From a virus: a stretch of DNA of 54,326 nucleotides. Each line of letters opens with the position of its first letter. Within the stretch, counting starts at the first letter, position 1. Both the position numbers and the translations under genes were made by a program. The DNA lies in IMG/VR virus record IMGVR_UViG_3300042876_000481, positions 1 to 54,326 of that record. One strand, given 5' to 3'. The notes under the pieces are model-generated. The model made no database searches, was not told the origin of the DNA, and was given only the letters and a program-made list of their open reading frames with translations. Shown piece after piece: positions 1-54,326 of this stretch.

Positions 1-81
1 CACTGCTACGCGCTGGCCGTCCGTCAAACCGTCGCCTGGGAGAAGGCGCAGAAGGCCAAAGCCAAGCAGGGGGCCAAATGA
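1..81 (+). CDS. C-terminal fragment of a small basic phage protein (cut by window edge)
   Basis: The reading frame is open from base 1 and ends at TGA 79-81, giving 26 residues with a Lys/Ala-rich tail. It is the 3' end of the gene seen whole at 54047-54274; the only difference is Gln here for Lys there. The stop overlaps the next start (ATGA). Function unknown. It is partial only because the contig was opened inside the gene. Confidence 0.8.
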   Translation, partial: HCYALAVRQTVAWEKAQKAKAKQGAK

Positions 82-133
82 ACAAGCCCACGCCCGCGGA
101 GCTCGCCCGCCTCGAGGAAGCCCGCGCCTCGGA
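1..133. repeat. Direct terminal repeat, left copy
   Basis: The first 133 bases match the last 133 bases of the window (54194-54326) with a single difference: C at 67 here, A at 54260 there. Repeated contig ends usually mean a circular or circularly permuted molecule. The repeat lies inside coding sequence, so it is more likely an assembly overlap than a functional terminal repeat. The mismatch changes one codon (CAG Gln against AAG Lys) and may be a population variant or a sequencing error. Confidence 0.9.
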
Positions 134-245
134 TGCCGCCTGGACTCGCGCGGTCGCCGCTGAGATCGCCCTGCGCATGCAGCACGCGCGCGCGGAGAAG
201 GCCGCGGCTCCTGCCGCTGCCGCCAACAACCACAACCGTTCCTGA
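78..245 (+). CDS. Small hypothetical phage protein (55 aa)
   Basis: ATG at 78 overlaps the previous stop (ATGA), so translation is probably coupled. The 55-residue product is rich in Ala, Glu and Arg, looks mostly helical and ends in a short Asn/His tail. No recognisable domain. A strong Shine-Dalgarno for the next gene (GGAGG) lies 8 bases after its stop. Real coding is supported by the tight packing in an uninterrupted run of small plus-strand genes. Confidence 0.6.
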   Translation: MNKPTPAELARLEEARASDAAWTRAVAAEIALRMQHARAEKAAAPAAAANNHNRS

Positions 246-260
246 TCCCTGGAGGTCGTC

Positions 261-563
261 ATGCCCGTTGCCACTTCTGCCCTCAATCTCGACGCCACGG
301 TCGACGCGCTCGGCGCTGAGATCGGCCGCCGTGCGTTGCTCACGTTCGTTCGCCTTGCGCCCGGGCTGTCGTCCCGCACGGACGAGCAGCTGCAGGCCGC
401 CTGCGACGCCATGAAGGCCGCTGTCCCTGGCGCGCTCGACCAGCTGCTAGCCGATGCCAAGGCCGCGCCTGCCCTGGCCCAGGTCGCCGCGGCCACCGCG
501 GTGCTCACGATCGCCCAGGCCGGTGTTGCCGCCCTCGGTCCTGCCGTGACGGAGGCCGCGTGA
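261..563 (+). CDS. Hypothetical Ala-rich phage protein (100 aa)
   Basis: ATG preceded by GGAGG at 251-255. The 100-residue product is Ala-rich and predicted helical, with a mildly hydrophobic C-terminal third (about residues 70-95), but no clear transmembrane segment or catalytic motif. It overlaps the next gene by 4 nt (GTGA). I do not recognise the family. Confidence 0.65.
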   Translation: MPVATSALNLDATVDALGAEIGRRALLTFVRLAPGLSSRTDEQLQAACDAMKAAVPGALDQLLADAKAAPALAQVAAATAVLTIAQAGVAALGPAVTEAA

Positions 564-751
564 AGCGCCTTGTGAAGTTCCAGGTCGACGCCCAGGTTTA
601 TCTGGCGTTCGTCTCGTACTCATCGGAGGAGGAGTTCCAGGAGTTGTTCGAGGGCCTTGTCATCCGCCGGTTCGGCTGCGATATCAGCGAGGTCGACGTC
701 ATCGGCTGGCAATCGTCGGACGAGTCGGCCTTCCTCGTAACTATCGGGTAA
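560..751 (+). CDS. Hypothetical phage protein (63 aa, GTG start)
   Basis: GTG start overlaps the upstream stop (GTGA), with GGAGG 4-8 bases upstream. The 63-residue product has alternating beta/alpha character and an acidic centre (SSEEEFQELF). It is the last gene of the first transcript segment; a new promoter begins 17 bases after its stop. Function unknown. Confidence 0.6.
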   Translation: MKRLVKFQVDAQVYLAFVSYSSEEEFQELFEGLVIRRFGCDISEVDVIGWQSSDESAFLVTIG

Positions 752-768
752 AAGCCTCGCTTTTCCTG

Positions 769-797
769 TTGACACACCCTAATTCTTAGGGTCATAT
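769..797 (+). promoter_or_regulatory. Repeated operator-promoter, copy 1
   Basis: TTGACA (769-774), a 17-bp spacer and TCATAT (792-797) form a sigma70-like promoter. The spacer carries a perfect palindrome, ACCCTAA-TTC-TTAGGGT (776-792), that also touches the -10 element. A downstream leader containing CTCACGCGCTGCGC is shared with copies at 1604 and 53576. The palindrome looks like a repressor or activator site; binding here would block RNA polymerase. Drives the genes from 843 on. Confidence 0.75.
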
Positions 798-842
798 CTG
801 TCTCACGCGCTGCGCGTTGCGGCGCCCACCCAGGAGGCTCGA

Positions 843-1040
843 ATGACCCACCGCCACCCGCACGAACAAGAAGACGACGATTTCTACTTCTCGGCTGCCG
901 ATCGTTTCGACGGCTTCGATCGCGGCGACCTCGACAACGTCGATCTCCTGACCGAGGACGAAGCGCCGGCCGATGCTGGTGCGCCCGCTTCTGTCCTGCC
1001 CATCGTTGCCGACCGCGACGACGACGTCATCACGTTCTAA
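843..1040 (+). CDS. Small highly acidic phage protein (65 aa)
   Basis: First gene after operator-promoter copy 1, with AGGAGG at 831-836. The 65-residue product has 19 Asp/Glu, no Lys and only four Arg, for a net charge of about -15, plus a His-rich N-terminus. Small acidic early phage proteins include DNA mimics that block restriction or host DNA-binding proteins, but this is analogy only; no family is recognised. A disordered partner-binding protein is equally possible. Confidence 0.65.
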   Translation: MTHRHPHEQEDDDFYFSAADRFDGFDRGDLDNVDLLTEDEAPADAGAPASVLPIVADRDDDVITF

Positions 1041-1050
1041 GGAGCCCGCC

Positions 1051-1305
1051 ATGCCGAAGCCCACCACCGCCTCGTCCCTGATGCAAGCCGCCGCGTGCGA
1101 CGCGGCCTATCGGGGCGTCCGTCACATCCCGGCTGGCGTTGACAAGGTCATCGCCGGCATCGCCGAGCGCCGCCTGAACGTGCCCACGCTGCTGGTGCGC
1201 GGTGGCGACTCGGTCGACTTCCACGAGGTCGGCGTCACGTCGCTGCGCATGGCCCTGGCCGAGGCCTATCTCGCCGGAATGATCGCCGGCCGCACTGCCG
1301 CCTGA
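1051..1305 (+). CDS. Hypothetical phage protein (84 aa)
   Basis: The in-frame ATG at 1051 is chosen over upstream starts because AAGGAG sits at 1039-1044 and the gene then begins just after the preceding stop. The product is mixed alpha/beta, with a C-terminal helix reaching AYLAGMIAG. No recognisable domain. It lies in a promoter-proximal run of small genes with good Shine-Dalgarno sites. Confidence 0.65.
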   Translation: MPKPTTASSLMQAAACDAAYRGVRHIPAGVDKVIAGIAERRLNVPTLLVRGGDSVDFHEVGVTSLRMALAEAYLAGMIAGRTAA

Positions 1306-1316
1306 AGGAGGCTCGA

Positions 1317-1574
1317 ATGTCCAAGCACACCCCTGGTCCCTGGTCCGTTCGCCGCGATCCCAACAGCACCACAGTCGAGGTGCGCAGCGCCAGCGGCCTC
1401 GTCGTCTGCGAGGTCGGCGACACGTCGCTCGAGGACGAGGTCAACGCGCAGGCGATCGCCGCCCTTCCCGCCCTGCTCTCGGCGATCGAGTACGCCGTGC
1501 AGTTCTCGGATGCGGATATCTCGCCCGTGATCCGCAAGCGGCTGCAGGCCGCGCTCGCCCAGGTGGCCGCCTGA
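1317..1574 (+). CDS. HTPGPW-type conserved phage hypothetical protein (85 aa)
   Basis: Starts 11 nt after the previous stop with GAAGGAGG upstream. The N-terminus MSKHTPGPWSV is typical of a widespread family of small phage proteins of unknown role. It is followed by a short beta region and a helical C-terminal half with an ALPALLSAIEYA segment. Its stop is followed by operator-promoter copy 2. Confidence 0.7.
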   Translation: MSKHTPGPWSVRRDPNSTTVEVRSASGLVVCEVGDTSLEDEVNAQAIAALPALLSAIEYAVQFSDADISPVIRKRLQAALAQVAA

Positions 1575-1603
1575 ACTGCCCGGGTTTTGCCTTGTTATTC
1601 GAC

Positions 1604-1632
1604 TTGACGCACCCTAATTCCTAGGGTCTTAT
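1604..1632 (+). promoter_or_regulatory. Repeated operator-promoter, copy 2
   Basis: TTGACG (1604-1609), a 17-bp spacer and TCTTAT (1627-1632). The spacer holds ACCCTAA-TTC-CTAGGGT (1611-1627), the same palindrome as copy 1 with one mismatched arm position. The leader again contains GTCTCACGCGCTGCGC before a GGAGG site and an ATG at 1677. Confidence 0.75.
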
Positions 1633-1676
1633 TCGTCTCACGCGCTGCGCACCGCGGCGCCCTTCTGGAGGCAAGC

Positions 1677-2069
1677 ATGAAACTCGGAACCGAAACCGGC
1701 AGCGTCGTGAACCACCTGATGTCCCGCGGGACGAATGGCGAGCCCGAGCCCGTGGTCGGCATGGGCTGCACGACGCTCTACTGGACCGATCGCAAGGCCT
1801 GCACGATCGTCGATGTGATCCCGGTCGGCTCGCGCTTGATCCTCGCCATCACCGAGGACAAGGCGGTGCGCGTCGACTCGAACGGCATGAGCGAATGCCA
1901 GGAGTACCGCTACGAGACGGACCCGCGCGGTGCTCGCATGCACTTCCGGAAGAACCGCAAGGGCTTGTGGCGCGGCGTGTGGAAGAACGAGGCCGGCCGC
2001 TGGGTCGAGTGCGATGGTCCCGGCCTGCAGATCGGCGTGCGCCGCGCGTACCACGACTTCTCGTTCTAA
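1677..2069 (+). CDS. Conserved phage hypothetical protein (130 aa)
   Basis: First gene after operator-promoter copy 2, with TGGAGG at 1666-1671. The 130-residue product looks beta-rich, with many aromatic and charged residues and short motifs such as GMGCTTLYWTDR and RKNRKGLWRGVW. The pattern is familiar from small unnamed phage proteins but I cannot assign a function. No signal peptide or membrane segment. Confidence 0.7.
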   Translation: MKLGTETGSVVNHLMSRGTNGEPEPVVGMGCTTLYWTDRKACTIVDVIPVGSRLILAITEDKAVRVDSNGMSECQEYRYETDPRGARMHFRKNRKGLWRGVWKNEAGRWVECDGPGLQIGVRRAYHDFSF

Positions 2070-2078
2070 GGAGGCGCC

Positions 2079-2270
2079 GTGCTGCTGTCCGAGATCCAGA
2101 TCGGCATGCGCGTGATGGTGGTCAACGGCGGCCGCCATCAAAACAGCGACGGGCTTGTCGCCGCGATCGCTAACGGCCGCGTCGGCGTCGACATCCGCAA
2201 GCGCCGCGCTCGTTACTGGTTCGCGCCGTCCGAACTGGCGCGCATCGTTCGAAGGAGCGAGCGTGGCTGA
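2079..2270 (+). CDS. Small hypothetical protein, KOW/SH3-like appearance (63 aa)
   Basis: GTG start with AAGGAGG 4-9 bases upstream. The sequence reads as a short beta-barrel-like domain (MRVMVVNGG, GLVAAIANGRVGVDIRKRRARYWF), with the glycine-spaced strands and final tryptophan seen in small SH3/KOW-type phage proteins. The fold suggestion is inference. It overlaps the GTG start of the next gene by 8 nt. Confidence 0.65.
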   Translation: MLLSEIQIGMRVMVVNGGRHQNSDGLVAAIANGRVGVDIRKRRARYWFAPSELARIVRRSERG

Positions 2271-2808
2271 CTGGCGCTGCCCTCGCTGTGACGCACCCAG
2301 GCCCTGGCAGCACGCGCCTGGGTGCGATGAAGACCCCGACTACGACGATTCCAAGGAGGCACAAATGTCCAAAACCCCCGCCCAACGTTGCGCGCTCGCC
2401 GCGCTGATCCGCATCGATCCGAAGCGCGCCGCGTGCTCGGATCAAGTCCGCGCATTGCTCGAGGACGAGCACCTGCGCCTCTACCTGGAGACCTGGGTCT
2501 ATCCGTTGCTCGAAAAGGCCGCGGGCATACCGATCAATCGCGACGTCCAGGATGACGCCGACGACGTTGTCGGGCGCGACATGCACGCCGCCCAGGTGGC
2601 CGGTGTCGTCGACATCGAGCCGTTCACGCTCGACGGTGAGGCTTGGCAGGTGCGCGTCGGCAAGGGTCCGGGTGCGCGCGTGCTGTCGCCCACGTGGAAC
2701 TCGCGCGGCGCGGCGATCGCGGGCGGGCAGGTGGAGGTGCGCCGGCTTGCCATGCGTGGCGAGCGCTTCAAGATCTCGACCGACCTGTCGAAGCCGGAGG
2801 CCGCATGA
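2263..2808 (+). CDS. Hypothetical protein with optional zinc-knuckle N-terminus, two possible starts
   Basis: Two starts in one open frame are each well supported. GTG 2263, after GAAGGAG, gives 181 residues beginning with a Cys-rich stretch (CPRCDAPRPWQHAPGC) that could bind zinc. ATG 2365, directly after AAGGAGG, gives 147 residues without it. The core has a helical first half and a later beta segment. Both forms may be made, or the first 34 codons may be a fused zinc-ribbon miniprotein. It ends in an ATGA overlap with the next gene. Function unknown. Confidence 0.65.
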   Translation: MADWRCPRCDAPRPWQHAPGCDEDPDYDDSKEAQMSKTPAQRCALAALIRIDPKRAACSDQVRALLEDEHLRLYLETWVYPLLEKAAGIPINRDVQDDADDVVGRDMHAAQVAGVVDIEPFTLDGEAWQVRVGKGPGARVLSPTWNSRGAAIAGGQVEVRRLAMRGERFKISTDLSKPEAA

Positions 2809-2978
2809 ACACCCTTGCTCGCGTCGGCCGCTCGGTTCGCGTGGTGCGCGACGACGGCTACCGGATCCAGCGGTTCCTCGAAATCCTGCGCAAGCACGGC
2901 ATGCACAACGTCCACGAGGCGCGCATTCGCCTGTCGGGCGCGATCCCTTCGTCCAACAAGCGGGAGCCTTCGCTGTGA
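2805..2978 (+). CDS. Small basic hypothetical protein (57 aa)
   Basis: ATG overlaps the previous stop (ATGA), with GGAGG just upstream. The 57-residue product is basic, with an amphipathic helix (YRIQRFLEILRKHGM) that could contact nucleic acid or a partner. No domain recognised. Its stop overlaps the GTG of the next gene, so this is part of a coupled run. Confidence 0.6.
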   Translation: MNTLARVGRSVRVVRDDGYRIQRFLEILRKHGMHNVHEARIRLSGAIPSSNKREPSL

Positions 2979-3223
2979 CCGCCCGCTCGAATCGCACGGA
3001 CGTCCGCAACCCGCTCACGCGCCTGCCGGCCGCGGTCAAGCTGCGCGCGCTTCCCGCGCCCGCGCGCGAGGCCTTGCGCGCTCTGCTGCGCGATCTGTCG
3101 GCCGATGCTCGTGCTCAGGCCGACAAGGCCTGGCGCTCGCACAAGGCGCCAATGGCGGCCTATTGGAAGGCCGCCGCTGTCTACTCGCGCCACGCGGCGC
3201 TGCTGCTCAAGGAGAAGCCATGA
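2975..3223 (+). CDS. Small basic helical hypothetical protein (82 aa, GTG start)
   Basis: GTG start coupled by GTGA to the gene before, with GGGAG upstream. The product is Arg/Ala-rich and predicted helical throughout (REALRALLRDLSADARA). It ends in an ATGA overlap with the following gene. Function unknown. Confidence 0.6.
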   Translation: MTARSNRTDVRNPLTRLPAAVKLRALPAPAREALRALLRDLSADARAQADKAWRSHKAPMAAYWKAAAVYSRHAALLLKEKP

Positions 3224-3513
3224 AACTGCAGCCTTTCATGTGGGTCGCCACCGGCATGCGCGCGGTCGATCGCGAGCACTTCGGCGTGGCCCAGTACTAC
3301 CGGGCCGATGACGTTGACGCGCGTATCGCGGCGCTTGATGGCGCGTTGCGCGATGCGCTTGACCACGTGCGCGACGGCCGGCTGCAATGGAACGAACTAG
3401 CCGGCCGCAGGCGCGGCGAAACAAGGCAGGCGCACGAGGATCGCCTTAGCGTGCACGTGCAGCGAAACGAAGATCGCCGCGAGCTAATCGAGCGCATCGA
3501 GGCCCTGCTATGA
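3220..3513 (+). CDS. Hypothetical helical protein (97 aa)
   Basis: The ATG at 3220 follows AAGGAG and overlaps the previous stop. After a short hydrophobic start (MKLQPFMWVATGM) the chain is charged and likely coiled-coil, with repeated Arg/Asp/Glu. It overlaps the next start by ATGA. Similar short helical proteins are common in early phage regions; no role can be given. Confidence 0.6.
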   Translation: MKLQPFMWVATGMRAVDREHFGVAQYYRADDVDARIAALDGALRDALDHVRDGRLQWNELAGRRRGETRQAHEDRLSVHVQRNEDRRELIERIEALL

Positions 3514-3830
3514 CCGTCGCCCTAAGCCCAAGCATTAGGCTGCGCACGCCGTCGCGCGGTGTCGTCCTGGTGATTCACGCGCCGCAGCCGGACACCCGCT
3601 TTTGGTGGTTCGCGCTCATGCGCGACGCGCGCAAGTTCGCCGATCCGTACCTGCTTCAGATGGTGTCGGATCTCGACCACCCGCCCAAGGTCGAAACGAA
3701 GTCCGACGGCACCTGCGCATTGCGCGTTCTTCATCGCGTGTGGCTGAATCTGGCCAGCGATGCCGAGGCCGACCGGGCTCGGGCCTTCATCGCCGAGTTC
3801 GACCCCGTCCTTCGCAAGGAGCCCGCATGA
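3510..3830 (+). CDS. Hypothetical phage protein (106 aa)
   Basis: Starts in an ATGA overlap. The 106-residue product is mixed alpha/beta with aromatic clusters (TRFWWFALMRDARKF). No recognisable catalytic motif. It ends in an ATGA overlap with the next gene, preceded by AAGGAG. Confidence 0.6.
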   Translation: MTVALSPSIRLRTPSRGVVLVIHAPQPDTRFWWFALMRDARKFADPYLLQMVSDLDHPPKVETKSDGTCALRVLHRVWLNLASDAEADRARAFIAEFDPVLRKEPA

Positions 3831-4096
3831 GCACGATCGCTTTCCGCCCTCGTCCCTGGCCGCGCGACCCGTCCGGCCGCCCGCTGATGGTGTCCGAACT
3901 CGACGCGCTCGAGTTCCGGCTACAGGTGGCGTCGGCCACCCAGGAGATGGTGCGGCAAATGTCGCCCGACCAGCGCGCCACGCTGATGGCCTCTGCTGCC
4001 CTGCAGCGGTCAGTCCGGGCCTCGGCGATCGGGCTGATGCTTGCCAGGAATGCCAACTATGCCGCCCGGCGCGCCTTGCGCTACCCTAAGACCTAG
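3827..4096 (+). CDS. Hypothetical phage protein (89 aa)
   Basis: The ATG at 3827 follows AAGGAG and overlaps the prior stop. The product has a Pro/Arg-rich N-terminus and a helical remainder with an Ala-rich segment. The last seven codons lie within operator-promoter copy 4, so binding at that operator could also affect readthrough from this gene. Function unknown. Confidence 0.6.
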   Translation: MSTIAFRPRPWPRDPSGRPLMVSELDALEFRLQVASATQEMVRQMSPDQRATLMASAALQRSVRASAIGLMLARNANYAARRALRYPKT

Positions 4097-4104
4097 GGTC
4101 TAAT
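4076..4104 (+). promoter_or_regulatory. Repeated operator-promoter, copy 4 (diverged -35)
   Basis: TTGCGC (4076-4081), a 17-bp spacer and TCTAAT (4099-4104) keep the geometry of the other copies. The palindrome is ACCCTAA-GAC-CTAGGGT (4083-4099). The -35 is weaker and the palindrome centre differs, but the arms are conserved. It sits over the end of the preceding gene and would drive the membrane/HTH genes from 4136. Confidence 0.65.
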
Positions 4105-4135
4105 CGGCCTGCCAAATCCAACAAGGAGGACAACC

Positions 4136-4345
4136 ATGGCAACCGCACCCCGCCCCGCAACCGCCCAGCGTCCGCTGCGCTCCGAGTACGACGTGTGCGA
4201 GGCCTTGAAGCCCCGCCGCAAGCTGCCCAACGTGGCCAACACCGCCCGCCAGCGGGCCGCCGAGTTCCTGGTCGGCTTCTCGGTCGGCAGCGCCCTGGGG
4301 CTCGCCCTGGGGGCCATCCTGGTGCTCGGCGTGGTGTCCCGGTGA
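4136..4345 (+). CDS. Small membrane protein (69 aa)
   Basis: ATG after AAGGAGG (4122-4128), just downstream of operator-promoter copy 4. A basic cytoplasmic N-terminal half is followed by one hydrophobic segment, FSVGSALGLALGAILVLGV, with small-residue (Gly/Ala) packing motifs. Probably a single-pass inner membrane protein. It is coupled by GTGA to a second small membrane protein. A role in superinfection exclusion or host membrane change is possible but not shown. Confidence 0.65.
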   Translation: MATAPRPATAQRPLRSEYDVCEALKPRRKLPNVANTARQRAAEFLVGFSVGSALGLALGAILVLGVVSR

Positions 4346-4470
4346 ACGCCGAGCACGACCCGCGTCCGCTCACGGTGTTCCCGCCACGCCGGCGCCATCG
4401 CTGGCCGTGGTTTCTCATCGGCGCGGTCGCGTACCTCGTCGCCCTGTACCTGATCGGAGTCCTGTCGTGA
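4342..4470 (+). CDS. Small membrane protein (42 aa, GTG start)
   Basis: GTG overlaps the previous stop (GTGA). The 42-residue product has a basic stretch (PPRRRHRW) followed by one transmembrane segment, WFLIGAVAYLVALYLIGVL, near the C-terminus. Positive-inside topology places the N-terminus in the cytoplasm. It ends in a GTGA overlap with the HTH gene. Probably acts with the adjacent 69-residue membrane protein. Confidence 0.6.
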   Translation: MNAEHDPRPLTVFPPRRRHRWPWFLIGAVAYLVALYLIGVLS

Positions 4471-4691
4471 GCACCAAGAACGAGGAAGCCCTGCGCGACC
4501 TCATGCAAAAGCACCACCTGACCTACGCCAACGTCGCCGCGCTCGCCGGCCGGTCGATCAAGACCGTCGAACGCTGGCTTGCGACGCCTGGCACGGTGAG
4601 CTTCTCGCCCATGCCGGATAACGCGCTGTCCCTGGTGCGCCTGTCCATCAACGCTCAGAAGAAGCCGCGCAAGGCGCGGCGGAAGGCTTGA
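4467..4691 (+). CDS. Small HTH DNA-binding protein (74 aa, GTG start)
   Basis: GTG start overlaps the upstream stop. A helix-turn-helix is visible at about residues 18-40 (LTYANVAALAGRSIKTVERW), with the A..AG.S..TVERW pattern of Cro/XRE-like or replication-initiator HTHs. A basic Lys/Arg tail follows. It lies in the transcript of operator-promoter copy 4, which makes it a candidate regulator of the four ACCCTAA palindromes; that link is inference. Confidence 0.65.
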   Translation: MSTKNEEALRDLMQKHHLTYANVAALAGRSIKTVERWLATPGTVSFSPMPDNALSLVRLSINAQKKPRKARRKA

Positions 4692-4694
4692 CCC

Positions 4695-5279
4695 GTGTGG
4701 ATTTACCTCAATGACGCCTTTGTTTCGATCGTCGCGCACCGCGAGAAGCGCGACCTCCTGTGCTGTCGCGGCCGCCTGCAGGGCGATCTGCAGCGCGCGT
4801 TCCGCGGCCACCTGAAGGGCCGCCGGGTCAAGCACACCCCGGGCGCCGACTACGCCTACCGGATCGAAATGCCGCGCGCGCTGGTGGCCAAGCTGCTAGC
4901 GCAGCAGGTGCGCGAGATCGACTACCCGAACTTCAAAGGATCGGTTCGGGATCCGGGCCGCGAGGCGCTGTACCTGCGCGTGTGGGGCGTGATGAAGTCC
5001 GAGCAGGACCGGCGCGAGCGCCAGGGCGGCACCGCGTCGCTGTTCGGGATCGTGCGCCCTGGCCGCATCCCGTCGCGCAACGCTGACGGGTTGCTCGAAT
5101 GCGGGCATTGCGAATACGAGGAGGCGGACGGGTCGCTGCGCATCCAGTGTTCTGCGTGCCAGCACGAGCAGGAGCTTGAGGAGGTGCAGCTGGGGCCGGA
5201 TCCGATCGTGAACAAGCCGGGCGAAAGCCTGGTCGAAACGGTCCGGCGCGCGCGGGCTAAACCTCGCGCTCGATCGTGA
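4695..5279 (+). CDS. Conserved phage hypothetical protein with CxxC pairs (194 aa)
   Basis: GTG at 4695 is the first codon; the protein begins MWIYLNDAFVSIVAHRE, a start recurring in small phage proteins of unknown role. The C-terminal half holds two Cys pairs (CGHCEYEE and CSACQHE), likely a zinc ribbon. Its last 23 bases overlap the end of the opposing minus-strand operon, and no intrinsic terminator is visible there. No catalytic motif seen. Confidence 0.7.
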   Translation: MWIYLNDAFVSIVAHREKRDLLCCRGRLQGDLQRAFRGHLKGRRVKHTPGADYAYRIEMPRALVAKLLAQQVREIDYPNFKGSVRDPGREALYLRVWGVMKSEQDRRERQGGTASLFGIVRPGRIPSRNADGLLECGHCEYEEADGSLRIQCSACQHEQELEEVQLGPDPIVNKPGESLVETVRRARAKPRARS

Positions 5280-5481
5280 TCCGGATCTTGGCGAAGACGT
5301 GCACCACCCGCTTGAGCTCCGGATCGAACACGTCCACCGGCATCCGAACGTCCACCCGGCTGGCGTAGATCGCGTTGCCGCGCGTGTCGGCGGCCCGGCC
5401 GCCGGTCCGCACGATCGCCTGGGCAGCCAGCGTCGCGATCTCGGCCGCGGTGTACTCGGCGAGCATCGCGGTGGTGATCAT
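5257..5481 (-). CDS. Hypothetical phage protein (74 aa)
   Basis: Last gene of the minus-strand operon containing portal and MuF. ATG at 5481 is coupled by TGATG to the gene before it. The product has a helical first half and a beta segment near the end (HVFAKIRITIERE). It overlaps the opposing plus-strand gene tail-to-tail by 23 nt. By position it may be a small virion or packaging factor; nothing in the sequence proves this. Confidence 0.6.
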   Translation of the reverse strand: MITTAMLAEYTAAEIATLAAQAIVRTGGRAADTRGNAIYASRVDVRMPVDVFDPELKRVVHVFAKIRITIEREV

Positions 5482-5879
5482 CACGGGTTCAGCCTGAACA
5501 CTTCGGCCGCCTCGAGGCGCAGTTCGGCGATCGTCTTGCCGCTCTGAGGCAGGAACTCTCGCAGCCACCAATCGAGCGCCTCGCCGATCACCGGGCCATC
5601 GATCTCGGGTCGGTAGGGCTGCATGTCGCCCTCCACCGCGTCCGCTCCGATGCGGCCTTCGAAGCCGACAACGTCCGCACTGAACGACCAGGCGCCGCCG
5701 GTCACCTCGTGAATCGCTGGCGCGCTCACCGGCGGGTCGAAGTACGAGGGCTCGATCCACGCGAAGCCGTCCGCGGTGTCGAAAAGGAAGCACGCCGGCC
5801 GGTACATGCGCTTGCCGTCCGGCATGTCCAGGCCGATCACGATGCCGCGCCACCCGCGGGTCCATAGGGCCGTGCTCAT
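5481..5879 (-). CDS. Hypothetical phage protein (132 aa)
   Basis: ATG overlaps the end of the MuF fusion gene (ATGA). The 132-residue product is beta-rich in its first 90 residues with many aromatic residues, then helical (GEALDWWLREFLPQSG). No family recognised. Coupled directly behind the MuF fusion protein, it could be a partner or immunity-like factor for it, which is speculation. Confidence 0.6.
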   Translation of the reverse strand: MSTALWTRGWRGIVIGLDMPDGKRMYRPACFLFDTADGFAWIEPSYFDPPVSAPAIHEVTGGAWSFSADVVGFEGRIGADAVEGDMQPYRPEIDGPVIGEALDWWLREFLPQSGKTIAELRLEAAEVFRLNP

Positions 5880-8800
5880 GTCGTCCTTCCGTAGACCTTG
5901 ATCACGTCGGTCAAGGCGCGGCCGTCGGGCCACTTGCTGTACCCGAGCGCCTTCAGTTCGGCGATCAGGCGCTTCTGTTCGGCGTCGGTGTAGACAACCA
6001 CGCGATCGAGGTCATCGAACACCGAAAGCCCGTTCTTAAAGATCGTCTCATTGCCCCGCGATCGCGCGGCAGTCCGGAAACTTGTGACGGTCTGTCCCAG
6101 GCGGCTTTCTTTGTAGCGTTCGGTGGTGTTGCCGTACTTGTCGCCATCGTAGGTGATGGCGTCGGTGCGCTTGAGCACCTTTGCTTTCCAGTAGAAGCCG
6201 GGCCCTTGCGTGTCCGTGCGCGCGCGGATCCTGGTGAAGAAGTAATCGGCGCCGCCGCTGTTGAAGTCGGCCGTGACCGATGTGCCTTTGCCGGCAAATG
6301 CGCCGCGGCGCGCGCGATCCAGCTGGCTCGCTGCTTGGCCGCCGCCATTGATGATCGTCAGCAGCTGGTCGGCGACGCCCTCGGAGCCACTGCCGTCCGC
6401 CGCGAGGTTCAGCGGGTTGTGATAGACCGCGTACTCGCGATCGAACTGATCGAACTCCGGTGTATCGAGATCCGGCCGCACCGTGTACGCGCGCCCGTGG
6501 CCGAAGGCCTGGCGCTCGCCGTTCACCGCCTGCCAGCCGCGGGACTTGGTCACGTCGACGCCCGTGTGCATCTTGAGCAGCCGCAGCTTTTCGAGCACGA
6601 GCGCCTGGCCGCTGCGCTGGGTGTCGATCGCGAGGAATTCCTTCAGCTTGGTGCGGTCCGCGGCGAGCCTGATCTCGGCCACCTGGTTCAGGTAGAGCAC
6701 CTGCCGGTCGACCTCGCTGGCGCGCGTGCTGTTCACGCCCAGCTGCTGCAGGATCTCGAGCGGCCTGGCCGCGGCCTTGGCGTCTGTGCCCGGGGTGTCG
6801 ACGTAAAACAGGCCCTTCACGGCTTGCGAGTTTTCGCGCCTGTCCGGCACGAACCGGAGGACGGTGCCGTCGGCCAGCGTCGCTTCGTAGACCTCCTCGG
6901 CGCCTGGCACCTTCACGGTGGTCGCTGATAGCTTGGGCCGGCTCTTGTCGAAGGTCGCCTTCTCGACGCGGAGTTCGTTCACTCGCTTCCACGGGATGGT
7001 CGGCGCCGCTGCCGGCTTGGCCGCTGGCGCGGCTTTGACTTCGTACTGCACCGCGGTCATGCCGCCCGCATCGAACTTGCCGGGGATCTTCTGAGCCCTG
7101 CCGATCTTCTTTGCGTCGATCAGCGCTGTCTCGAATTTGCCCAGCCAGTCGGTGACTTCCTTCTCGACCAGCTGCAGAACGGCGCCGCTGAGTGCCTTCG
7201 CCTTGGCGGCCCGGATATCGAGCAGAGCGGCGTAGCTGTCCTTGATCGCTTGTTCGAGGCGATCGATGTCTTTGCCGATGTAGTTCTCGCCGGCCGCGGC
7301 CCGCTTGTTGATGCCCTTGATCGCGGCCAGCGCGTTCAGGCGCCAGCGCTCGAGCGAGACCGTGTTCGGCGGTGCGTTCGTGGACAGCGCGCCGGACGCC
7401 TTGATCGACTCCAGCAGTTTCTTCTGTGCGTCCGGCCGGATCTTCATCCACGCGCGCGTGCCCGCCTCGCCGCCGGTGCGCGTGAAGTGATGCAGCACGA
7501 CCTGGTGATCTTCGAGGTCCGGCCCGTCGATCGTCAGGGCGTAGCCGTTGGCCCGGCTGTCGGCGATCGCCTTGAGCTCGGAGGCTGTCACCCGGTCGTT
7601 CAGGCCTGGCACCGGCGCAGGCGGCTCGATCGGGGGCTTCTCGACCAGGCCGAACCGCTCGGCGATGAATTGCTTGCGGGCGATCAGGCGGTCGGCGAGG
7701 GCGTTGCGGTCGCGCGCATCCAGCGGGCCGTACTGTTCGACCAGGGCGCGGATGTCGGCGTCGCTGAGGCGCGCCACGCGCTCGGCGCTGGCCTTCAGCT
7801 GGGTGGCGGTGATCTTCCCGAAGACCTTAGCGGCCTGGGCTGCTGTCGCCGGGTTGCGCAGGGTGTCGATCTCGAGCACCTCGTCGCCCCAGGCGTCGCC
7901 CTTGAGGCCGCCGGTCGCCCGGTACCGCATGGACCCGCCGACGTCGATCCGGATCGCCTTCGTGCCCTTGAGCACGGTGTTGTCGAAGTTCAGGCCGATC
8001 GAGTCCCAGTTCGCGAGCCAGGCGTCGACCGCGAATCCGTCCATCACTTCGCCGTTGGCCGCCAGTTCGGTCGCGCTGCCTTCCCGGATCCCGTCGATCA
8101 TGCGGCTCGCCAGGGCCGGCTTGCCCTTGTATCGGATCAGGTGAAGTTCGGGCGTTTCGATGCCGGCCAGCTGGTAGAGCTTGCCCGCTAGCACCTCGTT
8201 CCGGACGTTGTCCTCGCTGTCCGGAAACTTGATGAGCCACTTCTGCCCGGTGTCCGTGTCCTGCACGAACTCGCCGGCCGTGGCTCCCTTCGTCTTGTTG
8301 CCGATCTTCACCAGCTTGGCGGGATTCGGGGGCGTGCCGGCGGCCACCGCGACCGCCTGGGCTGCCGGGGCCGGCTCCGGTTCCGGTGCCTCTACGGCTG
8401 GCGACGCGGCCGCCTGCTGCGCTTTCTTCGCGGCCTTGGTGGCTGCTGCCTTCTTTGCGGCCTCGCTGGCCTTGGCCTTCTTTGCCGCGGCGGCCGCGGC
8501 GGCGGCCTTGGCCTCGGCTTCGGCCTTTTTCTTGGCCTCGATCGCGGCCTTCTCGGCGTCGACCTTGGCCAGGAACGTGGCCTGGTCGGCTTCCGGCAGG
8601 GACTGCAGGGCCTTCACGAGGCTCGGCGCCGGGATCTTCCCTTCGAGGACGGCCTTTTTGTAGGTCGCCAGCTTGGAGGCCGTCTCGGTCTTGACCTTGG
8701 CTGCCGCGGCTTCGGCTTCGACGTCCGCCAGCTTGGCGGTCGGCGTCTTGGCGTCCCAGCCGGCGGCCTTGGACACCTTGGCGTAGGCCTTCTCGAGGTA

Positions 8801-9946
8801 GCCCTTGCCCACGCCGGCGTACTGGCCCTGCGCGATGCTGGCCAGCTGCTGCAGCGCGGACGCTTCGGCGGCTTGCTTGGCGGCCGCGGCCTTGGCTGCC
8901 GCGAGCGCCTGGTCGGACGCGGCGTTCGCTCGAGCCTGTTGCGCCATCGTGTTCTGCCGGGCCGCGATCGCCGCGGCCTCGTCGGCTGCCGCTGCCTCGG
9001 CGACCAGGTACTGCTGCTTTTCCAGGGCCTCTTTCAGCGCGCCCTTCTGAGCGATGCCGTTCGCCTTCATCTTCTCGGCGAGCAGCGCCTTCATCTGGCT
9101 CACGGCGGACTTGCCGCTGTTGTTATCGAACCCGGGATCAAGCCCTTGGGGCACCTTCTCGCGCGCGCCCGTGCGCGGGTTCGTCCACGTGTAGGTGCCG
9201 TCGTTCGGCGCCTCGGTCGCGGGCTTCAAGCCCAATTCCTCGAGCTCGTCCTCGCTCAGTTGAATCACGCCGCAGCGGCAGTTCCAGCCGTTCGGCGGGT
9301 AGTGGCTGTTCCACCACGGGCTGTCGACCGGCAGCACCGTCTTGTCCCACTTCGCGTGCAGCGGCCGCGTGCGGAAATCATCGACGGCGTCGTACATGAT
9401 GAACGGCGCGATGTCTTTCTGGCCCTCGATCTCCTGCCACTGGCCAGCGGCGTAGCTGCTCATCATGTTCGTGCGAAAGATCGTTTCGAGGCGCGACGGC
9501 GAGCCCAGCTGCGCGACGATCACCTTGCCGCTGATCGGGTCGACCACCTGCTGCCGCCCCCACCAGCCGGCCTGCTGCAGGATGGGCGTGATGCTGTCCG
9601 CCCATTCCTTGAAGGTCTGCCCGTTCGCCTGCGCGCTATCGAGGCTGGCCTTCATCTGAGACAGGAGGTCGACGTCCATCATCTTGGCGACGGTGAACGC
9701 CTGGTCGTGTGCCCGGTTCAGCATGTCCGCGTAGCTGAACGTCGGGCGCAGGCCTTTGGCCTTAAAGAAGTTGATCGCCTGTTCGGGCTTGACGTCGAAG
9801 GCCTGGCCCGTGGGCACGTCGAAGAACTCGACCAGGCCGGCCGCGTCCGTGGCCCTGCCGTAGTGCTCGGCGAGGCTCTCCTCGAAATCCTCCAGCCGCT
9901 CGGCGGCGGTCAGGAGTTCGAGCAGGCGCAGCGGGCCGGCATGCAT
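5876..9946 (-). CDS. MuF head-morphogenesis polyvalent protein with kinase-like domain (1356 aa)
   Basis: ATG at 9946 is chosen because it overlaps the stop of a newly found 47-aa gene (TGATG). Residues about 1-245 form a MuF/SPP1 gp7 minor head domain ending in the signature GWNCRCGVI (220-228). Residues 285-540 are an Ala/Lys-rich coiled coil and Pro/Glu linker. Residues 545-741 show a protein-kinase or HipA-like pattern: Gly-rich loop (550-560), Lys573, Glu584, Asp648 and Asn653 five apart, Asp668. Two unassigned regions follow, the last (1150-1356) with a GGADYFFTR motif. Known MuF proteins sit inside the head, and long fusions are called polyvalent proteins. Ejection of the effector part into the host is inference. 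Confidence 0.85.
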   Translation of the reverse strand: MHAGPLRLLELLTAAERLEDFEESLAEHYGRATDAAGLVEFFDVPTGQAFDVKPEQAINFFKAKGLRPTFSYADMLNRAHDQAFTVAKMMDVDLLSQMKASLDSAQANGQTFKEWADSITPILQQAGWWGRQQVVDPISGKVIVAQLGSPSRLETIFRTNMMSSYAAGQWQEIEGQKDIAPFIMYDAVDDFRTRPLHAKWDKTVLPVDSPWWNSHYPPNGWNCRCGVIQLSEDELEELGLKPATEAPNDGTYTWTNPRTGAREKVPQGLDPGFDNNSGKSAVSQMKALLAEKMKANGIAQKGALKEALEKQQYLVAEAAAADEAAAIAARQNTMAQQARANAASDQALAAAKAAAAKQAAEASALQQLASIAQGQYAGVGKGYLEKAYAKVSKAAGWDAKTPTAKLADVEAEAAAAKVKTETASKLATYKKAVLEGKIPAPSLVKALQSLPEADQATFLAKVDAEKAAIEAKKKAEAEAKAAAAAAAAKKAKASEAAKKAAATKAAKKAQQAAASPAVEAPEPEPAPAAQAVAVAAGTPPNPAKLVKIGNKTKGATAGEFVQDTDTGQKWLIKFPDSEDNVRNEVLAGKLYQLAGIETPELHLIRYKGKPALASRMIDGIREGSATELAANGEVMDGFAVDAWLANWDSIGLNFDNTVLKGTKAIRIDVGGSMRYRATGGLKGDAWGDEVLEIDTLRNPATAAQAAKVFGKITATQLKASAERVARLSDADIRALVEQYGPLDARDRNALADRLIARKQFIAERFGLVEKPPIEPPAPVPGLNDRVTASELKAIADSRANGYALTIDGPDLEDHQVVLHHFTRTGGEAGTRAWMKIRPDAQKKLLESIKASGALSTNAPPNTVSLERWRLNALAAIKGINKRAAAGENYIGKDIDRLEQAIKDSYAALLDIRAAKAKALSGAVLQLVEKEVTDWLGKFETALIDAKKIGRAQKIPGKFDAGGMTAVQYEVKAAPAAKPAAAPTIPWKRVNELRVEKATFDKSRPKLSATTVKVPGAEEVYEATLADGTVLRFVPDRRENSQAVKGLFYVDTPGTDAKAAARPLEILQQLGVNSTRASEVDRQVLYLNQVAEIRLAADRTKLKEFLAIDTQRSGQALVLEKLRLLKMHTGVDVTKSRGWQAVNGERQAFGHGRAYTVRPDLDTPEFDQFDREYAVYHNPLNLAADGSGSEGVADQLLTIINGGGQAASQLDRARRGAFAGKGTSVTADFNSGGADYFFTRIRARTDTQGPGFYWKAKVLKRTDAITYDGDKYGNTTERYKESRLGQTVTSFRTAARSRGNETIFKNGLSVFDDLDRVVVYTDAEQKRLIAELKALGYSKWPDGRALTDVIKVYGRTT

Positions 9947-10089
9947 CAGCGCAGGCCCATGCGCTTGTGCACGGCGCGCATCCAGCCGTTCGAGCCCGGG
10001 AGGAGGTGCGGGAACTTGGCCCGCACGTGCGCTTCGGCCGCGCGCCACTCGGCGACGCGACTGCGCTCCACGTCGCCATTGATCGGCAT
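9946..10089 (-). CDS. Small hypothetical protein between portal and MuF (47 aa)
   Basis: This frame begins at ATG 10089, overlapping the previous stop (TGATG), and ends at TGA overlapping the MuF start (TGATG). Both junctions share the coupling rule seen along the operon, the main support for a real gene. The 47-residue product is basic with a helical middle (VAEWRAAEAHVRAKF). Function unknown. Confidence 0.6.
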   Translation of the reverse strand: MPINGDVERSRVAEWRAAEAHVRAKFPHLLPGSNGWMRAVHKRMGLR

Positions 10090-10202
10090 CAGGTGCGCTT
10101 CACGCGCTCGCGCACGGTGAGGTGCGGGAATCGCTTTGCGTAGGTGGCCGAGACGAACGTGCCGGTCACTGCGGACCGGTACCGGTAGCGGTGCTTGCTC
10201 AT
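10089..10202 (-). CDS. Small basic phage protein with AVTG motif (37 aa)
   Basis: Starts at ATG 10202 with GGAGGG upstream, 14 nt after the portal stop. The product, MSKHRYRYRSAVTGTFVSA..., belongs to a recognisable kind of tiny basic phage protein with a SAVTG.FV core and a Thr/Val/Arg tail, found near structural genes in many phages; its role is unknown. It ends in a TGATG overlap. Confidence 0.6.
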   Translation of the reverse strand: MSKHRYRYRSAVTGTFVSATYAKRFPHLTVRERVKRT

Positions 10203-10216
10203 GGTGCCCTCCGGTG

Positions 10217-11785
10217 TCAGGCGCGAGCGCGCTTGCGCTGCACCCGGGTTGCGCCCAGCAGGCGGGCGAAGAACGTGCCGCGCGTGAGCTTGTCCAGCTG
10301 TTCCTTGGCGGGCTCCTCGGCGAGCATCTCGTCCAGGCGGTTGCGGAACGTCTCGAAATCCTCGGCGGACTCGGCGGCCTCGAGGAGCGCGCCCACGCGG
10401 CGGCCCATGATGGTGTCGTATTGCTCGGCGAAGGCCTGCGCGGCGTCGACCAGCGCGGCCTGGTCCGCGCGCCTGGCGATCTTGAGCGCCTGCAGCGCCG
10501 CGGCCTCGCCCTCGGCGAAGGACTCGGGATCCTCCTCCGGGTTGCCGCGCATCGCCTGCATCGTGCCGGCGGCCATCAGCGTGGCGGGATCCGGCTCTTT
10601 CTTCTTCGTCCAGCCTTCGCCGTAGGTTTCGCGGACGTACTCCTCGGTCGGCTCGTACCCGAGCTTGATGATCCGCTCGTCGCGCTCGGCGCGGGCGTTC
10701 AGATCCTCCGGCGGCTCGATGTTGCGCCACACGCGCGGGAGCGCGGCGCCGGGGAAGTTCCACTCGGTCCACCACTTCACGACCGTGCGGCGGAATCCTT
10801 CGCAGATCAAGTCGGCGTCGGCTTTGACGACCTCGTCGCGCACGGACTTGTGCGTCTCGGACTGGCTGCGGCTGCTGCCGTCGTCCGTGGTCATCGTTTG
10901 CGAGAGCACGATCTTGGCGATCGCCGCGTCCATCGCGGACTTCATGCTGTCGTAGTCGGCGCTGCCCGAGCGGGTGGCTTCGAGCAGTTCCACGGCGACC
11001 GTGTCGGGCACGATGATGCCGCTGTCCGTGGCGATGGACTTGAGCATCTTGATCGCTTCGGCGCGCAGGGTCGGATCCTGAATCTGCCCCGCCGGCATCT
11101 TGGCCATGGCGGTCGGCTGGCCGAACCGCTCGAGGAACACCAGCCAGAACTTGATGTCGTTCCGCTTGAAGAACACCGGCCAGTAAAGCGAGTGCGCCAG
11201 GCCGAGGCCGTAGGGCTCGTCGTTATGGTCGGCGCCCGTGGCGGCCCACCAGAACTTGCGCGGCGGCATCGGCTCCCAGCCGTTGCTCGTGTCGAGATAG
11301 ATCGTGTCGGACCAGCCGTACCGGAACCGCGCGCGGTCGCGCACGACGATGTTCTCGATCGCAACGAGGTTGCCGTCCGGCCGCCACATCACCTCGGCGA
11401 CGCCCCAGCCGTAAAAGACCGAGTACAGCATCTTGTCGGTGATGTCGTCCCAATTGAGGGCCTTCATGTTCTCGCGCAGGGCGTCGGCCGCGGCCACGCT
11501 GAGGGCGTCATCGGCGCCCGCGTCGACCATCCATTCCTTCGAGGTCACCGCCATGCGCCGCTGCTGCAGCGTGCTGCGCACCTGGTCGTCCCGCAGGAGT
11601 TCCTTGTAGATCTTGAGGTTGCCGGCGCCGCCTTGCTGGCGCAGCACCGTGTCCGTCGGCGTGAGGATGTCGACGTATGGGTTCGTGTACTCGCTGCTGC
11701 GAGGGACGCCGTTCGGAAAGTAGAGGTTCTCTGGCCGGGAGAACTCGCCCGCGGGCGGCGTCTTGATCACGTCGTCTTGTGCCAT
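10217..11785 (-). CDS. Portal protein, Mu gp29-like (DUF935)
   Basis: The 522 residues match the DUF935/Mu gp29 portal family in length and pattern, including NPYVDILTPTDTVLRQQGG near the N-terminus and LRDDQVRSTLQQRRMAV at about 65-81. The portal forms the dodecameric ring at the head vertex through which terminase packs DNA. It follows the large terminase with a 1-nt overlap and precedes the MuF gene, the Mu-like order. An acidic helical C-terminal region is usual for the family. Confidence 0.9.
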   Translation of the reverse strand: MAQDDVIKTPPAGEFSRPENLYFPNGVPRSSEYTNPYVDILTPTDTVLRQQGGAGNLKIYKELLRDDQVRSTLQQRRMAVTSKEWMVDAGADDALSVAAADALRENMKALNWDDITDKMLYSVFYGWGVAEVMWRPDGNLVAIENIVVRDRARFRYGWSDTIYLDTSNGWEPMPPRKFWWAATGADHNDEPYGLGLAHSLYWPVFFKRNDIKFWLVFLERFGQPTAMAKMPAGQIQDPTLRAEAIKMLKSIATDSGIIVPDTVAVELLEATRSGSADYDSMKSAMDAAIAKIVLSQTMTTDDGSSRSQSETHKSVRDEVVKADADLICEGFRRTVVKWWTEWNFPGAALPRVWRNIEPPEDLNARAERDERIIKLGYEPTEEYVRETYGEGWTKKKEPDPATLMAAGTMQAMRGNPEEDPESFAEGEAAALQALKIARRADQAALVDAAQAFAEQYDTIMGRRVGALLEAAESAEDFETFRNRLDEMLAEEPAKEQLDKLTRGTFFARLLGATRVQRKRARA

Positions 11786-13359
11786 CAGATGTACCCGTCC
11801 GTCATTGCGCCGCGCGCGAGGGAGCCCGCGTCCTGCGCGGGCAGATCGGTTTGCCGGTGGCCGAGGCGCGTGCCCACCGACAGCGATTCTATGCGGCCGG
11901 TCCAGTTCCGGGCGAATTTCAGGTATTGGCTGGTGCTGTCCACCTGGTCGTCATGGGTGGACAGCGGGAAGCCGAAAAACTCGCCTTCGAAGTCCACCAG
12001 CCAGGGCGCCACGCCGGCGGCCGGCAGGTGCACGAGCCCGGCCTCGACCATGGCGCTGACCTCGTTCGCCCGGAATATCTTGTCGCCCTCCGGTTCGATC
12101 GCGATGATCGGCAGGCTCGTGCTGTTGCGGAGGTCTTGAATCAGGCTCGTGCCGCTGGCCTTGTCCTCGATCAGGATGGCGTGCGGCTTGTCCCGGTCGG
12201 CGTAGGCGATCACCTTGCGCCGCAGCGTCGGGTAATCGACCCGCTCCCGGTAGACGTCGGCGAGGTAGTGGCCTGGCACCTGGGGGCCGAGGCGCCACAT
12301 CGTGCCCACCGTTGGGTCGTTCTTCAGCTGGTCCGGCTTCTGTGCCGTGTCCCACGAGTGAATCGTCCAGATCGCCTGCTCCGGGATCCGGAAGTACCGA
12401 TTCGACCGGCACCAGGCCTCTTTGAAGATGCCGCCCTCGTCGGGCCGCGGCCGCTGCTGAAAGAGCGCCGCCCAGGTGCGGCTCTGGCGCTTGAACGTGG
12501 CCCAGTGCTGTTCATCGAACCACTCCGGCCATAGGTACTCGCCCACCTTGCGGCCCAGCGGGTCGTCCGGGCGTTCGGCCTGCGCCGGGATGTTGATGAC
12601 CTCCCAATCGTTGCCGTCCCGGCACTTGATCAGGCCGCTCTCGCCCGCGTACCCCTTGGGCAGGATCCGGCCCGCGAGGTCGTCCTCGTGCCAGCGGGTC
12701 TGAACGAGCACCACCCATCCGCCGGGAATCAGGCGGGTGAGGAGGTCATCGTTGTAGGCCTCCCACGTCTTGTCTCGGATCGTCGGGCTGTCCGCCTGCT
12801 CTCGCCCGCGCACCGGATCGTCGATCGTGATGCCGTGCGCCCGGTTGCCCGTGATGCCGGACAGGATGCCGCCCGCGAGGTACTCGCTGCCGTTCGTGAG
12901 CGCCCATTCGTCGGCCGCGCTGGTGCTGGCCGAGATCCCGGTGCCGAAAAGGGAGGCGTACCCGCCGGACTTCACGATTTGCCGGGCTCGGCGCCCGTGC
13001 CGGCGCGCGAGGTCGCTGCCGTAGCTGCCCAGGATGAGCCGCGCGTCCGGCCGCTTGCCCATGTAGAAGGTCGGGCCGACGACCGAGGCGTAGGTCGACT
13101 TCGCGCTGCCTGGGGGCAGAAACAGCATCAGGCGCCCGTGGCGCTTGCTGTACGTGCGCTCGAGCGCCTGGCAAATCAGCAGGTGGTGCGCTGCGAGGCC
13201 TGTCTCGACCGGCTTGAATAGCCAGGCGTCCGGCTCGTCGTCCACGGGCTTGCCCGGGATCTCGATCGCGTTGGCATATCCGACAAGTGAGGCCCGGCCG
13301 CGGCGTCGCCGCAGCAGTTCAAGCGCTGCCGCCTGCTGCGATACGTTCGAGGTCGGCAT
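11785..13359 (-). CDS. terL: Terminase large subunit
   Basis: The 524 residues contain a Walker A-like LPPGSAKST (81-89), a Walker B region ending in Asp-Asp at 180-181, the coupling motif VLVQTRWHEDDL, and the start of the C-terminal RNase H-like nuclease domain (IHSWDTA). The enzyme cuts concatemers and pumps DNA through the portal. ATG at 13359 lies within the end of the small subunit gene (41-nt overlap), and its stop overlaps the portal start. Fold and order support a headful or cos packaging ATPase; which of these cannot be told here. Confidence 0.95.
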   Translation of the reverse strand: MPTSNVSQQAAALELLRRRRGRASLVGYANAIEIPGKPVDDEPDAWLFKPVETGLAAHHLLICQALERTYSKRHGRLMLFLPPGSAKSTYASVVGPTFYMGKRPDARLILGSYGSDLARRHGRRARQIVKSGGYASLFGTGISASTSAADEWALTNGSEYLAGGILSGITGNRAHGITIDDPVRGREQADSPTIRDKTWEAYNDDLLTRLIPGGWVVLVQTRWHEDDLAGRILPKGYAGESGLIKCRDGNDWEVINIPAQAERPDDPLGRKVGEYLWPEWFDEQHWATFKRQSRTWAALFQQRPRPDEGGIFKEAWCRSNRYFRIPEQAIWTIHSWDTAQKPDQLKNDPTVGTMWRLGPQVPGHYLADVYRERVDYPTLRRKVIAYADRDKPHAILIEDKASGTSLIQDLRNSTSLPIIAIEPEGDKIFRANEVSAMVEAGLVHLPAAGVAPWLVDFEGEFFGFPLSTHDDQVDSTSQYLKFARNWTGRIESLSVGTRLGHRQTDLPAQDAGSLARGAMTDGYI

Positions 13360-13771
13360 CGGACAGGGCCTGGGTGGACTCGGTCTTGATTGGCGGGGCG
13401 TCCGGGTCGCCGCCGTGCGCGAGCTTGGTCGGTGCGTCCAGGCCTAGGAGCTTGGCCTGGCGTTCCAGGATCTTGATGATCCGGTCGATCGATTGATTGT
13501 CGCCCTTGGCCGCGTTGCCCCATGCGCCGAGCAGCAGCCGCTCGAGGCGGGCGTAGTGCATGCGCTTCACCTGCTCCGCGGGGCCTGCAATGTCGGCCTG
13601 CACGTCGGCCATGGCCTTCTCGATGTGGCGCTGTGCCGTCGCGCGCCCGATGCCCAGGCGCTCGCAAATCTGAGTGATCGTCGCCCCGCTCATGCGGAGC
13701 TCGACCACCTGCCGGCGCGTCGCCTGCGCCTTGAGTCGGGTGTCGCTGGTCTTGTCCTGGGGCTTGGCCAT
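13319..13771 (-). CDS. terS: Terminase small subunit (HTH protein)
   Basis: 150 residues with an N-terminal helix-turn-helix at about 19-55 (ELRMSGATITQICERLGIG) followed by a helical oligomerisation region. Position directly before the large terminase, with a 41-nt overlap, supports the small packaging subunit that recognises phage DNA. Start overlaps the previous stop (TGATG). Identification rests on HTH plus context, since small terminases diverge strongly. Confidence 0.75.
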   Translation of the reverse strand: MAKPQDKTSDTRLKAQATRRQVVELRMSGATITQICERLGIGRATAQRHIEKAMADVQADIAGPAEQVKRMHYARLERLLLGAWGNAAKGDNQSIDRIIKILERQAKLLGLDAPTKLAHGGDPDAPPIKTESTQALSDADLERIAAGGSA

Positions 13772-13956
13772 CAGAGGATCGGGGGTCGTTTCTCGCCGCT
13801 GTCGCGCACCGCATCCGGGCCGAGGACGATCGAAGCGATGAGCGCGCAGTTCGCCAGGGCGATCCAGTAGGGCGTCTCGGCTTGGATCGAGGCCACCATC
13901 AGCACCGTGGAAAGGATGCCGGCGGTGACCGCGGCCAGGATGCGGATGGCGGTCAT
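13771..13956 (-). CDS. Small two-pass membrane protein next to pilin (61 aa)
   Basis: ATG at 13956 overlaps the pilin stop (ATGA). The 61-residue product has two hydrophobic segments, about 5-24 ([20 protein letters not shown]) and 30-46 ([17 protein letters not shown]), and a charged tail. Probably an inner-membrane protein. Coupling to the pilin suggests joint expression; it could act on pilus assembly, exclusion or lysis, but the sequence does not decide. It is far shorter than TfpX/TfpZ-type pilin accessory proteins. Confidence 0.65.
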
Positions 13957-14369
13957 CGGCAGTTCGACGGGCGGTAATCGGCGACCAGCGTGCCGCCGCC
14001 GCATACCCAGGTGAGCGCGCCGGCCGTGCTGGTCGGCGTCAGGAGCACCGTGCCGCCGCCCGGGATGCGGGCCGCGTTGTATGTGATCGTGATCACGCCG
14101 GCCGCACCAACCGCGACGCTCGTGACGTCCGGGCCGGTGATCGTCGCCGGCAGGCCGGCATCGGCGTTCGTTGCCGGGAATGCGCCCTGCGACTGCAGCG
14201 TCTCGGCGACCGCGACCTTGGCCGCGCTTGCCAGGCTCAGGCCCTCGGTCACGCGCGCGCGGGCGGTGTATTGCTGGTACTGGGGAATCGCGACGGCCGC
14301 CAGGATGGCCACGATCGCCACGACGACCATCAGTTCGATCAGGGTGAAGCCTTGTGCGGTGCGTTTCAT
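13953..14369 (-). CDS. pilA: Type IV major pilin (PilA/PilE-like) encoded by the phage
   Basis: 138 residues with a class III leader: MKRTAQG cut by prepilin peptidase before [10 protein letters not shown], with conserved Glu5 of the mature chain, then a hydrophobic helix ([17 protein letters not shown]) and the spine region [17 protein letters not shown]. The C-terminus carries a two-Cys loop (WVC...SNCR), the usual D-region disulfide of type IVa pilins. Length, leader and Cys pair are intact, so it looks functional. GAGGAG lies before ATG 14369, and both ends overlap phage genes by 4 nt (ATGA). A host origin is likely; a role in changing host pili to block or redirect phage entry is inference. 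Confidence 0.9.
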
Positions 14370-14599
14370 GTGCTGCTCCTCTCGGGTGGCATCCGGGTGC
14401 CGGGCTGCCGGTCGGCTTTGCCCGTCAGGGCGTCGACGAGTTCGCGGTACCGGAACGGTTGCGCGTGCTCGCGCCAATCATCGAGCAGGGCCAGCGCGGC
14501 GGCAATTCGTCCGCGCAGATCAGCGGCCTCGGCGCGGTGGTCTACGCCGGTCACGTTCGGGCGGACGCCGACCATGTCCGGATGTTCGTCCCTTGCCAT
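14366..14599 (-). CDS. Hypothetical helical protein (77 aa)
   Basis: Starts in a TGATG overlap with the methyltransferase stop and ends in an ATGA overlap with the pilin start. The 77-residue product has a central helical stretch ([19 protein letters not shown]) and a polar C-terminus. It resembles small Rz1- or tail-unrelated phage fillers rather than a known family. Function unknown. Confidence 0.6.
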
Positions 14600-16050
14600 C
14601 AGACCCCCGCGAGCTCGTCAAATGGGCGGCCGTCACTTTCGCGCAACGCCTGGTCGCCAGTCCACCCTTGCCAGCGCCGAATAATCACGTCCGCGTAGAT
14701 CGGGTCCAGTTCGAGCACCCGGGCGCGCCGGCCGATGGCCTGGCAGGCGATCAGCGTGGTGCCGCTGCCCCCGAAGGGCTCGAATACCACATCACCGCGC
14801 CGGCTGCTGTTCTTCAGGTGCAGCTTCACGAGGCTCACCGGCTTCATGGTCGGGTGAAGTTCGGACCGCTTGGGCTTGGCCAGGCGGATCACCGTGCTGC
14901 CTTGCGCGTTGCGGTACTGGTTCACCAGGGCGATCAATTCCGGCTTGCCGAGTTGCTTGAGGTCCGGCTGTTCGTCGTCCTCGACGGTCGACTTGTCGCG
15001 CTCGCCGTACCAGCGGTGCGCCTCGCCGGGTTTCCACCCGTAGAGGATGGGCTCGTGCTGCCACTGGTAGTCCTGGCGCCCAAGCGTGAAGCCGTCCTTG
15101 ACCCACACAAGCGTCTGCTTCTGATCCCAGCCGGCGGCCTTCATGGCGGCCCGGAAGTTCAGGCCTTCGCTGTCGGCGTGCGCGATGTAGATCGGGCAGC
15201 CGGCCTTGGTGACTTCAAACGCGCAGCCGAAGGCGTCCGTGAGGAACTGCAAGAACTTCTCGCCGCTCATCGAGTCGTTTTGGATGGTGCGGCCGCTCGA
15301 ATCCTCGTATGCGACGTTGTACGGCGGGTCGGTCCAGACCATATCGGCGCGCTCGCCGGCCATCACCTTCTCGACGTCGGCCTGCCTGGTGCTGTCGCCA
15401 ACCAGCAGGCGGTGCTCGCCCAGGATCCACACCTCGCCAGCGCGCGAGACCGCGTCGAGTTGCGCCGGCGGGATGTCGTCATCGCCGGTGTTGCCTGTCT
15501 CCTCGACTTCCTGCGCGCCGTCGCTGCGGAGGTCGTCCAGCAGGGCGTCGAGTGCCGTGTCGCCCGTCTTGATGCCCTTGAGGAGGTCGTCCAGCATCGT
15601 TTGATCGGTGTCGGCTAGGCCGCCGATCGGGTCGATCGCCGCGAGCACGAGCTTCTCCTCGGCTTCGCTCAGGTCGACGTAAAGGACCGGCACGGCCGGC
15701 TCCTCGCGCCGCATGGCGAGCTCGACCCGCAGGTGCCCGTCGACCAGGTGCCCGGTGCGGCGGTTGATGATCACCCGCTGCACCCATCCGACCGTCTTGA
15801 GCAGGCCTTCGAGCGCGTCGGCCTGGTGCTTGGGGTGGCGCCGCCAGTTCAGCGGGTTCGCCAGGATCTGATCGGGCGCTTCGGTGCCCTCGCCGATGAT
15901 CCGGTCGCGGAACAGGCCTGCAGGCGTCTCGGGTTGCGCGGGCGCCGGAGGCGGTGTGCTCGCCTTCGCCGGCTTGGCCTTAGTTCCCTTTGCCTTGGTG
16001 GCTACCGCTTTGGCCTTTGGCCCGGCCTTGGGCTTGGTCTTTGTGGGCAT
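14599..16050 (-). CDS. ParB-domain/DNA methyltransferase fusion (483 aa)
   Basis: Residues 1-45 are a Lys/Ala/Pro-rich tail. Residues about 62-135 match a ParB/Srx N-terminal domain, including GHLVDGHLRVELA (100-112). The rest is an amino-methyltransferase with DPPY at 241-244 and the AdoMet site FEPFGGSGTT at 423-432. The catalytic motif precedes the AdoMet motif, the beta-class order, which usually methylates N6-adenine or N4-cytosine. The phage probably modifies its own DNA against restriction. ParB-MTase fusions are common in phages and mobile elements. Start choice is reasonable but lacks a strong Shine-Dalgarno. Confidence 0.9.
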   Translation of the reverse strand: MPTKTKPKAGPKAKAVATKAKGTKAKPAKASTPPPAPAQPETPAGLFRDRIIGEGTEAPDQILANPLNWRRHPKHQADALEGLLKTVGWVQRVIINRRTGHLVDGHLRVELAMRREEPAVPVLYVDLSEAEEKLVLAAIDPIGGLADTDQTMLDDLLKGIKTGDTALDALLDDLRSDGAQEVEETGNTGDDDIPPAQLDAVSRAGEVWILGEHRLLVGDSTRQADVEKVMAGERADMVWTDPPYNVAYEDSSGRTIQNDSMSGEKFLQFLTDAFGCAFEVTKAGCPIYIAHADSEGLNFRAAMKAAGWDQKQTLVWVKDGFTLGRQDYQWQHEPILYGWKPGEAHRWYGERDKSTVEDDEQPDLKQLGKPELIALVNQYRNAQGSTVIRLAKPKRSELHPTMKPVSLVKLHLKNSSRRGDVVFEPFGGSGTTLIACQAIGRRARVLELDPIYADVIIRRWQGWTGDQALRESDGRPFDELAGV

Positions 16051-16087
16051 GGCGCCGCGGAGTGTAGCGGCACGGAACCAGGGCGCG

Positions 16088-16429
16088 TCAACGTCTCGGG
16101 TGAATCGCGCGCATCTCGCTTTCCATCGTGCGCAGCCGGACTTCGAGTTGATTGATCATGGCCGCCTGCGCGTCGTTCGTGCGGTCGGCCTGCTGCAGGC
16201 GCAGTTCGATGGTGGCTGCGCTGATCTCGCCCTTGGCGAGGCGCTCGTCGATCTTGCCCAGCTTCTCGACGACGACGTTCAACCCCCAAACGGCGGCCGG
16301 CAGGAGGATGAGCGTGACCACTTGTTGGAGAAGCTTCAAGGCGGCGCTATCGACCCAGTCGGCGATCGAGTTCCGGTTCTGTTTCTCGGGTATCAATCCG
16401 TGCACGTGCGGCTCCGTGGGTTGGGTCAT
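16088..16429 (-). CDS. Membrane-anchored coiled-coil protein of the lysis region (113 aa)
   Basis: ATG at 16429 follows GGGAGGGCG. One hydrophobic segment (about 36-54, VVTLILLPAAVWGLNVV) is followed by a charged coiled coil to the C-terminus (KLGKIDERLAKGEI..., TIELRLQQADRTNDAQ). It sits beside a holin and an endolysin. Such a layout fits an i-spanin-like or holin-associated protein, but no lipoprotein o-spanin was found nested or nearby, so the role stays open. Confidence 0.7.
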   Translation of the reverse strand: MTQPTEPHVHGLIPEKQNRNSIADWVDSAALKLLQQVVTLILLPAAVWGLNVVVEKLGKIDERLAKGEISAATIELRLQQADRTNDAQAAMINQLEVRLRTMESEMRAIHPRR

Positions 16430-16578
16430 TTCGCCCTCCCTTGTTCTACCGTCGGAACCGCGGCGCGATCCATCGACCAAACCGGCACGCGAGGCCGTTC
16501 TAACGTGTCACGCGAGTACGCGAGGCTTACGAAAAGGGCGGGATTCACGTGCTGTTTCCGAGGTTGAAGCGGGGCGTT

Positions 16579-17202
16579 TCAGCGTTGCGGTCCGCGCTTG
16601 ACCGCTGTCTCGACTGCTTCGGCCATGCGCTGCGCGTTCGCGCGGGCCGAGGGGCTGCTGCCAAAGAGGAAGCCGTTTGCTTGGGCGCTGTTCTGCATGA
16701 TCCATTGCACTGCAGCGCCGATGATGCCGCCGACCATGGCCGCCAGGCCGGGGTCGATCTTCACCTCGCCGCCAACGCCGGAAAGCACCGAGAAGGCGCC
16801 GTAAAGAACCGCCGCGATGAGGACGTAGGAGAAGATGTTGATCGCCAGCGCCGCGCGGATCACGCTGGTGCTGTCTTTGTGCGAATCCCGGGCGTTTTGC
16901 GTGTCGGCGAGGTAGGCCTTCGTTTCGTCGACCTCGAGGCGGCGCGTTTCGACGCCCAGCTTGGCGATCTCGATCTTGAGCGCGTTGTTCGCTTCGAGGA
17001 TGCGGGCCTGAATCTCGGGTGTCATGCCGCCGGCCATGATCTCGCCGATCTTGGCCTCGTCGGCGGCCTGGTCGCCGCTGCTGCCCCCGAGGAACACATC
17101 GGCCAGCACCTTGACGCCGAGCCCGGCCGCGGGTCCGCCAAGGACGCCGGCTAGGGCTGGGGCAACGCCGCGGACCGCGGCTTTCCAGTCGAAGTCGCTC
17201 AT
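16579..17202 (-). CDS. 3TM holin (GTA-type holin family)
   Basis: 207 residues with an N-terminal hydrophobic Gly/Ala-rich region (about 12-36), a long charged helical middle (about 45-110) and two transmembrane segments near 117-140 and 151-170. This matches the holin family named for gene-transfer-agent release (three TMs). It would permeabilise the inner membrane so that the adjacent M15 endopeptidase reaches the wall. Start overlaps the endolysin stop (ATGA). Confidence 0.8.
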   Translation of the reverse strand: MSDFDWKAAVRGVAPALAGVLGGPAAGLGVKVLADVFLGGSSGDQAADEAKIGEIMAGGMTPEIQARILEANNALKIEIAKLGVETRRLEVDETKAYLADTQNARDSHKDSTSVIRAALAINIFSYVLIAAVLYGAFSVLSGVGGEVKIDPGLAAMVGGIIGAAVQWIMQNSAQANGFLFGSSPSARANAQRMAEAVETAVKRGPQR

Positions 17203-17669
17203 GCTGTCCTCGGCGCAGGGTAGAGGTCGCGCGGCAATTCGTAGTGAGGCCCGTCAAGAAGCGGCCGGCGGCCCTGGGCTCGGCAGCGCGCGACGTAGGC
17301 GGCGATCTCCTCGGTCTGATCGCCGTCCTTCAGCTGCCCCCAATGCCCGCCCCAAATGATCGGGATGCCGATCTCGAGCGAGGTCGCGGCGACGCTGTCG
17401 GCGAAGTCCTGGTAAAGGCCGAAGTCCCAGCGGACCTCTTTGCCGAGCATGATGGCCACGTCGACGGCGTGCCCGGTGATGTGCCGGCTGTCCATCGTGC
17501 GGCTGGCGCCGCTGGCGACCAGTTCCTTCTGGCGCTCGACGGCGCGGACGCCCTCGGTCACGCGCACCACCAGCTGGTGCCGCGCTGCTGCTTCGGTGAT
17601 GAGGCGGACCAGGTCGCCGTGCACGCCGGCCAAGCGGCGCGCAACGGTCGGGCTGTTGTCCAGGGGCAT
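17199..17669 (-). CDS. Endolysin, M15 family L-alanyl-D-glutamate peptidase
   Basis: 156 residues with the LAS/M15 zinc site: SRHITGHAVDVAI (61-73) gives His67 and Asp70, WGGHW (107-111) follows, and DGPHYELP (139-146) supplies the third zinc ligand His142. The family cuts the L-Ala-D-Glu bond in peptidoglycan, as in the T5 endolysin. No signal peptide, so export depends on the adjacent holin. ATG at 17669 is the first start that keeps a normal N-terminus for the family. Confidence 0.9.
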   Translation of the reverse strand: MPLDNSPTVARRLAGVHGDLVRLITEAAARHQLVVRVTEGVRAVERQKELVASGASRTMDSRHITGHAVDVAIMLGKEVRWDFGLYQDFADSVAATSLEIGIPIIWGGHWGQLKDGDQTEEIAAYVARCRAQGRRPLLDGPHYELPRDLYPAPRTA

Positions 17670-17706
17670 CGCGCGCTTCCGGTAGTGGTCGGCGCGCGGA
17701 TTGTGC

Positions 17707-18090
17707 CTAGCCGGGGGCCGTTGGCACACCCGGAACCAGGGCCGTCGCGGGGCGCTCGCTGATGCTGGCCAGCACCTTGGCAACGCCGCGGCGCGTGAGG
17801 CCGTACCGCTGCGCCACCGTCTCGTGACTGGCGCCGTTGGCCACCTCGGCTGCGATCGCCTGGTTCCGGAAGTCCAGCAGGGCGTTGCGCTCGAGCGGAA
17901 GTTCTAACTCCTGACCGCCGAACGCGTCGACGAGCCTGGTCGCTGCCGTGTAGCCGAGCGTGAGGGCCAGCGGATCGGCGCGCGTCACCTTGGTCGGCAC
18001 CCGCAGCGTGCGGCCGCCCCACCGGCTGACGATCTCCAGCGTGTCGCCTACGCCGACCGCTTGGATGAGGTCACGGACGACCTTCTGCAT
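17707..18090 (-). CDS. Mor-like transcription activator
   Basis: 127 residues. The N-terminal part (DLIQAVGVGDTLEIVSRWGG) resembles the dimerisation region of Mu Mor, and the C-terminal HTH (about 86-108, SHETVAQRYGLTRRGVAKVL) is the Mor/C DNA-binding domain. In Mu these proteins bind middle or late promoters and recruit RNA polymerase. Here it lies just upstream of the lysis, packaging and head genes, so late-gene activation is likely. It overlaps the VRR-NUC gene by 20 nt. Confidence 0.8.
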   Translation of the reverse strand: MQKVVRDLIQAVGVGDTLEIVSRWGGRTLRVPTKVTRADPLALTLGYTAATRLVDAFGGQELELPLERNALLDFRNQAIAAEVANGASHETVAQRYGLTRRGVAKVLASISERPATALVPGVPTAPG

Positions 18091-18520
18091 GCTCGGTTCC
18101 CCTATGTGCCTGCGACCGGCCAAGGCCCAGGTATTCCATGATCGCCAGCCGCGCCTCGTCCCATCCCTTGCAGACGATCGCCCTGTACCCGGCGCGCACC
18201 ATGCGGTTGCGCCAGGCCCGCTGCGCTTCTGTCTCGCTAGGGCGCCCGGGTTTCTTCATTTCGATCCACAGTCCGTGGGCGCCCTGGCGCGCGATCGCGA
18301 GCACCAGGTCGCTCACGCCGGCCTTCACGCCTTCGCCCTTCATGCGGGCGGCTTCTCGTGCGTTGCGCTTGCCGCCGTTCGGGATGGCGGCCAGGTAATC
18401 GACCACCATCGCGTCCGGTTCAATGTCGGGCGCGGGCGGGATCCGGACGATGTTCGCCCAGTCGATCAGCGTGCGCTGGTGTTCGGACTCTAGGTGCCTG
18501 GGTCGGCTTCGGGTGGGCAT
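18071..18520 (-). CDS. VRR-NUC nuclease (PD-(D/E)XK)
   Basis: 149 residues. The VRR-NUC core is visible: GKRNAREAARMKGEGVKAG (50-68) followed by Asp71, then GLWIEMKK with Glu87-x-Lys89, then SETEAQRAWRNRM and GYRAIVCKGWDEA. The family includes Holliday-junction and flap nucleases and small stand-alone phage nucleases. It may resolve branched replication or packaging intermediates before terminase acts. Start overlaps the upstream gene by 31 nt. Confidence 0.85.
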   Translation of the reverse strand: MPTRSRPRHLESEHQRTLIDWANIVRIPPAPDIEPDAMVVDYLAAIPNGGKRNAREAARMKGEGVKAGVSDLVLAIARQGAHGLWIEMKKPGRPSETEAQRAWRNRMVRAGYRAIVCKGWDEARLAIMEYLGLGRSQAHRGTEHAEGRP

Positions 18521-18747
18521 CGGGCCGGAATGATAGCGGCCCGAGTTCCCCCCGCGCGAGCCTGTTCGGCGGCCTTGGTGCGGATCCAGATGCCCTTGAG
18601 GTACTCGCGCGCGACGCGGCGCTCCTCGGGGTCGGCGATCGCGTCGAGTGCGGCTTTCCAGGCTTCGGGCTCGGCGTGCGCCTGCTGAATCCGGAGCGCG
18701 TGACCGAGGCCACGGCTCCGGGCGTCGCTGTTACTCGTCGTCGTCAT
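18490..18747 (-). CDS. Hypothetical helical protein (85 aa)
   Basis: 85 residues, helical and charged with no motif (AEPEAWKAALDAIADPEERRVAREYLKGIW). It overlaps both neighbours (17 nt and 31 nt), larger than usual in this operon, so the start or even the gene may need correction. Coding strand and position in a continuous operon support it. Confidence 0.5.
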   Translation of the reverse strand: MTTTSNSDARSRGLGHALRIQQAHAEPEAWKAALDAIADPEERRVAREYLKGIWIRTKAAEQARAGGTRAAIIPARCPPEADPGT

Positions 18748-18976
18748 TCCGGACGGTGACGATCACCTTGAAGTCCGCGCCGACCGCTTCGTTGAAATGC
18801 CGGGCGGCCCGGTAGATGCGCTCTGCCCACTCGTCGTCCGGCTTTTCGCCGTACTGGCAATCCTTCATGACGGTCACGAGGTCGCCCTCGATCGGGATGT
18901 CGCGGCGCTGGCCATCGACGTCCTTCGTGTGGGCGGTGATGCCGTACTCGGTCTTGATTTGGATGGTGACTTGCAT
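18731..18976 (-). CDS. Hypothetical phage protein (81 aa)
   Basis: ATG at 18976 is chosen because GAAGGA stands 7-12 bases upstream; a longer form from 19057 has no better signal. The 81-residue product starts with beta strands (MQVTIQIKTEYGITA) and has a helical middle and an acidic end. Function unknown. Confidence 0.6.
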   Translation of the reverse strand: MQVTIQIKTEYGITAHTKDVDGQRRDIPIEGDLVTVMKDCQYGEKPDDEWAERIYRAARHFNEAVGADFKVIVTVRNDDDE

Positions 18977-19053
18977 GGGGTGTCCTTCGCTAAGGGCCAC
19001 GGCGCGGAATGCGACCGGGCTGTTCGGGACGATGCCGTGACGTTGGCTGCGCG

Positions 19054-19560
19054 TCAATCAACGTTGCTTGTCCACGGCTGCGGGTCCAGGTGCGCGGGCA
19101 GGTAAAGCGGGTGCCCTGGGTGGCCGTCCTTCGTGAGCCGCAGGTAGTGCAGCTTGCTCGGCGGCAGGATCTCGCGCACGCGCTGATCGCGGTCCAGGTG
19201 CGTGCCGTGCGCGCCCCAAGCGCAGATCACGAGCGCCGCCGATCGCGCGACCCACTGCAGGGTGCGATCGTTGTCGGGTCCGATCGGGTCGGCTGCTGCC
19301 TTCATCACTCGCGGGTCGGTCGCCCTGTAAGCAAAGATGTTGCACATCACCATCGAGGCGAAGCCCCAGGCGCGCGTGAACTCCCGGCAGCGGCGGATGG
19401 TCGGGTCGTCCTGGGTGGCGTCGGCCGTGCTCGGGTTGAGGCCGATCCACATCACGAACCGGAACCGCTGCGCGTTGATGTCGTTCCATTCGCGGTACAG
19501 CTTGTAGCGGTACCGCTGGCATGGCGAGATCTCCGCGCTCGCGCGCGTGTAGTCGCTCAT
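19054..19560 (-). CDS. DUF1643 family protein
   Basis: 168 residues with the DUF1643 hallmarks FVMWIGLNPSTADA (35-48), DDPTIRRCREFTRAWG, and a later segment with CNIFAYRATDP and VICAWGAHG. The family is widespread in phages and bacteria and its biochemical activity is not established to my knowledge. Start overlaps the upstream membrane-protein gene by 4 nt. Confidence 0.85.
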   Translation of the reverse strand: MSDYTRASAEISPCQRYRYKLYREWNDINAQRFRFVMWIGLNPSTADATQDDPTIRRCREFTRAWGFASMVMCNIFAYRATDPRVMKAAADPIGPDNDRTLQWVARSAALVICAWGAHGTHLDRDQRVREILPPSKLHYLRLTKDGHPGHPLYLPAHLDPQPWTSNVD

Positions 19561-19820
19561 TGCTGTTCCCTTCGAACGTGCAGGTGGCGCCAGATCCACA
19601 TGGCCGCGACCACCCCGAACGGGCCACCGAGCAGGAAGGCGACGGCGTCGACGCCCGCCTCGAGGTTCGGCGCCAGCTTGTAAAGCACCAGCTGGCAAAC
19701 GCCGATCAGGAGGCTGTTGCAGAACGCCTGGCCGTAGCGCCCGTTGTTGATGAACAGGCTTTGCGCGGCCAGCAGGAAGACCACGCCGAAGCCCGCGACG
19801 AACAGGAGAAAGGCGGTCAC
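19557..19820 (-). CDS. Small multi-pass membrane protein (87 aa)
   Basis: Three hydrophobic segments are visible: about 3-19 (FLLFVAGFGVVFLLAA), 32-47 and 58-75 (AVAFLLGGPFGVVAAMW), with a basic C-terminus (WRHLHVRREQ) likely cytoplasmic. It is coupled on both sides by 4-nt overlaps. It may affect the host membrane; no family assigned. Confidence 0.65.
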   Translation of the reverse strand: MTAFLLFVAGFGVVFLLAAQSLFINNGRYGQAFCNSLLIGVCQLVLYKLAPNLEAGVDAVAFLLGGPFGVVAAMWIWRHLHVRREQQ

Positions 19821-20188
19821 GCGGTCGTCTCGCCCGCGACCGTTTCGTCTGCCGTGTAGACGGCGGGCGGCCGCGGCTTCGTTGCGTCCACCCGGATCTC
19901 CACCATGCCGCCGCGGTGCGTCAGATCCTCGACGTCGTCATGCAGCTGGATCTCGGCGTCGGCGCCCGGGCGGTAGGCCACCACCAGCGCGCGGCCGTCC
20001 TTGGTGGCGATCATGGTCGTCTCCTGTTCGGCGACGATCTCCCGCAGGCACTGCGCGGCCTCGGTTGCGGCGCGCTCAGCTTCTTTCTGCCGCACCTCTG
20101 CCATGCGCAGGTCGCGCGTCGCTTGCTCGTGACGCTCGCGCGCCTTCAGGTAGTCGTTCGCGGCCTCTCGGAATGTGACGGTTGCCAT
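19817..20188 (-). CDS. Hypothetical coiled-coil phage protein (123 aa)
   Basis: Residues about 8-55 form a charged coiled coil (KARERHEQATRDLRMAEVRQ) and the rest is beta-rich with a Pro/Thr tail. ATG at 20188 overlaps the previous stop (TGATG). Such helix-then-beta small proteins recur in phage early operons without known function. Confidence 0.6.
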   Translation of the reverse strand: MATVTFREAANDYLKARERHEQATRDLRMAEVRQKEAERAATEAAQCLREIVAEQETTMIATKDGRALVVAYRPGADAEIQLHDDVEDLTHRGGMVEIRVDATKPRPPAVYTADETVAGETTA

Positions 20189-20388
20189 CAGATAATCCCT
20201 TTCTGTTCCGCGATCCACGCGGTCATGGTGATGCTGCCGGTCTTTTTGTCCGGCGGGTTGCGGACGATTCGCGTGACTTGGCTGACCGGGATCCAGTAGC
20301 ACTGGCCGTCGTCCAGGTCGGCTACGTGCTCGGCTTTCTCGGTCGAGTCGCCGAGGAACTGGCAACGGATGGTGACCTCGGCGCTCAT
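20188..20388 (-). CDS. Hypothetical phage protein (66 aa)
   Basis: 66 residues, beta-rich, with short motifs (CYWIPVSQVTRIVR and SITMTAWIAEQKGI) suggesting a small compact barrel. Start overlaps the DUF5131 gene by 4 nt (ATGA). No domain recognised. Confidence 0.6.
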   Translation of the reverse strand: MSAEVTIRCQFLGDSTEKAEHVADLDDGQCYWIPVSQVTRIVRNPPDKKTGSITMTAWIAEQKGII

Positions 20389-21374
20389 GCGGGCACCTGG
20401 TCCCACGTGCGGCCGTCCAGCATGCGGCCGGCGGCGCGCTTGCCTGGCCGCCAGAGGAATGCCGAAACCTCGCCCAGCTTCGTGTCGGCCGGCAGCCGCT
20501 GCCCTCGTTCGTCGATCGCGCACATCTTGGTGGCGAGTTCGGACAGCGGCATCGGGTTGCTCTCGCTGATCGGAGCAAACTCGCCCCATTGCTTGAAGAA
20601 GAACGCCGCGCCTGCCTTGTCGCACTGATCGCGCAGGCTGCGCGCCCAATTCGGATTCATCGGCCTGGCCTTCGGTCCGCTCTCGCCGCCGACGATCACC
20701 CAGTGCACGCGCGGCGCGTCCAGGTGCGCGCGCCGCAGCACGTTGGCCGTGATGATCTCGTCGCCTTCGAATCGGCCGCCGCCGCCGCCGATCGGGATGC
20801 GCGTCAGGTCGACCGGCCCGAGCAGCGGCTCCATGCTGAGGAACCGCACGCGCGCCGGCACCGCGAGCAGCTTCGGGATGTCTCGTTCGGCTTCGGCCTG
20901 GTTCACGATCGTGGCACCGATCCAGACGTTGTCCCATGGCCATGATCCGATCGCGTCGCCGCCGGGCTCCATGTCGTCCAGGGCTTCGTCGATCATCTTG
21001 ATGGCGTTGCTGATGCGCTTTGTCAGCAGCAGCCAGTCGAGGTTCGGCGTGTTGCGGATCAGTTCGAACAATTCCGTGCGCCATGCGGGCGGTACTTCGT
21101 TATCGAACACGTCCGCAAGGCTCGCGCAGAACACGCGCGTGCGCCGGCCGCCGGAGGCCACCACGTTCGCGCTTTGCTTGTCCCACGCGAGCGGCTCGCG
21201 CCAGTAGGCCTCGCTGGTGCGCTTGCGCGGCGCGCCCGGCCCCCACTGCACCTGGTGCAGGCGCTTGTCCATCCGCGCCTCGGCGTAGCAGTTGTCGCAT
21301 CCGGGGCCGACCTTCGTGCACCCCATCCAGGGGTTGAACGTGTGATCGGTCCATTCGATGTTGCTGTTTTCCAT
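20385..21374 (-). CDS. Phage Gp37/Gp68 family protein (DUF5131)
   Basis: 329 residues. The N-terminal EWTDHTFNPWMGCTKVGPGC and CYAE signature gives Cys19, Cys26 and Cys29 (Cx6Cx2C), likely binding an iron-sulfur cluster in a radical-SAM-like fold. Later segments WLLLTKR, FLSMEPLLGP and WVIVGGESGP are typical of the family, common in phages and actinobacteria. The reaction is not established. It sits next to a Dam-type methylase, which raises nucleic acid modification or repair as an idea, not a conclusion. Confidence 0.85.
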   Translation of the reverse strand: MENSNIEWTDHTFNPWMGCTKVGPGCDNCYAEARMDKRLHQVQWGPGAPRKRTSEAYWREPLAWDKQSANVVASGGRRTRVFCASLADVFDNEVPPAWRTELFELIRNTPNLDWLLLTKRISNAIKMIDEALDDMEPGGDAIGSWPWDNVWIGATIVNQAEAERDIPKLLAVPARVRFLSMEPLLGPVDLTRIPIGGGGGRFEGDEIITANVLRRAHLDAPRVHWVIVGGESGPKARPMNPNWARSLRDQCDKAGAAFFFKQWGEFAPISESNPMPLSELATKMCAIDERGQRLPADTKLGEVSAFLWRPGKRAAGRMLDGRTWDQVPA

Positions 21375-22222
21375 CACGCTGCCTCGAAAAGGGAGCCCGT
21401 GTTGCCGTCTAGCGCGGCTCTGCAGGCGGGGTTGATCCACAGGACTTCGGTTCGTGTGCCGCCGCCGCGGCCGGCCGAGATCCGGGCTTGCATCGACGTG
21501 CTGTGCCAATCGGCCAGCCGGTCGGCGTAAAGGCGCGTCGGGTACCCGCTCACGACGACCATGCCCTTCAGCTTGCGCAGGGCGTCCAGCAGGTGCGCGT
21601 GCTCCTCGTCGGTCATCTCGTGCCGGTAGGTGCGGTTGCGCATGACGCGGGTCTCGTGCACGTAGGGCGGGTCGACGTAGTGCAGGGTGCGCGGCGTGTC
21701 GAAGGCCTGGAGGACGTCGATCGCCGGGCGGTGCTCGACCAGCACGCCTTGCATGCGCTGTCCTGCCACCCGGATCTGTTCCGGGTAGCGCTGCCAGTAC
21801 TGCGGTCCGCCGCCGTAGTCTCGGTCAACGTCGACTCGGAAGCCGGTGGTGCCCTTGCTCGCCCCGGCGCTGCCGAAGCCCATCATGGCCCGGATGGCGG
21901 TGCGCCTGGCGCGCTCGACCGGATCTTCGCTCGGCTGCCATGCCCACTCGAATTCCTCTCTGGCCCATGGCGTTAGCGCCAGCAGCGTCTCCAGCTGCTG
22001 CCGCTGGTCCGGCTCGCGCAGCACCCGGAAGAAGTTGACGATGTCGCCGTCGAGATCGTTGTAGACCTCGGCGGGCGCCCTGGGCTTCTGCAGGAGCACG
22101 CCGGCCGCGCCGCCGAATGCCTCGACGTAGAGCTCGTGCGGCGGGAAGTGCGAGAGCACCCAGCTGGCGATGCGGAACTTGCCGCCGTGATACCGGATGG
22201 CCGGCCTGGTGACGGTCGTCAC
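21374..22222 (-). CDS. DNA adenine methylase (Dam/D12 class)
   Basis: GTG start overlaps the upstream stop (GTGA). 282 residues with an N-terminal YHGGKFRIA, AdoMet motif VEAFGGAAGVL (33-43), YNDLDGDIVNFF and the catalytic DPPY at 184-187. This is the alpha-class D12 N6-adenine methylase order. It would protect phage DNA from restriction or mark it. With the ParB-fused enzyme this phage carries two DNA methyltransferases and no visible cognate restriction nuclease. Confidence 0.9.
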   Translation of the reverse strand: MTTVTRPAIRYHGGKFRIASWVLSHFPPHELYVEAFGGAAGVLLQKPRAPAEVYNDLDGDIVNFFRVLREPDQRQQLETLLALTPWAREEFEWAWQPSEDPVERARRTAIRAMMGFGSAGASKGTTGFRVDVDRDYGGGPQYWQRYPEQIRVAGQRMQGVLVEHRPAIDVLQAFDTPRTLHYVDPPYVHETRVMRNRTYRHEMTDEEHAHLLDALRKLKGMVVVSGYPTRLYADRLADWHSTSMQARISAGRGGGTRTEVLWINPACRAALDGNTGSLFEAA

Positions 22223-22590
22223 TTGGCTTTCCTCCGGTAGATGCGCACCGGGTGCGCGTGCGTTTGCGGGCTGGTCGCCTGCCAGTAGACCGCCTGGCCG
22301 TTCGCGTCCTTGATCGCTTCGATCAGGCCGCGGGCGATCGCCTTGCGGGGCAGCGAGCCCCACACCTTGTGCGAGGTCGGCGGGTCGATCACCTGCGGCA
22401 CTGCCCAGGCCCGGAAGGCCTCGATCGGGAAGGCCGCCGGCCCGAGCGCCTCGAGGTAGGCCTCGAGCGCGGTCATGCAGTCCGCCCACCACTTCTCGTC
22501 CTGGGCATCCGCTGCCTGCTGCTGCCCTTGTTCCTTGAGCGCCTGGCCGGTTCCGGCTGGCGCGGTCCAGTCGATTGCGATTTGTTGCAT
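22219..22590 (-). CDS. Hypothetical phage protein (123 aa)
   Basis: 123 residues. The central part (WWADCMTALEAYLEALGPA, WAVPQVIDPPTSHKVWGSL) and an Arg/Lys-rich end (VRIYRRKAK) suggest a small nucleic-acid-associated helical protein. Similar sequences appear in phage recombination or ninR-like regions as unnamed proteins. It ends in GTGA overlap with the methylase. Confidence 0.6.
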   Translation of the reverse strand: MQQIAIDWTAPAGTGQALKEQGQQQAADAQDEKWWADCMTALEAYLEALGPAAFPIEAFRAWAVPQVIDPPTSHKVWGSLPRKAIARGLIEAIKDANGQAVYWQATSPQTHAHPVRIYRRKAK

Positions 22591-22602
22591 GTTGTTCCGC
22601 CC

Positions 22603-22893
22603 CTATGGCGTTCCGCGTTTGGCCGATTCGAGCGTGTGCATCTCCTGCACCGTCACTCGGACCGGGACGACGATGGCGTGCAGGCCCGCGGATCCGAACA
22701 TGGCGCGGAACTCGCGCCGGTGCTTGCGGGCGTCCTCCCTAGTGGTGAAAAGCAGCGGCGTCGCCATGCCCTGGCGCACCGTGCCGCGGAACGTGCGACG
22801 GTCGGTGGCCTTGACTCCCGGGATGGTCCGCTGCGCGTCCACCAGGACGATCGCCCAGGCGCCGTGCTGTTCGAATGCGCGGGCCGCTTTCAC
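22603..22893 (-). CDS. Hypothetical phage protein (96 aa, GTG start)
   Basis: GTG at 22893 overlaps the previous stop (GTGA). The product is mixed alpha/beta with basic patches (TREDARKHRREFRAMFG) and a beta end. No recognised motif. Confidence 0.55.
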   Translation of the reverse strand: MKAARAFEQHGAWAIVLVDAQRTIPGVKATDRRTFRGTVRQGMATPLLFTTREDARKHRREFRAMFGSAGLHAIVVPVRVTVQEMHTLESAKRGTP

Positions 22894-23132
22894 TCGTCGA
22901 CCCGCTCGCCGTTGACGAAGGTCACGCTGTCCAGCGGCACGCCGTCCATCGACGCCTTGGCGTGCGGCTGGCCCTCGCCCCGCAGCCACATCTCGAACGT
23001 GACTTCGCGCTTGGTCGGCCGGCGCAGGAGTGTGTCGACGAAGTGCTCCCAAACGCTGCGCCAGGTGTTGTGCCGGAGTTCGCCTTGGATGTTTGCGCGT
23101 GCGGCAAGGTGCCGCCACTGGGGGGTGCTCAT
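22890..23132 (-). CDS. Hypothetical phage protein (80 aa)
   Basis: 80 residues starting in an ATGA overlap. Helical first half (WRSVWEHFVDTLLRRP), then beta strands with an acidic end. Function unknown. Confidence 0.55.
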   Translation of the reverse strand: MSTPQWRHLAARANIQGELRHNTWRSVWEHFVDTLLRRPTKREVTFEMWLRGEGQPHAKASMDGVPLDSVTFVNGERVDE

Positions 23133-23347
23133 GCTTTCCTCGCTCTGATCATGGCGTCCGCGAGCACGTAGGCCGTGGCCGCGAGATCGTCCGCGTTCGT
23201 CTTGATGTCGCGCACGGTCGGGTCGGCGACCATGCCGCCGATCACCTGCAGCGCGATTCGATCGCGCAGGGTCATGCCTGGGTGGCCGCGCGTGATGCCC
23301 TTGTGCTCAGGTACCGGGTACGCCGGCCCTCCGGTGTCGGTCGCCAT
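23129..23347 (-). CDS. Conserved small phage protein (72 aa)
   Basis: The GMTLRDRIALQVIGGM segment followed by an Ala-rich helix (AATAYVLADAMIRARK) matches a very common family of small phage proteins of unknown function (GMTLRD.FA type). Start is coupled by TGATG to the gene before; end by ATGA. Confidence 0.65.
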   Translation of the reverse strand: MATDTGGPAYPVPEHKGITRGHPGMTLRDRIALQVIGGMVADPTVRDIKTNADDLAATAYVLADAMIRARKA

Positions 23348-23724
23348 CAGAGGCTCCCGGGGAAGGGCCAGGCGCCGGAGCGCTTGAGCGGGTCCACTGG
23401 CGTCGGCCGGACCACCGTCATCACGCCAATGTCTGCCGGCAGGCCGAAGGTGCCCGGGTTCGTCATGTGCGTGACCACCCGGGTCAGCGTGCGGCCGGTG
23501 AAGGCCTGGCGATCGGGATCGAACTCGCGCAGGAGCAGGCGGTCGCCCACCCGGTAGTCGCGGTCGAAGCGGCGGACCTCGTGCCCTTTGACCCCCGTAT
23601 CCAGCGCGTTGAATTGCGCCGGCCACACCTTGAGCTCGTGCACCATCGGGCCGCGGTTGTCGGCGTTGGGCTGCCACTCCTGGCCGAATAGCCGGCTCCT
23701 GCCGTTGCTGTCGTCTAGATCCAT
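23347..23724 (-). CDS. DUF3850/ASCH-like protein (125 aa)
   Basis: Residues about 28-110 carry the pattern of DUF3850, part of the ASCH/PUA-like folds: HELKVWPAQFNALDTGVKGH, EVRRFDRDYRVGDRLLLRE and RVVTHM. These folds bind RNA or modified nucleotides. The ATG at 23724 is the first in the domain frame with GAGG upstream. Likely an RNA- or nucleotide-binding accessory factor. Confidence 0.75.
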   Translation of the reverse strand: MDLDDSNGRSRLFGQEWQPNADNRGPMVHELKVWPAQFNALDTGVKGHEVRRFDRDYRVGDRLLLREFDPDRQAFTGRTLTRVVTHMTNPGTFGLPADIGVMTVVRPTPVDPLKRSGAWPFPGSL

Positions 23725-23742
23725 CGTGTCCTCTCGGGAAGC

Positions 23743-23767
23743 GCCCCACCGGTCACGCCGGCGGGGC
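23743..23767. other. Intergenic hairpin between DUF2303 and DUF3850 genes
   Basis: A 10-bp stem (23743-23752 pairing with 23758-23767, one mismatch) with a 5-nt loop fills most of the only gap in this stretch of the operon. Read on the minus strand it is not followed by a U run, so it is not a classic terminator; it may affect mRNA stability or reduce downstream translation. Confidence 0.45.
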
Positions 23768-23774
23768 TTTGGGT

Positions 23775-24620
23775 TTACTCGGCGGTGCCGAGCAGCGGGG
23801 TCAGGCCGGTGCCTTCGATGATCTTGGCCAGCGTCTCGCGGTACGCTGCTTCGAGCACCTTGTGCGACCGGATCAGTTCGTAGCGCAGCGTCAGCGTGCC
23901 GTCTTTGATCCGGTACTTGAGGCGCGCCTCGACCTCGCGCGCGGCCTCGTTTTCGAACACCGGGATCGACAGCTTGAAGGTGTCCGGGATCTTGATCTGC
24001 CCGACCGCCTGGGTGTCGTCCACCCACTGCAGCTGGCTGCTCCCATCCCTCAACCGCACCGCGCCGCGGAAGCTGCCCGTCTTGGCGGCTTCGAAGTTCA
24101 GCGCGATCTCGAGCATCGTGTTGCCGGCCGGTTCGATGATGTCCGGCAGGTTGTCCTCGAGGAACTCGGCGAAGCCCACCTGGCTCATGTCCTTCCGGTT
24201 GGCCTGGTGCCAGAGGTTCCACTCGCGCGAGGCCGGGATCTGGAAGGTCGCGCGCCAGTCGCGCCAGCCGGCTTCCGGATCAGGGGCATCGGTCGGAAAG
24301 TGATCATTCAGGACCGCAACGAAAGCGGCCGGCTCGAGCGTGCTGTAGATCACGGAGTCGCCGCTCTTGTACCGGTTGACGTAGGCGATGAAGCTGGCCG
24401 CGTCGCGCAGCTTGACGTGCGACTTCGGCCGCGGCGGGAAGTCCTGCAGCGGCAGCTGGTGCACCTTGAACCCGTCGGGCGCCAGCATGAACGGCAGGCC
24501 GTCCGGGTGCGGGTGCTGCTGCGGCTTGGCTGCCGCCTGGGCTACGCCGATGATGGTTTCGACGTAGTTCGGGGCCGGCGGCTGATTGCCGCTGGTCGGT
24601 CGATCGTATGCGCTGCTCAT
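23775..24620 (-). CDS. DUF2303 (YfdQ-like) phage protein
   Basis: 281 residues with the features of DUF2303: an early PLQDFPPRPKSHVKLRDAAS region, FIAYVNRYK, and later WHQANRKDMSQVGFAEFLED and DIIEPAGNTMLEIALNFEA. The family is found in prophages beside replication and recombination genes; its activity is unknown. Start overlaps the previous gene by 4 nt. Confidence 0.85.
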   Translation of the reverse strand: MSSAYDRPTSGNQPPAPNYVETIIGVAQAAAKPQQHPHPDGLPFMLAPDGFKVHQLPLQDFPPRPKSHVKLRDAASFIAYVNRYKSGDSVIYSTLEPAAFVAVLNDHFPTDAPDPEAGWRDWRATFQIPASREWNLWHQANRKDMSQVGFAEFLEDNLPDIIEPAGNTMLEIALNFEAAKTGSFRGAVRLRDGSSQLQWVDDTQAVGQIKIPDTFKLSIPVFENEAAREVEARLKYRIKDGTLTLRYELIRSHKVLEAAYRETLAKIIEGTGLTPLLGTAE

Positions 24621-24952
24621 GCCGCGTTCGCTTTCTCGCTGGACTGACCCGCCAGCGAAAGGCCCGGCAGATCATTCTGCTTCGGGTGGTTCAGCTGCAG
24701 GTTGCCCTCGGGGGTGGCCCACAGCACGGTGCCGGCCGACTTCTCGACGGGCAGCTTGGTCTTGATGGTGTCCGTGATGACCAGCGCGCCTGCCGCATTC
24801 ATCGGCTTCACGTCGATCGTCAGGGTCAGCGAGCCGGCCTTGCCCGTCTCGCTCACGGCTTGCACCACGCTCTGCAGCGCGGTGGCGAGCTCGTCCTCGC
24901 AAAGGCCGCTGCGCAGGGTGCGCAGGGTGTCGACGAACGGTCTTACTGCCAC
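24617..24952 (-). CDS. Hypothetical partner of DUF2303 protein (111 aa, GTG start)
   Basis: GTG at 24952 with AAGGAG 6-11 bases upstream; this start is not the longest but has the best signal. The product has helical (ELATALQSVVQAVSETG) and beta (SLTLTIDVKPM) parts and an acidic C-terminus. A gene of this size and pattern commonly precedes DUF2303 genes, so the two may act together. Overlaps the preceding gene by 10 nt. Confidence 0.65.
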   Translation of the reverse strand: MAVRPFVDTLRTLRSGLCEDELATALQSVVQAVSETGKAGSLTLTIDVKPMNAAGALVITDTIKTKLPVEKSAGTVLWATPEGNLQLNHPKQNDLPGLSLAGQSSEKANAA

Positions 24953-25116
24953 GTGTTCTCCTTCTCGGGATCGCCGGTGGTCCGGCTGGGTTGACGCAGG
25001 AGGCCGCGGACGGCTTCCCAGCGCATGCGGTAAAGGATCGCCTTCTCGGACTCGCTGAGGGCGCCTCGGATCTCGTTTTCGCTCGGCGGCATGCCGGCAA
25101 TCTCGCGCTCGGTCAT
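24943..25116 (-). CDS. Small hypothetical protein (57 aa)
   Basis: ATG at 25116 overlaps the previous stop (ATGA). A 57-residue helical, charged product (SESEKAILYRMRWEAVRGLL). Function unknown. Confidence 0.55.
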   Translation of the reverse strand: MTEREIAGMPPSENEIRGALSESEKAILYRMRWEAVRGLLRQPSRTTGDPEKENTWQ

Positions 25117-25757
25117 GACAGCGCCTGGCCGGCCTTGAGGCGGGCCGTGAGGTCGGCCCACCGAGCGCGCAGGGCGCTGTCGTCATGGGCGATCAGTTTT
25201 GTGGCCTCGGCGCCCTTGTCGGTCACCGGTGCCGGCAGGTAGGCCGCCGCCGTTTCGTGCCCGATGCGGCCGCGCTCGACCGCGATCGCGATCGCTTGCT
25301 CGCGCTTCTCGGCATCGGTGCCAAGGCTCGGCGTCCACTTGATCGGTGCACGCGCAAGCCGGGCCTGTTCGACCTCGCGCGCGTAGGCATCCTTGAATGC
25401 CATACGGGCGCCGATCCGGTCGCCGCGCTCGAGCAGCGGCTGCGCGACGAAAAAGGCGCGGCTCATCTGCTCTGTCCAGACGACGCTGTCCGCCTCGGTC
25501 GCTGGGCACATCGCCCAGGCCTCGTCCGGCCCTGGGTGGCCGTCGGTCGTCTCGATCCGTTCGATGATGGCCGCCAGGGTCAGGCGGTTGACCTCGCGCC
25601 GGGCGCGCCGGATCCCGTTCAGGGCGCGCTCGGTCGGGTAGGCCTTCAGATCGTCGACCATGGCCGCCAGCGCGATCGCGCTGAGTTCGGTGCCGGTGAC
25701 GGCCGCGGCGATCGCCAGTTCCTTGGCCAAGGTTTCACGTGGATCGGTGCTGCTCAT
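25113..25757 (-). CDS. Replication-region protein, possible helicase-loader-like (214 aa)
   Basis: ATG at 25757 is coupled to the DUF1376 gene (ATGA). 214 residues, largely helical. The N-terminal segment (AKELAIAAAVTGTELSAIAL, DDLKAYPTERALNGIRRARR) resembles unnamed proteins found right after phage replication-initiator genes, the place of lambda P. The loader role is inferred from position only; no AAA+ Walker motif is seen. Confidence 0.6.
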   Translation of the reverse strand: MSSTDPRETLAKELAIAAAVTGTELSAIALAAMVDDLKAYPTERALNGIRRARREVNRLTLAAIIERIETTDGHPGPDEAWAMCPATEADSVVWTEQMSRAFFVAQPLLERGDRIGARMAFKDAYAREVEQARLARAPIKWTPSLGTDAEKREQAIAIAVERGRIGHETAAAYLPAPVTDKGAEATKLIAHDDSALRARWADLTARLKAGQALS

Positions 25758-26740
25758 GCTTCGCTCCGGATGCTGCCCAGGTAGGTCTGCAGGGCGTCGC
25801 CGGTCGCCCCGAGCTTGTCGGCCTGCCGCGCCGCGGTGGCCGTGGTTTGGCGGTTCGTCGCCCACTGCGTGCGCAGGCTCTCGGCGTCCTGCATCAGCAG
25901 CTTCGTGTGGTGCGTGTTCGCCACGTACTTGGCGCCCTTGTGCCCCAGGAACCAGGCGGCAATGTGCGGGGCCTCGGGTGCACCGACCCGCTTCACGAAC
26001 GCCAGGATGTTCGCGTTCGTCAGGGCGTTGCGGACGGGCTCCGTGCCGTACCGGGCCGCGTAGGCGGTCCTGTAGGCGTCCCAGGTGGCTGCGGCTGCCT
26101 CCTGGGCTTCGGTGCGCTCGACGGGCGCCTTCCTGGCCTTCCTCGTCGGTCGCGCTTGCGCGGCCGAAAGGGTCTTAACTACTGTCCCTGTCCCTGTCCC
26201 TGTCCCTGTCTTTATCCCTGTCCCTATCCCTGTCCCTTGGTGCACGTCGCGTGCATCGTCACGTTGATCGTCACGTTGATCGTCGCAATCCTCGTGCGCC
26301 TCGTCCGACATGGCTGGAGGGGCGTGTTTGGCCGCTTCTTTCGCTTTTCGGGCCGCAATAGCGGCCTCGACGCGGCGTTTCCGCTCGAGCTTGGCGCGCC
26401 ATGCTTCGAGCGCCTTCTCGGCGACCACCGGGTGGTACCAGCGGCCGTCGCTGCAGAGCACCCACCCGTTGAGGACGGTGTCGTCCGCTTCGGCCCACTG
26501 GTCGGGCGTGCAGAAGGCGAGGCGCGCCATCACCGCGGGGTTGTCCGGGACGCTGGCCGCGGGCACCTGGTGCCACGACGAGGCCCAAAGGCTGATCAGG
26601 GCGTGTCCCATGGGCGTGCCGGCGGCCTCGATCCACGTTTCGCTGGTGAGGAGCCTGGTGATGTCCAGGGGCATGAAAGGGAAATCACGAAGGTCGACCT
26701 CCGCTGGCACCAGCGGATCCGGCAGGGCTTGTTCGGTCAT
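25754..26740 (-). CDS. DUF1376 replication protein (lambda O-like role)
   Basis: 328 residues. The N-terminal 115 residues form DUF1376 (RDFPFMPLDITRLLTSETW, GHALISLWASSWHQVPAASV, GRWYHPVVAEKALEAW). A charged linker then leads to a Gly/Thr repeat (about 169-186) encoded by hexamers, and a helical C-terminal domain (about 205-328). DUF1376 proteins are phage replication initiator-like proteins. A repeat array inside an initiator gene is the layout of the lambda origin in gene O. Start overlaps the Cro-like gene by 4 nt. Confidence 0.8.
   Translation of the reverse strand: MTEQALPDPLVPAEVDLRDFPFMPLDITRLLTSETWIEAAGTPMGHALISLWASSWHQVPAASVPDNPAVMARLAFCTPDQWAEADDTVLNGWVLCSDGRWYHPVVAEKALEAWRAKLERKRRVEAAIAARKAKEAAKHAPPAMSDEAHEDCDDQRDDQRDDARDVHQGTGIGTGIKTGTGTGTGTVVKTLSAAQARPTRKARKAPVERTEAQEAAAATWDAYRTAYAARYGTEPVRNALTNANILAFVKRVGAPEAPHIAAWFLGHKGAKYVANTHHTKLLMQDAESLRTQWATNRQTTATAARQADKLGATGDALQTYLGSIRSEA
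26182..26235 (-). repeat. Nine tandem hexamers in the replication gene, candidate origin iterons
   Basis: Nine 6-bp units, consensus CTGTCC on the plus strand, run without gaps; four are variant (CTGTCT, TTATCC, CTATCC and the edge). They encode the Gly-Thr repeat of the DUF1376 protein. Regular tandem units in a phage initiator gene suggest initiator-binding sites, but simple slippage giving a low-complexity linker is also possible. Confidence 0.55.
26255..26286 (-). repeat. 12-bp direct repeat next to the hexamer array
   Basis: ATCGTCACGTTG occurs twice head to tail (26255-26266, 26267-26278) followed by a partial third copy (ATCGTCGC). It encodes the Asp/Gln/Arg repeat before the Gly-Thr stretch in the DUF1376 protein. 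Together with the hexamers it gives a compact repeat cluster of about 105 bp that could form an origin. Confidence 0.5.
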
Positions 26741-27042
26741 GCCGCCTCGCGCAGCAGCTGTTCCGCGCGGTCCAGAAGCCGGGCCGCTTCGATGCGCTTG
26801 TTGGCCTTGAGGATGTCGTCCGCCTTGATCTGGCCGTCCGTGGCGCGCTCGAGCGCCTGCGCGGCGGCTTCGGGCGTTACCAGGGCACCCTTGCGGTACT
26901 TACTGAGGTTGGCCAGGGGAATCCCGGCCTGGTAGGCGGCCTCTGTCAGGCTGCCGAGGATGTCGATCGCCCGGTAAACGGGCAGGTTGTAACCGAGTGC
27001 CGCCGCGGTGCTTTCGTCCCGCGCTCGGGTATGCCGTCGCAT
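26737..27042 (-). CDS. Cro/YdaS-like transcriptional regulator (101 aa)
   Basis: ATG at 27042 with GGAAAGG just upstream. 101 residues; the HTH reads AIDILGSLTEAAYQAG and IPLANLSKYRKGALVTPE (about 26-60), the pattern of YdaS/Cro-like phage regulators in which VTPEAAAQALERATDG follows. It is the first gene of the minus-strand operon and faces the bet operon across a 227-bp control region, so it probably regulates both directions. Confidence 0.75.
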   Translation of the reverse strand: MRRHTRARDESTAAALGYNLPVYRAIDILGSLTEAAYQAGIPLANLSKYRKGALVTPEAAAQALERATDGQIKADDILKANKRIEAARLLDRAEQLLREAA

Positions 27043-27269
27043 GGTTGCCTTTCCGGTTCGTGTTGGCTTGTTGCGCGGCGAATCGTACCGTAATTGCCGG
27101 CCGTAAGTGCAAGCCGACGCGTAGACTTTCCATTGCGCGGCGCGACAATCCGGCAACTAATCCCGATCGTCGTGTCTTTCTGTTGCGCGATGTTGCGCTT
27201 TGTCGCGTTCCTAGGTATCTTTCCGTCACCGCGGCAATCGACCGCGGGCAACCCTTACCTGGAGGTTCA
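27043..27269. promoter_or_regulatory. Divergent control region with repeated TTGCGC sites
   Basis: No gene fits this 227-bp stretch. TTGCGC occurs on the plus strand at 27071, 27133, 27183 and 27193, the last two spaced by exactly 10 bp. Around 27132-27149 the copy lies in an imperfect palindrome ATTGCGCG..GCGACAAT. A plus-strand promoter candidate is TTGCGC (27193-27198), 17-bp spacer, TATCTT (27216-27221), followed by GGAGG at 27261. The minus-strand promoter is less clear. The repeats are likely operators for the adjacent Cro-like protein. Confidence 0.6.
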
Positions 27270-28226
27270 ATGTCCACCGCTGTTGCTCCGCTGCAGGCGT
27301 CCGTGCCGGCCCTGCAAATGAACGAGACCGAACTCCTCGAGGTGCTCGGCTCGTCGCTGTACCCGGGCGCGAAGGTGCCCTCGATCAAGCTGGTCGTTGG
27401 CTACTGCAAGGCTGCCGGGCTCGACCCGATGCAGAAGCCCGTCCACATCGTGCCGATGTACGTCAAGGACGCCGGCACCGGGCAGGGCGCCATGCGCGAC
27501 GTCGTGATGCCTGGCATTGGGCTGTACCGCATCCAGGCCGCGCGCACCGGTCAGTACGCCGGCATCTCGGAGCCCGAGTTTGGGGCGATTCAGACCCTGC
27601 GCCTCGGCGACTTTTCGTTCGAGTACCCGGCCTGGTGCAAGGTCACCGTGCGCCGGTTCAATCCGCAGACCGGCCAGATCTTCGACTTCACCGCGATGGA
27701 GTACTGGATCGAGAACTACGCGACCAAGAGCCGCGATTCGAAGGTGCCCAACGACATGTGGCAGCGCCGGCCGTTCGCTCAAATCGCCAAGTGCGCGGAG
27801 GCGCAGGCCCTGCGCAAAGCGTTTCCGGAGACCGGCGCGCAGCCGACCGCCGAGGAGATGGAGGGGCGCGACTTCGACGGCGTCGACCTGAACCCCGCGC
27901 CTGCTCCTGCGCCCGCGCGCCAGGGCCCGCAATCGCGCGCTGCGAAGGCCAAGGCCGAGGCGCAGGACGCGACCGTGGTGTCGAAGGAGGACGCTGCCGC
28001 TGGTGCTGCCGTGGCCGAGGCTGCGCTCGATTCGATGGCCACCGCCGCGGCCACCGGCGCGACCGCTAACGATCCACTGGTCGGCGAGGGCGAGCTCGCG
28101 TTCCTGCGCAAGAAGGCCGAGCAGCTGAAGGTCGATCTGCCGGCCCTGGCCGCCGAGAAGGGCATCGATCTGTCGAAGCTGACGAAGGTCGGATTCGTGA
28201 TGCTCAAGGGCGCGCTCGCGTCATGA
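27270..28226 (+). CDS. bet: Bet-type single-strand annealing recombinase
   Basis: 318 residues. ATG follows GGAGG. Residues about 15-215 match the lambda Bet/RecT annealing core: LEVLGSSLYPGAKVPSI, LVVGYCKAAGLDPMQKPVHI, AMEYWIENYA, KCAEAQALRKAFPETGA. A Pro/Ala-rich linker leads to a short helical C-terminal module. It anneals single strands to mediate recombination and concatemer formation with the exonuclease and SSB encoded downstream. Start chosen by Shine-Dalgarno and by family length; the longer open frame upstream is non-coding control region. Confidence 0.9.
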   Translation: MSTAVAPLQASVPALQMNETELLEVLGSSLYPGAKVPSIKLVVGYCKAAGLDPMQKPVHIVPMYVKDAGTGQGAMRDVVMPGIGLYRIQAARTGQYAGISEPEFGAIQTLRLGDFSFEYPAWCKVTVRRFNPQTGQIFDFTAMEYWIENYATKSRDSKVPNDMWQRRPFAQIAKCAEAQALRKAFPETGAQPTAEEMEGRDFDGVDLNPAPAPAPARQGPQSRAAKAKAEAQDATVVSKEDAAAGAAVAEAALDSMATAAATGATANDPLVGEGELAFLRKKAEQLKVDLPALAAEKGIDLSKLTKVGFVMLKGALAS

Positions 28227-28816
28227 AGCTCGAATTCGACGCGGCGACGCACACCTACCGGATCGACGGCGCCGTGGTTCCTTCGGTCACGCAGCTGCTA
28301 AAGCCGATGCAGAACTTCGACGGCATCGATCCGGCCGTGCTCGAGGCCAAGCGGGAACTCGGCGTGTTCGTGCATCAGGCCTGTGAACTCGACGACGAGG
28401 ACGACCTCGACGAGGAGTCGCTGGACCCGGTGATCCTCGGGTACGTGCGGGGCTGGCGCAAGTTCAAGGCCGCGACCGGAGCGCTGGTGCTGCAGTCGGA
28501 GCGCAAGCTGTGCAACCGCGCCCTGGGCTTCGCCGGCACGCTCGATCGCGTGGCCGAACTGCACCACCTGAACGGCGGCATGCGTTGGCTCCTCGATATC
28601 AAGACCTCGTCGGAAATCGACGCCTGGGTCGGCGTGCAGTTGGCCGGCTATCGCCTGCTCCTCGAATCGAACGGCGAGCGCGTCGACGCCCTGGCCGCGG
28701 TGCAGCTGTTCCCTGATGGCGGCTACCAGCTGCACCGGTTCGGCCACCCCGACGACGTGCGGTGCTTCATGTCCCTCCTGTCCATCCACCACTGGAAAAC
28801 TAAAAATGTCCGCTGA
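28223..28816 (+). CDS. PD-(D/E)XK exonuclease (recombination partner of Bet)
   Basis: 197 residues. The RecB-like nuclease motifs are visible: His51 in FVHQACEL, GFAGTLDRV with Asp108, LLDIKTSS with Asp125-x-Lys127, and the QxxxY motif VQLAGYRLLL (Gln139, Tyr143). It would resect double-strand ends to expose the single strand for Bet, as lambda Exo does. ATGA overlap with bet. Its end overlaps the next gene by 11 nt. Confidence 0.85.
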   Translation: MKLEFDAATHTYRIDGAVVPSVTQLLKPMQNFDGIDPAVLEAKRELGVFVHQACELDDEDDLDEESLDPVILGYVRGWRKFKAATGALVLQSERKLCNRALGFAGTLDRVAELHHLNGGMRWLLDIKTSSEIDAWVGVQLAGYRLLLESNGERVDALAAVQLFPDGGYQLHRFGHPDDVRCFMSLLSIHHWKTKNVR

Positions 28817-29513
28817 TCTTTCTTCTCTGCAGCAGGCCGCCTCGACCGAGGCCGCCACCCACACCACCCAGGCGCAGTCCGCCCTGGCCGTGATCGAATC
28901 GCTCACCATCGATTCGGATCTGATGTTCGAGACGGCGGGCGAGGAACTCCGCGCGATCAAGACGCGGCTGTCCGCGCTCGAGGCGGCGCGCCTGAACATC
29001 ACCCGGCCGATGGACGCGGCGAAAAAGGCCGTCATGGACTTGTTCAAGGGTCCGGTCACGTTGCTCGAAAAGGCCGAGGGCACGCTTAAGACCAAGATGC
29101 TTGCCTACTCGCAAGAGCAGGCCCGCAAGCGCGCTGCCGAGCAGGCCGAACGCGAACGCCTGGCGCACCAGGAGCGCGAGCGCCTGGAGCGCGAGGCTGC
29201 TGCCCTGGTCGCCGCAGGCAAGCCCGAGGAGGCGGCCGTGAAGCAGGAGGTCGCGCAGCTGGTGACCGCCCCGGTGGCCGTGGAGGCGCCCAAGCCGAAG
29301 GCTGCCGGGATCTCGACCGTGGAGCGCTGGACGTTCGAGGTCAAGGACAAGGCCGCGATGATCGCCTACGTGGCCGCGCATCCCGAGTACATCGATTGCT
29401 TTGAGGTGAACTCGGCTGAGGTGCGCCGCCTGGCCCTGGCCATGAAGGACAAGTTGCCGCTCGCAGGCGTGCGCGTGTTCAAGGTCGAATCACTGGCTGC
29501 GCGGGGGTCGTGA
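28806..29513 (+). CDS. Coiled-coil protein of the recombination operon (235 aa)
   Basis: ATG at 28806 is inside the exonuclease 3' end; the longer upstream frame is a shadow. Residues about 25-90 are helical (TAGEELRAIKTRLSALEAAR), 95-150 a charged coiled coil (QARKRAAEQAERERLAHQER), and 185-235 a compact alpha/beta domain. Proteins of this layout often accompany phage annealing recombinases; the molecular role is unknown. No strong Shine-Dalgarno, so translation may depend on coupling. Confidence 0.7.
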   Translation: MSADLSSLQQAASTEAATHTTQAQSALAVIESLTIDSDLMFETAGEELRAIKTRLSALEAARLNITRPMDAAKKAVMDLFKGPVTLLEKAEGTLKTKMLAYSQEQARKRAAEQAERERLAHQERERLEREAAALVAAGKPEEAAVKQEVAQLVTAPVAVEAPKPKAAGISTVERWTFEVKDKAAMIAYVAAHPEYIDCFEVNSAEVRRLALAMKDKLPLAGVRVFKVESLAARGS

Positions 29514-30217
29514 TGCCGCTGACGTTCCTTCCCGCATCGCACCCGGCCGAGTGCTACTCCTACGAGCATTGGATGCGCGCGCTCGAATGCACCAAGGCCC
29601 AGGCGAAGCGCATCGTCGCCGACTTCAAGGATCAGCGCGTGATGCTGTCCTCGTGCGGCACCTACCAGGTGAATCTCAAGCGCGTCGACACCGGCTTCGG
29701 CGTGCCGATGGTGCACATCTCCTGCAAGCGCCGGGACCGCGAGCCGCTGCACGATTGGCGCGTGAAGCAGGACATCAAGAACGCGATCGTCGGCCCGCAG
29801 TGCGAGGCGGCCGAGCTTTACCCGGCCGAGTCGCGGCTGGTCGACACCGCCAACCAGTACCACCTGTGGGCCTTCGACGATCCGCGCTTCGACTTCCCGT
29901 TCGGCTTCCGCGAGCGCCTGGTGCTCGGTCCCGACGAGGGGCCGCTGGTGCCTGGCGCCGTGCAGCGTCCGTTCGATCTGTCGGATCCCGAGTCGGTCGC
30001 CATGGCCGCGGCTGATCCGGTGGAGGTCGACGAGCCGGCCTTGCTAGAGCGCACTGTGCGGATCATCGAGCGCGCCCCGTCGCACGACGCGCCGGCCTAC
30101 TACGTCGAGTGCCTTGGCGACCCGGAAGACCCGCCGCAGTTCGAATCGCTCGACGGCGCGAAGGCCTTCTGCCGCGCGCTCGGTTTCTCGTTCGTCGTTC
30201 TTCCCTACGCAGGCTGA
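29513..30217 (+). CDS. DUF7694-like conserved phage protein (234 aa)
   Basis: ATG at 29513 overlaps the previous stop (TGATG); a GTG three bases earlier is an alternative. A segment LHDWRVKQDIKNAIVGPQCE followed by AELYPAESRLVDTANQYHLW (about 81-121) is a strongly conserved block in many phage and bacterial hypothetical proteins. The C-terminal 100 residues are less familiar. Function unknown; recombination-operon context. Confidence 0.7.
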   Translation: MPLTFLPASHPAECYSYEHWMRALECTKAQAKRIVADFKDQRVMLSSCGTYQVNLKRVDTGFGVPMVHISCKRRDREPLHDWRVKQDIKNAIVGPQCEAAELYPAESRLVDTANQYHLWAFDDPRFDFPFGFRERLVLGPDEGPLVPGAVQRPFDLSDPESVAMAAADPVEVDEPALLERTVRIIERAPSHDAPAYYVECLGDPEDPPQFESLDGAKAFCRALGFSFVVLPYAG

Positions 30218-30226
30218 GGAGGCCAT

Positions 30227-30679
30227 ATGTCCAGCTATAACCGCATCGTCCTGGTCGGCAATCTTGGCCGGGATCCCGAGACCCGCTACACCGCCTCTGG
30301 CGATCCGATCGCATCCTTCTCGGTCGCCACGTCCGAGCGGTGGAAGGACAAGGCGTCGGGCGAAACGAAGGAGGAGACCACCTGGCACGCCGTCCAGGCG
30401 TTCGGCCGCACCGCCGAGGTGGCGTCCGAGTACCTGAAGAAGGGTGGCCGCTGCCTTGTTGAGGGCCGGTACCGGTCCCGCAAGTGGACGGACAAGGAGG
30501 GCGCCGAGCGGATCACGTTCGAGGTGATTTGCGATCGGCTCGTCCTCCTCGACCGCAAGGAGGCCGGCTCGAGCGAGACCGCCGCGCCCACCACCCGCGC
30601 GCCCGCGCCCGCTCCTGCCGCCGCGTCGAAGCCCGCGCAGCGGTCGATCGCGGACATGGACGACGACATTCCCTTCTGA
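30227..30679 (+). CDS. ssb: Single-stranded DNA-binding protein
   Basis: 150 residues with a complete OB fold: MSSYNRIVLVGNLGRDPETR at the start, SFSVATSERWKDKASGE, TTWHAVQAFGRTAEVASEYL and KKGGRCLVEGRYRSRKW. An Ala/Pro-rich linker ends in the acidic tip DMDDDIPF used to recruit replication and repair proteins. Good GAGG upstream. It would coat single strands made by the phage exonuclease. Confidence 0.95.
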   Translation: MSSYNRIVLVGNLGRDPETRYTASGDPIASFSVATSERWKDKASGETKEETTWHAVQAFGRTAEVASEYLKKGGRCLVEGRYRSRKWTDKEGAERITFEVICDRLVLLDRKEAGSSETAAPTTRAPAPAPAAASKPAQRSIADMDDDIPF

Positions 30680-30688
30680 GGCGCCGCC

Positions 30689-30970
30689 ATGGATTCCGAT
30701 CAAGCCTTCGGTGCTGCCGTCCGTTCGTTGCTCGACCTCGCTGGCGTGCCGGTGAACGGGCAAGTGATGGCCGCCCGGACCCTGCCGCCGGCCGAGCACC
30801 TGTGCGCCTTCGTGGCGTTCGGCGAGGTGCAGCTGCCCACGCTGGCGCGCGCGCGCGAGTTCGCCGAGGCCGAGCGCGTGCTCTACGAGCGCATGTGCCG
30901 GCAGCTGGCCGAAACGCGCGGCGTGCGCGCGCTGCAGTTCCTGCATGGAGGTTCGAATGCCGCAGCCTGA
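30689..30970 (+). CDS. Hypothetical protein (93 aa)
   Basis: ATG 9 nt after the ssb stop with GAGG upstream. 93 residues, helical (AEHLCAFVAFGEVQLP, RVLYERMCRQLAETRG). No domain recognised. Overlaps the next gene by 14 nt. Confidence 0.6.
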   Translation: MDSDQAFGAAVRSLLDLAGVPVNGQVMAARTLPPAEHLCAFVAFGEVQLPTLARAREFAEAERVLYERMCRQLAETRGVRALQFLHGGSNAAA

Positions 30971-31163
30971 CGTGCTCTACGTCGCTGATCTCGCCGCGCG
31001 CCTGGGGCGCACGGTCCCTGCAATCCGCCAGGCCCTGCGGCGCAAGTCGTCGTCGGTCCCGCATGAGCACGTGTTCGCCCTGGGGGGCGAGCTCGTGATC
31101 AAACGCGAGGACTACGAGGCCTGGCTTCTGGCCAAGAAGGCTGCCGGGAGGATGTCCGCATGA
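30957..31163 (+). CDS. Excisionase/MerR-like small HTH protein (68 aa)
   Basis: ATG at 30957 with GGAGG at 30947-30951. 68 residues; DVLYVADLAARLGRTVPAIR followed by the YEAWLLAKKAAG helix is the winged-helix HTH_17/excisionase pattern with the recognition helix near residues 17-28. It could regulate a phage promoter or assist recombination. No integrase is present, so a true excisionase is unlikely. Confidence 0.7.
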   Translation: MPQPDVLYVADLAARLGRTVPAIRQALRRKSSSVPHEHVFALGGELVIKREDYEAWLLAKKAAGRMSA

Positions 31164-31615
31164 CGCTGCCCTACGAAAACTCGACGGCGGGCGATCGCGC
31201 GCTCGCCGATCTGCAAAAGATCCTGCGCGGCTTCGGCTGTAGCCGGTTCGGTTCGATGGTCGACGACGGCGCCCAGGAGATCCTGGTGCAGTTCGAGTAC
31301 CGCGGCCGGCCGGTCAGCATCAAGGCCTCGGTTCGCGGCTACGCGGCCGCTTGGCTGAAGGCGCACCCGTACAACCATCGGATGCGGTGCACGCGCCTGC
31401 AGCACGAGAAGCGGGCGCTCGAGGTCGCTGGCGTGGCCGTGTATTCGATCCTCCGCGACTGGGTGAAGGGGCAGGTGACCGCGATCGAGTGCGGGATCCT
31501 GACCTTCGAGGGGGCGTTCCTTGGGCAGCTGGTGCTGCCGGATGGCCGGACCGTGCTCGAGCGCGTGGCGCCTGAACTGCCGCGCCTGGCCGGGCCGGAA
31601 AAGGAGGCAGCGTGA
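31160..31615 (+). CDS. Conserved phage hypothetical protein (151 aa)
   Basis: 151 residues in an ATGA overlap. The middle (RGRPVSIKASVRGYAAAWLK, HEKRALEVAGVAVYSILRDW) and the end (GQVTAIECGILTFEGAFLGQ) are alike to unnamed phage proteins found in recombination regions. Function unknown; no catalytic motif evident. Confidence 0.65.
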   Translation: MTLPYENSTAGDRALADLQKILRGFGCSRFGSMVDDGAQEILVQFEYRGRPVSIKASVRGYAAAWLKAHPYNHRMRCTRLQHEKRALEVAGVAVYSILRDWVKGQVTAIECGILTFEGAFLGQLVLPDGRTVLERVAPELPRLAGPEKEAA

Positions 31616-31776
31616 GGACTTGGCTCGAAACCATCAAGCGGCACCGCGCGATCGCGATCGGCACGCCGTGCATCGAGGCGCTCGAATGCGCCGACCAGCG
31701 CTACGGGTTCGGCCGGCGCGTCTCGCCGGACGTCGGGATGTCGGTCGTCCTGACCGTGAACATCGGCGAGGAGTGA
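31612..31776 (+). CDS. Small hypothetical protein (54 aa, GTG start)
   Basis: GTG at 31612 overlaps the previous stop and follows AAGGAGG at 31601-31606. The frame runs 54 codons to TGA 31774-31776, giving a mixed product with CIEALECADQRYGFGRR and an acidic end. Strong Shine-Dalgarno and tight packing support it. Function unknown. Confidence 0.6.
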   Translation: MRTWLETIKRHRAIAIGTPCIEALECADQRYGFGRRVSPDVGMSVVLTVNIGEE

Positions 31777-31788
31777 ACCGCGTTTTTC

Positions 31789-32076
31789 ATGGGCCGTGCG
31801 CTCTGGATGACGTCGATCGCTTTTCATCTCCTCGAGGCGCGCATGCCGCTGCCGGTCGAACACTGGGGGCCGGCCATGCTCGCCACCGCGCGCCGCACCG
31901 CGCTGCATGTGCTCGACGGCGTCGGCCGGCTCGGCGACGACCGGGCTGGCGTGGCCGGGATCACCTACACCCTGCGCCGGCAAATGCGCGACGACGAGCG
32001 CGTGCTGGTGCCGGAGCCGTTCCTGCGGCCTGGCATCGAACGGCCGCGGCTGATATCGTCCGGCCGTGTCTCCTAG
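31789..32076 (+). CDS. Hypothetical protein (95 aa), last gene of the bet operon
   Basis: 95 residues from ATG 31789; a start at MTSIAFH (31807) or MPLPVEH is also possible as no strong Shine-Dalgarno distinguishes them. The sequence is helical with basic patches. It is followed 21 nt later by a strong terminator, consistent with the operon end. Function unknown. Confidence 0.5.
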   Translation: MGRALWMTSIAFHLLEARMPLPVEHWGPAMLATARRTALHVLDGVGRLGDDRAGVAGITYTLRRQMRDDERVLVPEPFLRPGIERPRLISSGRVS

Positions 32077-32097
32077 CCGGCCCACACAACCGGCTTC

Positions 32098-32122
32098 AAA
32101 GCGCCTACGGGCGCTTTTTTTT
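32098..32122 (+). terminator. Intrinsic terminator of the bet operon
   Basis: AAAGCGCC-TACG-GGCGCTTT is a perfect 8-bp stem with a TACG tetraloop, running into an unbroken run of eight T (32115-32122). It lies 21 nt after the last plus-strand gene and points away from the convergent tail operon. Confidence 0.9.
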
Positions 32123-32195
32123 CGTCCGGACGGTGTCTCGGCTGTCCTCCGGCGCCGCGCGCGCCTGGCGGCCGTCCTGGCGGCCTGGCGGGGCG

Positions 32196-32221
32196 AAAAA
32201 AAGCCCGGCGCTAGGCCGGGC
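32196..32221 (-). terminator. Intrinsic terminator of the capsid/tail operon
   Basis: Read on the minus strand, GCCCGGC-N5-GCCGGGC (7-bp stem, 32221-32203) is followed by seven U (32202-32196). It lies 90 nt beyond the stop of the last tail gene. With the plus-strand terminator at 32098 it insulates the two convergent operons. Confidence 0.88.
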
Positions 32222-32310
32222 AATGTCGTTCCCTTGAGGAGGAGAGGACGCGTCCGCATGCGCCTCGCCGGGCAGTGTATCCGGGTTGCTGGCGTCCCAC
32301 CAGCGCCCGG

Positions 32311-35300
32311 CTAGGCGTCCGGGTAGCGGGCTGTCGGGAGCGTGTACGCCCCGGTGTAGATCGGCGCTCCCTTCGTAAACCGCACCTCGTCGATATGCCC
32401 GTTCCAGGGCGCTGTGCCGATGAACGTGGCGCCGATCGCCGGGGCGCAGCTGGCGTTCAGGGCGCGCACGAAGGTCGCCGTTCCTTCGGACGCGCCGTTG
32501 GCCAGCAGGCGCAGCGTGGTGCCGAACCGGGACACCGCCACGTGGTGCCATGCGCCGGCGGCCAGCGAGGTGCTGCCGGCAATGAGCGTGGTCGTTTGGT
32601 CAACCACGAACAGCTGCCCTGACGAGTTGATTCCGAGCCCGATGCCGACCCCGCCGCTCTTGCGGTTGTCGAGTATGTAGCGCGTGCTGGCTGGCGATCC
32701 GACCGCCAGGTAAATCCAGCACTCCATGCAGAAATCCTCTGCCCCGAAGCCGAAGGCCGCCGACTCGTTCGCCTTGACGTACATGTTGCTCGAGGCGGTG
32801 AGCTCGAGCGCCGTGCTGCCGAACTTGGCCGTGGTGTTCGTGACCCTGGCGCCGTTGAGGCTCGTCCAGATCGGCCCGCTGATCGAGTCCAGGATCGCCT
32901 GGCTGCCGTTGCTTCCTTCGAAGTGCAGCAGGGAGGTGACGCGGATCGCGTCGTCCGGAAAGGCCGCGGTCGGCACGGTGAGGCGGGCGCCGGTGTAGCG
33001 CGCCCATCCCTTGGTGATGCGCACCTCGTCAATGTGGCCCTGGAATGAGTTATCTCCGTTCGCGCAGCCGCCCACCGAGATCGGGGTCGAATTGACCATA
33101 AGCGTGCCGGCGGCCACGGTCGCGGTCCCGACGCGATCGCCGTTGGCGTAGATGGAGAAAATGTCGCCGTTCCGGACAAAGGCGATGTGCGTCCAAGTTG
33201 AAAACGGCACCGCGCCAGCCGAGGAGGCCAGCGCCACCTGGTATCCGATTCCGTTGTTCGACGTGAAGATCCGCAGCGTCCCGGTGTGGTCGAGCATGCA
33301 GGCAAACGGCGCCACGGTTAGTGCGTCCTGCTGCTTCGCAAACACGACCCGGTTCGACGAGATAGCCGGATCGAGGCGGACGAAGCACTCCATCGTCCAG
33401 CTGGAGGAGCCGAGGTCAAAGTCGCTCCCGTTAGGCGCAGTGATCGCGTCGCCGGTGCCGTCCAGCAGAAGGCTCGCGCCGCCGAACCGCGACTGTGCGG
33501 TGCTGATCTGTGCGTTGCCAACGACCGCTATTGGCTTGGGTGCGCGACCACTGTCAAGAATGACCGTGCTGCCGTTTGTGCCGTCGAGGTGCAAGAGAAG
33601 AGCGACGCCTGCCCCAATCGCGTCGACCGTGTCGATCGAGTAGTCGATAAATTGCGCCGACGGCGGCGTGAACGCGGCGAGGTACCGCGCGCTGCGCGTG
33701 TAGCGGAACTCGTCGATCTGCCCTGGGAAAGGAGCTACGCCGAGGCGCCTGGATCCAATGTGCGTGTTCTCGCCTGGCGATGCGAGCGTGGTGTTGACGC
33801 CGAGGCCCTCCTCGACCAGCACGCCATCGCAGAACAAGCGGAACCGGCCGCCGAGGTACTTCACAAAGGCCACGTGCACCCAGGTGTTCAGCGGCATGTT
33901 GTTCGCGGTGCTCGCCGATAGCGCTGGGTTCCACGCGCCAGGAGCGCCGGTGCTGTACGCCTTCAGCTGGCCGTTGCCGCCCTGAACGTCGCAGGCGATC
34001 AGGTACGGAGCCCAGCCGCTCGCGAGGTCGCGCGAAAGCATCCCGTAGAAGCCATTGACGTTGCTCGTGCGGCGCGCAAAGAACTCGATAGTGAATTCGT
34101 CGGTTCCCGGTTGCCAGTTGGTCGAATCCTCCGCGGTGATGTACGCGTCGGTGCCGTTGAGGTCCAACGATCCGCCGCCGTACTTGCTCTGGCTGGTCGT
34201 GACGACCGCGCCGCCCTGCGGCGTCCACCGAATGCCGCGGCGATCAGGAAACGATGTGGCGTTGTTGTCGCCGTTGAAGCGCAGGTGCGATGTGAGCTCG
34301 ACCAGGAACGCATCGAACGGCATCGTCGGGTCGGGATGCTCGACGGTCGGCGGCACGAAGTTCGCGCGGTACAGCGCTGCGCCTTTCGTGATGCGCACCT
34401 CGTCAATGTGCCCCGAGAAGTATTGGGCAACGGTCGGCGCTGGCGTCTGCTGAACGCCGCCGATGGTCTGCCCGATCACGAGTTGGTTGCGCGTGTACAC
34501 CCGCGTGTCGGTGAACGTGAACGCCTGCACGCCGTCGACGAAGCCGCGGATCGTGTTGCCGTCCCTGGTGACCGCGATGTGGTGCCACGTGTTGTTGCTG
34601 ACCGTTCCGCCCTGGCCTTGCAGGATCGATGAATAAGCGCGCAGGTCGCCCGTCGATCCCATGTAAATCGCCAGGCCCGTCTGCAGGTTGTTGGACGAGT
34701 CGGTGCCGCGGAAGTCAAAGACGCAGTTAAATCGGGTCGCGCAGTCGATCGATCGAGCGAAGCACTCGACGGTCCAGTCGCCGTTGGAGAACTCGAAATC
34801 CGTGCACCCCGGATGTGCGATGTAGTCGGTGGTGCCGTTCAGGCCAAGACTCGCCCCGCCGAACTTCGATTGCGCCGTGGAAATGGCGGGCGCGCCCATG
34901 CGCGACCACACCTTGCCGGCCGTGTCGGTCAGGACTGTGCTGCCGTTTGTCCCATTGAAGTGAAGCAGCGAGACCGTTACGCCGGCATCGCTTGGGGCCT
35001 CGAGGTATGCCGTTGTCGGCACTGCTGCGGTGGTGTCGTGTGCCCACTGCCCTGCGCCCTTGATAACCGCGAATTCATCGACGAAGCCGCGGAACCAAAA
35101 CGCAGAGGCCAGGCCGCCGACGATGTACTGCACTCCGGGGTTGAATGCGGTGCCTGTGAACCGGCGCGACCCGATCCACTTGCCGTTGAGGTACGCGCGG
35201 ACCACATCGCCGCGCCTGGTCATCATGAGGTGGTTCCAGGCGTTCGGCGCCCAGTCCGCCACTTCCGACGTGATGTTGACCTCGTAGGCGGCGCCGCTCG

Positions 35301-36471
35301 TCGACGCCAGAAACTGCCAGATGGAGCTGAACGTTTGAATGATGAATCCGAAACTCGACCGCCAGTCGAAAACAAAGCCTTGATCCGTTGCGGTCGGGTA
35401 AGCCCACGCCGTGATCGTCCAGTCGTTCGCGCCAAGCACCATCGCGGCGTTGTATGGCGCTGTGACCTTGCCGTCGGTGCCGGTCGGATTAAGTGATGAT
35501 CCGCCGAACTTTGATTGCGCCGTCGAGACCACGGCCGGGGCGGTTGCTGTCCACGTGAGCGCCGGTGTCAGCGCGCTATCTGTGATCGTGGTGCTGCCGC
35601 TGGCCCCGTTGAACTTCAGCAGCGAAAAAATCTGAGAGTCGGCTGGCGTCTGCTCCGTCCTGCCGTTTGAGTAGCGCGTGCTCGGCGGGGTGAAGGCGGC
35701 GGTCCAGATCGCCGCGCCCTTCACGAGCCGAAACTCGCTGATGTAGTGCCTGGTGATGCTTTGGCCGAGGAAGATCTGGCCGCCAGAATTCCACAACGAG
35801 ACCGTGCCGATGTTGATCGTCGCGATCAGCGCGCCGTTGACAAAGAGCCGCAGGTTCGGGCCTTCGCGCGTGCAGGCGTAGTGGTACCAAACGCCGACCG
35901 TCGGCGTGTGGATCGGTTGCGAGTTGACGATGTCGTAGCTCGCGCCGGTGCTGGTCGCGTTGAATTCGACCTGGCCGGCCCCGCTCATCGTCCAAACCCA
36001 CGAGTAAAACGGGTTGCCTCGGAAGACGAGCAGCGTGTTCAGCAGCTGTTCGTAGCGGATCCAGAAATCAATGCAGAAGTCCCCGTTGCCGAGGTTGAGT
36101 TCGGTGCTCGTGAAGCCGGCGCTTTCAAACCACTTACCTGACGCGCTGCCACCACAGTCCGCAATTCCTGCGCCCGCAAATGGCGGCGAGACGCCGACTT
36201 GATTGCCCCACGTGGTGCCGCCGCTGCGCAGCCAGTAGCCCGCGGCGCTGATCTCGTCCGGCGCATCCAGGCTGATCGTTTGCGTTCCGCCGAAGAAGTG
36301 CGCCAGCGCGGTCACTGTGCCGCCGGTTGGCGGCGGCGGGGGGGGAGGCGAGCCGCCGCCGCCACCGAAGGCATACGGGTTCAGGATAAAGCCGCGCTGG
36401 CGCTCGCTTGATGGCGGGCGCATCAGGTCGCGCAGGGCGCGCGCGCGCTCGAATCGGTCGCGGAAGATCAT
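32311..36471 (-). CDS. Tail receptor-binding protein with six tandem LamG domains (1386 aa)
   Basis: A short basic N-terminus and a Gly/Pro linker (36-50) lead to six concanavalin A-like LamG modules of 211-230 residues: 54-270, 271-493, 494-715, 716-945, 946-1175, 1176-1386. Each has the order HFNGxNGS, STAQSKFGG, DWTxECFxR, WHHIAxTR and GHIDEVRITKGA ending in a Pro/Thr turn (FTPPTARYPD). The modules are alike but well diverged. LamG folds bind carbohydrates, so this is probably the multivalent tip fibre or spike that binds surface polysaccharide. It is the last gene of the tail operon, where adhesins usually lie. Coupled by ATGA to the preceding gene. Confidence 0.85.
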   Translation of the reverse strand: MIFRDRFERARALRDLMRPPSSERQRGFILNPYAFGGGGGSPPPPPPPTGGTVTALAHFFGGTQTISLDAPDEISAAGYWLRSGGTTWGNQVGVSPPFAGAGIADCGGSASGKWFESAGFTSTELNLGNGDFCIDFWIRYEQLLNTLLVFRGNPFYSWVWTMSGAGQVEFNATSTGASYDIVNSQPIHTPTVGVWYHYACTREGPNLRLFVNGALIATINIGTVSLWNSGGQIFLGQSITRHYISEFRLVKGAAIWTAAFTPPSTRYSNGRTEQTPADSQIFSLLKFNGASGSTTITDSALTPALTWTATAPAVVSTAQSKFGGSSLNPTGTDGKVTAPYNAAMVLGANDWTITAWAYPTATDQGFVFDWRSSFGFIIQTFSSIWQFLASTSGAAYEVNITSEVADWAPNAWNHLMMTRRGDVVRAYLNGKWIGSRRFTGTAFNPGVQYIVGGLASAFWFRGFVDEFAVIKGAGQWAHDTTAAVPTTAYLEAPSDAGVTVSLLHFNGTNGSTVLTDTAGKVWSRMGAPAISTAQSKFGGASLGLNGTTDYIAHPGCTDFEFSNGDWTVECFARSIDCATRFNCVFDFRGTDSSNNLQTGLAIYMGSTGDLRAYSSILQGQGGTVSNNTWHHIAVTRDGNTIRGFVDGVQAFTFTDTRVYTRNQLVIGQTIGGVQQTPAPTVAQYFSGHIDEVRITKGAALYRANFVPPTVEHPDPTMPFDAFLVELTSHLRFNGDNNATSFPDRRGIRWTPQGGAVVTTSQSKYGGGSLDLNGTDAYITAEDSTNWQPGTDEFTIEFFARRTSNVNGFYGMLSRDLASGWAPYLIACDVQGGNGQLKAYSTGAPGAWNPALSASTANNMPLNTWVHVAFVKYLGGRFRLFCDGVLVEEGLGVNTTLASPGENTHIGSRRLGVAPFPGQIDEFRYTRSARYLAAFTPPSAQFIDYSIDTVDAIGAGVALLLHLDGTNGSTVILDSGRAPKPIAVVGNAQISTAQSRFGGASLLLDGTGDAITAPNGSDFDLGSSSWTMECFVRLDPAISSNRVVFAKQQDALTVAPFACMLDHTGTLRIFTSNNGIGYQVALASSAGAVPFSTWTHIAFVRNGDIFSIYANGDRVGTATVAAGTLMVNSTPISVGGCANGDNSFQGHIDEVRITKGWARYTGARLTVPTAAFPDDAIRVTSLLHFEGSNGSQAILDSISGPIWTSLNGARVTNTTAKFGSTALELTASSNMYVKANESAAFGFGAEDFCMECWIYLAVGSPASTRYILDNRKSGGVGIGLGINSSGQLFVVDQTTTLIAGSTSLAAGAWHHVAVSRFGTTLRLLANGASEGTATFVRALNASCAPAIGATFIGTAPWNGHIDEVRFTKGAPIYTGAYTLPTARYPDA

Positions 36472-36941
36472 GCTGTCGGCGCTCCGATCAGGTAGATCTT
36501 CAGGCCTTTGGCGGTGCCGTCGCCGATCTGATCGATGTCGACGGTGATCTCGGCATCATCAGCGAGAGCCGTGTCGGAGACGACCGGCGGGGCGGCTGCC
36601 GTGGCGCTTGTTTTCTCGGCGTTGTCGATCGTGATCTTGGTCGAGAGGATCGAGGTTCCGCCTTCGTTGATGTCGACCGTGAAGATCGATCCGCTCGCCT
36701 GCGCTGTGGTGAGGCTGGCGCGCACCGCCTCGACCGTGAACGCGAAGGGCATCCGGAAGGTGACCTTATTGGTTCCGGCGGTCAGCGCTGTCGTCTCGTC
36801 GCTGCAGGCGATCGCAATGCACTGGCGTCGCAGCTGCGCCGCCGATGCCTTGCGCGTGACCAATCCCTGCCGGACCGGCAGTTCGTCGGCTGGCGCGACG
36901 GTGGTCGCCGCCGGAAGTTCGGAGATCTTGACGTCGGCCAT
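36468..36941 (-). CDS. Tail tip/fibre adaptor-like protein (157 aa)
   Basis: 157 residues. The N-terminus (MADVKISELPAATTVAPADE) is the short ISELP..T......D.LPV motif used by phage tail appendages to attach to the tip; the rest is a beta-rich domain with FRMPFAFTVEAVRASLTTAQ, INEGGTSILSTKITID and a final AKGLKIYLIGA, seen in phage fibre proteins. It probably links the LamG adhesin to the tail. Confidence 0.75.
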   Translation of the reverse strand: MADVKISELPAATTVAPADELPVRQGLVTRKASAAQLRRQCIAIACSDETTALTAGTNKVTFRMPFAFTVEAVRASLTTAQASGSIFTVDINEGGTSILSTKITIDNAEKTSATAAAPPVVSDTALADDAEITVDIDQIGDGTAKGLKIYLIGAPTA

Positions 36942-36944
36942 GGC

Positions 36945-39842
36945 TTACCCCTCGATCGTGATGTTGTCGCCGTCCTCGGTCACGAGGCGGTCGCCGCTTT
37001 CGGCCAGGATGGTCGGATTGCCGTTCAGCGAGTTGAACACGTAGGCGTGCTTCTGATGGCTGACCAGGCCGCCGCGCTCGCTTTCGAGCTCGAGGCGCAA
37101 GGTCAGGTTGCCCGGGATCAGCGCCGCAGCGAATGTGTGCGTGAGCCCCGCGAGGCCCGTGGCCTGCGAGATCAGCGTGTTCGTCACGTTGTTGTAGATC
37201 CGGATGTTGTACGTCGTGCCGGCCTCGGGTCCGATGCTGGCAAATTCGGTGTCGACCAGGTCGTCCTGCTGCAGCACGCGATCGCGGTGCACCCAGGTGG
37301 CGACGACGTCGCCGGTGGTGTCGGGCGGGTAGGCGAAGGTGTTGATGCGCAGCTTGCCCGGCGGATACGGCCGGTGCTGGCGCTGGGTCATGGTCACCGA
37401 CTCGACGTTGGCCAGCGTGCCGTCTAGCACGCCGCCGCCGCCCACCGTGACGAAGCGGCCGTCGACCGTCTCGCTGGGGGCGTACTTGTTCGAGTCCTGG
37501 CCTTCCCAGTCGTCCATCGCAAAGAACGCCGCGCCGGCCGAGTGCGCCTGGGGCACCGTGTCCGCGCAGCCGCGCTTGATGCCGATCACGCGCGTGGTGC
37601 CGTCGACCGATGTCACCTCGACGATCTCGGTCCCAATCAGCGCCCCGCTGCCGACCGAAAGCGAGCCCAGTTCGCGGGCCGTGGCTGCGGTCAGGGTGAT
37701 GGAGGTGGCCGTGTGGCTGATGCCGGCCTGCAGCAGGCCGTATGGCGCGAAGGCCGCGTCTGTCTCGCGGTCCTCGTATTCGGCGCTGCCGGTGCGGGTC
37801 TGGAAGTTGAAGCCGGCCGGCAGGCCGTCGTCCGGCCTGGCCGCGAAGCCGACGGCGTAGCAGTCCGTGGCCGCCAGCACCGCGCGCTCGGCTTCGGTGC
37901 TGTTCCGGTAGATCGTCCGGTACGGCGCTTCGATCAGCGCCTGGTCGATGGTCGGCTGCGGCGCGGTCGACGGTTCCTCCCAGCCGTCGCCTGGCACCGC
38001 CACGTAGGTCTGTGCCGGCAGGCCGAAGACGTCCTCTAGCGCCTCGACGGTGATCGCGCCCTCGGTCAGCGTGCCGTAATCGACGCGGCCGACGCGCATG
38101 GGCAGATCGACCAGGCCGAGCTTGGCCCACGATAGCCGGATAACGTCGCCGGGCAGCAGGCTGTAGGCGTCGCGGTTCGTCCTGAACCGGACCTTTGCCA
38201 GGTTGCCGGTTGAGGCCTGCAGATCGCGCTGCGCCACGCGCGCGGCGAGGTTTTGGTTCGGCAGTCCTGGGTAGCTGGTCGTCTTGCTGACTACGCCGCC
38301 TTGCGAGTTGATGCTGGCCAGGTTTTGCACCGTGACCGCGGCGTCTTTGTTGCTGTTCGGGTCTTTGTACTTGACCGTGATTTCGTTGATCGATTCGCTC
38401 GGCGCGCTGCGCTGGAATGAATCGAGGGCGAGGATGTTGTCCTCATTGAAGTGCGGCAAGGCCGGGACGCTGTACCCGCCGCGGATCAGCTTGAGCACAA
38501 ACAGGCCGGTGCGCCGGTCGGTCGCCACCACCGCGCCGATGTGATTGCAGACGATCTGCACGAAGTCCTCGATCGAGGTCTGTCGTGTCCACTGCATGCA
38601 AAGGCCGAAATTCTCGGCAAAGAGCGTGTCAGCTGCCGCCGTGAAGCTGGCCGTGTCGATCGAGGCGGTCGGGTAGCCCATGCCCCACTCGGGATCGGTG
38701 AGGCACTGGTAGATGATGTGCGCCGGATTCATGCCGGCCAGCACCGGGCTGCCGGTGATCGTCACGTTGTCGTACTCGGCAACGAAGGGCGCCGGGTCGC
38801 CGTCGCGCTGGAAGACGATCTTGTTGATCGGTACCGGGTTTTGACCGGACCAAAACGCGAGCCCGAATAGCTCGTTCGTCGATTCGGTGTAAACGCGGCA
38901 GATCGCGCCTTGCGTGGTGCCTGGCCCGATCGGGTCTTGCCCGAATGTAATTTCTACCCGGTACCACGTGTTGTTTGCAATTTGATTGCTGCTGCCAGCC
39001 ACGTAGCCGATGCGGTTTAGTTGACCGACGAATGAGGTGCCGGCCCCGAAGAAGGCCTCGATCCTCGGGAAAAACATGTAGTAGAGGCCGGTGTCGATCG
39101 CTTCGAAGCAGATCCGCAGCGCGTCGCCGTAGGTGCCTGCGCCGGTGAGGCGCACCCGGAAAGTGATGAGGCTCGGGATGATCGGCTGCGGCAGCGTGCG
39201 CCGCATCGCGGTCTGAGGATTCGCGCCGCCTAAAAAGCTAGTTATGTAGTCGCCGGTGCTGTAGATGATGCCGGCCACGCCGCCGGCATCGAGCGCGTAG
39301 GGCGCGATCGTGTTGCAGTTGTCGCTGAAGTTGATGGACGACGCGTTGCCGACCTGGATCGTCGCCTTCGTCGGGTGAAACACCGCCGTGCGCCAACCTT
39401 GCAGGATCCGGCGCACGCGGAACGCCCACGGCTTGATGTACGGGTTGTTGCAGCCAACGTAGCCGCCGCTCTGCTGGTACCAGCGCCGGAAGGAGAACGG
39501 CAGGCCTGGCACGAGCGTTTCGTCCAGGCCGCGGAACACTGCAGTAAGCAGGCCGCGGTATCCCGGCTGCTGTCCGCCCTGGCGCGCCGCGAGGTAGGCG
39601 TTCGCGCCCTGGGTGGCCTCGCCCATCATCACGTCCAGCGTGCCGAAGATGCCGCCTTCGCGGTCCTCGCCGCCGAATATGTCCGTCGACGCACTGAGCG
39701 CGACTGCGGTGCTCGTCGTGATGTTGCCTTGCCAGATCACGCGGTCGCCGACCTTGATCGATAGCACAGTGTCGACCGGGCCGTAAGCGAGGCCGAAATG
39801 CAGGCCCATGAAGTAGCGGTAGCCGACGGTGACCTTGCTCAT
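36945..39842 (-). CDS. Tail tip hub protein with inserted lectin-like domain (965 aa)
   Basis: 965 residues, the central tail-tip protein of the GpJ/GTA type. The N-terminus (VTVGYRYFMGLHFGLAYGPV, QQPGYRGLLTAVFRG) and the region after 371 (MNPAHIIYQCLTDPEWGMGY, SIEDFVQIVCNHIGAVVATD, PGDVIRLSWAKLGL) match the hub family. Residues about 157-370 do not: they read as a separate beta sandwich (NNTWYRVEITFGQD, EYDNVTITGS) inserted just before the conserved MNPAH block. It would form the base of the tail tip and may add carbohydrate binding. Start overlaps the previous gene by 4 nt; DUF2163 and small tip genes precede it. Confidence 0.85.
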   Translation of the reverse strand: MSKVTVGYRYFMGLHFGLAYGPVDTVLSIKVGDRVIWQGNITTSTAVALSASTDIFGGEDREGGIFGTLDVMMGEATQGANAYLAARQGGQQPGYRGLLTAVFRGLDETLVPGLPFSFRRWYQQSGGYVGCNNPYIKPWAFRVRRILQGWRTAVFHPTKATIQVGNASSINFSDNCNTIAPYALDAGGVAGIIYSTGDYITSFLGGANPQTAMRRTLPQPIIPSLITFRVRLTGAGTYGDALRICFEAIDTGLYYMFFPRIEAFFGAGTSFVGQLNRIGYVAGSSNQIANNTWYRVEITFGQDPIGPGTTQGAICRVYTESTNELFGLAFWSGQNPVPINKIVFQRDGDPAPFVAEYDNVTITGSPVLAGMNPAHIIYQCLTDPEWGMGYPTASIDTASFTAAADTLFAENFGLCMQWTRQTSIEDFVQIVCNHIGAVVATDRRTGLFVLKLIRGGYSVPALPHFNEDNILALDSFQRSAPSESINEITVKYKDPNSNKDAAVTVQNLASINSQGGVVSKTTSYPGLPNQNLAARVAQRDLQASTGNLAKVRFRTNRDAYSLLPGDVIRLSWAKLGLVDLPMRVGRVDYGTLTEGAITVEALEDVFGLPAQTYVAVPGDGWEEPSTAPQPTIDQALIEAPYRTIYRNSTEAERAVLAATDCYAVGFAARPDDGLPAGFNFQTRTGSAEYEDRETDAAFAPYGLLQAGISHTATSITLTAATARELGSLSVGSGALIGTEIVEVTSVDGTTRVIGIKRGCADTVPQAHSAGAAFFAMDDWEGQDSNKYAPSETVDGRFVTVGGGGVLDGTLANVESVTMTQRQHRPYPPGKLRINTFAYPPDTTGDVVATWVHRDRVLQQDDLVDTEFASIGPEAGTTYNIRIYNNVTNTLISQATGLAGLTHTFAAALIPGNLTLRLELESERGGLVSHQKHAYVFNSLNGNPTILAESGDRLVTEDGDNITIEG

Positions 39843-40039
39843 TGCGCTGCTCCGTTGCGCGCGCGCTCAACCACGCGCAGCGCGAAGCCATCGCCGGTCG
39901 CCTCGAGCGTTGACGCTGGCAGGCCGTCGCGGACGAAGGCCGCCCAATCGAGCCCGTGCCTGGTGAACCACGCGCGCGCGCCCGTCATGCAGTGGCCGCA
40001 TGCACGAATGTCCGCCGGTCGGACGATGACGTCGGCCAC
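39839..40039 (-). CDS. Small tail-tip protein (66 aa, GTG start)
   Basis: GTG at 40039 overlaps the upstream TAG (TAGTG); no ATG exists near the start of the conserved part. The 66-residue product (RPADIRACGHCMTGARAWF, RHGLDWAAFVRDGLPASTLE) belongs to a small family lying between BR0599-type and hub genes in many siphophages. Contains two Cys spaced by two. Likely a tip assembly factor; exact role unknown. Confidence 0.75.
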   Translation of the reverse strand: MADVIVRPADIRACGHCMTGARAWFTRHGLDWAAFVRDGLPASTLEATGDGFALRVVERARNGAAQ

Positions 40040-40275
40040 TACTTGCCCCCGCCGCTGCGCCGGATCGGCGTGGTGGATAGGTCGCCGTACCACAGGACGT
40101 TCGATCCCGTGATCCATACCTCGCCGAAAACGACCGGCACCGGCCGGCCCTCCTCGGCGGTCGGCACGGTGAAGTCCTCCAGTGCCGGGGGCGGCTGGGT
40201 CGGCGGCTTCGGCGCGAGCGCGTAGGAGATAACCGCCGCGACGACGAGGACAACTAGGGCTGTGAACGGATCCAT
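40039..40275 (-). CDS. Small tail-tip protein with N-terminal hydrophobic segment (78 aa)
   Basis: 78 residues. A hydrophobic helix (TALVVLVVAAVISYALA, 4-20) precedes a Pro-rich linker and a conserved EGRPVPVVFGEVWITGSNVL stretch with WYGDLSTTPIR. Such proteins lie just before the hub gene in Mu-like and GTA-like tail modules. The EGRPVPVVFG motif also occurs at the N-terminus of larger tip proteins, so it may pack against the hub. Confidence 0.75.
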   Translation of the reverse strand: MDPFTALVVLVVAAVISYALAPKPPTQPPPALEDFTVPTAEEGRPVPVVFGEVWITGSNVLWYGDLSTTPIRRSGGGK

Positions 40276-40281
40276 GGCGCC

Positions 40282-41103
40282 TCAATAAAGCGGGTCACCG
40301 CCGAAGGGGTTCTTCGACGGAATGTAAGGCGTCCCGCCGTAGTTGAGGATGTTAAGGAATCGGGTGCACCCGCCGTCGCCGGTGGTGCGATCGCATCCCG
40401 GGTAGGCGATCACCGACTGCCCGATCGTGAGACCCGGGATCGCTCGCTCGAGCGTGAGCGTGGTGCCCGTGTGGCCGGTCACCCAGCGGCGATCGATCAG
40501 GCCGTCCGGGTTCGTCCACTCGATAAAGCCGCCGGTGAAGTAGCCGCTCGGGTGCGCGCCGTAGGCCGCGGCCGTGATCGTGAGCCCGCTCACTGCCGTG
40601 AGCGTGCCGGCCACGTCCCAGTCCGCCTTGTTGACCTTGCACTCGCTGCCGTACAAAACGTGCGGGCAGAGCTTCTGCCAGGCGCGTCGAAGGCCGGAGC
40701 GGCGCATCGAGGTAAAGACGGACTCGCAGAAGACGTCAGCAACCGCGCCGCCGAATTCGACGCTCAGGATCCGGCCCTGCCAAACGACCACGTACTCGGC
40801 GTCGACGTCCGTGTCGTGTCGCTGCCAAATGTTGATGAGCACCGGATCGCTCGGCGAGCCTGCCCGGTAGCCGTCGACCACCTCGAGGTCGCGCGGGCAG
40901 CTGATCCGCAGGCCTGCGCGCGCGATCTCCTGGCTCACCTCGACCGCGCCGCGCGTGATCGGGGTCATCGTGTAGGTGTTGCCGCTCCACACGATGTCGC
41001 GGTCGGCCGCGGCGTATCGCCACCGCTTCGTGCCGCGGACGAACTCGAACAGTTCGATCGGCGCGCCCTGGTCGGCGCTCCGCTCTCGTGCGTCAAAGGT
41101 CAT
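40282..41103 (-). CDS. DUF2163/BR0599 tail-tip hub component with four cysteines
   Basis: 273 residues. N-terminal DUF2163 part (ELFEFVRGTKRWRYAAADRD, YTMTPITRGAVEVSQEIARA) and C-terminal BR0599 part ending GGTPYIPSKNPFGG. Cysteines in LCPHVLYGSEC and PGCDRTTGDGGC form four likely ligands; in the related gene-transfer-agent tail a hub protein of this type holds an iron-sulfur cluster. Expected at the tail tip. Overlaps the preceding gene by 11 nt. Confidence 0.85.
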   Translation of the reverse strand: MTFDARERSADQGAPIELFEFVRGTKRWRYAAADRDIVWSGNTYTMTPITRGAVEVSQEIARAGLRISCPRDLEVVDGYRAGSPSDPVLINIWQRHDTDVDAEYVVVWQGRILSVEFGGAVADVFCESVFTSMRRSGLRRAWQKLCPHVLYGSECKVNKADWDVAGTLTAVSGLTITAAAYGAHPSGYFTGGFIEWTNPDGLIDRRWVTGHTGTTLTLERAIPGLTIGQSVIAYPGCDRTTGDGGCTRFLNILNYGGTPYIPSKNPFGGDPLY

Positions 41104-42274
41104 GGCGGAAACTCACGAAGGTGGAGGTCGCCTCGACCGCCTGGCCGGTCCAGTGCACGATCTCGGTCCCGTCGCCGGCCTGGCGCATCAGCTGCATGAA
41201 AGAGACGCGCACGACGTCCGCCGCGGCGATCGCCGAGGGCGCTACTGGCGTGACCGTCAGGCGCTCAAGCGCGCCGCTCAGTTGCGTTGACGCCGTGATC
41301 TTGCGGTACAGCACCGTGCCGTCGCGCAGGTAGATCGCGATGTGGTTCCGGCCCGGCTGCTGCGCGAGGAAGGCGTTGTACCCGTTGTTGACGATGTCGA
41401 TCGTGGCCGCGCCGTTCGCAATGTTGGCCGCCACCGTCAGGTCATCGGTCCACGTCGGCATCCAAACCGCGCCATAGCGGCCCGCTAAGTAATAAAACAG
41501 GCCGCGCAGGGCCAGCGCATCGATCTCCTCGGTCGCCATCCACCCGTGCGTCTGTTCGAACAGCGCGAGCCCGCCCTCGTCATCGAGGTAGGTCGGTCCG
41601 ATGCCGCCGTCGAACTCCTCGGTCTTGCGGCTGATCCCGAGGGTGATCTCGTTCCCGACCAGCGGCCGTTGGGTAAAGACCGGGTAGCCGAGGTAGGTAG
41701 TGGCCGGCGGGGTGGCCGCCCAGTTGGCTGCTTCTTTCGCCGTGAACCGCGCCCGCAGGTAGCCCGTGGTGCCATCGAACCGGTTGATCGGGATGGCTTG
41801 CTCGAGCGTGGCCGTTGTCGCCGGGTAGAGCCTGGCGCTGGCCGCCCAGGCGGACGTTGTCGGGTCCGCGAGGTCGATCGAGGTCGGGTTGACGGCCGTC
41901 ACCTCGACCACCTCGCTGCGCCCGTCGTCCGCCTGCAGCATGGCCAGGCGCCCGGCCTGCAGTTCGCTGTTCGTGGTGTCGACCGGGATGGAGGTCACGC
42001 CAAGGCTCAGGTCGGCGCTCGGGTGGCGCGCGTCCCAGTACAGCGGAACCGCCCAGGTGCGCGCCTGCCAGCCGGCCACGTGCGTTTCGAGCAGCTTGCG
42101 GTCGCGCTCGGTCACCAGCACGTCGAATTCGATCTGTCGCCTGGCGCCGTTGCGCAGCTTGCGGCGCTGCTCCCTGGCGTTGAAGCTGCGCAGGACGTCC
42201 GTGCGGAACTCCAGGCGTTCGAGGATGCCTCGCGCCCAGTCCGGGTGCCAACGCCACGGGGTGCCGGTGAACAT
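41093..42274 (-). CDS. Distal tail-like structural protein (393 aa)
   Basis: 393 residues, beta-rich with WRWHPDWARGILERLEFRTD at the start, ERDRKLLETHVAGWQARTWA, and a C-terminal FVSFRHDL. A protein of this size and start between tape measure and DUF2163 genes is standard in this tail type and fits a distal tail or first tip protein. Exact name uncertain; structural role strong from context. Confidence 0.75.
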   Translation of the reverse strand: MFTGTPWRWHPDWARGILERLEFRTDVLRSFNAREQRRKLRNGARRQIEFDVLVTERDRKLLETHVAGWQARTWAVPLYWDARHPSADLSLGVTSIPVDTTNSELQAGRLAMLQADDGRSEVVEVTAVNPTSIDLADPTTSAWAASARLYPATTATLEQAIPINRFDGTTGYLRARFTAKEAANWAATPPATTYLGYPVFTQRPLVGNEITLGISRKTEEFDGGIGPTYLDDEGGLALFEQTHGWMATEEIDALALRGLFYYLAGRYGAVWMPTWTDDLTVAANIANGAATIDIVNNGYNAFLAQQPGRNHIAIYLRDGTVLYRKITASTQLSGALERLTVTPVAPSAIAAADVVRVSFMQLMRQAGDGTEIVHWTGQAVEATSTFVSFRHDL

Positions 42275-42277
42275 CGC

Positions 42278-44992
42278 CTACGCCAGCGAGCTCTTGATCT
42301 GGCCGCGGTTGCGGGTGATCACGTTGACGATGGTCCGCTCGCCGCTCGGCGTGCTCAGGTAGTCGCTCACGAGGTTCGGGTCGATCGCGTTGACGATGCG
42401 GGTCGATCCGCCGCCGTTGGCCTGGTTCCGCGGGTCATCGCGCGAGAGCACCTCCTCGCCCTTTTGCAGGACGGCCGGCACCTCGTCGGACTTCAGGCCC
42501 ACCATGCCGCCGCTGTGGAAGCGGGGCGCGCCCGCAAACAGCCACGCCGGCGCGGTGATGCGCTGGCCGGTGCCGGCCATGCCGCCCGAATGCTGCCGGG
42601 TGGCGCTCAGGCCCGCCGAGGCGGCCCGTCCAAGGCCGGGGTAGATCGCGTCCAGGGTCTGGAGCACCAGGAAGGTCGCCAAGGCGCGCGCGGCCAGCTG
42701 CGCCATCGAGCGCGCGAAGCTGGACACGAAGTCTTTGATCTTGTCGCTCGCGCTGGTCGAATTGTCGCCCAGCGACATAAACAGGTTTTCCAGGCTGCTC
42801 ACCGCGCTGTCCGCGACGGTGGCGGCAAGGCTTGCCCGCATCTGATCGAGGGACGCAATGAGGTTGGAAATGGCGAGGTCGGTGCCTTCGAGCCCGTCGC
42901 GCTTGATGCCAGCCAGGGCCGCGCGCAGGTTTTCCGCGCCGCGCAGGATCTCGGGGTCGTTCGTCCTGGTCGCCAGTTCGGACAGCTGGGTGTTCAGCCG
43001 GCCGAGTTCCTCGGCGGCCTGCTGCCGGGCCTCACGCTGGCCGGAGGCGGCCGCATCGGCGCTGATCCCGCCCGTCGATCGCTGGTCGGCCAGACTCTGC
43101 AGGCGGCTCTGCAGGCGCTGCTGCACCTCGGCGGCCTGGCGCTCGATCTCCTGAAACCGCGCGCGCGCGGACTGGGTGCTGATCAGGCCGTCGATCAGGG
43201 CCACGCCGGCGGTATTGCCCTCGGTCACCAGGCGCTGCCGGAAGTCCCGGTACTGCTGCTGCAGGCGCAGCTGCGCGGCGCGCTCCAGCTGGCCCTGCTG
43301 TTCCAGGCGTTCGACCTCCAGCTGCAGCAGCTGGTCATTGATGGCCTGCTGTTCGCGCAGCCGGTCGCGTTCGGCCTGGCCGACGACCGAGCCGCGCTCG
43401 CGCTGCAGGATCTCGATTCGGGTGGCGGCCTTGTTCGCGTCGTCTTGCTTGCGCGCCTTCTGAGCCTCGGCGAGCTTGCGGCGCTCGGCGGCAATCTCGG
43501 CGTCGATCGCCTGGGTCTGTAGCGCGGTGCGGCGCTCGAGGTAATCGGCCAGCGAGATCCGGGCGGCCTGGTAGAGCGCTTCGATCTCCCGGATCCCGCG
43601 CTCGGTTGCGTCCTTTGTGACCGCGAGGCTGTCCAGCACCGGGCGAATGTCGCGCACGTTGCGCGGGCCGGCCTGGTTACTGCCCTCGCGCCGGCCGCGC
43701 TCGCGCGCCGCGATCGCTTCGTTGCGAGCCTGTTCGGCCTCGCGCTTGGCTTGCCGGTTTTCGTCCAGCGCGTCCTGAATCTGCCCGCGGGCGGCCTCTG
43801 CCGAGGCATTAATGGCCCGGTCCCGGCGCGCCAGCGCGGCATCGATCGTGTCGTCCGTGAAGATCGCCAGGAAGGCGTCTTTCAGGAACCGGGCTTGTTC
43901 GACGTAGTAGTCGATCAGGAAGGCAAACGAGGTAACCGCCACCTGGATTGCGGTCCTGATGTTGCGCGGGAGGTCGCGGATCGCTTCGAACAGGAACCCG
44001 AAAACGTCCGTCCCGCTGCCCAGGAAGTTGCGCGTCGCCTGCCGGACGATGTCGATCGCGCGGGTGGCGTCCGCGATGATGTCGCTGAAGGCCGAGCCCC
44101 AGGCGCGCCCGAACTCCACGATCGAGCCGATGAATTCATCGCTGCTGAGGGTGCTGGCGAGGCTGTCCAGGATGCCGGCAAGGCCGCGCGTGCCTGCGCT
44201 TGCCTGGTCGAAAGCGCCCACCAGCTGGGTGCCCGCGTTGCGCAGGCGCGTGAAGGCCTGGCCAACGGTCAGGGGCAGCTGTTCGAAGTTGGCCCGCACC
44301 TCGTCGCGCTGCGACTTCAGGGCGTTGATCACCGCCTCGCCGGTGATCTTGCCCTCCTCGCCGTACTTGCGCAGTTCGCCGCGGGTGATGCCCATGCCCT
44401 TGGCGATGGCGTCCGCCAGCGCCGGGGTCTGTTCGAGGACCGAGTTCAGTTCCTCGCCGCGCAGCGTGCCGCTGCCCAGGCCCTGGCCCAACTGCACGAG
44501 GGCCGCGTTCGCCGCCTGCGCGCTCGCGCCGGAAAGCTGCACCGCCTGGTTGATCGTCTCGACCACCTGCAGCAGCGTCTCCTGGCCGACGCCGGCATCC
44601 TTGGTCGACTGCGCGATGCGGGTGTAAAGGTCGACCGTCTCGCCCAGGCTGCTGCGCGTGCGCTGCGCGAGGTCGAACAGGGCCACCTGCGCCCGGTTGA
44701 ACTCCTCCTGTGATCGCGTGACGAGCCGCAGGCGGGCGTTCAGGGTGTTGATCTCGTCGGCCACCCGGACCAGCTGCACGACGCTGGCGAAGGCGGCGAA
44801 GCCGCCGACGAGGTTGCGCACGGAGCGCAGCGCGCCCTGTAGGCCTTCGTTCAGGCGGTTGATGCCCTGCGCGCTGCCGGCCTGGTTCGCGGCCTGGCCG
44901 ACGCCTCGCAGCTGTGCTTGCAGGCCTGCGAGCGCCGCCTTGACCTCGGTCAGTTCGGCGCTGATGCGGATGCTTAGGTCAGGCGTCGCCAT
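42278..44992 (-). CDS. Tail tape measure protein (904 aa)
   Basis: 904 residues, helical and Gln/Ala-rich, with the tape-measure N-terminal domain (LARRTRSS-like block FDLAQRTRSSLGETVDLYTR, about 107-126; GEELNSVLEQTPALADAIAK). Hydrophobic segments lie in the middle (about 340-380), and a coiled coil spans about 450-700. It sets tail length: 904 residues would fit a tail of roughly 130-140 nm at the usual 1.5 angstrom per residue. Its start overlaps the end of the chaperone frameshift extension by 14 nt. Confidence 0.95.
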   Translation of the reverse strand: MATPDLSIRISAELTEVKAALAGLQAQLRGVGQAANQAGSAQGINRLNEGLQGALRSVRNLVGGFAAFASVVQLVRVADEINTLNARLRLVTRSQEEFNRAQVALFDLAQRTRSSLGETVDLYTRIAQSTKDAGVGQETLLQVVETINQAVQLSGASAQAANAALVQLGQGLGSGTLRGEELNSVLEQTPALADAIAKGMGITRGELRKYGEEGKITGEAVINALKSQRDEVRANFEQLPLTVGQAFTRLRNAGTQLVGAFDQASAGTRGLAGILDSLASTLSSDEFIGSIVEFGRAWGSAFSDIIADATRAIDIVRQATRNFLGSGTDVFGFLFEAIRDLPRNIRTAIQVAVTSFAFLIDYYVEQARFLKDAFLAIFTDDTIDAALARRDRAINASAEAARGQIQDALDENRQAKREAEQARNEAIAARERGRREGSNQAGPRNVRDIRPVLDSLAVTKDATERGIREIEALYQAARISLADYLERRTALQTQAIDAEIAAERRKLAEAQKARKQDDANKAATRIEILQRERGSVVGQAERDRLREQQAINDQLLQLEVERLEQQGQLERAAQLRLQQQYRDFRQRLVTEGNTAGVALIDGLISTQSARARFQEIERQAAEVQQRLQSRLQSLADQRSTGGISADAAASGQREARQQAAEELGRLNTQLSELATRTNDPEILRGAENLRAALAGIKRDGLEGTDLAISNLIASLDQMRASLAATVADSAVSSLENLFMSLGDNSTSASDKIKDFVSSFARSMAQLAARALATFLVLQTLDAIYPGLGRAASAGLSATRQHSGGMAGTGQRITAPAWLFAGAPRFHSGGMVGLKSDEVPAVLQKGEEVLSRDDPRNQANGGGSTRIVNAIDPNLVSDYLSTPSGERTIVNVITRNRGQIKSSLA

Positions 44993-45257
44993 GGTTTGTC
45001 AGGCCCTTGATGTATTTCTTCCACACCTTGCCTTCGGCCTGCGCCATCCGCATCGCGATCGCGTCGCCGAATCTCACCGCGCGCTGGTGTCGCTCAATCG
45101 CGCCCATGAAGGCGCGCACCTGCGCCAGCGTGTACTGCTCAATGTCGGGCAGCCGGTGCCCGTGCCCGATCAGGGCTTGGATGGTGTCTGTCCACCCCCA
45201 CGGCTCGCCGCGGCCTCGCCCATTGCCTGCCGCAGAGCCGGCTGCAGGCGGCGGGCG
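44979..45257 (-). CDS. Tail chaperone -1 frameshift extension (lambda T-like)
   Basis: After slippage at 45257 the -1 frame stays open for 92 codons to TGA 44981-44979, giving a 205-residue fusion. The extension starts with a Pro/Gly-rich linker (RPPPAAGSAAGNGRGRGEP) and continues PWGWTDTIQALIGHGHRLPD, IEQYTLAQVRAFMGAIERHQ, and ends KVWKKYIKGLTNHGDA. A Pro linker then a conserved helical domain is the usual GT layout. There is no start codon with a Shine-Dalgarno, supporting expression by frameshift. It fills the otherwise empty 177 bases before the tape measure gene. Confidence 0.82.
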   Translation of the reverse strand, partial: RPPPAAGSAAGNGRGRGEPWGWTDTIQALIGHGHRLPDIEQYTLAQVRAFMGAIERHQRAVRFGDAIAMRMAQAEGKVWKKYIKGLTNHGDA

Positions 45258-45595
45258 AAAAAATCGGCGTTCACCTTCACGACCGGCAGCAGCAGCTGCA
45301 AGAACTCCATCGGGTCCAGGCTTTCAATCTCGCCGCGCTTGACGCGCAGCGCGATCGCGGCCGCTTCGATCAGGCCGTCGCCGTGCTCGGTGATGAGATC
45401 CAGCAGCGTGGCCATCAGGTCGCCCTGTTCGCCCTGCGCCCCGTCGAGAAGCGGCGCGATCGCGCCGGCCATCGGCCGGATGTGCCGGGTAAAGGCGGGC
45501 AGCTGGCCGATCGTGAGCGGCCGAACCACGAAGGTCCGGCCGCCCACCTCGACTTGCTGCTCCGGCTTTTCGATCGCGTCGAATTCGCCGGGCAT
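45170..45595 (-). CDS. Tail assembly chaperone, short form (lambda G-like)
   Basis: 141 residues (GRTFVVRPLTIGQLPAFTRH, MEFLQLLLPVVKVNADFF). It lies between tail tube and tape measure genes, the place of lambda G. Residues 111-113 (Asp-Phe-Phe) span the heptamer T TTT TTC (45263-45257 on the minus strand), a classic -1 slippery site. The short form would hold the tape measure during tail assembly; a fraction of ribosomes should shift to make the longer form. Confidence 0.85.
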   Translation of the reverse strand: MPGEFDAIEKPEQQVEVGGRTFVVRPLTIGQLPAFTRHIRPMAGAIAPLLDGAQGEQGDLMATLLDLITEHGDGLIEAAAIALRVKRGEIESLDPMEFLQLLLPVVKVNADFFARRLQPALRQAMGEAAASRGGGQTPSKP

Positions 45596-45598
45596 CGG

Positions 45599-46540
45599 TT
45601 AGGCCTCGATGTCGACTTCGAAGTACTGCGACTGGCCCACGCCGCGGCTGGTGTCGGCCAGCAGCTTGCCGGTGGCTTCCGCCGCTGCAAACTCCTCGCC
45701 GATCAGGGGCAGCTGCGCCAGCGCGCCGACCTTCACGCGGAAGGCGCGCACCGTCACGCGCTTGCCGCTGCGCGCCTCGTTCAGGCCGTCGAAGAACAGT
45801 TCGTACTCCTTGCCGCTGTTCACCAGCGCCTGCACGGCATCGTGCTCGGCGGTGGTGTAGTCGGCCTCGACTGCCTCGCCGTCGGTGAACGACGCGGCGG
45901 CGGTGATCAGGATCCCGCTCGAGCGCAGTTCGTAGTCGGTCACGGGCGTGAGCAGGATCCGGCCCATGCAGGTCAGCGTGGCCGTGCCGTCGACGACGGT
46001 CGCGCCTGGCGTGGTCGTGCTGCCCAGGCCGCCCGGGGGGCTGGCTGCCGAGGTGCCGGCGGTCGTCACCTTGAAGTAGTGCGTCGGCGAGCCGATGGCC
46101 TTGATGTACTGGCCGACCGTGTACGCGGTGCTGTCCGCGCGCGTGACGGCCGTGCGGCCGTTGGCTGCGCGCACGACGGGCGCCGGGGTTGCGGCATGCG
46201 GCTCGCCGAACGGCACGAAGCCGCCGCGGGCGCCGGTGCCCATCGCCTGGTTCGTGCGGGCCACGCCGCCGACTTGATTGGCAGCCGAGCCGTAGAGGGC
46301 GCGCGCCAGGTTCGCGGCGTTCAGGTCGTGCATGGTCATGGCCATCTCGACCGCGCTGATGCGACGGACTTCGTTGCGGGTGCCGCCGCCGGGGTTCGTG
46401 AAGTCTTTGAGTTCCTTCACGTCCTCGGTCACGCTGAGGTTCAGCGCCGAGCAGTTGCCCACTTCGAGCATGGGGAGGGAGGCGCTGCTGCGGTCACGGA
46501 GGTAGACCTTGCCAACGCCGAGGTAGCTGTAATCGGACAT
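45599..46540 (-). CDS. Major tail tube protein
   Basis: 313 residues, beta-rich, with the siphophage tube pattern: GKVYLRDRSSASLPMLEVGN, LSVTEDVKELKDFTNPGGGT and a late RVTVRAFRVKVGALAQLPLI. Residues about 115-200 look like an added Ig-like or surface domain rich in Thr/Ala (TPAPVVRAANGRTAVTRADS). It forms the hexameric rings of the tail. Lies between terminator and chaperone genes in standard order. Confidence 0.85.
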   Translation of the reverse strand: MSDYSYLGVGKVYLRDRSSASLPMLEVGNCSALNLSVTEDVKELKDFTNPGGGTRNEVRRISAVEMAMTMHDLNAANLARALYGSAANQVGGVARTNQAMGTGARGGFVPFGEPHAATPAPVVRAANGRTAVTRADSTAYTVGQYIKAIGSPTHYFKVTTAGTSAASPPGGLGSTTTPGATVVDGTATLTCMGRILLTPVTDYELRSSGILITAAASFTDGEAVEADYTTAEHDAVQALVNSGKEYELFFDGLNEARSGKRVTVRAFRVKVGALAQLPLIGEEFAAAEATGKLLADTSRGVGQSQYFEVDIEA

Positions 46541-46564
46541 GGTGATGCTCCTATCGGTGGTTGA

Positions 46565-46993
46565 TCAGTCCGGATCGCCCTTGAACGTGGCTCGGACGCT
46601 GAAGGCCAGCGGCATGTAGCAAAAGCCGCCGTCATACTCCGGCCCCGGAGCCTCTGCCAGGCGCAACGTGCGCGCTGGCGCGACCCGGAACCCGAGAAGT
46701 GCACGCAGGACTTGCTGGCCAATGCCGCCAGCTTCGTTCCGCGCGTCGATTGGAAGGCCGGCGCCGCGCGCGGTCTTGGCCGCGCACACCACCCACCAGG
46801 TTTGTTCGATGTTGACGACCATGCCCTGCGCCTGGTCCTCGATCACTTCGTAGCCGTCGTAGATGACCGCGACCAGGGGCGCCTTCTGCCGCAGTTCGGG
46901 CACGCGCGTGACGTCGTCCAACGTGGCGATCGTGACGCCTGGCAGCTTCTGCTTCAGGCGCTCGACGATCATTGCCTCGAACGGTTCGAACAT
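46565..46993 (-). CDS. Mu gp37-like tail terminator
   Basis: 142 residues matching Mu gp37/DUF1834: FEPFEAMIVERLKQKLPGVT, PLVAVIYDGYEVIEDQAQGM and a C-terminal GGFCYMPLAFSVRATF strand. The family caps the tail tube or joins it to the head. It follows the gpG-like and gp36-like genes with a 3-nt gap, keeping the Mu order. Confidence 0.85.
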   Translation of the reverse strand: MFEPFEAMIVERLKQKLPGVTIATLDDVTRVPELRQKAPLVAVIYDGYEVIEDQAQGMVVNIEQTWWVVCAAKTARGAGLPIDARNEAGGIGQQVLRALLGFRVAPARTLRLAEAPGPEYDGGFCYMPLAFSVRATFKGDPD

Positions 46994-46996
46994 CGA

Positions 46997-47521
46997 TCAC
47001 CCCGCTCCGTTGACGCGCTTCTGGAAGTACGAGCGCAGCGCCCGCACCACCGCGATCGACCAAAGCGGCGGCAGCGCGACGATGTCGCTGTTCTCGCGCA
47101 GCGGCAGGAACGGCCGCGCCGGCACGTTCGGGTTCGGCACGGTCTGGAAGACCGGGAACTTCAGCGGCTTGCCGAAGGCCTGGGTGATCCGTCGCACCTC
47201 TGGCTTGGTCTTGCCGCGCTGGTGCGCGCGCGCGTAGCGCACGTTCGTGCCGATCACCACTCCGTTGTTGTCGGCGATGCTCGTGATCGACCGCTGCAGT
47301 CGGCCGGTGTCGCGCAGCGGCTGGCCCTTGCGGTACTTCAAAGGCGCCCACGGCTTGCCGTAGGGATCGATGCCCAGCTTGAAGCAGAGGCGCACCTTGG
47401 TCGCAATCACGCGGCCGATCGTTTCGAACGCCGGCTTCATGTCCGCGCCCGCCAGCGCCGCCAGCTTCGCCTTGAGCTTGGCGTCCGTGACGCGGACTTT
47501 GAAGAGGTTGCCGGTCGCCAT
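46997..47521 (-). CDS. Mu gpG-like virion morphogenesis protein
   Basis: 174 residues: GRVIATKVRLCFKLGIDPYG, KPWAPLKYRKGQPLRDTGRL QRS and RARAHQRGK-type ending ARPFLPL are the gpG/virion morphogenesis pattern. The family acts in head-tail joining or tail completion. ATG at 47521 overlaps the previous stop (TGATG); the longer frame upstream is a shadow. Confidence 0.9.
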   Translation of the reverse strand: MATGNLFKVRVTDAKLKAKLAALAGADMKPAFETIGRVIATKVRLCFKLGIDPYGKPWAPLKYRKGQPLRDTGRLQRSITSIADNNGVVIGTNVRYARAHQRGKTKPEVRRITQAFGKPLKFPVFQTVPNPNVPARPFLPLRENSDIVALPPLWSIAVVRALRSYFQKRVNGAG

Positions 47522-47922
47522 CAGAAGTTCTTCAGCGAGTCGGCGGTAAACACCCGCTCGGCGCTGTAGTAGACCGGGGTGTCGGCAGCGGCTTGAACGG
47601 TGCTGTCGCTGTTCGGCGGCAGCGAGATCTTGCCTTGGGCGAGCAGCTTCAATTGCTCGAGCGCTGTCTCGTGCCGGCGCCGGACTTCCTCCGGGCTGCG
47701 CTCGTCCCACAAGTTGTACCGGACCAGGTCCGCGGCCCAGGCCTTCACCAGTTCCGGCACGGGCTCGACCAATGGCAGCGTGTAGCGGCTCGCGAGATAG
47801 CCGTCGATCACCGCGGCCGCGTGCGCCTCGGCGCGCACGAAGCTGTCCGTCTCGCCCGTGAGTTCGTCGATCTCGGATTCGCCGAACCGCGCGGCCATCT
47901 CGGTCTGCGTGATGTACGGCAT
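47521..47922 (-). CDS. Mu gp36-like (DUF1320) head completion protein
   Basis: 133 residues with the DUF1320 pattern: MPYITQTEMAARFGESEIDE, AAAVIDGYLASRYTLPLVEP and LVRYNLWDERSPEEVRRR. It forms part of the head-tail connector. Start overlaps the upstream stop by 1 nt. Confidence 0.9.
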   Translation of the reverse strand: MPYITQTEMAARFGESEIDELTGETDSFVRAEAHAAAVIDGYLASRYTLPLVEPVPELVKAWAADLVRYNLWDERSPEEVRRRHETALEQLKLLAQGKISLPPNSDSTVQAAADTPVYYSAERVFTADSLKNF

Positions 47923-48221
47923 CAGGTTTCCTTGATCTTGAGCGTGAGCGTGCGGTCGTCCACCTGGCCCGTGTTTGTCGTGATGCGGCACGTGACGGTG
48001 GCTGCCGTGCCAACGGTGCCGCCGCCGATGCGTGCTGTCACCTTGCCGTCGGCGCGCATGCTCGCGAGCAGCGTGCAGCCAACCACGATCACCTCGTGCT
48101 GGGCCAGCGTCTCGGGGGGCGTGTTGCCGGCCAGCCAGGCGGACCAATCGAAGACGTAATCAAGGACCGCATCAGGATCCTTGACGTCGCTCGCTTTCCC
48201 ACCGGTGATCGTGATGCTCAT
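47922..48221 (-). CDS. Small connector/adaptor-like beta protein (99 aa)
   Basis: 99 residues with a KDPDAVLDYVFDWSAWLAGN start and a closing Ig-like strand set (TVGTAATVTCRITTNTGQVD). This is the pattern of the Gp77-like/fibre-tail adaptor family of phage proteins. Its gene lies directly after the 23-residue-repeat protein and overlaps it by 4 nt, so the two may bind each other on the virion. Confidence 0.75.
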   Translation of the reverse strand: MSITITGGKASDVKDPDAVLDYVFDWSAWLAGNTPPETLAQHEVIVVGCTLLASMRADGKVTARIGGGTVGTAATVTCRITTNTGQVDDRTLTLKIKET

Positions 48222-49303
48222 TGGCTCCCTCGCTCCGGCACGACGTAGGTCCGCGCTTCGGCGGGCAGAGTGTAGATGCGCGACTCCGCGGGCACCAGCA
48301 CCACGCGCGCCTCGGCGTCGATCGCGTAGGTCCGTTCGGCGTTGCTGCCCGGACTGAAAACACCAGCGCCACCCGGGATCTCGATTTCCGCCAGGCCGCC
48401 GAGCACGAGGAAGCTGGCGCCCTGGGTCAGTTCGGCGCCGCCCGGCGCTTCTCGCTCGAGCCCGCCGCCGGCCGCGATCGTCACGAGGCCTGGTTCGATC
48501 GCGATGCCGCCCACGCCGGCGCGCTCGACGTACCCGCCAAGGCCGAGCGTTACGGCGCTGCCCACGGCCGTAACGCCGCCGGCCTGTTCCGTTTCGCGCG
48601 CGCCGCCCAGCGTTACGGTTGCCGGGCCTGGCGTAACGCTGAGGCCGCCTGCGCGCTCGCGCTCGACCGCGCCGCCCAGGCCGAGGCTGACGCCGCCCAG
48701 CGTGGCCACGGTTCCGCCCGCGCGCTCGGCTTCGACTGCCCCGCCAAGGCTCACGGAGGCCGCTCCCGGGCTTACGGCTGCGCCGCCGGCCCGTTCCCGC
48801 TCCACCGCCCCGCCCAATGCGACGGAGGCCTGTCCTGGGCTCGCTACGGCGCCGCCAGCGCGCTCCGTTTCCCGCGCGCCCCCCAGCGCCAGCGAGACCT
48901 GGCCCGCCGTTGCGGTCAAGCCGCCGGTTGTCTCGCGTTCGGTGCGCCCGCCTACCGCGAGGCTGACTTGCCCCGGCGTTGCGATCGCCCCGCCTGCGGC
49001 CTCTCGCTCGGTCCTGCCGCCAAGCGTGAAGCTGACAGCGCCCGGGGTGATGACCGTGCCGCCCGCAAGTTCGCGCTCGACCGCGCCGCCGACTGCGACG
49101 CTTTGTGCGCCCCCGCCCGCCGTGGCAACCGTGCCGCCCGCGCGCTCGCGCTCGCTGCTGCCCCCAAGGGTCGCCGTTTGATTGACGGCGGCCGCCTCGA
49201 AGAACTCGCCGCGAAGAATCAGGCCCGCGAGGCCGTCGTCCCAGGTGTCCGATCCGCCGCGAAGCCCGACCGGGAAGTCCCGTTGCGGGGAGCGGATGGC
49301 CAT
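48218..49303 (-). CDS. Virion-region protein built of 23-residue repeats (361 aa)
   Basis: After a 43-residue N-terminus, residues 45-321 consist of twelve tandem units of about 23 residues, consensus VxLGGAxERERAGGxxxTPGxxS; the last eleven (69-321) are exactly 23 each. Four shorter 9-residue units (AESRIYTLP, AEARTYVVP) follow to the C-terminus. Invariant Gly-Gly pairs and Glu/Arg turns suggest a long beta-helix or beta-roll filament. It lies between capsid and connector genes, so a head or neck fibre is likely, but I do not recognise a named family. Confidence 0.7.
   Translation of the reverse strand: MAIRSPQRDFPVGLRGGSDTWDDGLAGLILRGEFFEAAAVNQTATLGGSSERERAGGTVATAGGGAQSVAVGGAVERELAGGTVITPGAVSFTLGGRTEREAAGGAIATPGQVSLAVGGRTERETTGGLTATAGQVSLALGGARETERAGGAVASPGQASVALGGAVERERAGGAAVSPGAASVSLGGAVEAERAGGTVATLGGVSLGLGGAVERERAGGLSVTPGPATVTLGGARETEQAGGVTAVGSAVTLGLGGYVERAGVGGIAIEPGLVTIAAGGGLEREAPGGAELTQGASFLVLGGLAEIEIPGGAGVFSPGSNAERTYAIDAEARVVLVPAESRIYTLPAEARTYVVPERGSQ
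48341..49171 (-). repeat. Tandem 69-bp coding repeats, twelve units
   Basis: The protein repeats correspond to 69-bp DNA units running 49099 to 48341 without any net insertion, with one longer degenerate unit before them (49171-49100). GGCGG(C/T)GC at each Gly-Gly pair and CGCGAGCGC-like Glu/Arg codons recur. The units are diverged at the DNA level, so this is an old array kept by selection, not recent slippage. Confidence 0.75.
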
Positions 49304-49306
49304 CGC

Positions 49307-50149
49307 TTACCCGTGAATGATCTTGCCCTGGCCGCGCAGGATGCCGGTGCTCGTCGTTCCGCAGCTGACGACGAACTGCAGGCAGGAGTCGTTCGGGATC
49401 TTCGGGCCGCCCAGCTGCGCCCAGTCGCGCGGCTCGGGTTTGTTCGCCACCAGCACGTCGACAACGGTCCGCTGGCGCAGGCAGGTGAAGCCGAAGTTGC
49501 CGGCCACCGTGGTGCTGGCGCTCAGGATCACGCTGTTGATCGCGCGGATGTACTTGCCCTGGTCGGCCGCCTGAATCAGCGGCGTGAGCGGGATCAGGCG
49601 CCCCGCGCGCAACGTGCCGCCGACCGCCTGCACTGCCAGGTTGTTGCTGGTGCCGTCATTGAACGTCACATTGATCGTCGCGTTCGATGCGGTGCCGCCG
49701 CCGTCGCTGTAGACCTCGAGGAACCACTGCACATCGCTGTAGTTCGAGTCGCCCAGGCGCGCGGCCGGCGGGTTCAGTGCACCTGGCGCGAGATCCAGGC
49801 CGGTGATCGCCTGCGAGGTGGTCACGTTGAGCACCAGGCCGCCCATGTGAGCGATCCGGTCGTGAATCTCGATGCCTTGCGCCGCGTTCGCGCTGACCGG
49901 CGCAAACCACCCTAGATAGCTTTCGGCTGGCGCGACCTGGTTCGGAAACGAGATTGCGCCCAGCGTCGCGCTGGTCGGCACCGCGGGCGTGGTGCCCGGG
50001 ATGGCCGCCTGCGCCGGCTGCCCTGATGCGCGCCACAGCGAGAACAGCTGGCCCGCAACGGCGTTGCCGAGGGAGCCCTTGTCGATAACGATGCGGCTGG
50101 CGTTGTTCAGCAGCGCATCGATCAGCTGGTCCCGCGTGGTGATCGTCAT
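49307..50149 (-). CDS. Structural-region protein, probable virion surface or fibre (280 aa)
   Basis: ATG at 50149 is chosen (MTITTRDQLIDALLNNASRI) over a longer frame that runs into the previous gene. 280 residues, beta-rich, with SYLGWFAPVSANAAQGIEIH, VYSDGGGTASNATINVTFND and GKYIRAINSVILSASTTVAG. Its place between capsid and repeat protein suggests a capsid-associated or neck protein. Only 8 nt separate it from the gene before. Confidence 0.65.
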   Translation of the reverse strand: MTITTRDQLIDALLNNASRIVIDKGSLGNAVAGQLFSLWRASGQPAQAAIPGTTPAVPTSATLGAISFPNQVAPAESYLGWFAPVSANAAQGIEIHDRIAHMGGLVLNVTTSQAITGLDLAPGALNPPAARLGDSNYSDVQWFLEVYSDGGGTASNATINVTFNDGTSNNLAVQAVGGTLRAGRLIPLTPLIQAADQGKYIRAINSVILSASTTVAGNFGFTCLRQRTVVDVLVANKPEPRDWAQLGGPKIPNDSCLQFVVSCGTTSTGILRGQGKIIHG

Positions 50150-50157
50150 GGCGAGCT

Positions 50158-50811
50158 CTAGATCCGCAGGATCCGGTTCGCGCCGTTGCTCCACGCAACC
50201 GCGATGTTGCCGCCGTTCGGCGTGATGGGCAGGTTCGAGCCCGAGTAAGGCACCTCGTAGACGTCGCCGGCTGCGACGGCGCCGCCCAGCGCCGCGACCG
50301 TCATCGAGCGCGCGTTGGCCGCGGGAGCGGACCCGAGCGTGATGGTCAGCGGGCCGGCTCCGCTGATGCGGTCGGCCACTGCGCCGTTGGCAATCGCCAG
50401 GGCCAGCGGGTCGACGGTCAGGGCGGTGGCGCCGCCGGCTGCAGCCGCGGCGATCGTGAACTGAAAGCGGCCGTCAATGATGGCCAGCAGTCGCTGCGCC
50501 GTGGCTGCCACGTCCACGCCGCCGCCCACGGCCGAGGCTTGGAACAGGAGGATTGCCGGGACCGCTGCGCCGGCCGCGACCGTGTTAAAGGTCACGTCAT
50601 CGAAGTCCAGCACGCCGTCGGCGAAGCTTGGCGTTGTCAACGCCGCCGACGTTTGGGCAAGCGTGCCGCCTGCGCCGGTCACGTCGGAGACGAACACGTG
50701 CGAGGCGTTGTAGGTGTAGCCGCGCAGAAGCGCCGCCTTGAACACCGCCGTGTCGATATCGATCAGGCCGGTGCCGAGGCCCTGCCGTGCTTGTGCGAAG
50801 AACCGATCCAT
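50158..50811 (-). CDS. Structural-region beta protein (217 aa)
   Basis: ATG at 50811 (MDRFFAQARQGLGTGLIDID) with GAGG upstream; the longer frame passes through the terminator-like hairpin and is not used. The sequence is Ala/Gly/Thr-rich and beta in character (TYNASHVFVSDVTGAGGTLA, VEVPYSGSN-like end). A protein with LGxGxIDxDTxxFKxxLxxxYT... at the start is common after capsid genes in phages and appears to be a virion component. Function not established. Confidence 0.7.
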   Translation of the reverse strand: MDRFFAQARQGLGTGLIDIDTAVFKAALLRGYTYNASHVFVSDVTGAGGTLAQTSAALTTPSFADGVLDFDDVTFNTVAAGAAVPAILLFQASAVGGGVDVAATAQRLLAIIDGRFQFTIAAAAAGGATALTVDPLALAIANGAVADRISGAGPLTITLGSAPAANARSMTVAALGGAVAAGDVYEVPYSGSNLPITPNGGNIAVAWSNGANRILRI

Positions 50812-50842
50812 CGTGCGTGCCTCGTTTCCGTTCGACCAAAAC

Positions 50843-50875
50843 GAACGGGCGGCCCTGCCGGAGCGCCGCCCGTTC
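50843..50875 (-). terminator. Attenuator-like hairpin after the major capsid gene
   Basis: A perfect 11-bp stem (50875-50865 pairing with 50853-50843; GAACGGGCGGC) with an 11-nt loop, followed on the minus strand by GTTTTGG. The U run is only four, so it is likely a partial terminator or mRNA 3'-end stabiliser. It stands 63 nt after the capsid stop and would raise capsid transcript relative to the later genes. Confidence 0.65.
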
Positions 50876-50938
50876 TTCGTGCTTGGGCTCCCCGAGGCCG
50901 CCCGGCAGCGGCTCTCGGATCGTTGCGCCTTCCGGGTA

Positions 50939-51904
50939 TTAGCTGAACGCCAGCGGGCGGATGCAGGCGGGGCGGCCGCACAGCACCCGGGGGTGCGTGG
51001 CGATCGCGACTTGCATCGCCTTGATGCCCATGGCGTCTTGCACCGGCATGCTGCCCAGGTAGTACGGCTGGCCCAGGGCGCCCGCACCGGCCGATTCCAT
51101 CGTGTCGTTCGGGGCGAAGGCTTGCCAGAACGTGTCGGCCACGCCGAGCGGGAAGGCCACCGCCTTGTTGTCGGTGATCTTGACCGCGCTGGTGCCGCGA
51201 TAGCGTTCCCAGGTCACGTTGCCAAAGGTGAACATCTGGCGCGGATCGTTGCGCAGTTCGGCCGCGGCCTGGTAGCCCAGGTACGTGTCCTTGATCGCTT
51301 TGTTTTCGATCAGGTTCGTCCAGAAGCCGTCGCTGCAGAACACGTGAATGCCGGTGAACGTCAGGCCGTCCAGGGCATTCTCGATCGGCACGATGATCTT
51401 GGTGAAGACCTCGGCGCGCGTCTTGGTGGCGTCGACCGACAGGGCGATCGATTGCTCGGCGGGCGTGGCGCCGAACTCGGTCGTCCCGGGCGAGAGCAGC
51501 GCGGTCATGCGCAGCGACTCCAGCGTCAGGTCGACGTTGCGACGCAGCTTGTTCACCAGGCGCTGGCGACGCTCCTCGACCACTTCGGCCTGGCCGGCGG
51601 TGCCCATGCCGCGCGCGGCGAGCACCTCGTCGGCGTAGACCGCGCCGTCGTCACCGTAGCTGGCCGTGGTGAACGTGTGCACCTTGCGCTTCTCGAGCGA
51701 GGTGGTGCTGCGCGGGCCGCCGCGGCTGATGGCGGTCAGCACGCGGCCGGCTTCGGTCGTCTGCTCCTCGACCGCAAACGTGGTCGACGTCAGCGGCACC
51801 GTTTCGAACAGGCCGAGTTCGCCAAGGCGGCCCGGGGTGTAGGGCGCCTTTTCCAGGGCGCGGACCAGGTTCTCCCTGGTGAAGTAGTCGCGGAAGATAT
51901 CCAT
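50939..51904 (-). CDS. Major capsid protein (lambda gpE family)
   Basis: 321 residues of the phage major capsid E family: MDIFRDYFTRENLVRALEKA, the E-loop region RGGPRSTTSLEKRKVHTFTT, EVVEERRQRLVNKLRRNVDL and a C-terminal GQPYYLGSMPVQDAMGIKAM. It builds the HK97-fold shell. It follows the decoration-protein gene, as in lambda. A C-terminal tail with two Cys (LCGRPACIRPLAFS) is slightly unusual. Confidence 0.95.
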   Translation of the reverse strand: MDIFRDYFTRENLVRALEKAPYTPGRLGELGLFETVPLTSTTFAVEEQTTEAGRVLTAISRGGPRSTTSLEKRKVHTFTTASYGDDGAVYADEVLAARGMGTAGQAEVVEERRQRLVNKLRRNVDLTLESLRMTALLSPGTTEFGATPAEQSIALSVDATKTRAEVFTKIIVPIENALDGLTFTGIHVFCSDGFWTNLIENKAIKDTYLGYQAAAELRNDPRQMFTFGNVTWERYRGTSAVKITDNKAVAFPLGVADTFWQAFAPNDTMESAGAGALGQPYYLGSMPVQDAMGIKAMQVAIATHPRVLCGRPACIRPLAFS

Positions 51905-51946
51905 GATTCGTCCCGTGGTTGTGAGGGGTGGTGATGCCTGCCGCGG

Positions 51947-52312
51947 TTAGCGGACCAGGATGTCGGCGGCCGCCAGGTCGACGATGCCGGCATCGATCGC
52001 CGGTTGCGCCTGCGCGTTCCAGTTCAGCAGGCCTGCCTTGACTTCGGCGTGGCGCGTTATCGCAACGCCGGCCTGGTTCGAGCCGGAGTCCTCCACGCCG
52101 TAGGCGAGGATGCCGCGCGCGACTTCGGTGCCGTCGGCCGCGCCGTTGTTGTAGACGGTCCAGAGGCCCGAGGCCGTGATGCGGCCGAGGACCGTGCCGG
52201 CCACCATCGCGGGGGCGGCTGCGGCGATCGTGATCGCTTCGCGCGAGATCTGGCCGTTGGCCTCGGTTTCGAGGAACTCGAGCGGCCGGACCGGTTCGTT
52301 GTAGGTGGGCAT
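51947..52312 (-). CDS. Head decoration protein (lambda gpD family)
   Basis: 121 residues with SREAITIAAAAPAMVAGTVL, GRITASGLWTVYNNGA, ARGILAYGVED and the ending AAADILVR, all typical of gpD. Trimers bind capsid threefold sites and stabilise the expanded head. Immediately upstream of the capsid gene in the operon. GGAG lies before its ATG. Confidence 0.92.
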   Translation of the reverse strand: MPTYNEPVRPLEFLETEANGQISREAITIAAAAPAMVAGTVLGRITASGLWTVYNNGAADGTEVARGILAYGVEDSGSNQAGVAITRHAEVKAGLLNWNAQAQPAIDAGIVDLAAADILVR

Positions 52313-52345
52313 GGTGCTCTCCTGGGGTAGTGGCCGGCGGCCGGG

Positions 52346-53437
52346 TTACTTGGTCTTGGCGTCGGACTTGCCGCCGCTTGCGACTTGGGCGCGCAGGCGC
52401 GCTTCGATCGTGGCGATGTCCTCGGCTTCCTTGGTCTTGGCCGCTGCGGCGGCCTCGCCGTACTCGACCAGCTTCGGACCCGCGGCGACTTGCGCCAGGT
52501 AGAGGTCGCGCTGGGTGAGCTTGGTGGCCTTGTCGCCCTCGCCGAAGTCGAAGGTGGCCTCGCCGGCCGCGAGGCTCATGGCGAAGTTCACGGTGGCGGC
52601 CTTCTGTGCCGGCAGCACCTTGCCTTCTTTGATCAGGGCGTCGACGCGCGTCTCGACTTCGGCGCGCTGCATCTTGCCTTCGCGCTCTGCCAGCTTGGAC
52701 TCGCGCTCGGAGAAGTTGGCGGCCTGGGCACGCAGGGTGGCGAGTTCCGCCTCGGCTTTGTCGGCGCGGGCCTTCTCGGCATCCAGTTGGGCTTGGGTGA
52801 TCATGGGGGTTCCCTCAGAGAAGGCCGGCATCGCTGCCGGGTTCGTGGTGACTGGCTCGCTGGCCGTTTTGGCGGCCGTATCGAGGTCGGACAGCAGGTA
52901 GTTCGGCAGCACCTTGTCGGCCGCCTCGACGCCGCTCTCGCCGATGATCCACTCGCGCAGGCCGCGGAACGCCGAGGCGATCGTCGACCAGGCCCACGGG
53001 CTCACGTCGCCGAACTCGACGATTCCTTCGTCCGCATCGGCGAAGTTCACGTCCTTCAGGCCCTTCACGGCCGGCGGCTGCGCGCCCAGGAAGCCCACGT
53101 GGCGCAGGTAGAACGTGCCCGGCTTCGGGTTGTTCGGGCTGTCGGGCGTGTAGAAGCTGGCGCTGCGCTTCTTAAAGCGGCCGGCCTGCACCATCTCGGC
53201 GAAGGACTCGTCCACCTGGATTGGCTCGGCTTCGATCGCGCCTTCGTTGAAGGCCAGGGACTTGATCCAGCCGTAGGCCGGCCCGTTGTCCTTCGGGTGC
53301 CCGACGACGATCGGCGCCTCGTGCACCGCCGGGTCATACGCGGCTACGGCGGCTTTCAGATCGTCCTCGGTAAAGGCGATCGCGGTCCCTTGTGCGGACA
53401 CGTGCTTGCCTGCCTTGAAGATCTGAAATCGCTGCAT
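52346..53437 (-). CDS. Head maturation protease with C-terminal scaffold (Mu gpI-like)
   Basis: ATG at 53437 (MQRFQIFKAGKHVSAQGTAI) with GAAGG upstream is chosen; the upstream open frame covers the divergent promoter. 363 residues. Residues 1-165 match the Mu I protease (FTEDDLKAAVAAYDPAVHEA, PIVVGHPKDNGPAYGWIKSL, RHVGFLGAQPPAVKGL). The C-terminal 150 residues are a charged coiled coil (ARADKAEAELATLRAQAANF) serving as scaffold. First gene of the capsid/tail operon, facing the plus-strand cassette. Confidence 0.88.
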   Translation of the reverse strand: MQRFQIFKAGKHVSAQGTAIAFTEDDLKAAVAAYDPAVHEAPIVVGHPKDNGPAYGWIKSLAFNEGAIEAEPIQVDESFAEMVQAGRFKKRSASFYTPDSPNNPKPGTFYLRHVGFLGAQPPAVKGLKDVNFADADEGIVEFGDVSPWAWSTIASAFRGLREWIIGESGVEAADKVLPNYLLSDLDTAAKTASEPVTTNPAAMPAFSEGTPMITQAQLDAEKARADKAEAELATLRAQAANFSERESKLAEREGKMQRAEVETRVDALIKEGKVLPAQKAATVNFAMSLAAGEATFDFGEGDKATKLTQRDLYLAQVAAGPKLVEYGEAAAAAKTKEAEDIATIEARLRAQVASGGKSDAKTK

Positions 53438-53575
53438 TCGCGCCTTCGGGGTGAGTGCCGGCCTCTTGGGATGCGCGCGGACTGTAGGGCTGTTGCTTTT
53501 CTGTGAATACCCGGAACTAGGGCCTTCCCTCCCGTCTAGCTGTCGAATTGTCGGCTTTTGCCCGCGCTTTTCGAC

Positions 53576-53604
53576 TTGACGCCCCCTAATTCCTAGGGTG
53601 ATAT
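53576..53604 (+). promoter_or_regulatory. Repeated operator-promoter, copy 3 (cassette start)
   Basis: TTGACG (53576-53581), a 17-bp spacer and TGATAT (53599-53604), with CCCCTAA-TTC-CTAGGGT (53583-53599) embedded. The leader CCCACGCGCTGCG is shared with copies 1 and 2. It is the first promoter of the plus-strand cassette and reads away from the protease gene across the contig junction. The 215-bp gap 53438-53652 holds nothing else I can support; no clear minus-strand promoter was found. Confidence 0.75.
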
Positions 53605-53652
53605 CTGTCCCACGCGCTGCGTTTCGACGGCGCCACCCTTGAGGACTGACAA

Positions 53653-53817
53653 ATGCCACTCTTCTCCGCTCTCCTGGTTCGCTCGGTTGCCGGTCGCGCG
53701 CCTGGGCAAATGATCGACGTGCTCGGTCGCATCAACGACGCCACGTACCGCGTGCGCTTCGCGGACGGCTTCGAGGCTGAGGTGTCGGCCTTCTCGTTCC
53801 TGAAGCAGGGGGTCTAA
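53653..53817 (+). CDS. Small hypothetical protein (54 aa)
   Basis: First gene after operator-promoter copy 3; GAGGA stands 8-12 bases before ATG 53653. The frame of 54 codons ends at TAA 53815-53817. The product reads as a small beta-barrel (LLVRSVAGRAPGQMIDVLGR, YRVRFADGFEAEVSAF), like SH3/Tudor-type phage miniproteins. Function unknown. Confidence 0.65.
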   Translation: MPLFSALLVRSVAGRAPGQMIDVLGRINDATYRVRFADGFEAEVSAFSFLKQGV

Positions 53818-53819
53818 CC

Positions 53820-54041
53820 ATGGCCACCACGCTTCGCGCCGTCACGATGTCCGAGCGCAAGGCCGCTCGGATCCTGACGCAGACGCCGATGCGCCACCAG
53901 CGCAAGGCGTGGCGTCTGTTCCTCGCATGCGACGTCGACGGGCTGAATCGCTCGAGCCCGCCGGTGCGTCGGTGCTTCATGGCCTTCTCGGTCATGGCGT
54001 GCATGGACGTCGATCGCGCGCTGTCCCTGTCGGCGCGGTGA
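53820..54041 (+). CDS. Small basic hypothetical protein (73 aa)
   Basis: ATG two bases after the previous stop. 73 residues, basic N-terminal half (ERKAARILTQTPMRHQRKAW) and Cys/Met-rich end. Stop overlaps a GTG that could start the next gene (GTGA). No domain recognised. Confidence 0.55.
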   Translation: MATTLRAVTMSERKAARILTQTPMRHQRKAWRLFLACDVDGLNRSSPPVRRCFMAFSVMACMDVDRALSLSAR

Positions 54042-54046
54042 TCGCG

Positions 54047-54274
54047 ATGGCCACCAAGCTCACGAAGGAAGTCCGCCGCTCGGCGACCGGCCTTGGCGTC
54101 AACCGCCGGCCGTTCGTGGTGACGCTGGCGCCCGGGGATGTGATCGGGTTCCGCGACGCCAAGACGCGCCGCACCTACTGGACGACGCTGCAGCACTGCT
54201 ACGCGCTGGCCGTCCGTCAAACCGTCGCCTGGGAGAAGGCGCAGAAGGCCAAAGCCAAGAAGGGGGCCAAATGA
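54047..54274 (+). CDS. Small basic phage protein, full copy (75 aa)
   Basis: ATG at 54047; an in-frame GTG at 54038 overlapping the previous stop (GTGA) is an equally plausible start adding three residues. Beta-rich middle (FVVTLAPGDVIGFRDAKTRR) and a Lys/Ala tail. It is the complete version of the fragment at positions 1-81. Function unknown. Confidence 0.65.
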   Translation: MATKLTKEVRRSATGLGVNRRPFVVTLAPGDVIGFRDAKTRRTYWTTLQHCYALAVRQTVAWEKAQKAKAKKGAK

Positions 54275-54326
54275 ACAAGCCCACGCCCGCGGAGCTCGCC
54301 CGCCTCGAGGAAGCCCGCGCCTCGGA
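54194..54326. repeat. Direct terminal repeat, right copy
   Basis: Right-hand partner of the repeat at positions 1-133, identical except for one base (A54260 against C67). It covers the end of one small gene and the start of the next, which allows the two partial genes at the left edge to be completed across the junction. Confidence 0.9.
54271..54326 (+). CDS. 5' fragment of the 55-aa gene (continues at window start)
   Basis: ATG in an ATGA overlap with the previous gene; the frame is cut by the window end. It is identical to the beginning of the gene at 78-245, reached by closing the contig ends. Confidence 0.8.
   Translation, partial: MNKPTPAELARLEEARAS

Follow-up and report, generated by a model that had tools for sequence, protein, structure and literature searches.

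The window analysed here, the whole 54,326-nt stretch of a virus record, carries genes for tail proteins, terminase, portal, head protease, major head protein, RecT and an exonuclease; at the DNA level it has almost no similarity to named phages, none of which is a near relative. Its last 133 bp (54194-54326) repeat its first 133 bp (1-133) with one mismatch, which would fit a genome that is circular or terminally redundant. The minus strand carries a gene for a type IV pilin-like protein (13953-14369; phrog_3433 pilin, E 2e-11), possibly a superinfection or surface-modification gene, and two DNA methyltransferase genes (14599-16050 and 21374-22492), the product of the former having a ParB-like N-terminal part.

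Four proposed promoter-operator copies

Four putative promoters on the plus strand share one architecture, in which a -35 box is followed by a 17-bp spacer occupied by the palindrome ACCCTAA-N3-YTAGGGT, whose final T also opens the proposed -10 box in every copy. The copy at 53576-53604, which separates the first early gene from the divergent head protease gene, has TTGACG (53576-53581), the palindrome at 53583-53599 and the proposed -10 box TGATAT (53599-53604). The copy at 769-797 consists of TTGACA (769-774), a perfect palindrome (776-792) and TCATAT (792-797), and that at 1604-1632 of TTGACG (1604-1609), the palindrome (1611-1627) and TCTTAT (1627-1632). The fourth copy, at 4076-4104, is the nearest to a gene for a helix-turn-helix (HTH) protein and overlaps the 3' end of the ORF at 3827-4096; it comprises TTGCGC (4076-4081), the palindrome (4083-4099) and TCTAAT (4099-4104).

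When the 54 kb were searched for the palindrome at up to one mismatch, just four loci were found, all of them the copies above (the one at 53583 carrying a single mismatch, CCCC..), compared with a mean of 0.00 in 100 dinucleotide-preserving shuffles. At up to three mismatches, no copy was found between 4.1 kb and 53.5 kb of the window. The proposed -10 boxes are weak and have no A at position 2, which explains why a standard sigma-70 scan of 1-5300 detected none of the three copies there. The four sites are assigned as promoters on the strength of their -35 boxes and spacing, the leader that three of them share, and the better -10 boxes of relatives. The leader CACGCGCTGCG follows the copies at 53576 (53611-53621), 769 (804-814) and 1604 (1639-1649) on the plus strand and is absent after copy 4076. 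The three leader-bearing copies show 60-64% pairwise identity over 121 bp, and copy 4076 is 37-39% identical to them over the same length.

An earlier note on this DNA had described four promoters with embedded palindromes, three of them with a common leader, and these observations are all borne out. It had also called the sites dispersed, which does not hold: since the ends of the window repeat each other, the copies form, on the closed genome, one rightward block of about 5 kb with small genes, in the order 53576, end/1, 769, 1604 and 4076.

The early genes behind these copies all lie on the plus strand. The first ORF behind copy 53576 encodes 54 aa (53653-53817), and three ORFs with no assigned function follow copy 769 (843-1040; 1051-1305, phrog_2555; 1317-1574, phrog_1273). 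Copy 1604 precedes the ORFs at 1677-3830, the first of which (1677-2069) is a widespread phage early gene with no function assigned. Behind copy 4076 lie an ORF of 69 aa with a hydrophobic C-terminal segment (4136-4345), the HTH gene (4467-4691) and, directly after it, an ORF at 4695-5279, relatives of which likewise follow the HTH gene in the related phages G014 and G015. The subset of early ORFs that was scanned gave no match to anti-CRISPR families, and most anti-CRISPRs have no family model.

The HTH protein at 4467-4691

The proposed repressor of the four promoters is a 74-aa protein with a GTG start codon and weak matches to Cro/CI-type families. Its AlphaFold model (mean pLDDT 82) contains the helices of an HTH fold. 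Foldseek comparison of this model gave Aca1 on palindromic DNA as the best match, a weak one (E 0.2), and comparison of the HTH profile A2 with the PDB ranked Aca3 first, also weakly (E = 0.0049 over residues 9-62). Because the Aca1 structure score and the Aca3 profile score are each weak alone, we designate the protein Aca-like in its mode of action and not a member of the Aca group. Two Aca features are present, namely a small protein with an HTH fold and an inverted repeat in its own core promoter (the spacer palindrome at 4083-4099 upstream of the HTH gene, with counterparts in relatives). For Aca proteins, the inverted repeat lay within the core promoter in every case (PMC9410906), and these proteins are thought to block polymerase recruitment (PMC8434428).

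Like Aca1, Aca2, Aca3 and Aca10 (PMC9410906, PMC8434428, PMC9410881), this small HTH protein is encoded in the phage unit that it would regulate, with an inverted repeat in the core promoter and a polymerase-blocking autorepression that is proposed for those systems and predicted here. Unlike in those systems, no anti-CRISPR gene was recognised among the early ORFs scanned and the operator sequence is another one; moreover, the Aca autorepressors act on one acr-aca promoter, whereas in this phage one regulator would act on four promoters over about 5 kb.

Conservation of the operator and the recognition helix

No viral relatives were recovered with the single HTH sequence as query. Relatives were present in four phages first retrieved via their terminase (G014, G015, G018 and G021); a five-sequence profile fetched further contigs from the viral collection, and a ten-sequence profile added a few. 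In all four phages, the promoter that separates the early operon from the divergent head protease gene contains a palindrome of the same class as those in the window. Across relatives the operator follows CCCTRM-N3-KYAGGG and is located in the promoter that precedes the HTH gene; the promoters read TTGCGC-ACCCTACTGCGTAGGGG-TACGGT in G015, TTGCGC-ATCCTACTGAGTAGGGC-TAGTGT in G014, TTGCCA-CCCTGCACCGTAGGGCA-TATGAT in G018 and TTGTCTGC-ACCCTGCGCCGCAGGGT-TATAGT in G021. The spacer is 17 bp in the window and in most relatives, and the inner bases of the palindrome mostly covary on both arms in these four phages, paired changes that a site recognised by a symmetric dimer should show. Most of the profile-fetched contigs (L111, L117, L119, L120, L134 and the G021 group) have a site upstream of the HTH gene; no close site was found in the HTH contigs L114 and L129.

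Ten distinct HTH contigs (235 kb including the window) contained 15 sites, 12 of them with a correctly placed TTG, and at least one operator site was found in nine of the ten. In 499 kb of other phages there were two sites, none with a correctly placed TTG, and simulated sequence gave a mean of 0.45 TTG-placed sites. Because the site pattern was derived from the window and four of the ten contigs, the clean test is provided by L111, L117, L119, L120 and L134. Conservation of the palindrome in related phages, on which the earlier note had made its proposal depend, was thus checked, and the palindrome class is kept where the HTH protein is present; occurrence of the HTH relatives alongside the same operator class also speaks for this protein as the regulator, one of the two candidates named in that note. 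A separate scan of viral contigs for TTGAC-N3-CCCTAA-N3-YTAGGG returned nine contigs, by a rough estimate about the chance level for the size of the collection, and these were therefore excluded as support.

The relatives compared have one main operator, with a second near the HTH gene in G015 and G021; this phage has four, two of which bear the shared leader and fall within an expanded early region. The arrangement could be explained simply by the gain of further early genes, placed downstream of copies of this promoter-operator. In G015 (L078, near 2680-2700) and in the G021 group (L108, near 386-400), the -35 box is immediately preceded by another element, TAGGGTTTG(C/T)CC, possibly an extra half-site.

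Alignment of ten HTH proteins revealed S30, K32, V34, E35 and W37 as invariant in all of them. The residue before W37 is R in the window, with half-sites CCCTA(A/G); it is S in G014, G015, L111 and L119, with half-sites mostly CCCTAC, and G in G018, G021, L117, L120 and L134, with half-sites mostly CCCTGC. Between S and G the difference is modest (p = 0.013 by half-sites and 0.048 by contigs), and shared ancestry, for which it is uncorrected, weakens it.

A stronger test comes from distant HTH proteins of Lachnospiraceae. Those with the helix SxKT[V/I]ERW have a CCCT palindrome in a 17-bp promoter spacer at six of six loci (for example TTGACA-17-TATTAT), and the palindrome occurs at 0 of 11 loci with other helices (p = 8e-5, with helix classes defined after the data were seen). 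Upstream of the HTH gene lie two CCCT palindromes 33 bp apart, the second of which sits in the promoter spacer; such pairs are found next to HTH/HipA-like kinase genes at L121, L122, L124, L142-L146 and L156, where we take the ORF downstream of the HTH gene to be a HipA-like kinase from reading the ORF itself and not from a family library. In the three first-seen Lachnospiraceae genomes, CCCTNA-N3-TNAGGG has four matches in 2.8-3.1 Mb, two of which are this pair. The likeness of these loci (L121, L122, L142-L146 and L156) to the phage lies in the helix and in the CCCT palindrome within a 17-bp spacer, whereas their protein is larger, their setting is a bacterial HTH-kinase operon and their sites are paired at 33 bp, with kinship in the HTH alone. 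Streptomyces hits (L123 and L125) were set aside, as they had no site with a correctly placed TTG.

A predicted autorepressor of early transcription

At the level of sequence, the sites, their placement, the conserved pair of HTH protein and operator, and the operator changes that track the recognition helix are established; from these we infer binding, dimerisation, repression and timing as follows. It is likely that the four palindromes are operators of the HTH protein at 4467-4691, which would close early transcription at four promoters as an autorepressor with the logic of Aca proteins. The earlier proposal that a single regulator controls the four sites and brings about an early shut-off is well supported by the co-occurrence of HTH relatives and the operator class. 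Binding is probably by a dimer in which each recognition helix contacts one CCCTA half-site. Since the palindrome occupies the place where RNA polymerase binds, a bound dimer would block the promoter, and the repressor and the host RNA polymerase that is expected to read these promoters would compete for the same DNA. At an early stage of infection the four promoters would be active and give rise to the small early proteins and the HTH protein. As the HTH gene lies in the unit behind copy 4076, its product would repress itself together with the other units; its rising level would cover the four promoters, its own included, and turn early transcription off. The result would be a shut-off soon after infection by a protein made from the same gene region.

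A similar layout is known from archaeal viruses, in which many small early genes, proposed to be anti-defence genes, share one regulatory sequence (PMC11065993). The viruses with Aca8 resemble this phage in that copies of one regulatory sequence precede many small early genes, the gene for a small HTH regulator included, and differ in their archaeal promoters, an unrelated regulator and proven anti-defence genes among the early genes. The mycobacteriophage repressor with its stoperators (PMC9283540) is likewise one phage repressor with several sites per genome; stoperators, however, are asymmetric and genome-wide, can stop elongation and serve immunity, whereas the sites described here are dyads in the promoter spacers of one early region.

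Phage immunity regions, too, have several operators controlled by one repressor, and a repressor that maintains the prophage, whether the Cro/CI-like protein at 26737-27042 or the HTH protein at 4467, might silence the early genes in a lysogen, a reading favoured by the two tyrosine recombinases of the relative G025 (locus L120). We regard it as unlikely, because the regulated early unit itself contains the HTH gene, an arrangement better suited to a self-limiting shut-off than to stable lysogeny, and because a search of the window for integrases of the tyrosine class found none. For the Cro-like protein, the second candidate of the earlier note, no relative was found in the compared phages and no copy of the palindrome nearby, even at up to three mismatches, so that the CI-type layout of operators beside the repressor gene is not seen there, and this candidate is not supported. 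The Cro-like gene is divergent from RecT (26737-27272), and in the gap GCGCGACAA (at about 27140) and TTTGTCGCG (at about 27200) may form an operator pair of their own.

MerR-type activators also bind the promoter spacer, and the weak -10 boxes of the window would suit promoters that are activated in this fashion by the HTH protein or another spacer-binding protein. The promoters of such activators, however, have spacers of 19-20 bp, compared with 17 bp here and in most relatives, and an activator on which its own early promoter depended would not be available at infection. With the closest solved relatives, Aca1 and Aca3, being repressors (PMC8434428, PMC9410906), activation seems very improbable. 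Slightly less probable still is that a host regulator reads the palindrome. An early-promoter palindrome could exploit a host factor, but in the phages compared the operator accompanies the phage HTH gene, and differences in its bases parallel those in the HTH helix. Hairpin promoters, which are linked with N4-type virion polymerases, were dropped in view of the -35 boxes present, no very large polymerase-like ORF having been seen.

On the autorepressor model, an HTH family without prior characterisation gains a candidate operator, target genes and a testable protein-DNA code. A bolder reading, which we consider less likely than not, is that the four operators mark an anti-defence regulon, whose early genes would be mostly inhibitors of host defence, and that a helix code SxKTVExW, which would read CCCT with x tuning the inner bases, might find such regulons in other phages. 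Repeated regulatory sequences have already served as bait in archaeal viruses (PMC11065993), and the present analysis suggests that repeated self-repressed promoters could flag anti-defence candidates in bacterial phages by sequence alone.

The palindrome was absent from the relatives sharing gene 1677-2069 (L016-L047 records, e.g. G003, G005, G006, G008 and G010); this absence was rejected as a refutation, as no significant HTH relative was found in those examined. These phages without a recognisable HTH relative have other palindromes in comparable early promoters, phage-specific and often in 2-4 copies: GTTGACA-N3-TGTCAAC in G006, TCTAAC-N5-GTTAGA in G008, CCTGCCC-N3-GGGCAGG in G010 and TCTTAG-N4-CTAAGA in G005. 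A self-repressed early region with several promoters and a phage-specific operator may therefore be common among phages, the CCCT family being the only one tested. Other small HTH proteins are encoded by G001, G003 and G010.

What the first reader, a model, noticed from the sequence alone, without database searches (positions are those of the whole stretch)
48218..49303. Virion-region protein made of twelve 23-residue Gly-Gly/Glu-Arg repeats
Eleven consecutive units are exactly 23 residues with a VxLGGxxERExAGG core, plus one degenerate unit and four 9-residue units at the end. The spacing is free of indels although the units are diverged, so the repeat geometry is under selection. A regular beta-helix or triple-stranded filament between capsid and connector genes is likely. 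I know no named phage family with this repeat.
Basis: partly seen in the sequence, partly recalled or inferred. Interest (0 to 1): 0.72.

Follow-up and report, generated by a model that had tools for sequence, protein, structure and literature searches.

The report
Repeat shaft linking phage neck and payload
A phage gene encodes a protein built of twelve similar 23-residue pieces that most likely forms the swappable arm holding a surface-binding protein onto the phage neck, and related phages appear to exchange arms and payloads inside the repeats.

Summary
The repeat is real: a 361-residue minus-strand protein with eleven units of exactly 23 residues, one irregular first unit and four 9-residue units. 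It matches nothing in Pfam, PHROGs or NCBIfam and no INPHARED or PLSDB record. Its neighbour explains it. The next gene, overlapping by 4 bases, encodes the fiber-tail adaptor family of podophage GP4 (PF23148; profile hit to PDB 8jou_D). Of 65 distinct genes just upstream of adaptor genes in IMG/VR, 35 carry strong tandem repeats (14 of 379 control ORFs) and 38 end in the 9-residue motif (23 of 379). The ends follow different partners: 9-mers appear only when the adaptor gene follows (7 of 8 against 0 of 17); the N-terminal motif follows the upstream payload gene (16 of 18 against 1 of 67). In two pairs of related phages DNA homology starts or stops inside the repeat array, swapping payload or neck genes. 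Best reading: a modular fibre shaft docking a payload onto a GP4-like neck collar, its repeats serving as an exchange joint. Location, fold and oligomer are unproven; the AlphaFold model is poor (pLDDT 46).

The parts
48218..49303 (-). Repeat shaft protein, 361 aa
   Evidence: Open frame with ATG start, lag-23 identities 131 of 338; no family match
49187..49303 (-). N-terminal segment, residues 1-39, with GGSDTWDD and LILRGEFF; inferred payload-side plug
   Evidence: Shared with genes after the same payload family: motif in 16 of 18 against 1 of 67; 58% over 26 aa in L002
49118..49186 (-). First, irregular repeat unit, residues 40-62
   Evidence: GG core 25 residues before the next
48359..49117 (-). 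Eleven units of exactly 23 residues, residues 63-315
   Evidence: GG cores at 72, 95 ... 302
48233..48340 (-). Four 9-residue C-terminal units, residues 322-357; inferred adaptor-docking tail
   Evidence: Arg at 324, 333, 342, 351; co-occurs with the adaptor gene, 7 of 8 against 0 of 17
47922..48221 (-). Fiber-tail adaptor, gp77 family, 99 aa
   Evidence: PF23148 E 8.6e-22; profile with two relatives finds 8jou_D at 4.3e-12
49307..50149 (-). Payload candidate, 280 aa, beta-rich; role as adhesin inferred
   Evidence: Relatives in 27 INPHARED records and 11 IMG/VR loci; 0 families in Pfam, PHROGs and NCBIfam; model pLDDT 73.6, pTM 0.77
50158..50805 (-). 215-aa virion-module protein, phrog_644, unknown function; shared at 73% with 7 of 16 loci compared

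Best explanation
The protein is a modular fibre shaft. Its N-terminal segment holds the product of the gene before it (the 280-aa payload, perhaps a jelly-roll adhesin). The twelve units form an elongated beta-rich shaft. The C-terminal 9-residue units dock on the adaptor encoded by the next gene, a relative of the collar protein that anchors fibres in podophage GP4. This would give a siphophage a neck fibre like GP4's. The repeat array also acts as an exchange joint where payload-side and neck-side modules are recombined. Shown: the repeats, the adaptor homology, the co-occurrence of each end with its partner gene, and homology breaks inside the array of relatives. Inferred: physical binding, virion location, shaft fold, stoichiometry, and the adhesin role of the payload.
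For: Adaptor next door. Upstream genes of adaptor genes: repeats in 35 of 65 against 14 of 379, 9-mers in 38 of 65 against 23 of 379. 9-mers go with the adaptor, 7 of 8 against 0 of 17. N-terminal motif goes with the payload, 16 of 18 against 1 of 67. L103 keeps payload and adaptor but has another repeat; 15 loci keep the repeat with other payloads. Breaks inside the array in L122/L127 and L114/L117. BcepIL02 gp56 and BcepMigl gp57, at the same place, are named virion-associated in their records. Precedent: 8JOU_g joins an adhesin to the GP4 collar, as stated in PMC13243795 section 16.
Against: JC1 virion proteomics lists adaptor gp55 and fibre gp56 but not gp54, the shaft-position gene (PMC9144972, passages). 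No shaft-position protein found a GP4 chain in the PDB. The shaft model is poor. 30 of 65 upstream genes show no strong repeat, and in 4 of 13 named phages, all actinophages, the gene is of another kind. Both end motifs were defined after seeing the sequences, and related loci are not independent. No homology break could be shown in the window itself.
Confidence: 0.62

Rival explanations
1. Head fibre or capsid decoration: payload and shaft project from the capsid, and the adaptor gene lies beside them only because neck genes follow head genes.
For: The gene lies among head genes in the window. In relatives the same repeat type exists without an adaptor gene (10 of 15 loci). BcepMigl gp57 matches a PHROG filed under head and packaging (phrog_19041).
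Against: The tail changes with the neck gene that follows. Elsewhere the pair shaft + adaptor sits outside the head genes: after the tape measure there are other adaptor genes in actinophages, and DSL-LC06 has it before the terminase.
Confidence: 0.17
2. Not a stable virion part: a flexible or non-virion linker, or an assembly factor, with repeats tolerated rather than needed.
For: JC1 gp54 is absent from the virion list (passages); low pLDDT; Gly + Ala make 136 of 361 residues.
Against: BcepIL02 and BcepMigl counterparts are named virion-associated; both ends are conserved with partners; dN is below dS in 10 of 10 pairs.
Confidence: 0.1
3. A self-assembling beta-solenoid or curli-like fibril, whose function lies in the fibril itself and not in joining payload to adaptor.
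For: About three strands per unit in the model; VIA-align Z 19.7 (rmsd 9.8, 308 aligned) to curli CsgA 8c50_A and Z 17.4 (rmsd 3.7, 268 aligned) to 3p4g_D.
Against: pLDDT 46.4 from two sequences; other solenoids tie in that list; PMC13243795 warns of unreliable beta-helix models for such regions. Relatives in the same place have unrelated repeat sequences.
Confidence: 0.08

Closest known systems
Ralstonia podophage GP4 neck fibres (gp77 adaptor; PDB 8JOU/8JOV; Zheng et al. 2023, paper not held, content recalled)
   Same: Adaptor family present next to the gene; GP4-like Burkholderia phages have a repeat protein directly before or nearly before the adaptor. LSH1 authors describe 8JOU_g as a fibril joining an adhesin to the collar.
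   Different: The window is a siphophage with tape measure and tail tube. No sequence match of the shaft to a GP4 chain; the GP4 fibre III family (8jov_1) lies after the adaptor in relatives.
Shaft-position proteins of BcepIL02 (gp56), BcepMigl (gp57), Itty13, Mae-JY04, Mwe-JY26
   Same: Tandem repeats of about 18-23 residues, Arg-spaced C-terminal tail, adaptor gene next. Mwe-JY26 repeats are 23 residues with PGxVTVxxxGIxDxD, readable column by column against the window unit.
   Different: Repeat sequences and N-termini differ; no tblastn match of the window protein at E 1.
Alishewanella phage LSH1 gp34-gp35-gp36 module (PMC13243795)
   Same: Three adjacent genes proposed as payload, fibril and Ig-fold anchor in a siphophage; a poorly modelled, perhaps repetitive region was left unexplained.
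   Different: Order and sequence were not compared here; the LSH1 genes were not fetched.
IMG/VR loci L114-L128
   Same: The same VxLGGxxERExxGG 23-residue repeat, 44-49% identical in the best segments.
   Different: Other N-terminus and payload; 5 of 15 have an adaptor, 10 have another tail, followed in the three distinct cases examined by an HK97-type connector.

Membership tests
GP4-type fiber-tail adaptor fibre system | gp77-family adaptor encoded | tested here: met
   PF23148, 77.9 bits against a cut-off of 27; 8jou_D by profile, E 4.3e-12
GP4-type fiber-tail adaptor fibre system | fibre or rope chain homologous to that of GP4 | tested here: inconclusive
   phmmer and profile searches found no GP4 chain; chains of unknown residues are not in the sequence set
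GP4-type fiber-tail adaptor fibre system | short (podophage) tail | tested here: not met
   tape measure, tail tube and tail-assembly genes present, so a siphophage
GP4-type fiber-tail adaptor fibre system | fibres on a ring of adaptors at the neck | not testable with these tools
   needs cryo-EM
Beta-solenoid / beta-helix fibre | confident solenoid model | tested here: inconclusive
   pLDDT 46.4, pTM 0.53; solenoid matches rest on that model
Trimeric fibre shaft | homotrimer | not testable with these tools
   no oligomer prediction on hand
Any curated family in Pfam, PHROGs or NCBIfam | profile match of the 361-aa protein | tested here: not met
   0 families (at E 1; at E 0.1)

The most novel reading that the evidence does not exclude
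The arm is a general coupling standard. An N-terminal plug specific for the payload, a freely exchangeable 18-23-residue repeat shaft, and a C-terminal tail whose 9-residue code is specific for the neck adaptor let phages mix payloads with necks by recombination inside the repeats. A second tail code, (N/S)TxRP at 7-8 residue spacing, may serve HK97-type connectors: 5 of the 6 distinct upstream genes with repeat z above 8 have it, and the sixth looks like a spurious ORF.
Probability: 0.35. Interest if true: 0.7.

Novelty: new variant of a known kind. Interest (0 to 1): 0.5.

Why it matters
Shaft genes before gp77-family adaptors are widespread and mostly labelled hypothetical. If the reading is right, the C-terminal 9-mers identify neck-docked fibres from sequence alone, the gene before them is a candidate host-binding protein, and the repeat array explains how phages swap these parts. 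It also offers an explanation for the poorly modelled, possibly repetitive region that the LSH1 authors left open.

Tried and rejected
Close relatives of the whole protein: none in INPHARED, PLSDB or GTDB contigs (594 pattern matches, 0 confirmed). A first IMG/VR scan with the protein gave one N-terminal relative; a scan with a two-sequence alignment gave 15 loci. An IMG/VR scan with the window adaptor alone confirmed none of 49 candidates.

GP4 rope by sequence: searches gave no GP4 chain. Searches, made with fibre genes that lie after the adaptor, hit only 8jov_1 among GP4 chains.

Payload fold: Foldseek top hits were birnavirus VP2 chains with TM 0.12-0.20, not usable. VIA-align best Z 6.2 (rmsd 3.6, 113 aligned; AlgX), with jelly-roll lectins, capsids and a cyanophage short-fibre domain near Z 5, all in the uninformative range. 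The resemblance to jelly rolls is a lead only.

Selection inside the array: pS is above pN between units, but one antisense frame behaves alike, so I do not lean on it.

Wider test of a second tail code on HK97-type connectors: most upstream genes there are not repeat proteins at all. In that of the 68 loci were given; the rest were left out, mainly because near-identical or cut close to the match.

Chance repetition, wrong strand and frame artefact were rejected.

Literature: 'fiber-tail adaptor', 'rope protein' and related phrases and repeat phrases found no description of this repeat family in the held library; most subscription journals are not held.

Full report
What is there. The window is a 54,326-base IMG/VR virus record, linear. 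The finding is the minus-strand ORF 48218-49303, 361 aa. Identities at lag 23 are 131 of 338, against a maximum of 60 in 2,000 shuffles. Eleven units of exactly 23 residues follow one unit that is 2 residues out of register, and four 9-residue units close the protein. GC3 is 0.82, against 0.83-0.92 in four neighbours, and the gene fits tightly between two others.

Neighbourhood. In transcription order: head maturation protease, decoration protein, capsid E, a 215-aa protein, a 280-aa protein (49307-50149, 'payload'), the repeat protein, a 99-aa protein, a Mu gp36-like head-tail adaptor, Phage_tail_S, a 142-aa protein, tail tube, a chaperone, tape measure, tail-assembly proteins and a J-like fibre. 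The 99-aa protein is PF23148, 'Podophage GP4 fiber-tail adaptor protein gp77' (E 8.6e-22). A profile of it and two relatives finds PDB 8jou_D at 4.3e-12. The repeat protein itself has no family match.

What stands at this place in other phages. I translated the gene or genes before the adaptor in 13 named phages. By eye, nine have a protein with repeats of about 18-23 residues and an Arg-spaced tail: Mae-JY04, DSL-LC06, BcepMigl, Itty13, Atu_ph08 (between annotated genes), BcepIL02, PBC5, Mwe-JY26, and Mae-JY22 (three genes upstream). Four actinophages do not. 65 distinct upstream genes of at least 100 aa could be scored. Repeats with z above 5 occur in 35 of 65 against 14 of 379 control ORFs of the same loci. 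A pair of 9-spaced (E/D)x(R/N/H), spacing 8-10 allowed, in the last 90 residues occurs in 38 of 65 against 23 of 379. Of the 35, 34 have periods of 18-23 and one of 14. Twelve of the 14 control hits also have periods of 20-23, so some may be shafts one or more genes away. The motif was written after seeing the window, and related loci are not independent. It is also conservative: a stricter form scores 0 on L030, whose tail has Arg at 9-residue spacing without the acidic residue.

Two ends, two partners. A profile of the payload family hits 24 of 114 stretches, the window included. Where the next ORF is known, 9-mers are present in 7 of 8 rows with an adaptor next and in 0 of 17 rows without (Fisher 1.7e-5, computed). 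The exception, L105, has a degenerate tail. Collapsing near-duplicates (L054/L061/L068; L107/L108) and tandem payload copies gives 5 of 6 against 0 of 13, about 5e-4 by hand. The N-terminal motif (hydrophobic residue, then [EDA][FY][FW]) occurs in the first 60 residues of 16 of 18 genes that follow this payload family and in 1 of 67 distinct upstream genes that do not. That regex was also written after seeing the sequences, and two of its 16 hits fall on a GGSDYW or GGAEFW stretch. I left out of that count L108 (duplicate of L107), the distant payload relatives L009-L011, and L106 and L113 (no following ORF).

Middle exchanged. L103 keeps the payload (68% over 281 aa) and an adaptor (36% over 87 aa) but has an unrelated repeat sequence. 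Conversely, 15 IMG/VR loci have the window's repeat type and none has the window's payload family; 5 have an adaptor and 10 do not. In a table of 16 loci against the window, 4 share adaptor, gp36, S, gp37 and tube at 49-60%, while the payload is shared with a different 7: a mosaic.

Exchange inside the array. L122 and L127 are roughly 57-84% identical over head genes, then 97-100% from about 4330 to 5417, which is residue 148 of the shaft, and then show no blastn homology. L122 goes on with repeats, a tail with 9-spaced Arg, an adaptor and a Mu-type neck. L127 goes on with a different tail and an HK97-type connector. Within those 148 codons L121 and L127 are 99.3% identical in protein. L114 and L117 are 97.7% identical upstream and 98.4% downstream, but the payload and the first part of the array differ; homology resumes inside the array. 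Two pairs are few, but both breaks fall in the same gene. The relatives carry 7 to 11 units.

Structure. The shaft model (window + L030 only) is poor: pLDDT 46.4, pTM 0.53, ends under 50. It aligns with beta-solenoids, at best Z 19.7 with rmsd 9.8. The LSH1 authors warn of unreliable beta-helix models for such regions (PMC13243795, section 16 read in full). The payload model is moderate (pLDDT 73.6, pTM 0.77); its fold matches are uninformative.

Mechanism. From recall, GP4 carries five chain-like fibres of gp80 dimers joined by an elongated rope protein on the adaptor; the paper is not held and I saw only its title in reference lists. [quoted passage not shown] I therefore propose payload - repeat shaft - 9-mer tail - adaptor - neck. 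Against it: JC1 virion proteomics lists adaptor gp55 and fibre gp56 but not gp54, the shaft-position gene (PMC9144972, passages), and no shaft-position protein found a GP4 chain in the PDB. For it: record names call BcepIL02 gp56 and BcepMigl gp57 virion-associated.

Novelty. The adaptor and the fibre principle are known. The shaft family, its end-to-partner coupling and its role as an exchange joint I did not find described in the searches. I rate it a new variant of a known kind.

Noticed in passing
window 49307-50149; L006, L007, L008, L009, L010: The payload family is unannotated in 23 Rhodobacter phages and elsewhere, and occurs in tandem copies in Rctr197k and ctCJ8213.
   Followed up: partly
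L006:5842-6090, L008:5830-6075, L002:5974-6204: After the payload family some phages carry a short protein with the same N-terminal motif but KVWxGSxWVxKPVKVWxG repeats and no adaptor next.
   Followed up: partly
L010:6516-7967: A ctCJ8213 protein annotated as alginate lyase begins with 23-residue-like VDVxPxxxxxxGQxV repeats next to two payload-family genes.
   Followed up: no
window 26182-26237: About nine copies of a CTGTCC hexamer (84% match) within the ORF 25754-26740 (-), which matches replication protein families.
   Followed up: no
window 14599-16050 (-): One ORF matches both ParB-like and DNA methyltransferase families.
   Followed up: no
window 5876-10048 (-): A 1,390-aa ORF whose first 530 residues match a minor head protein family; the rest matches nothing listed.
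   Followed up: no
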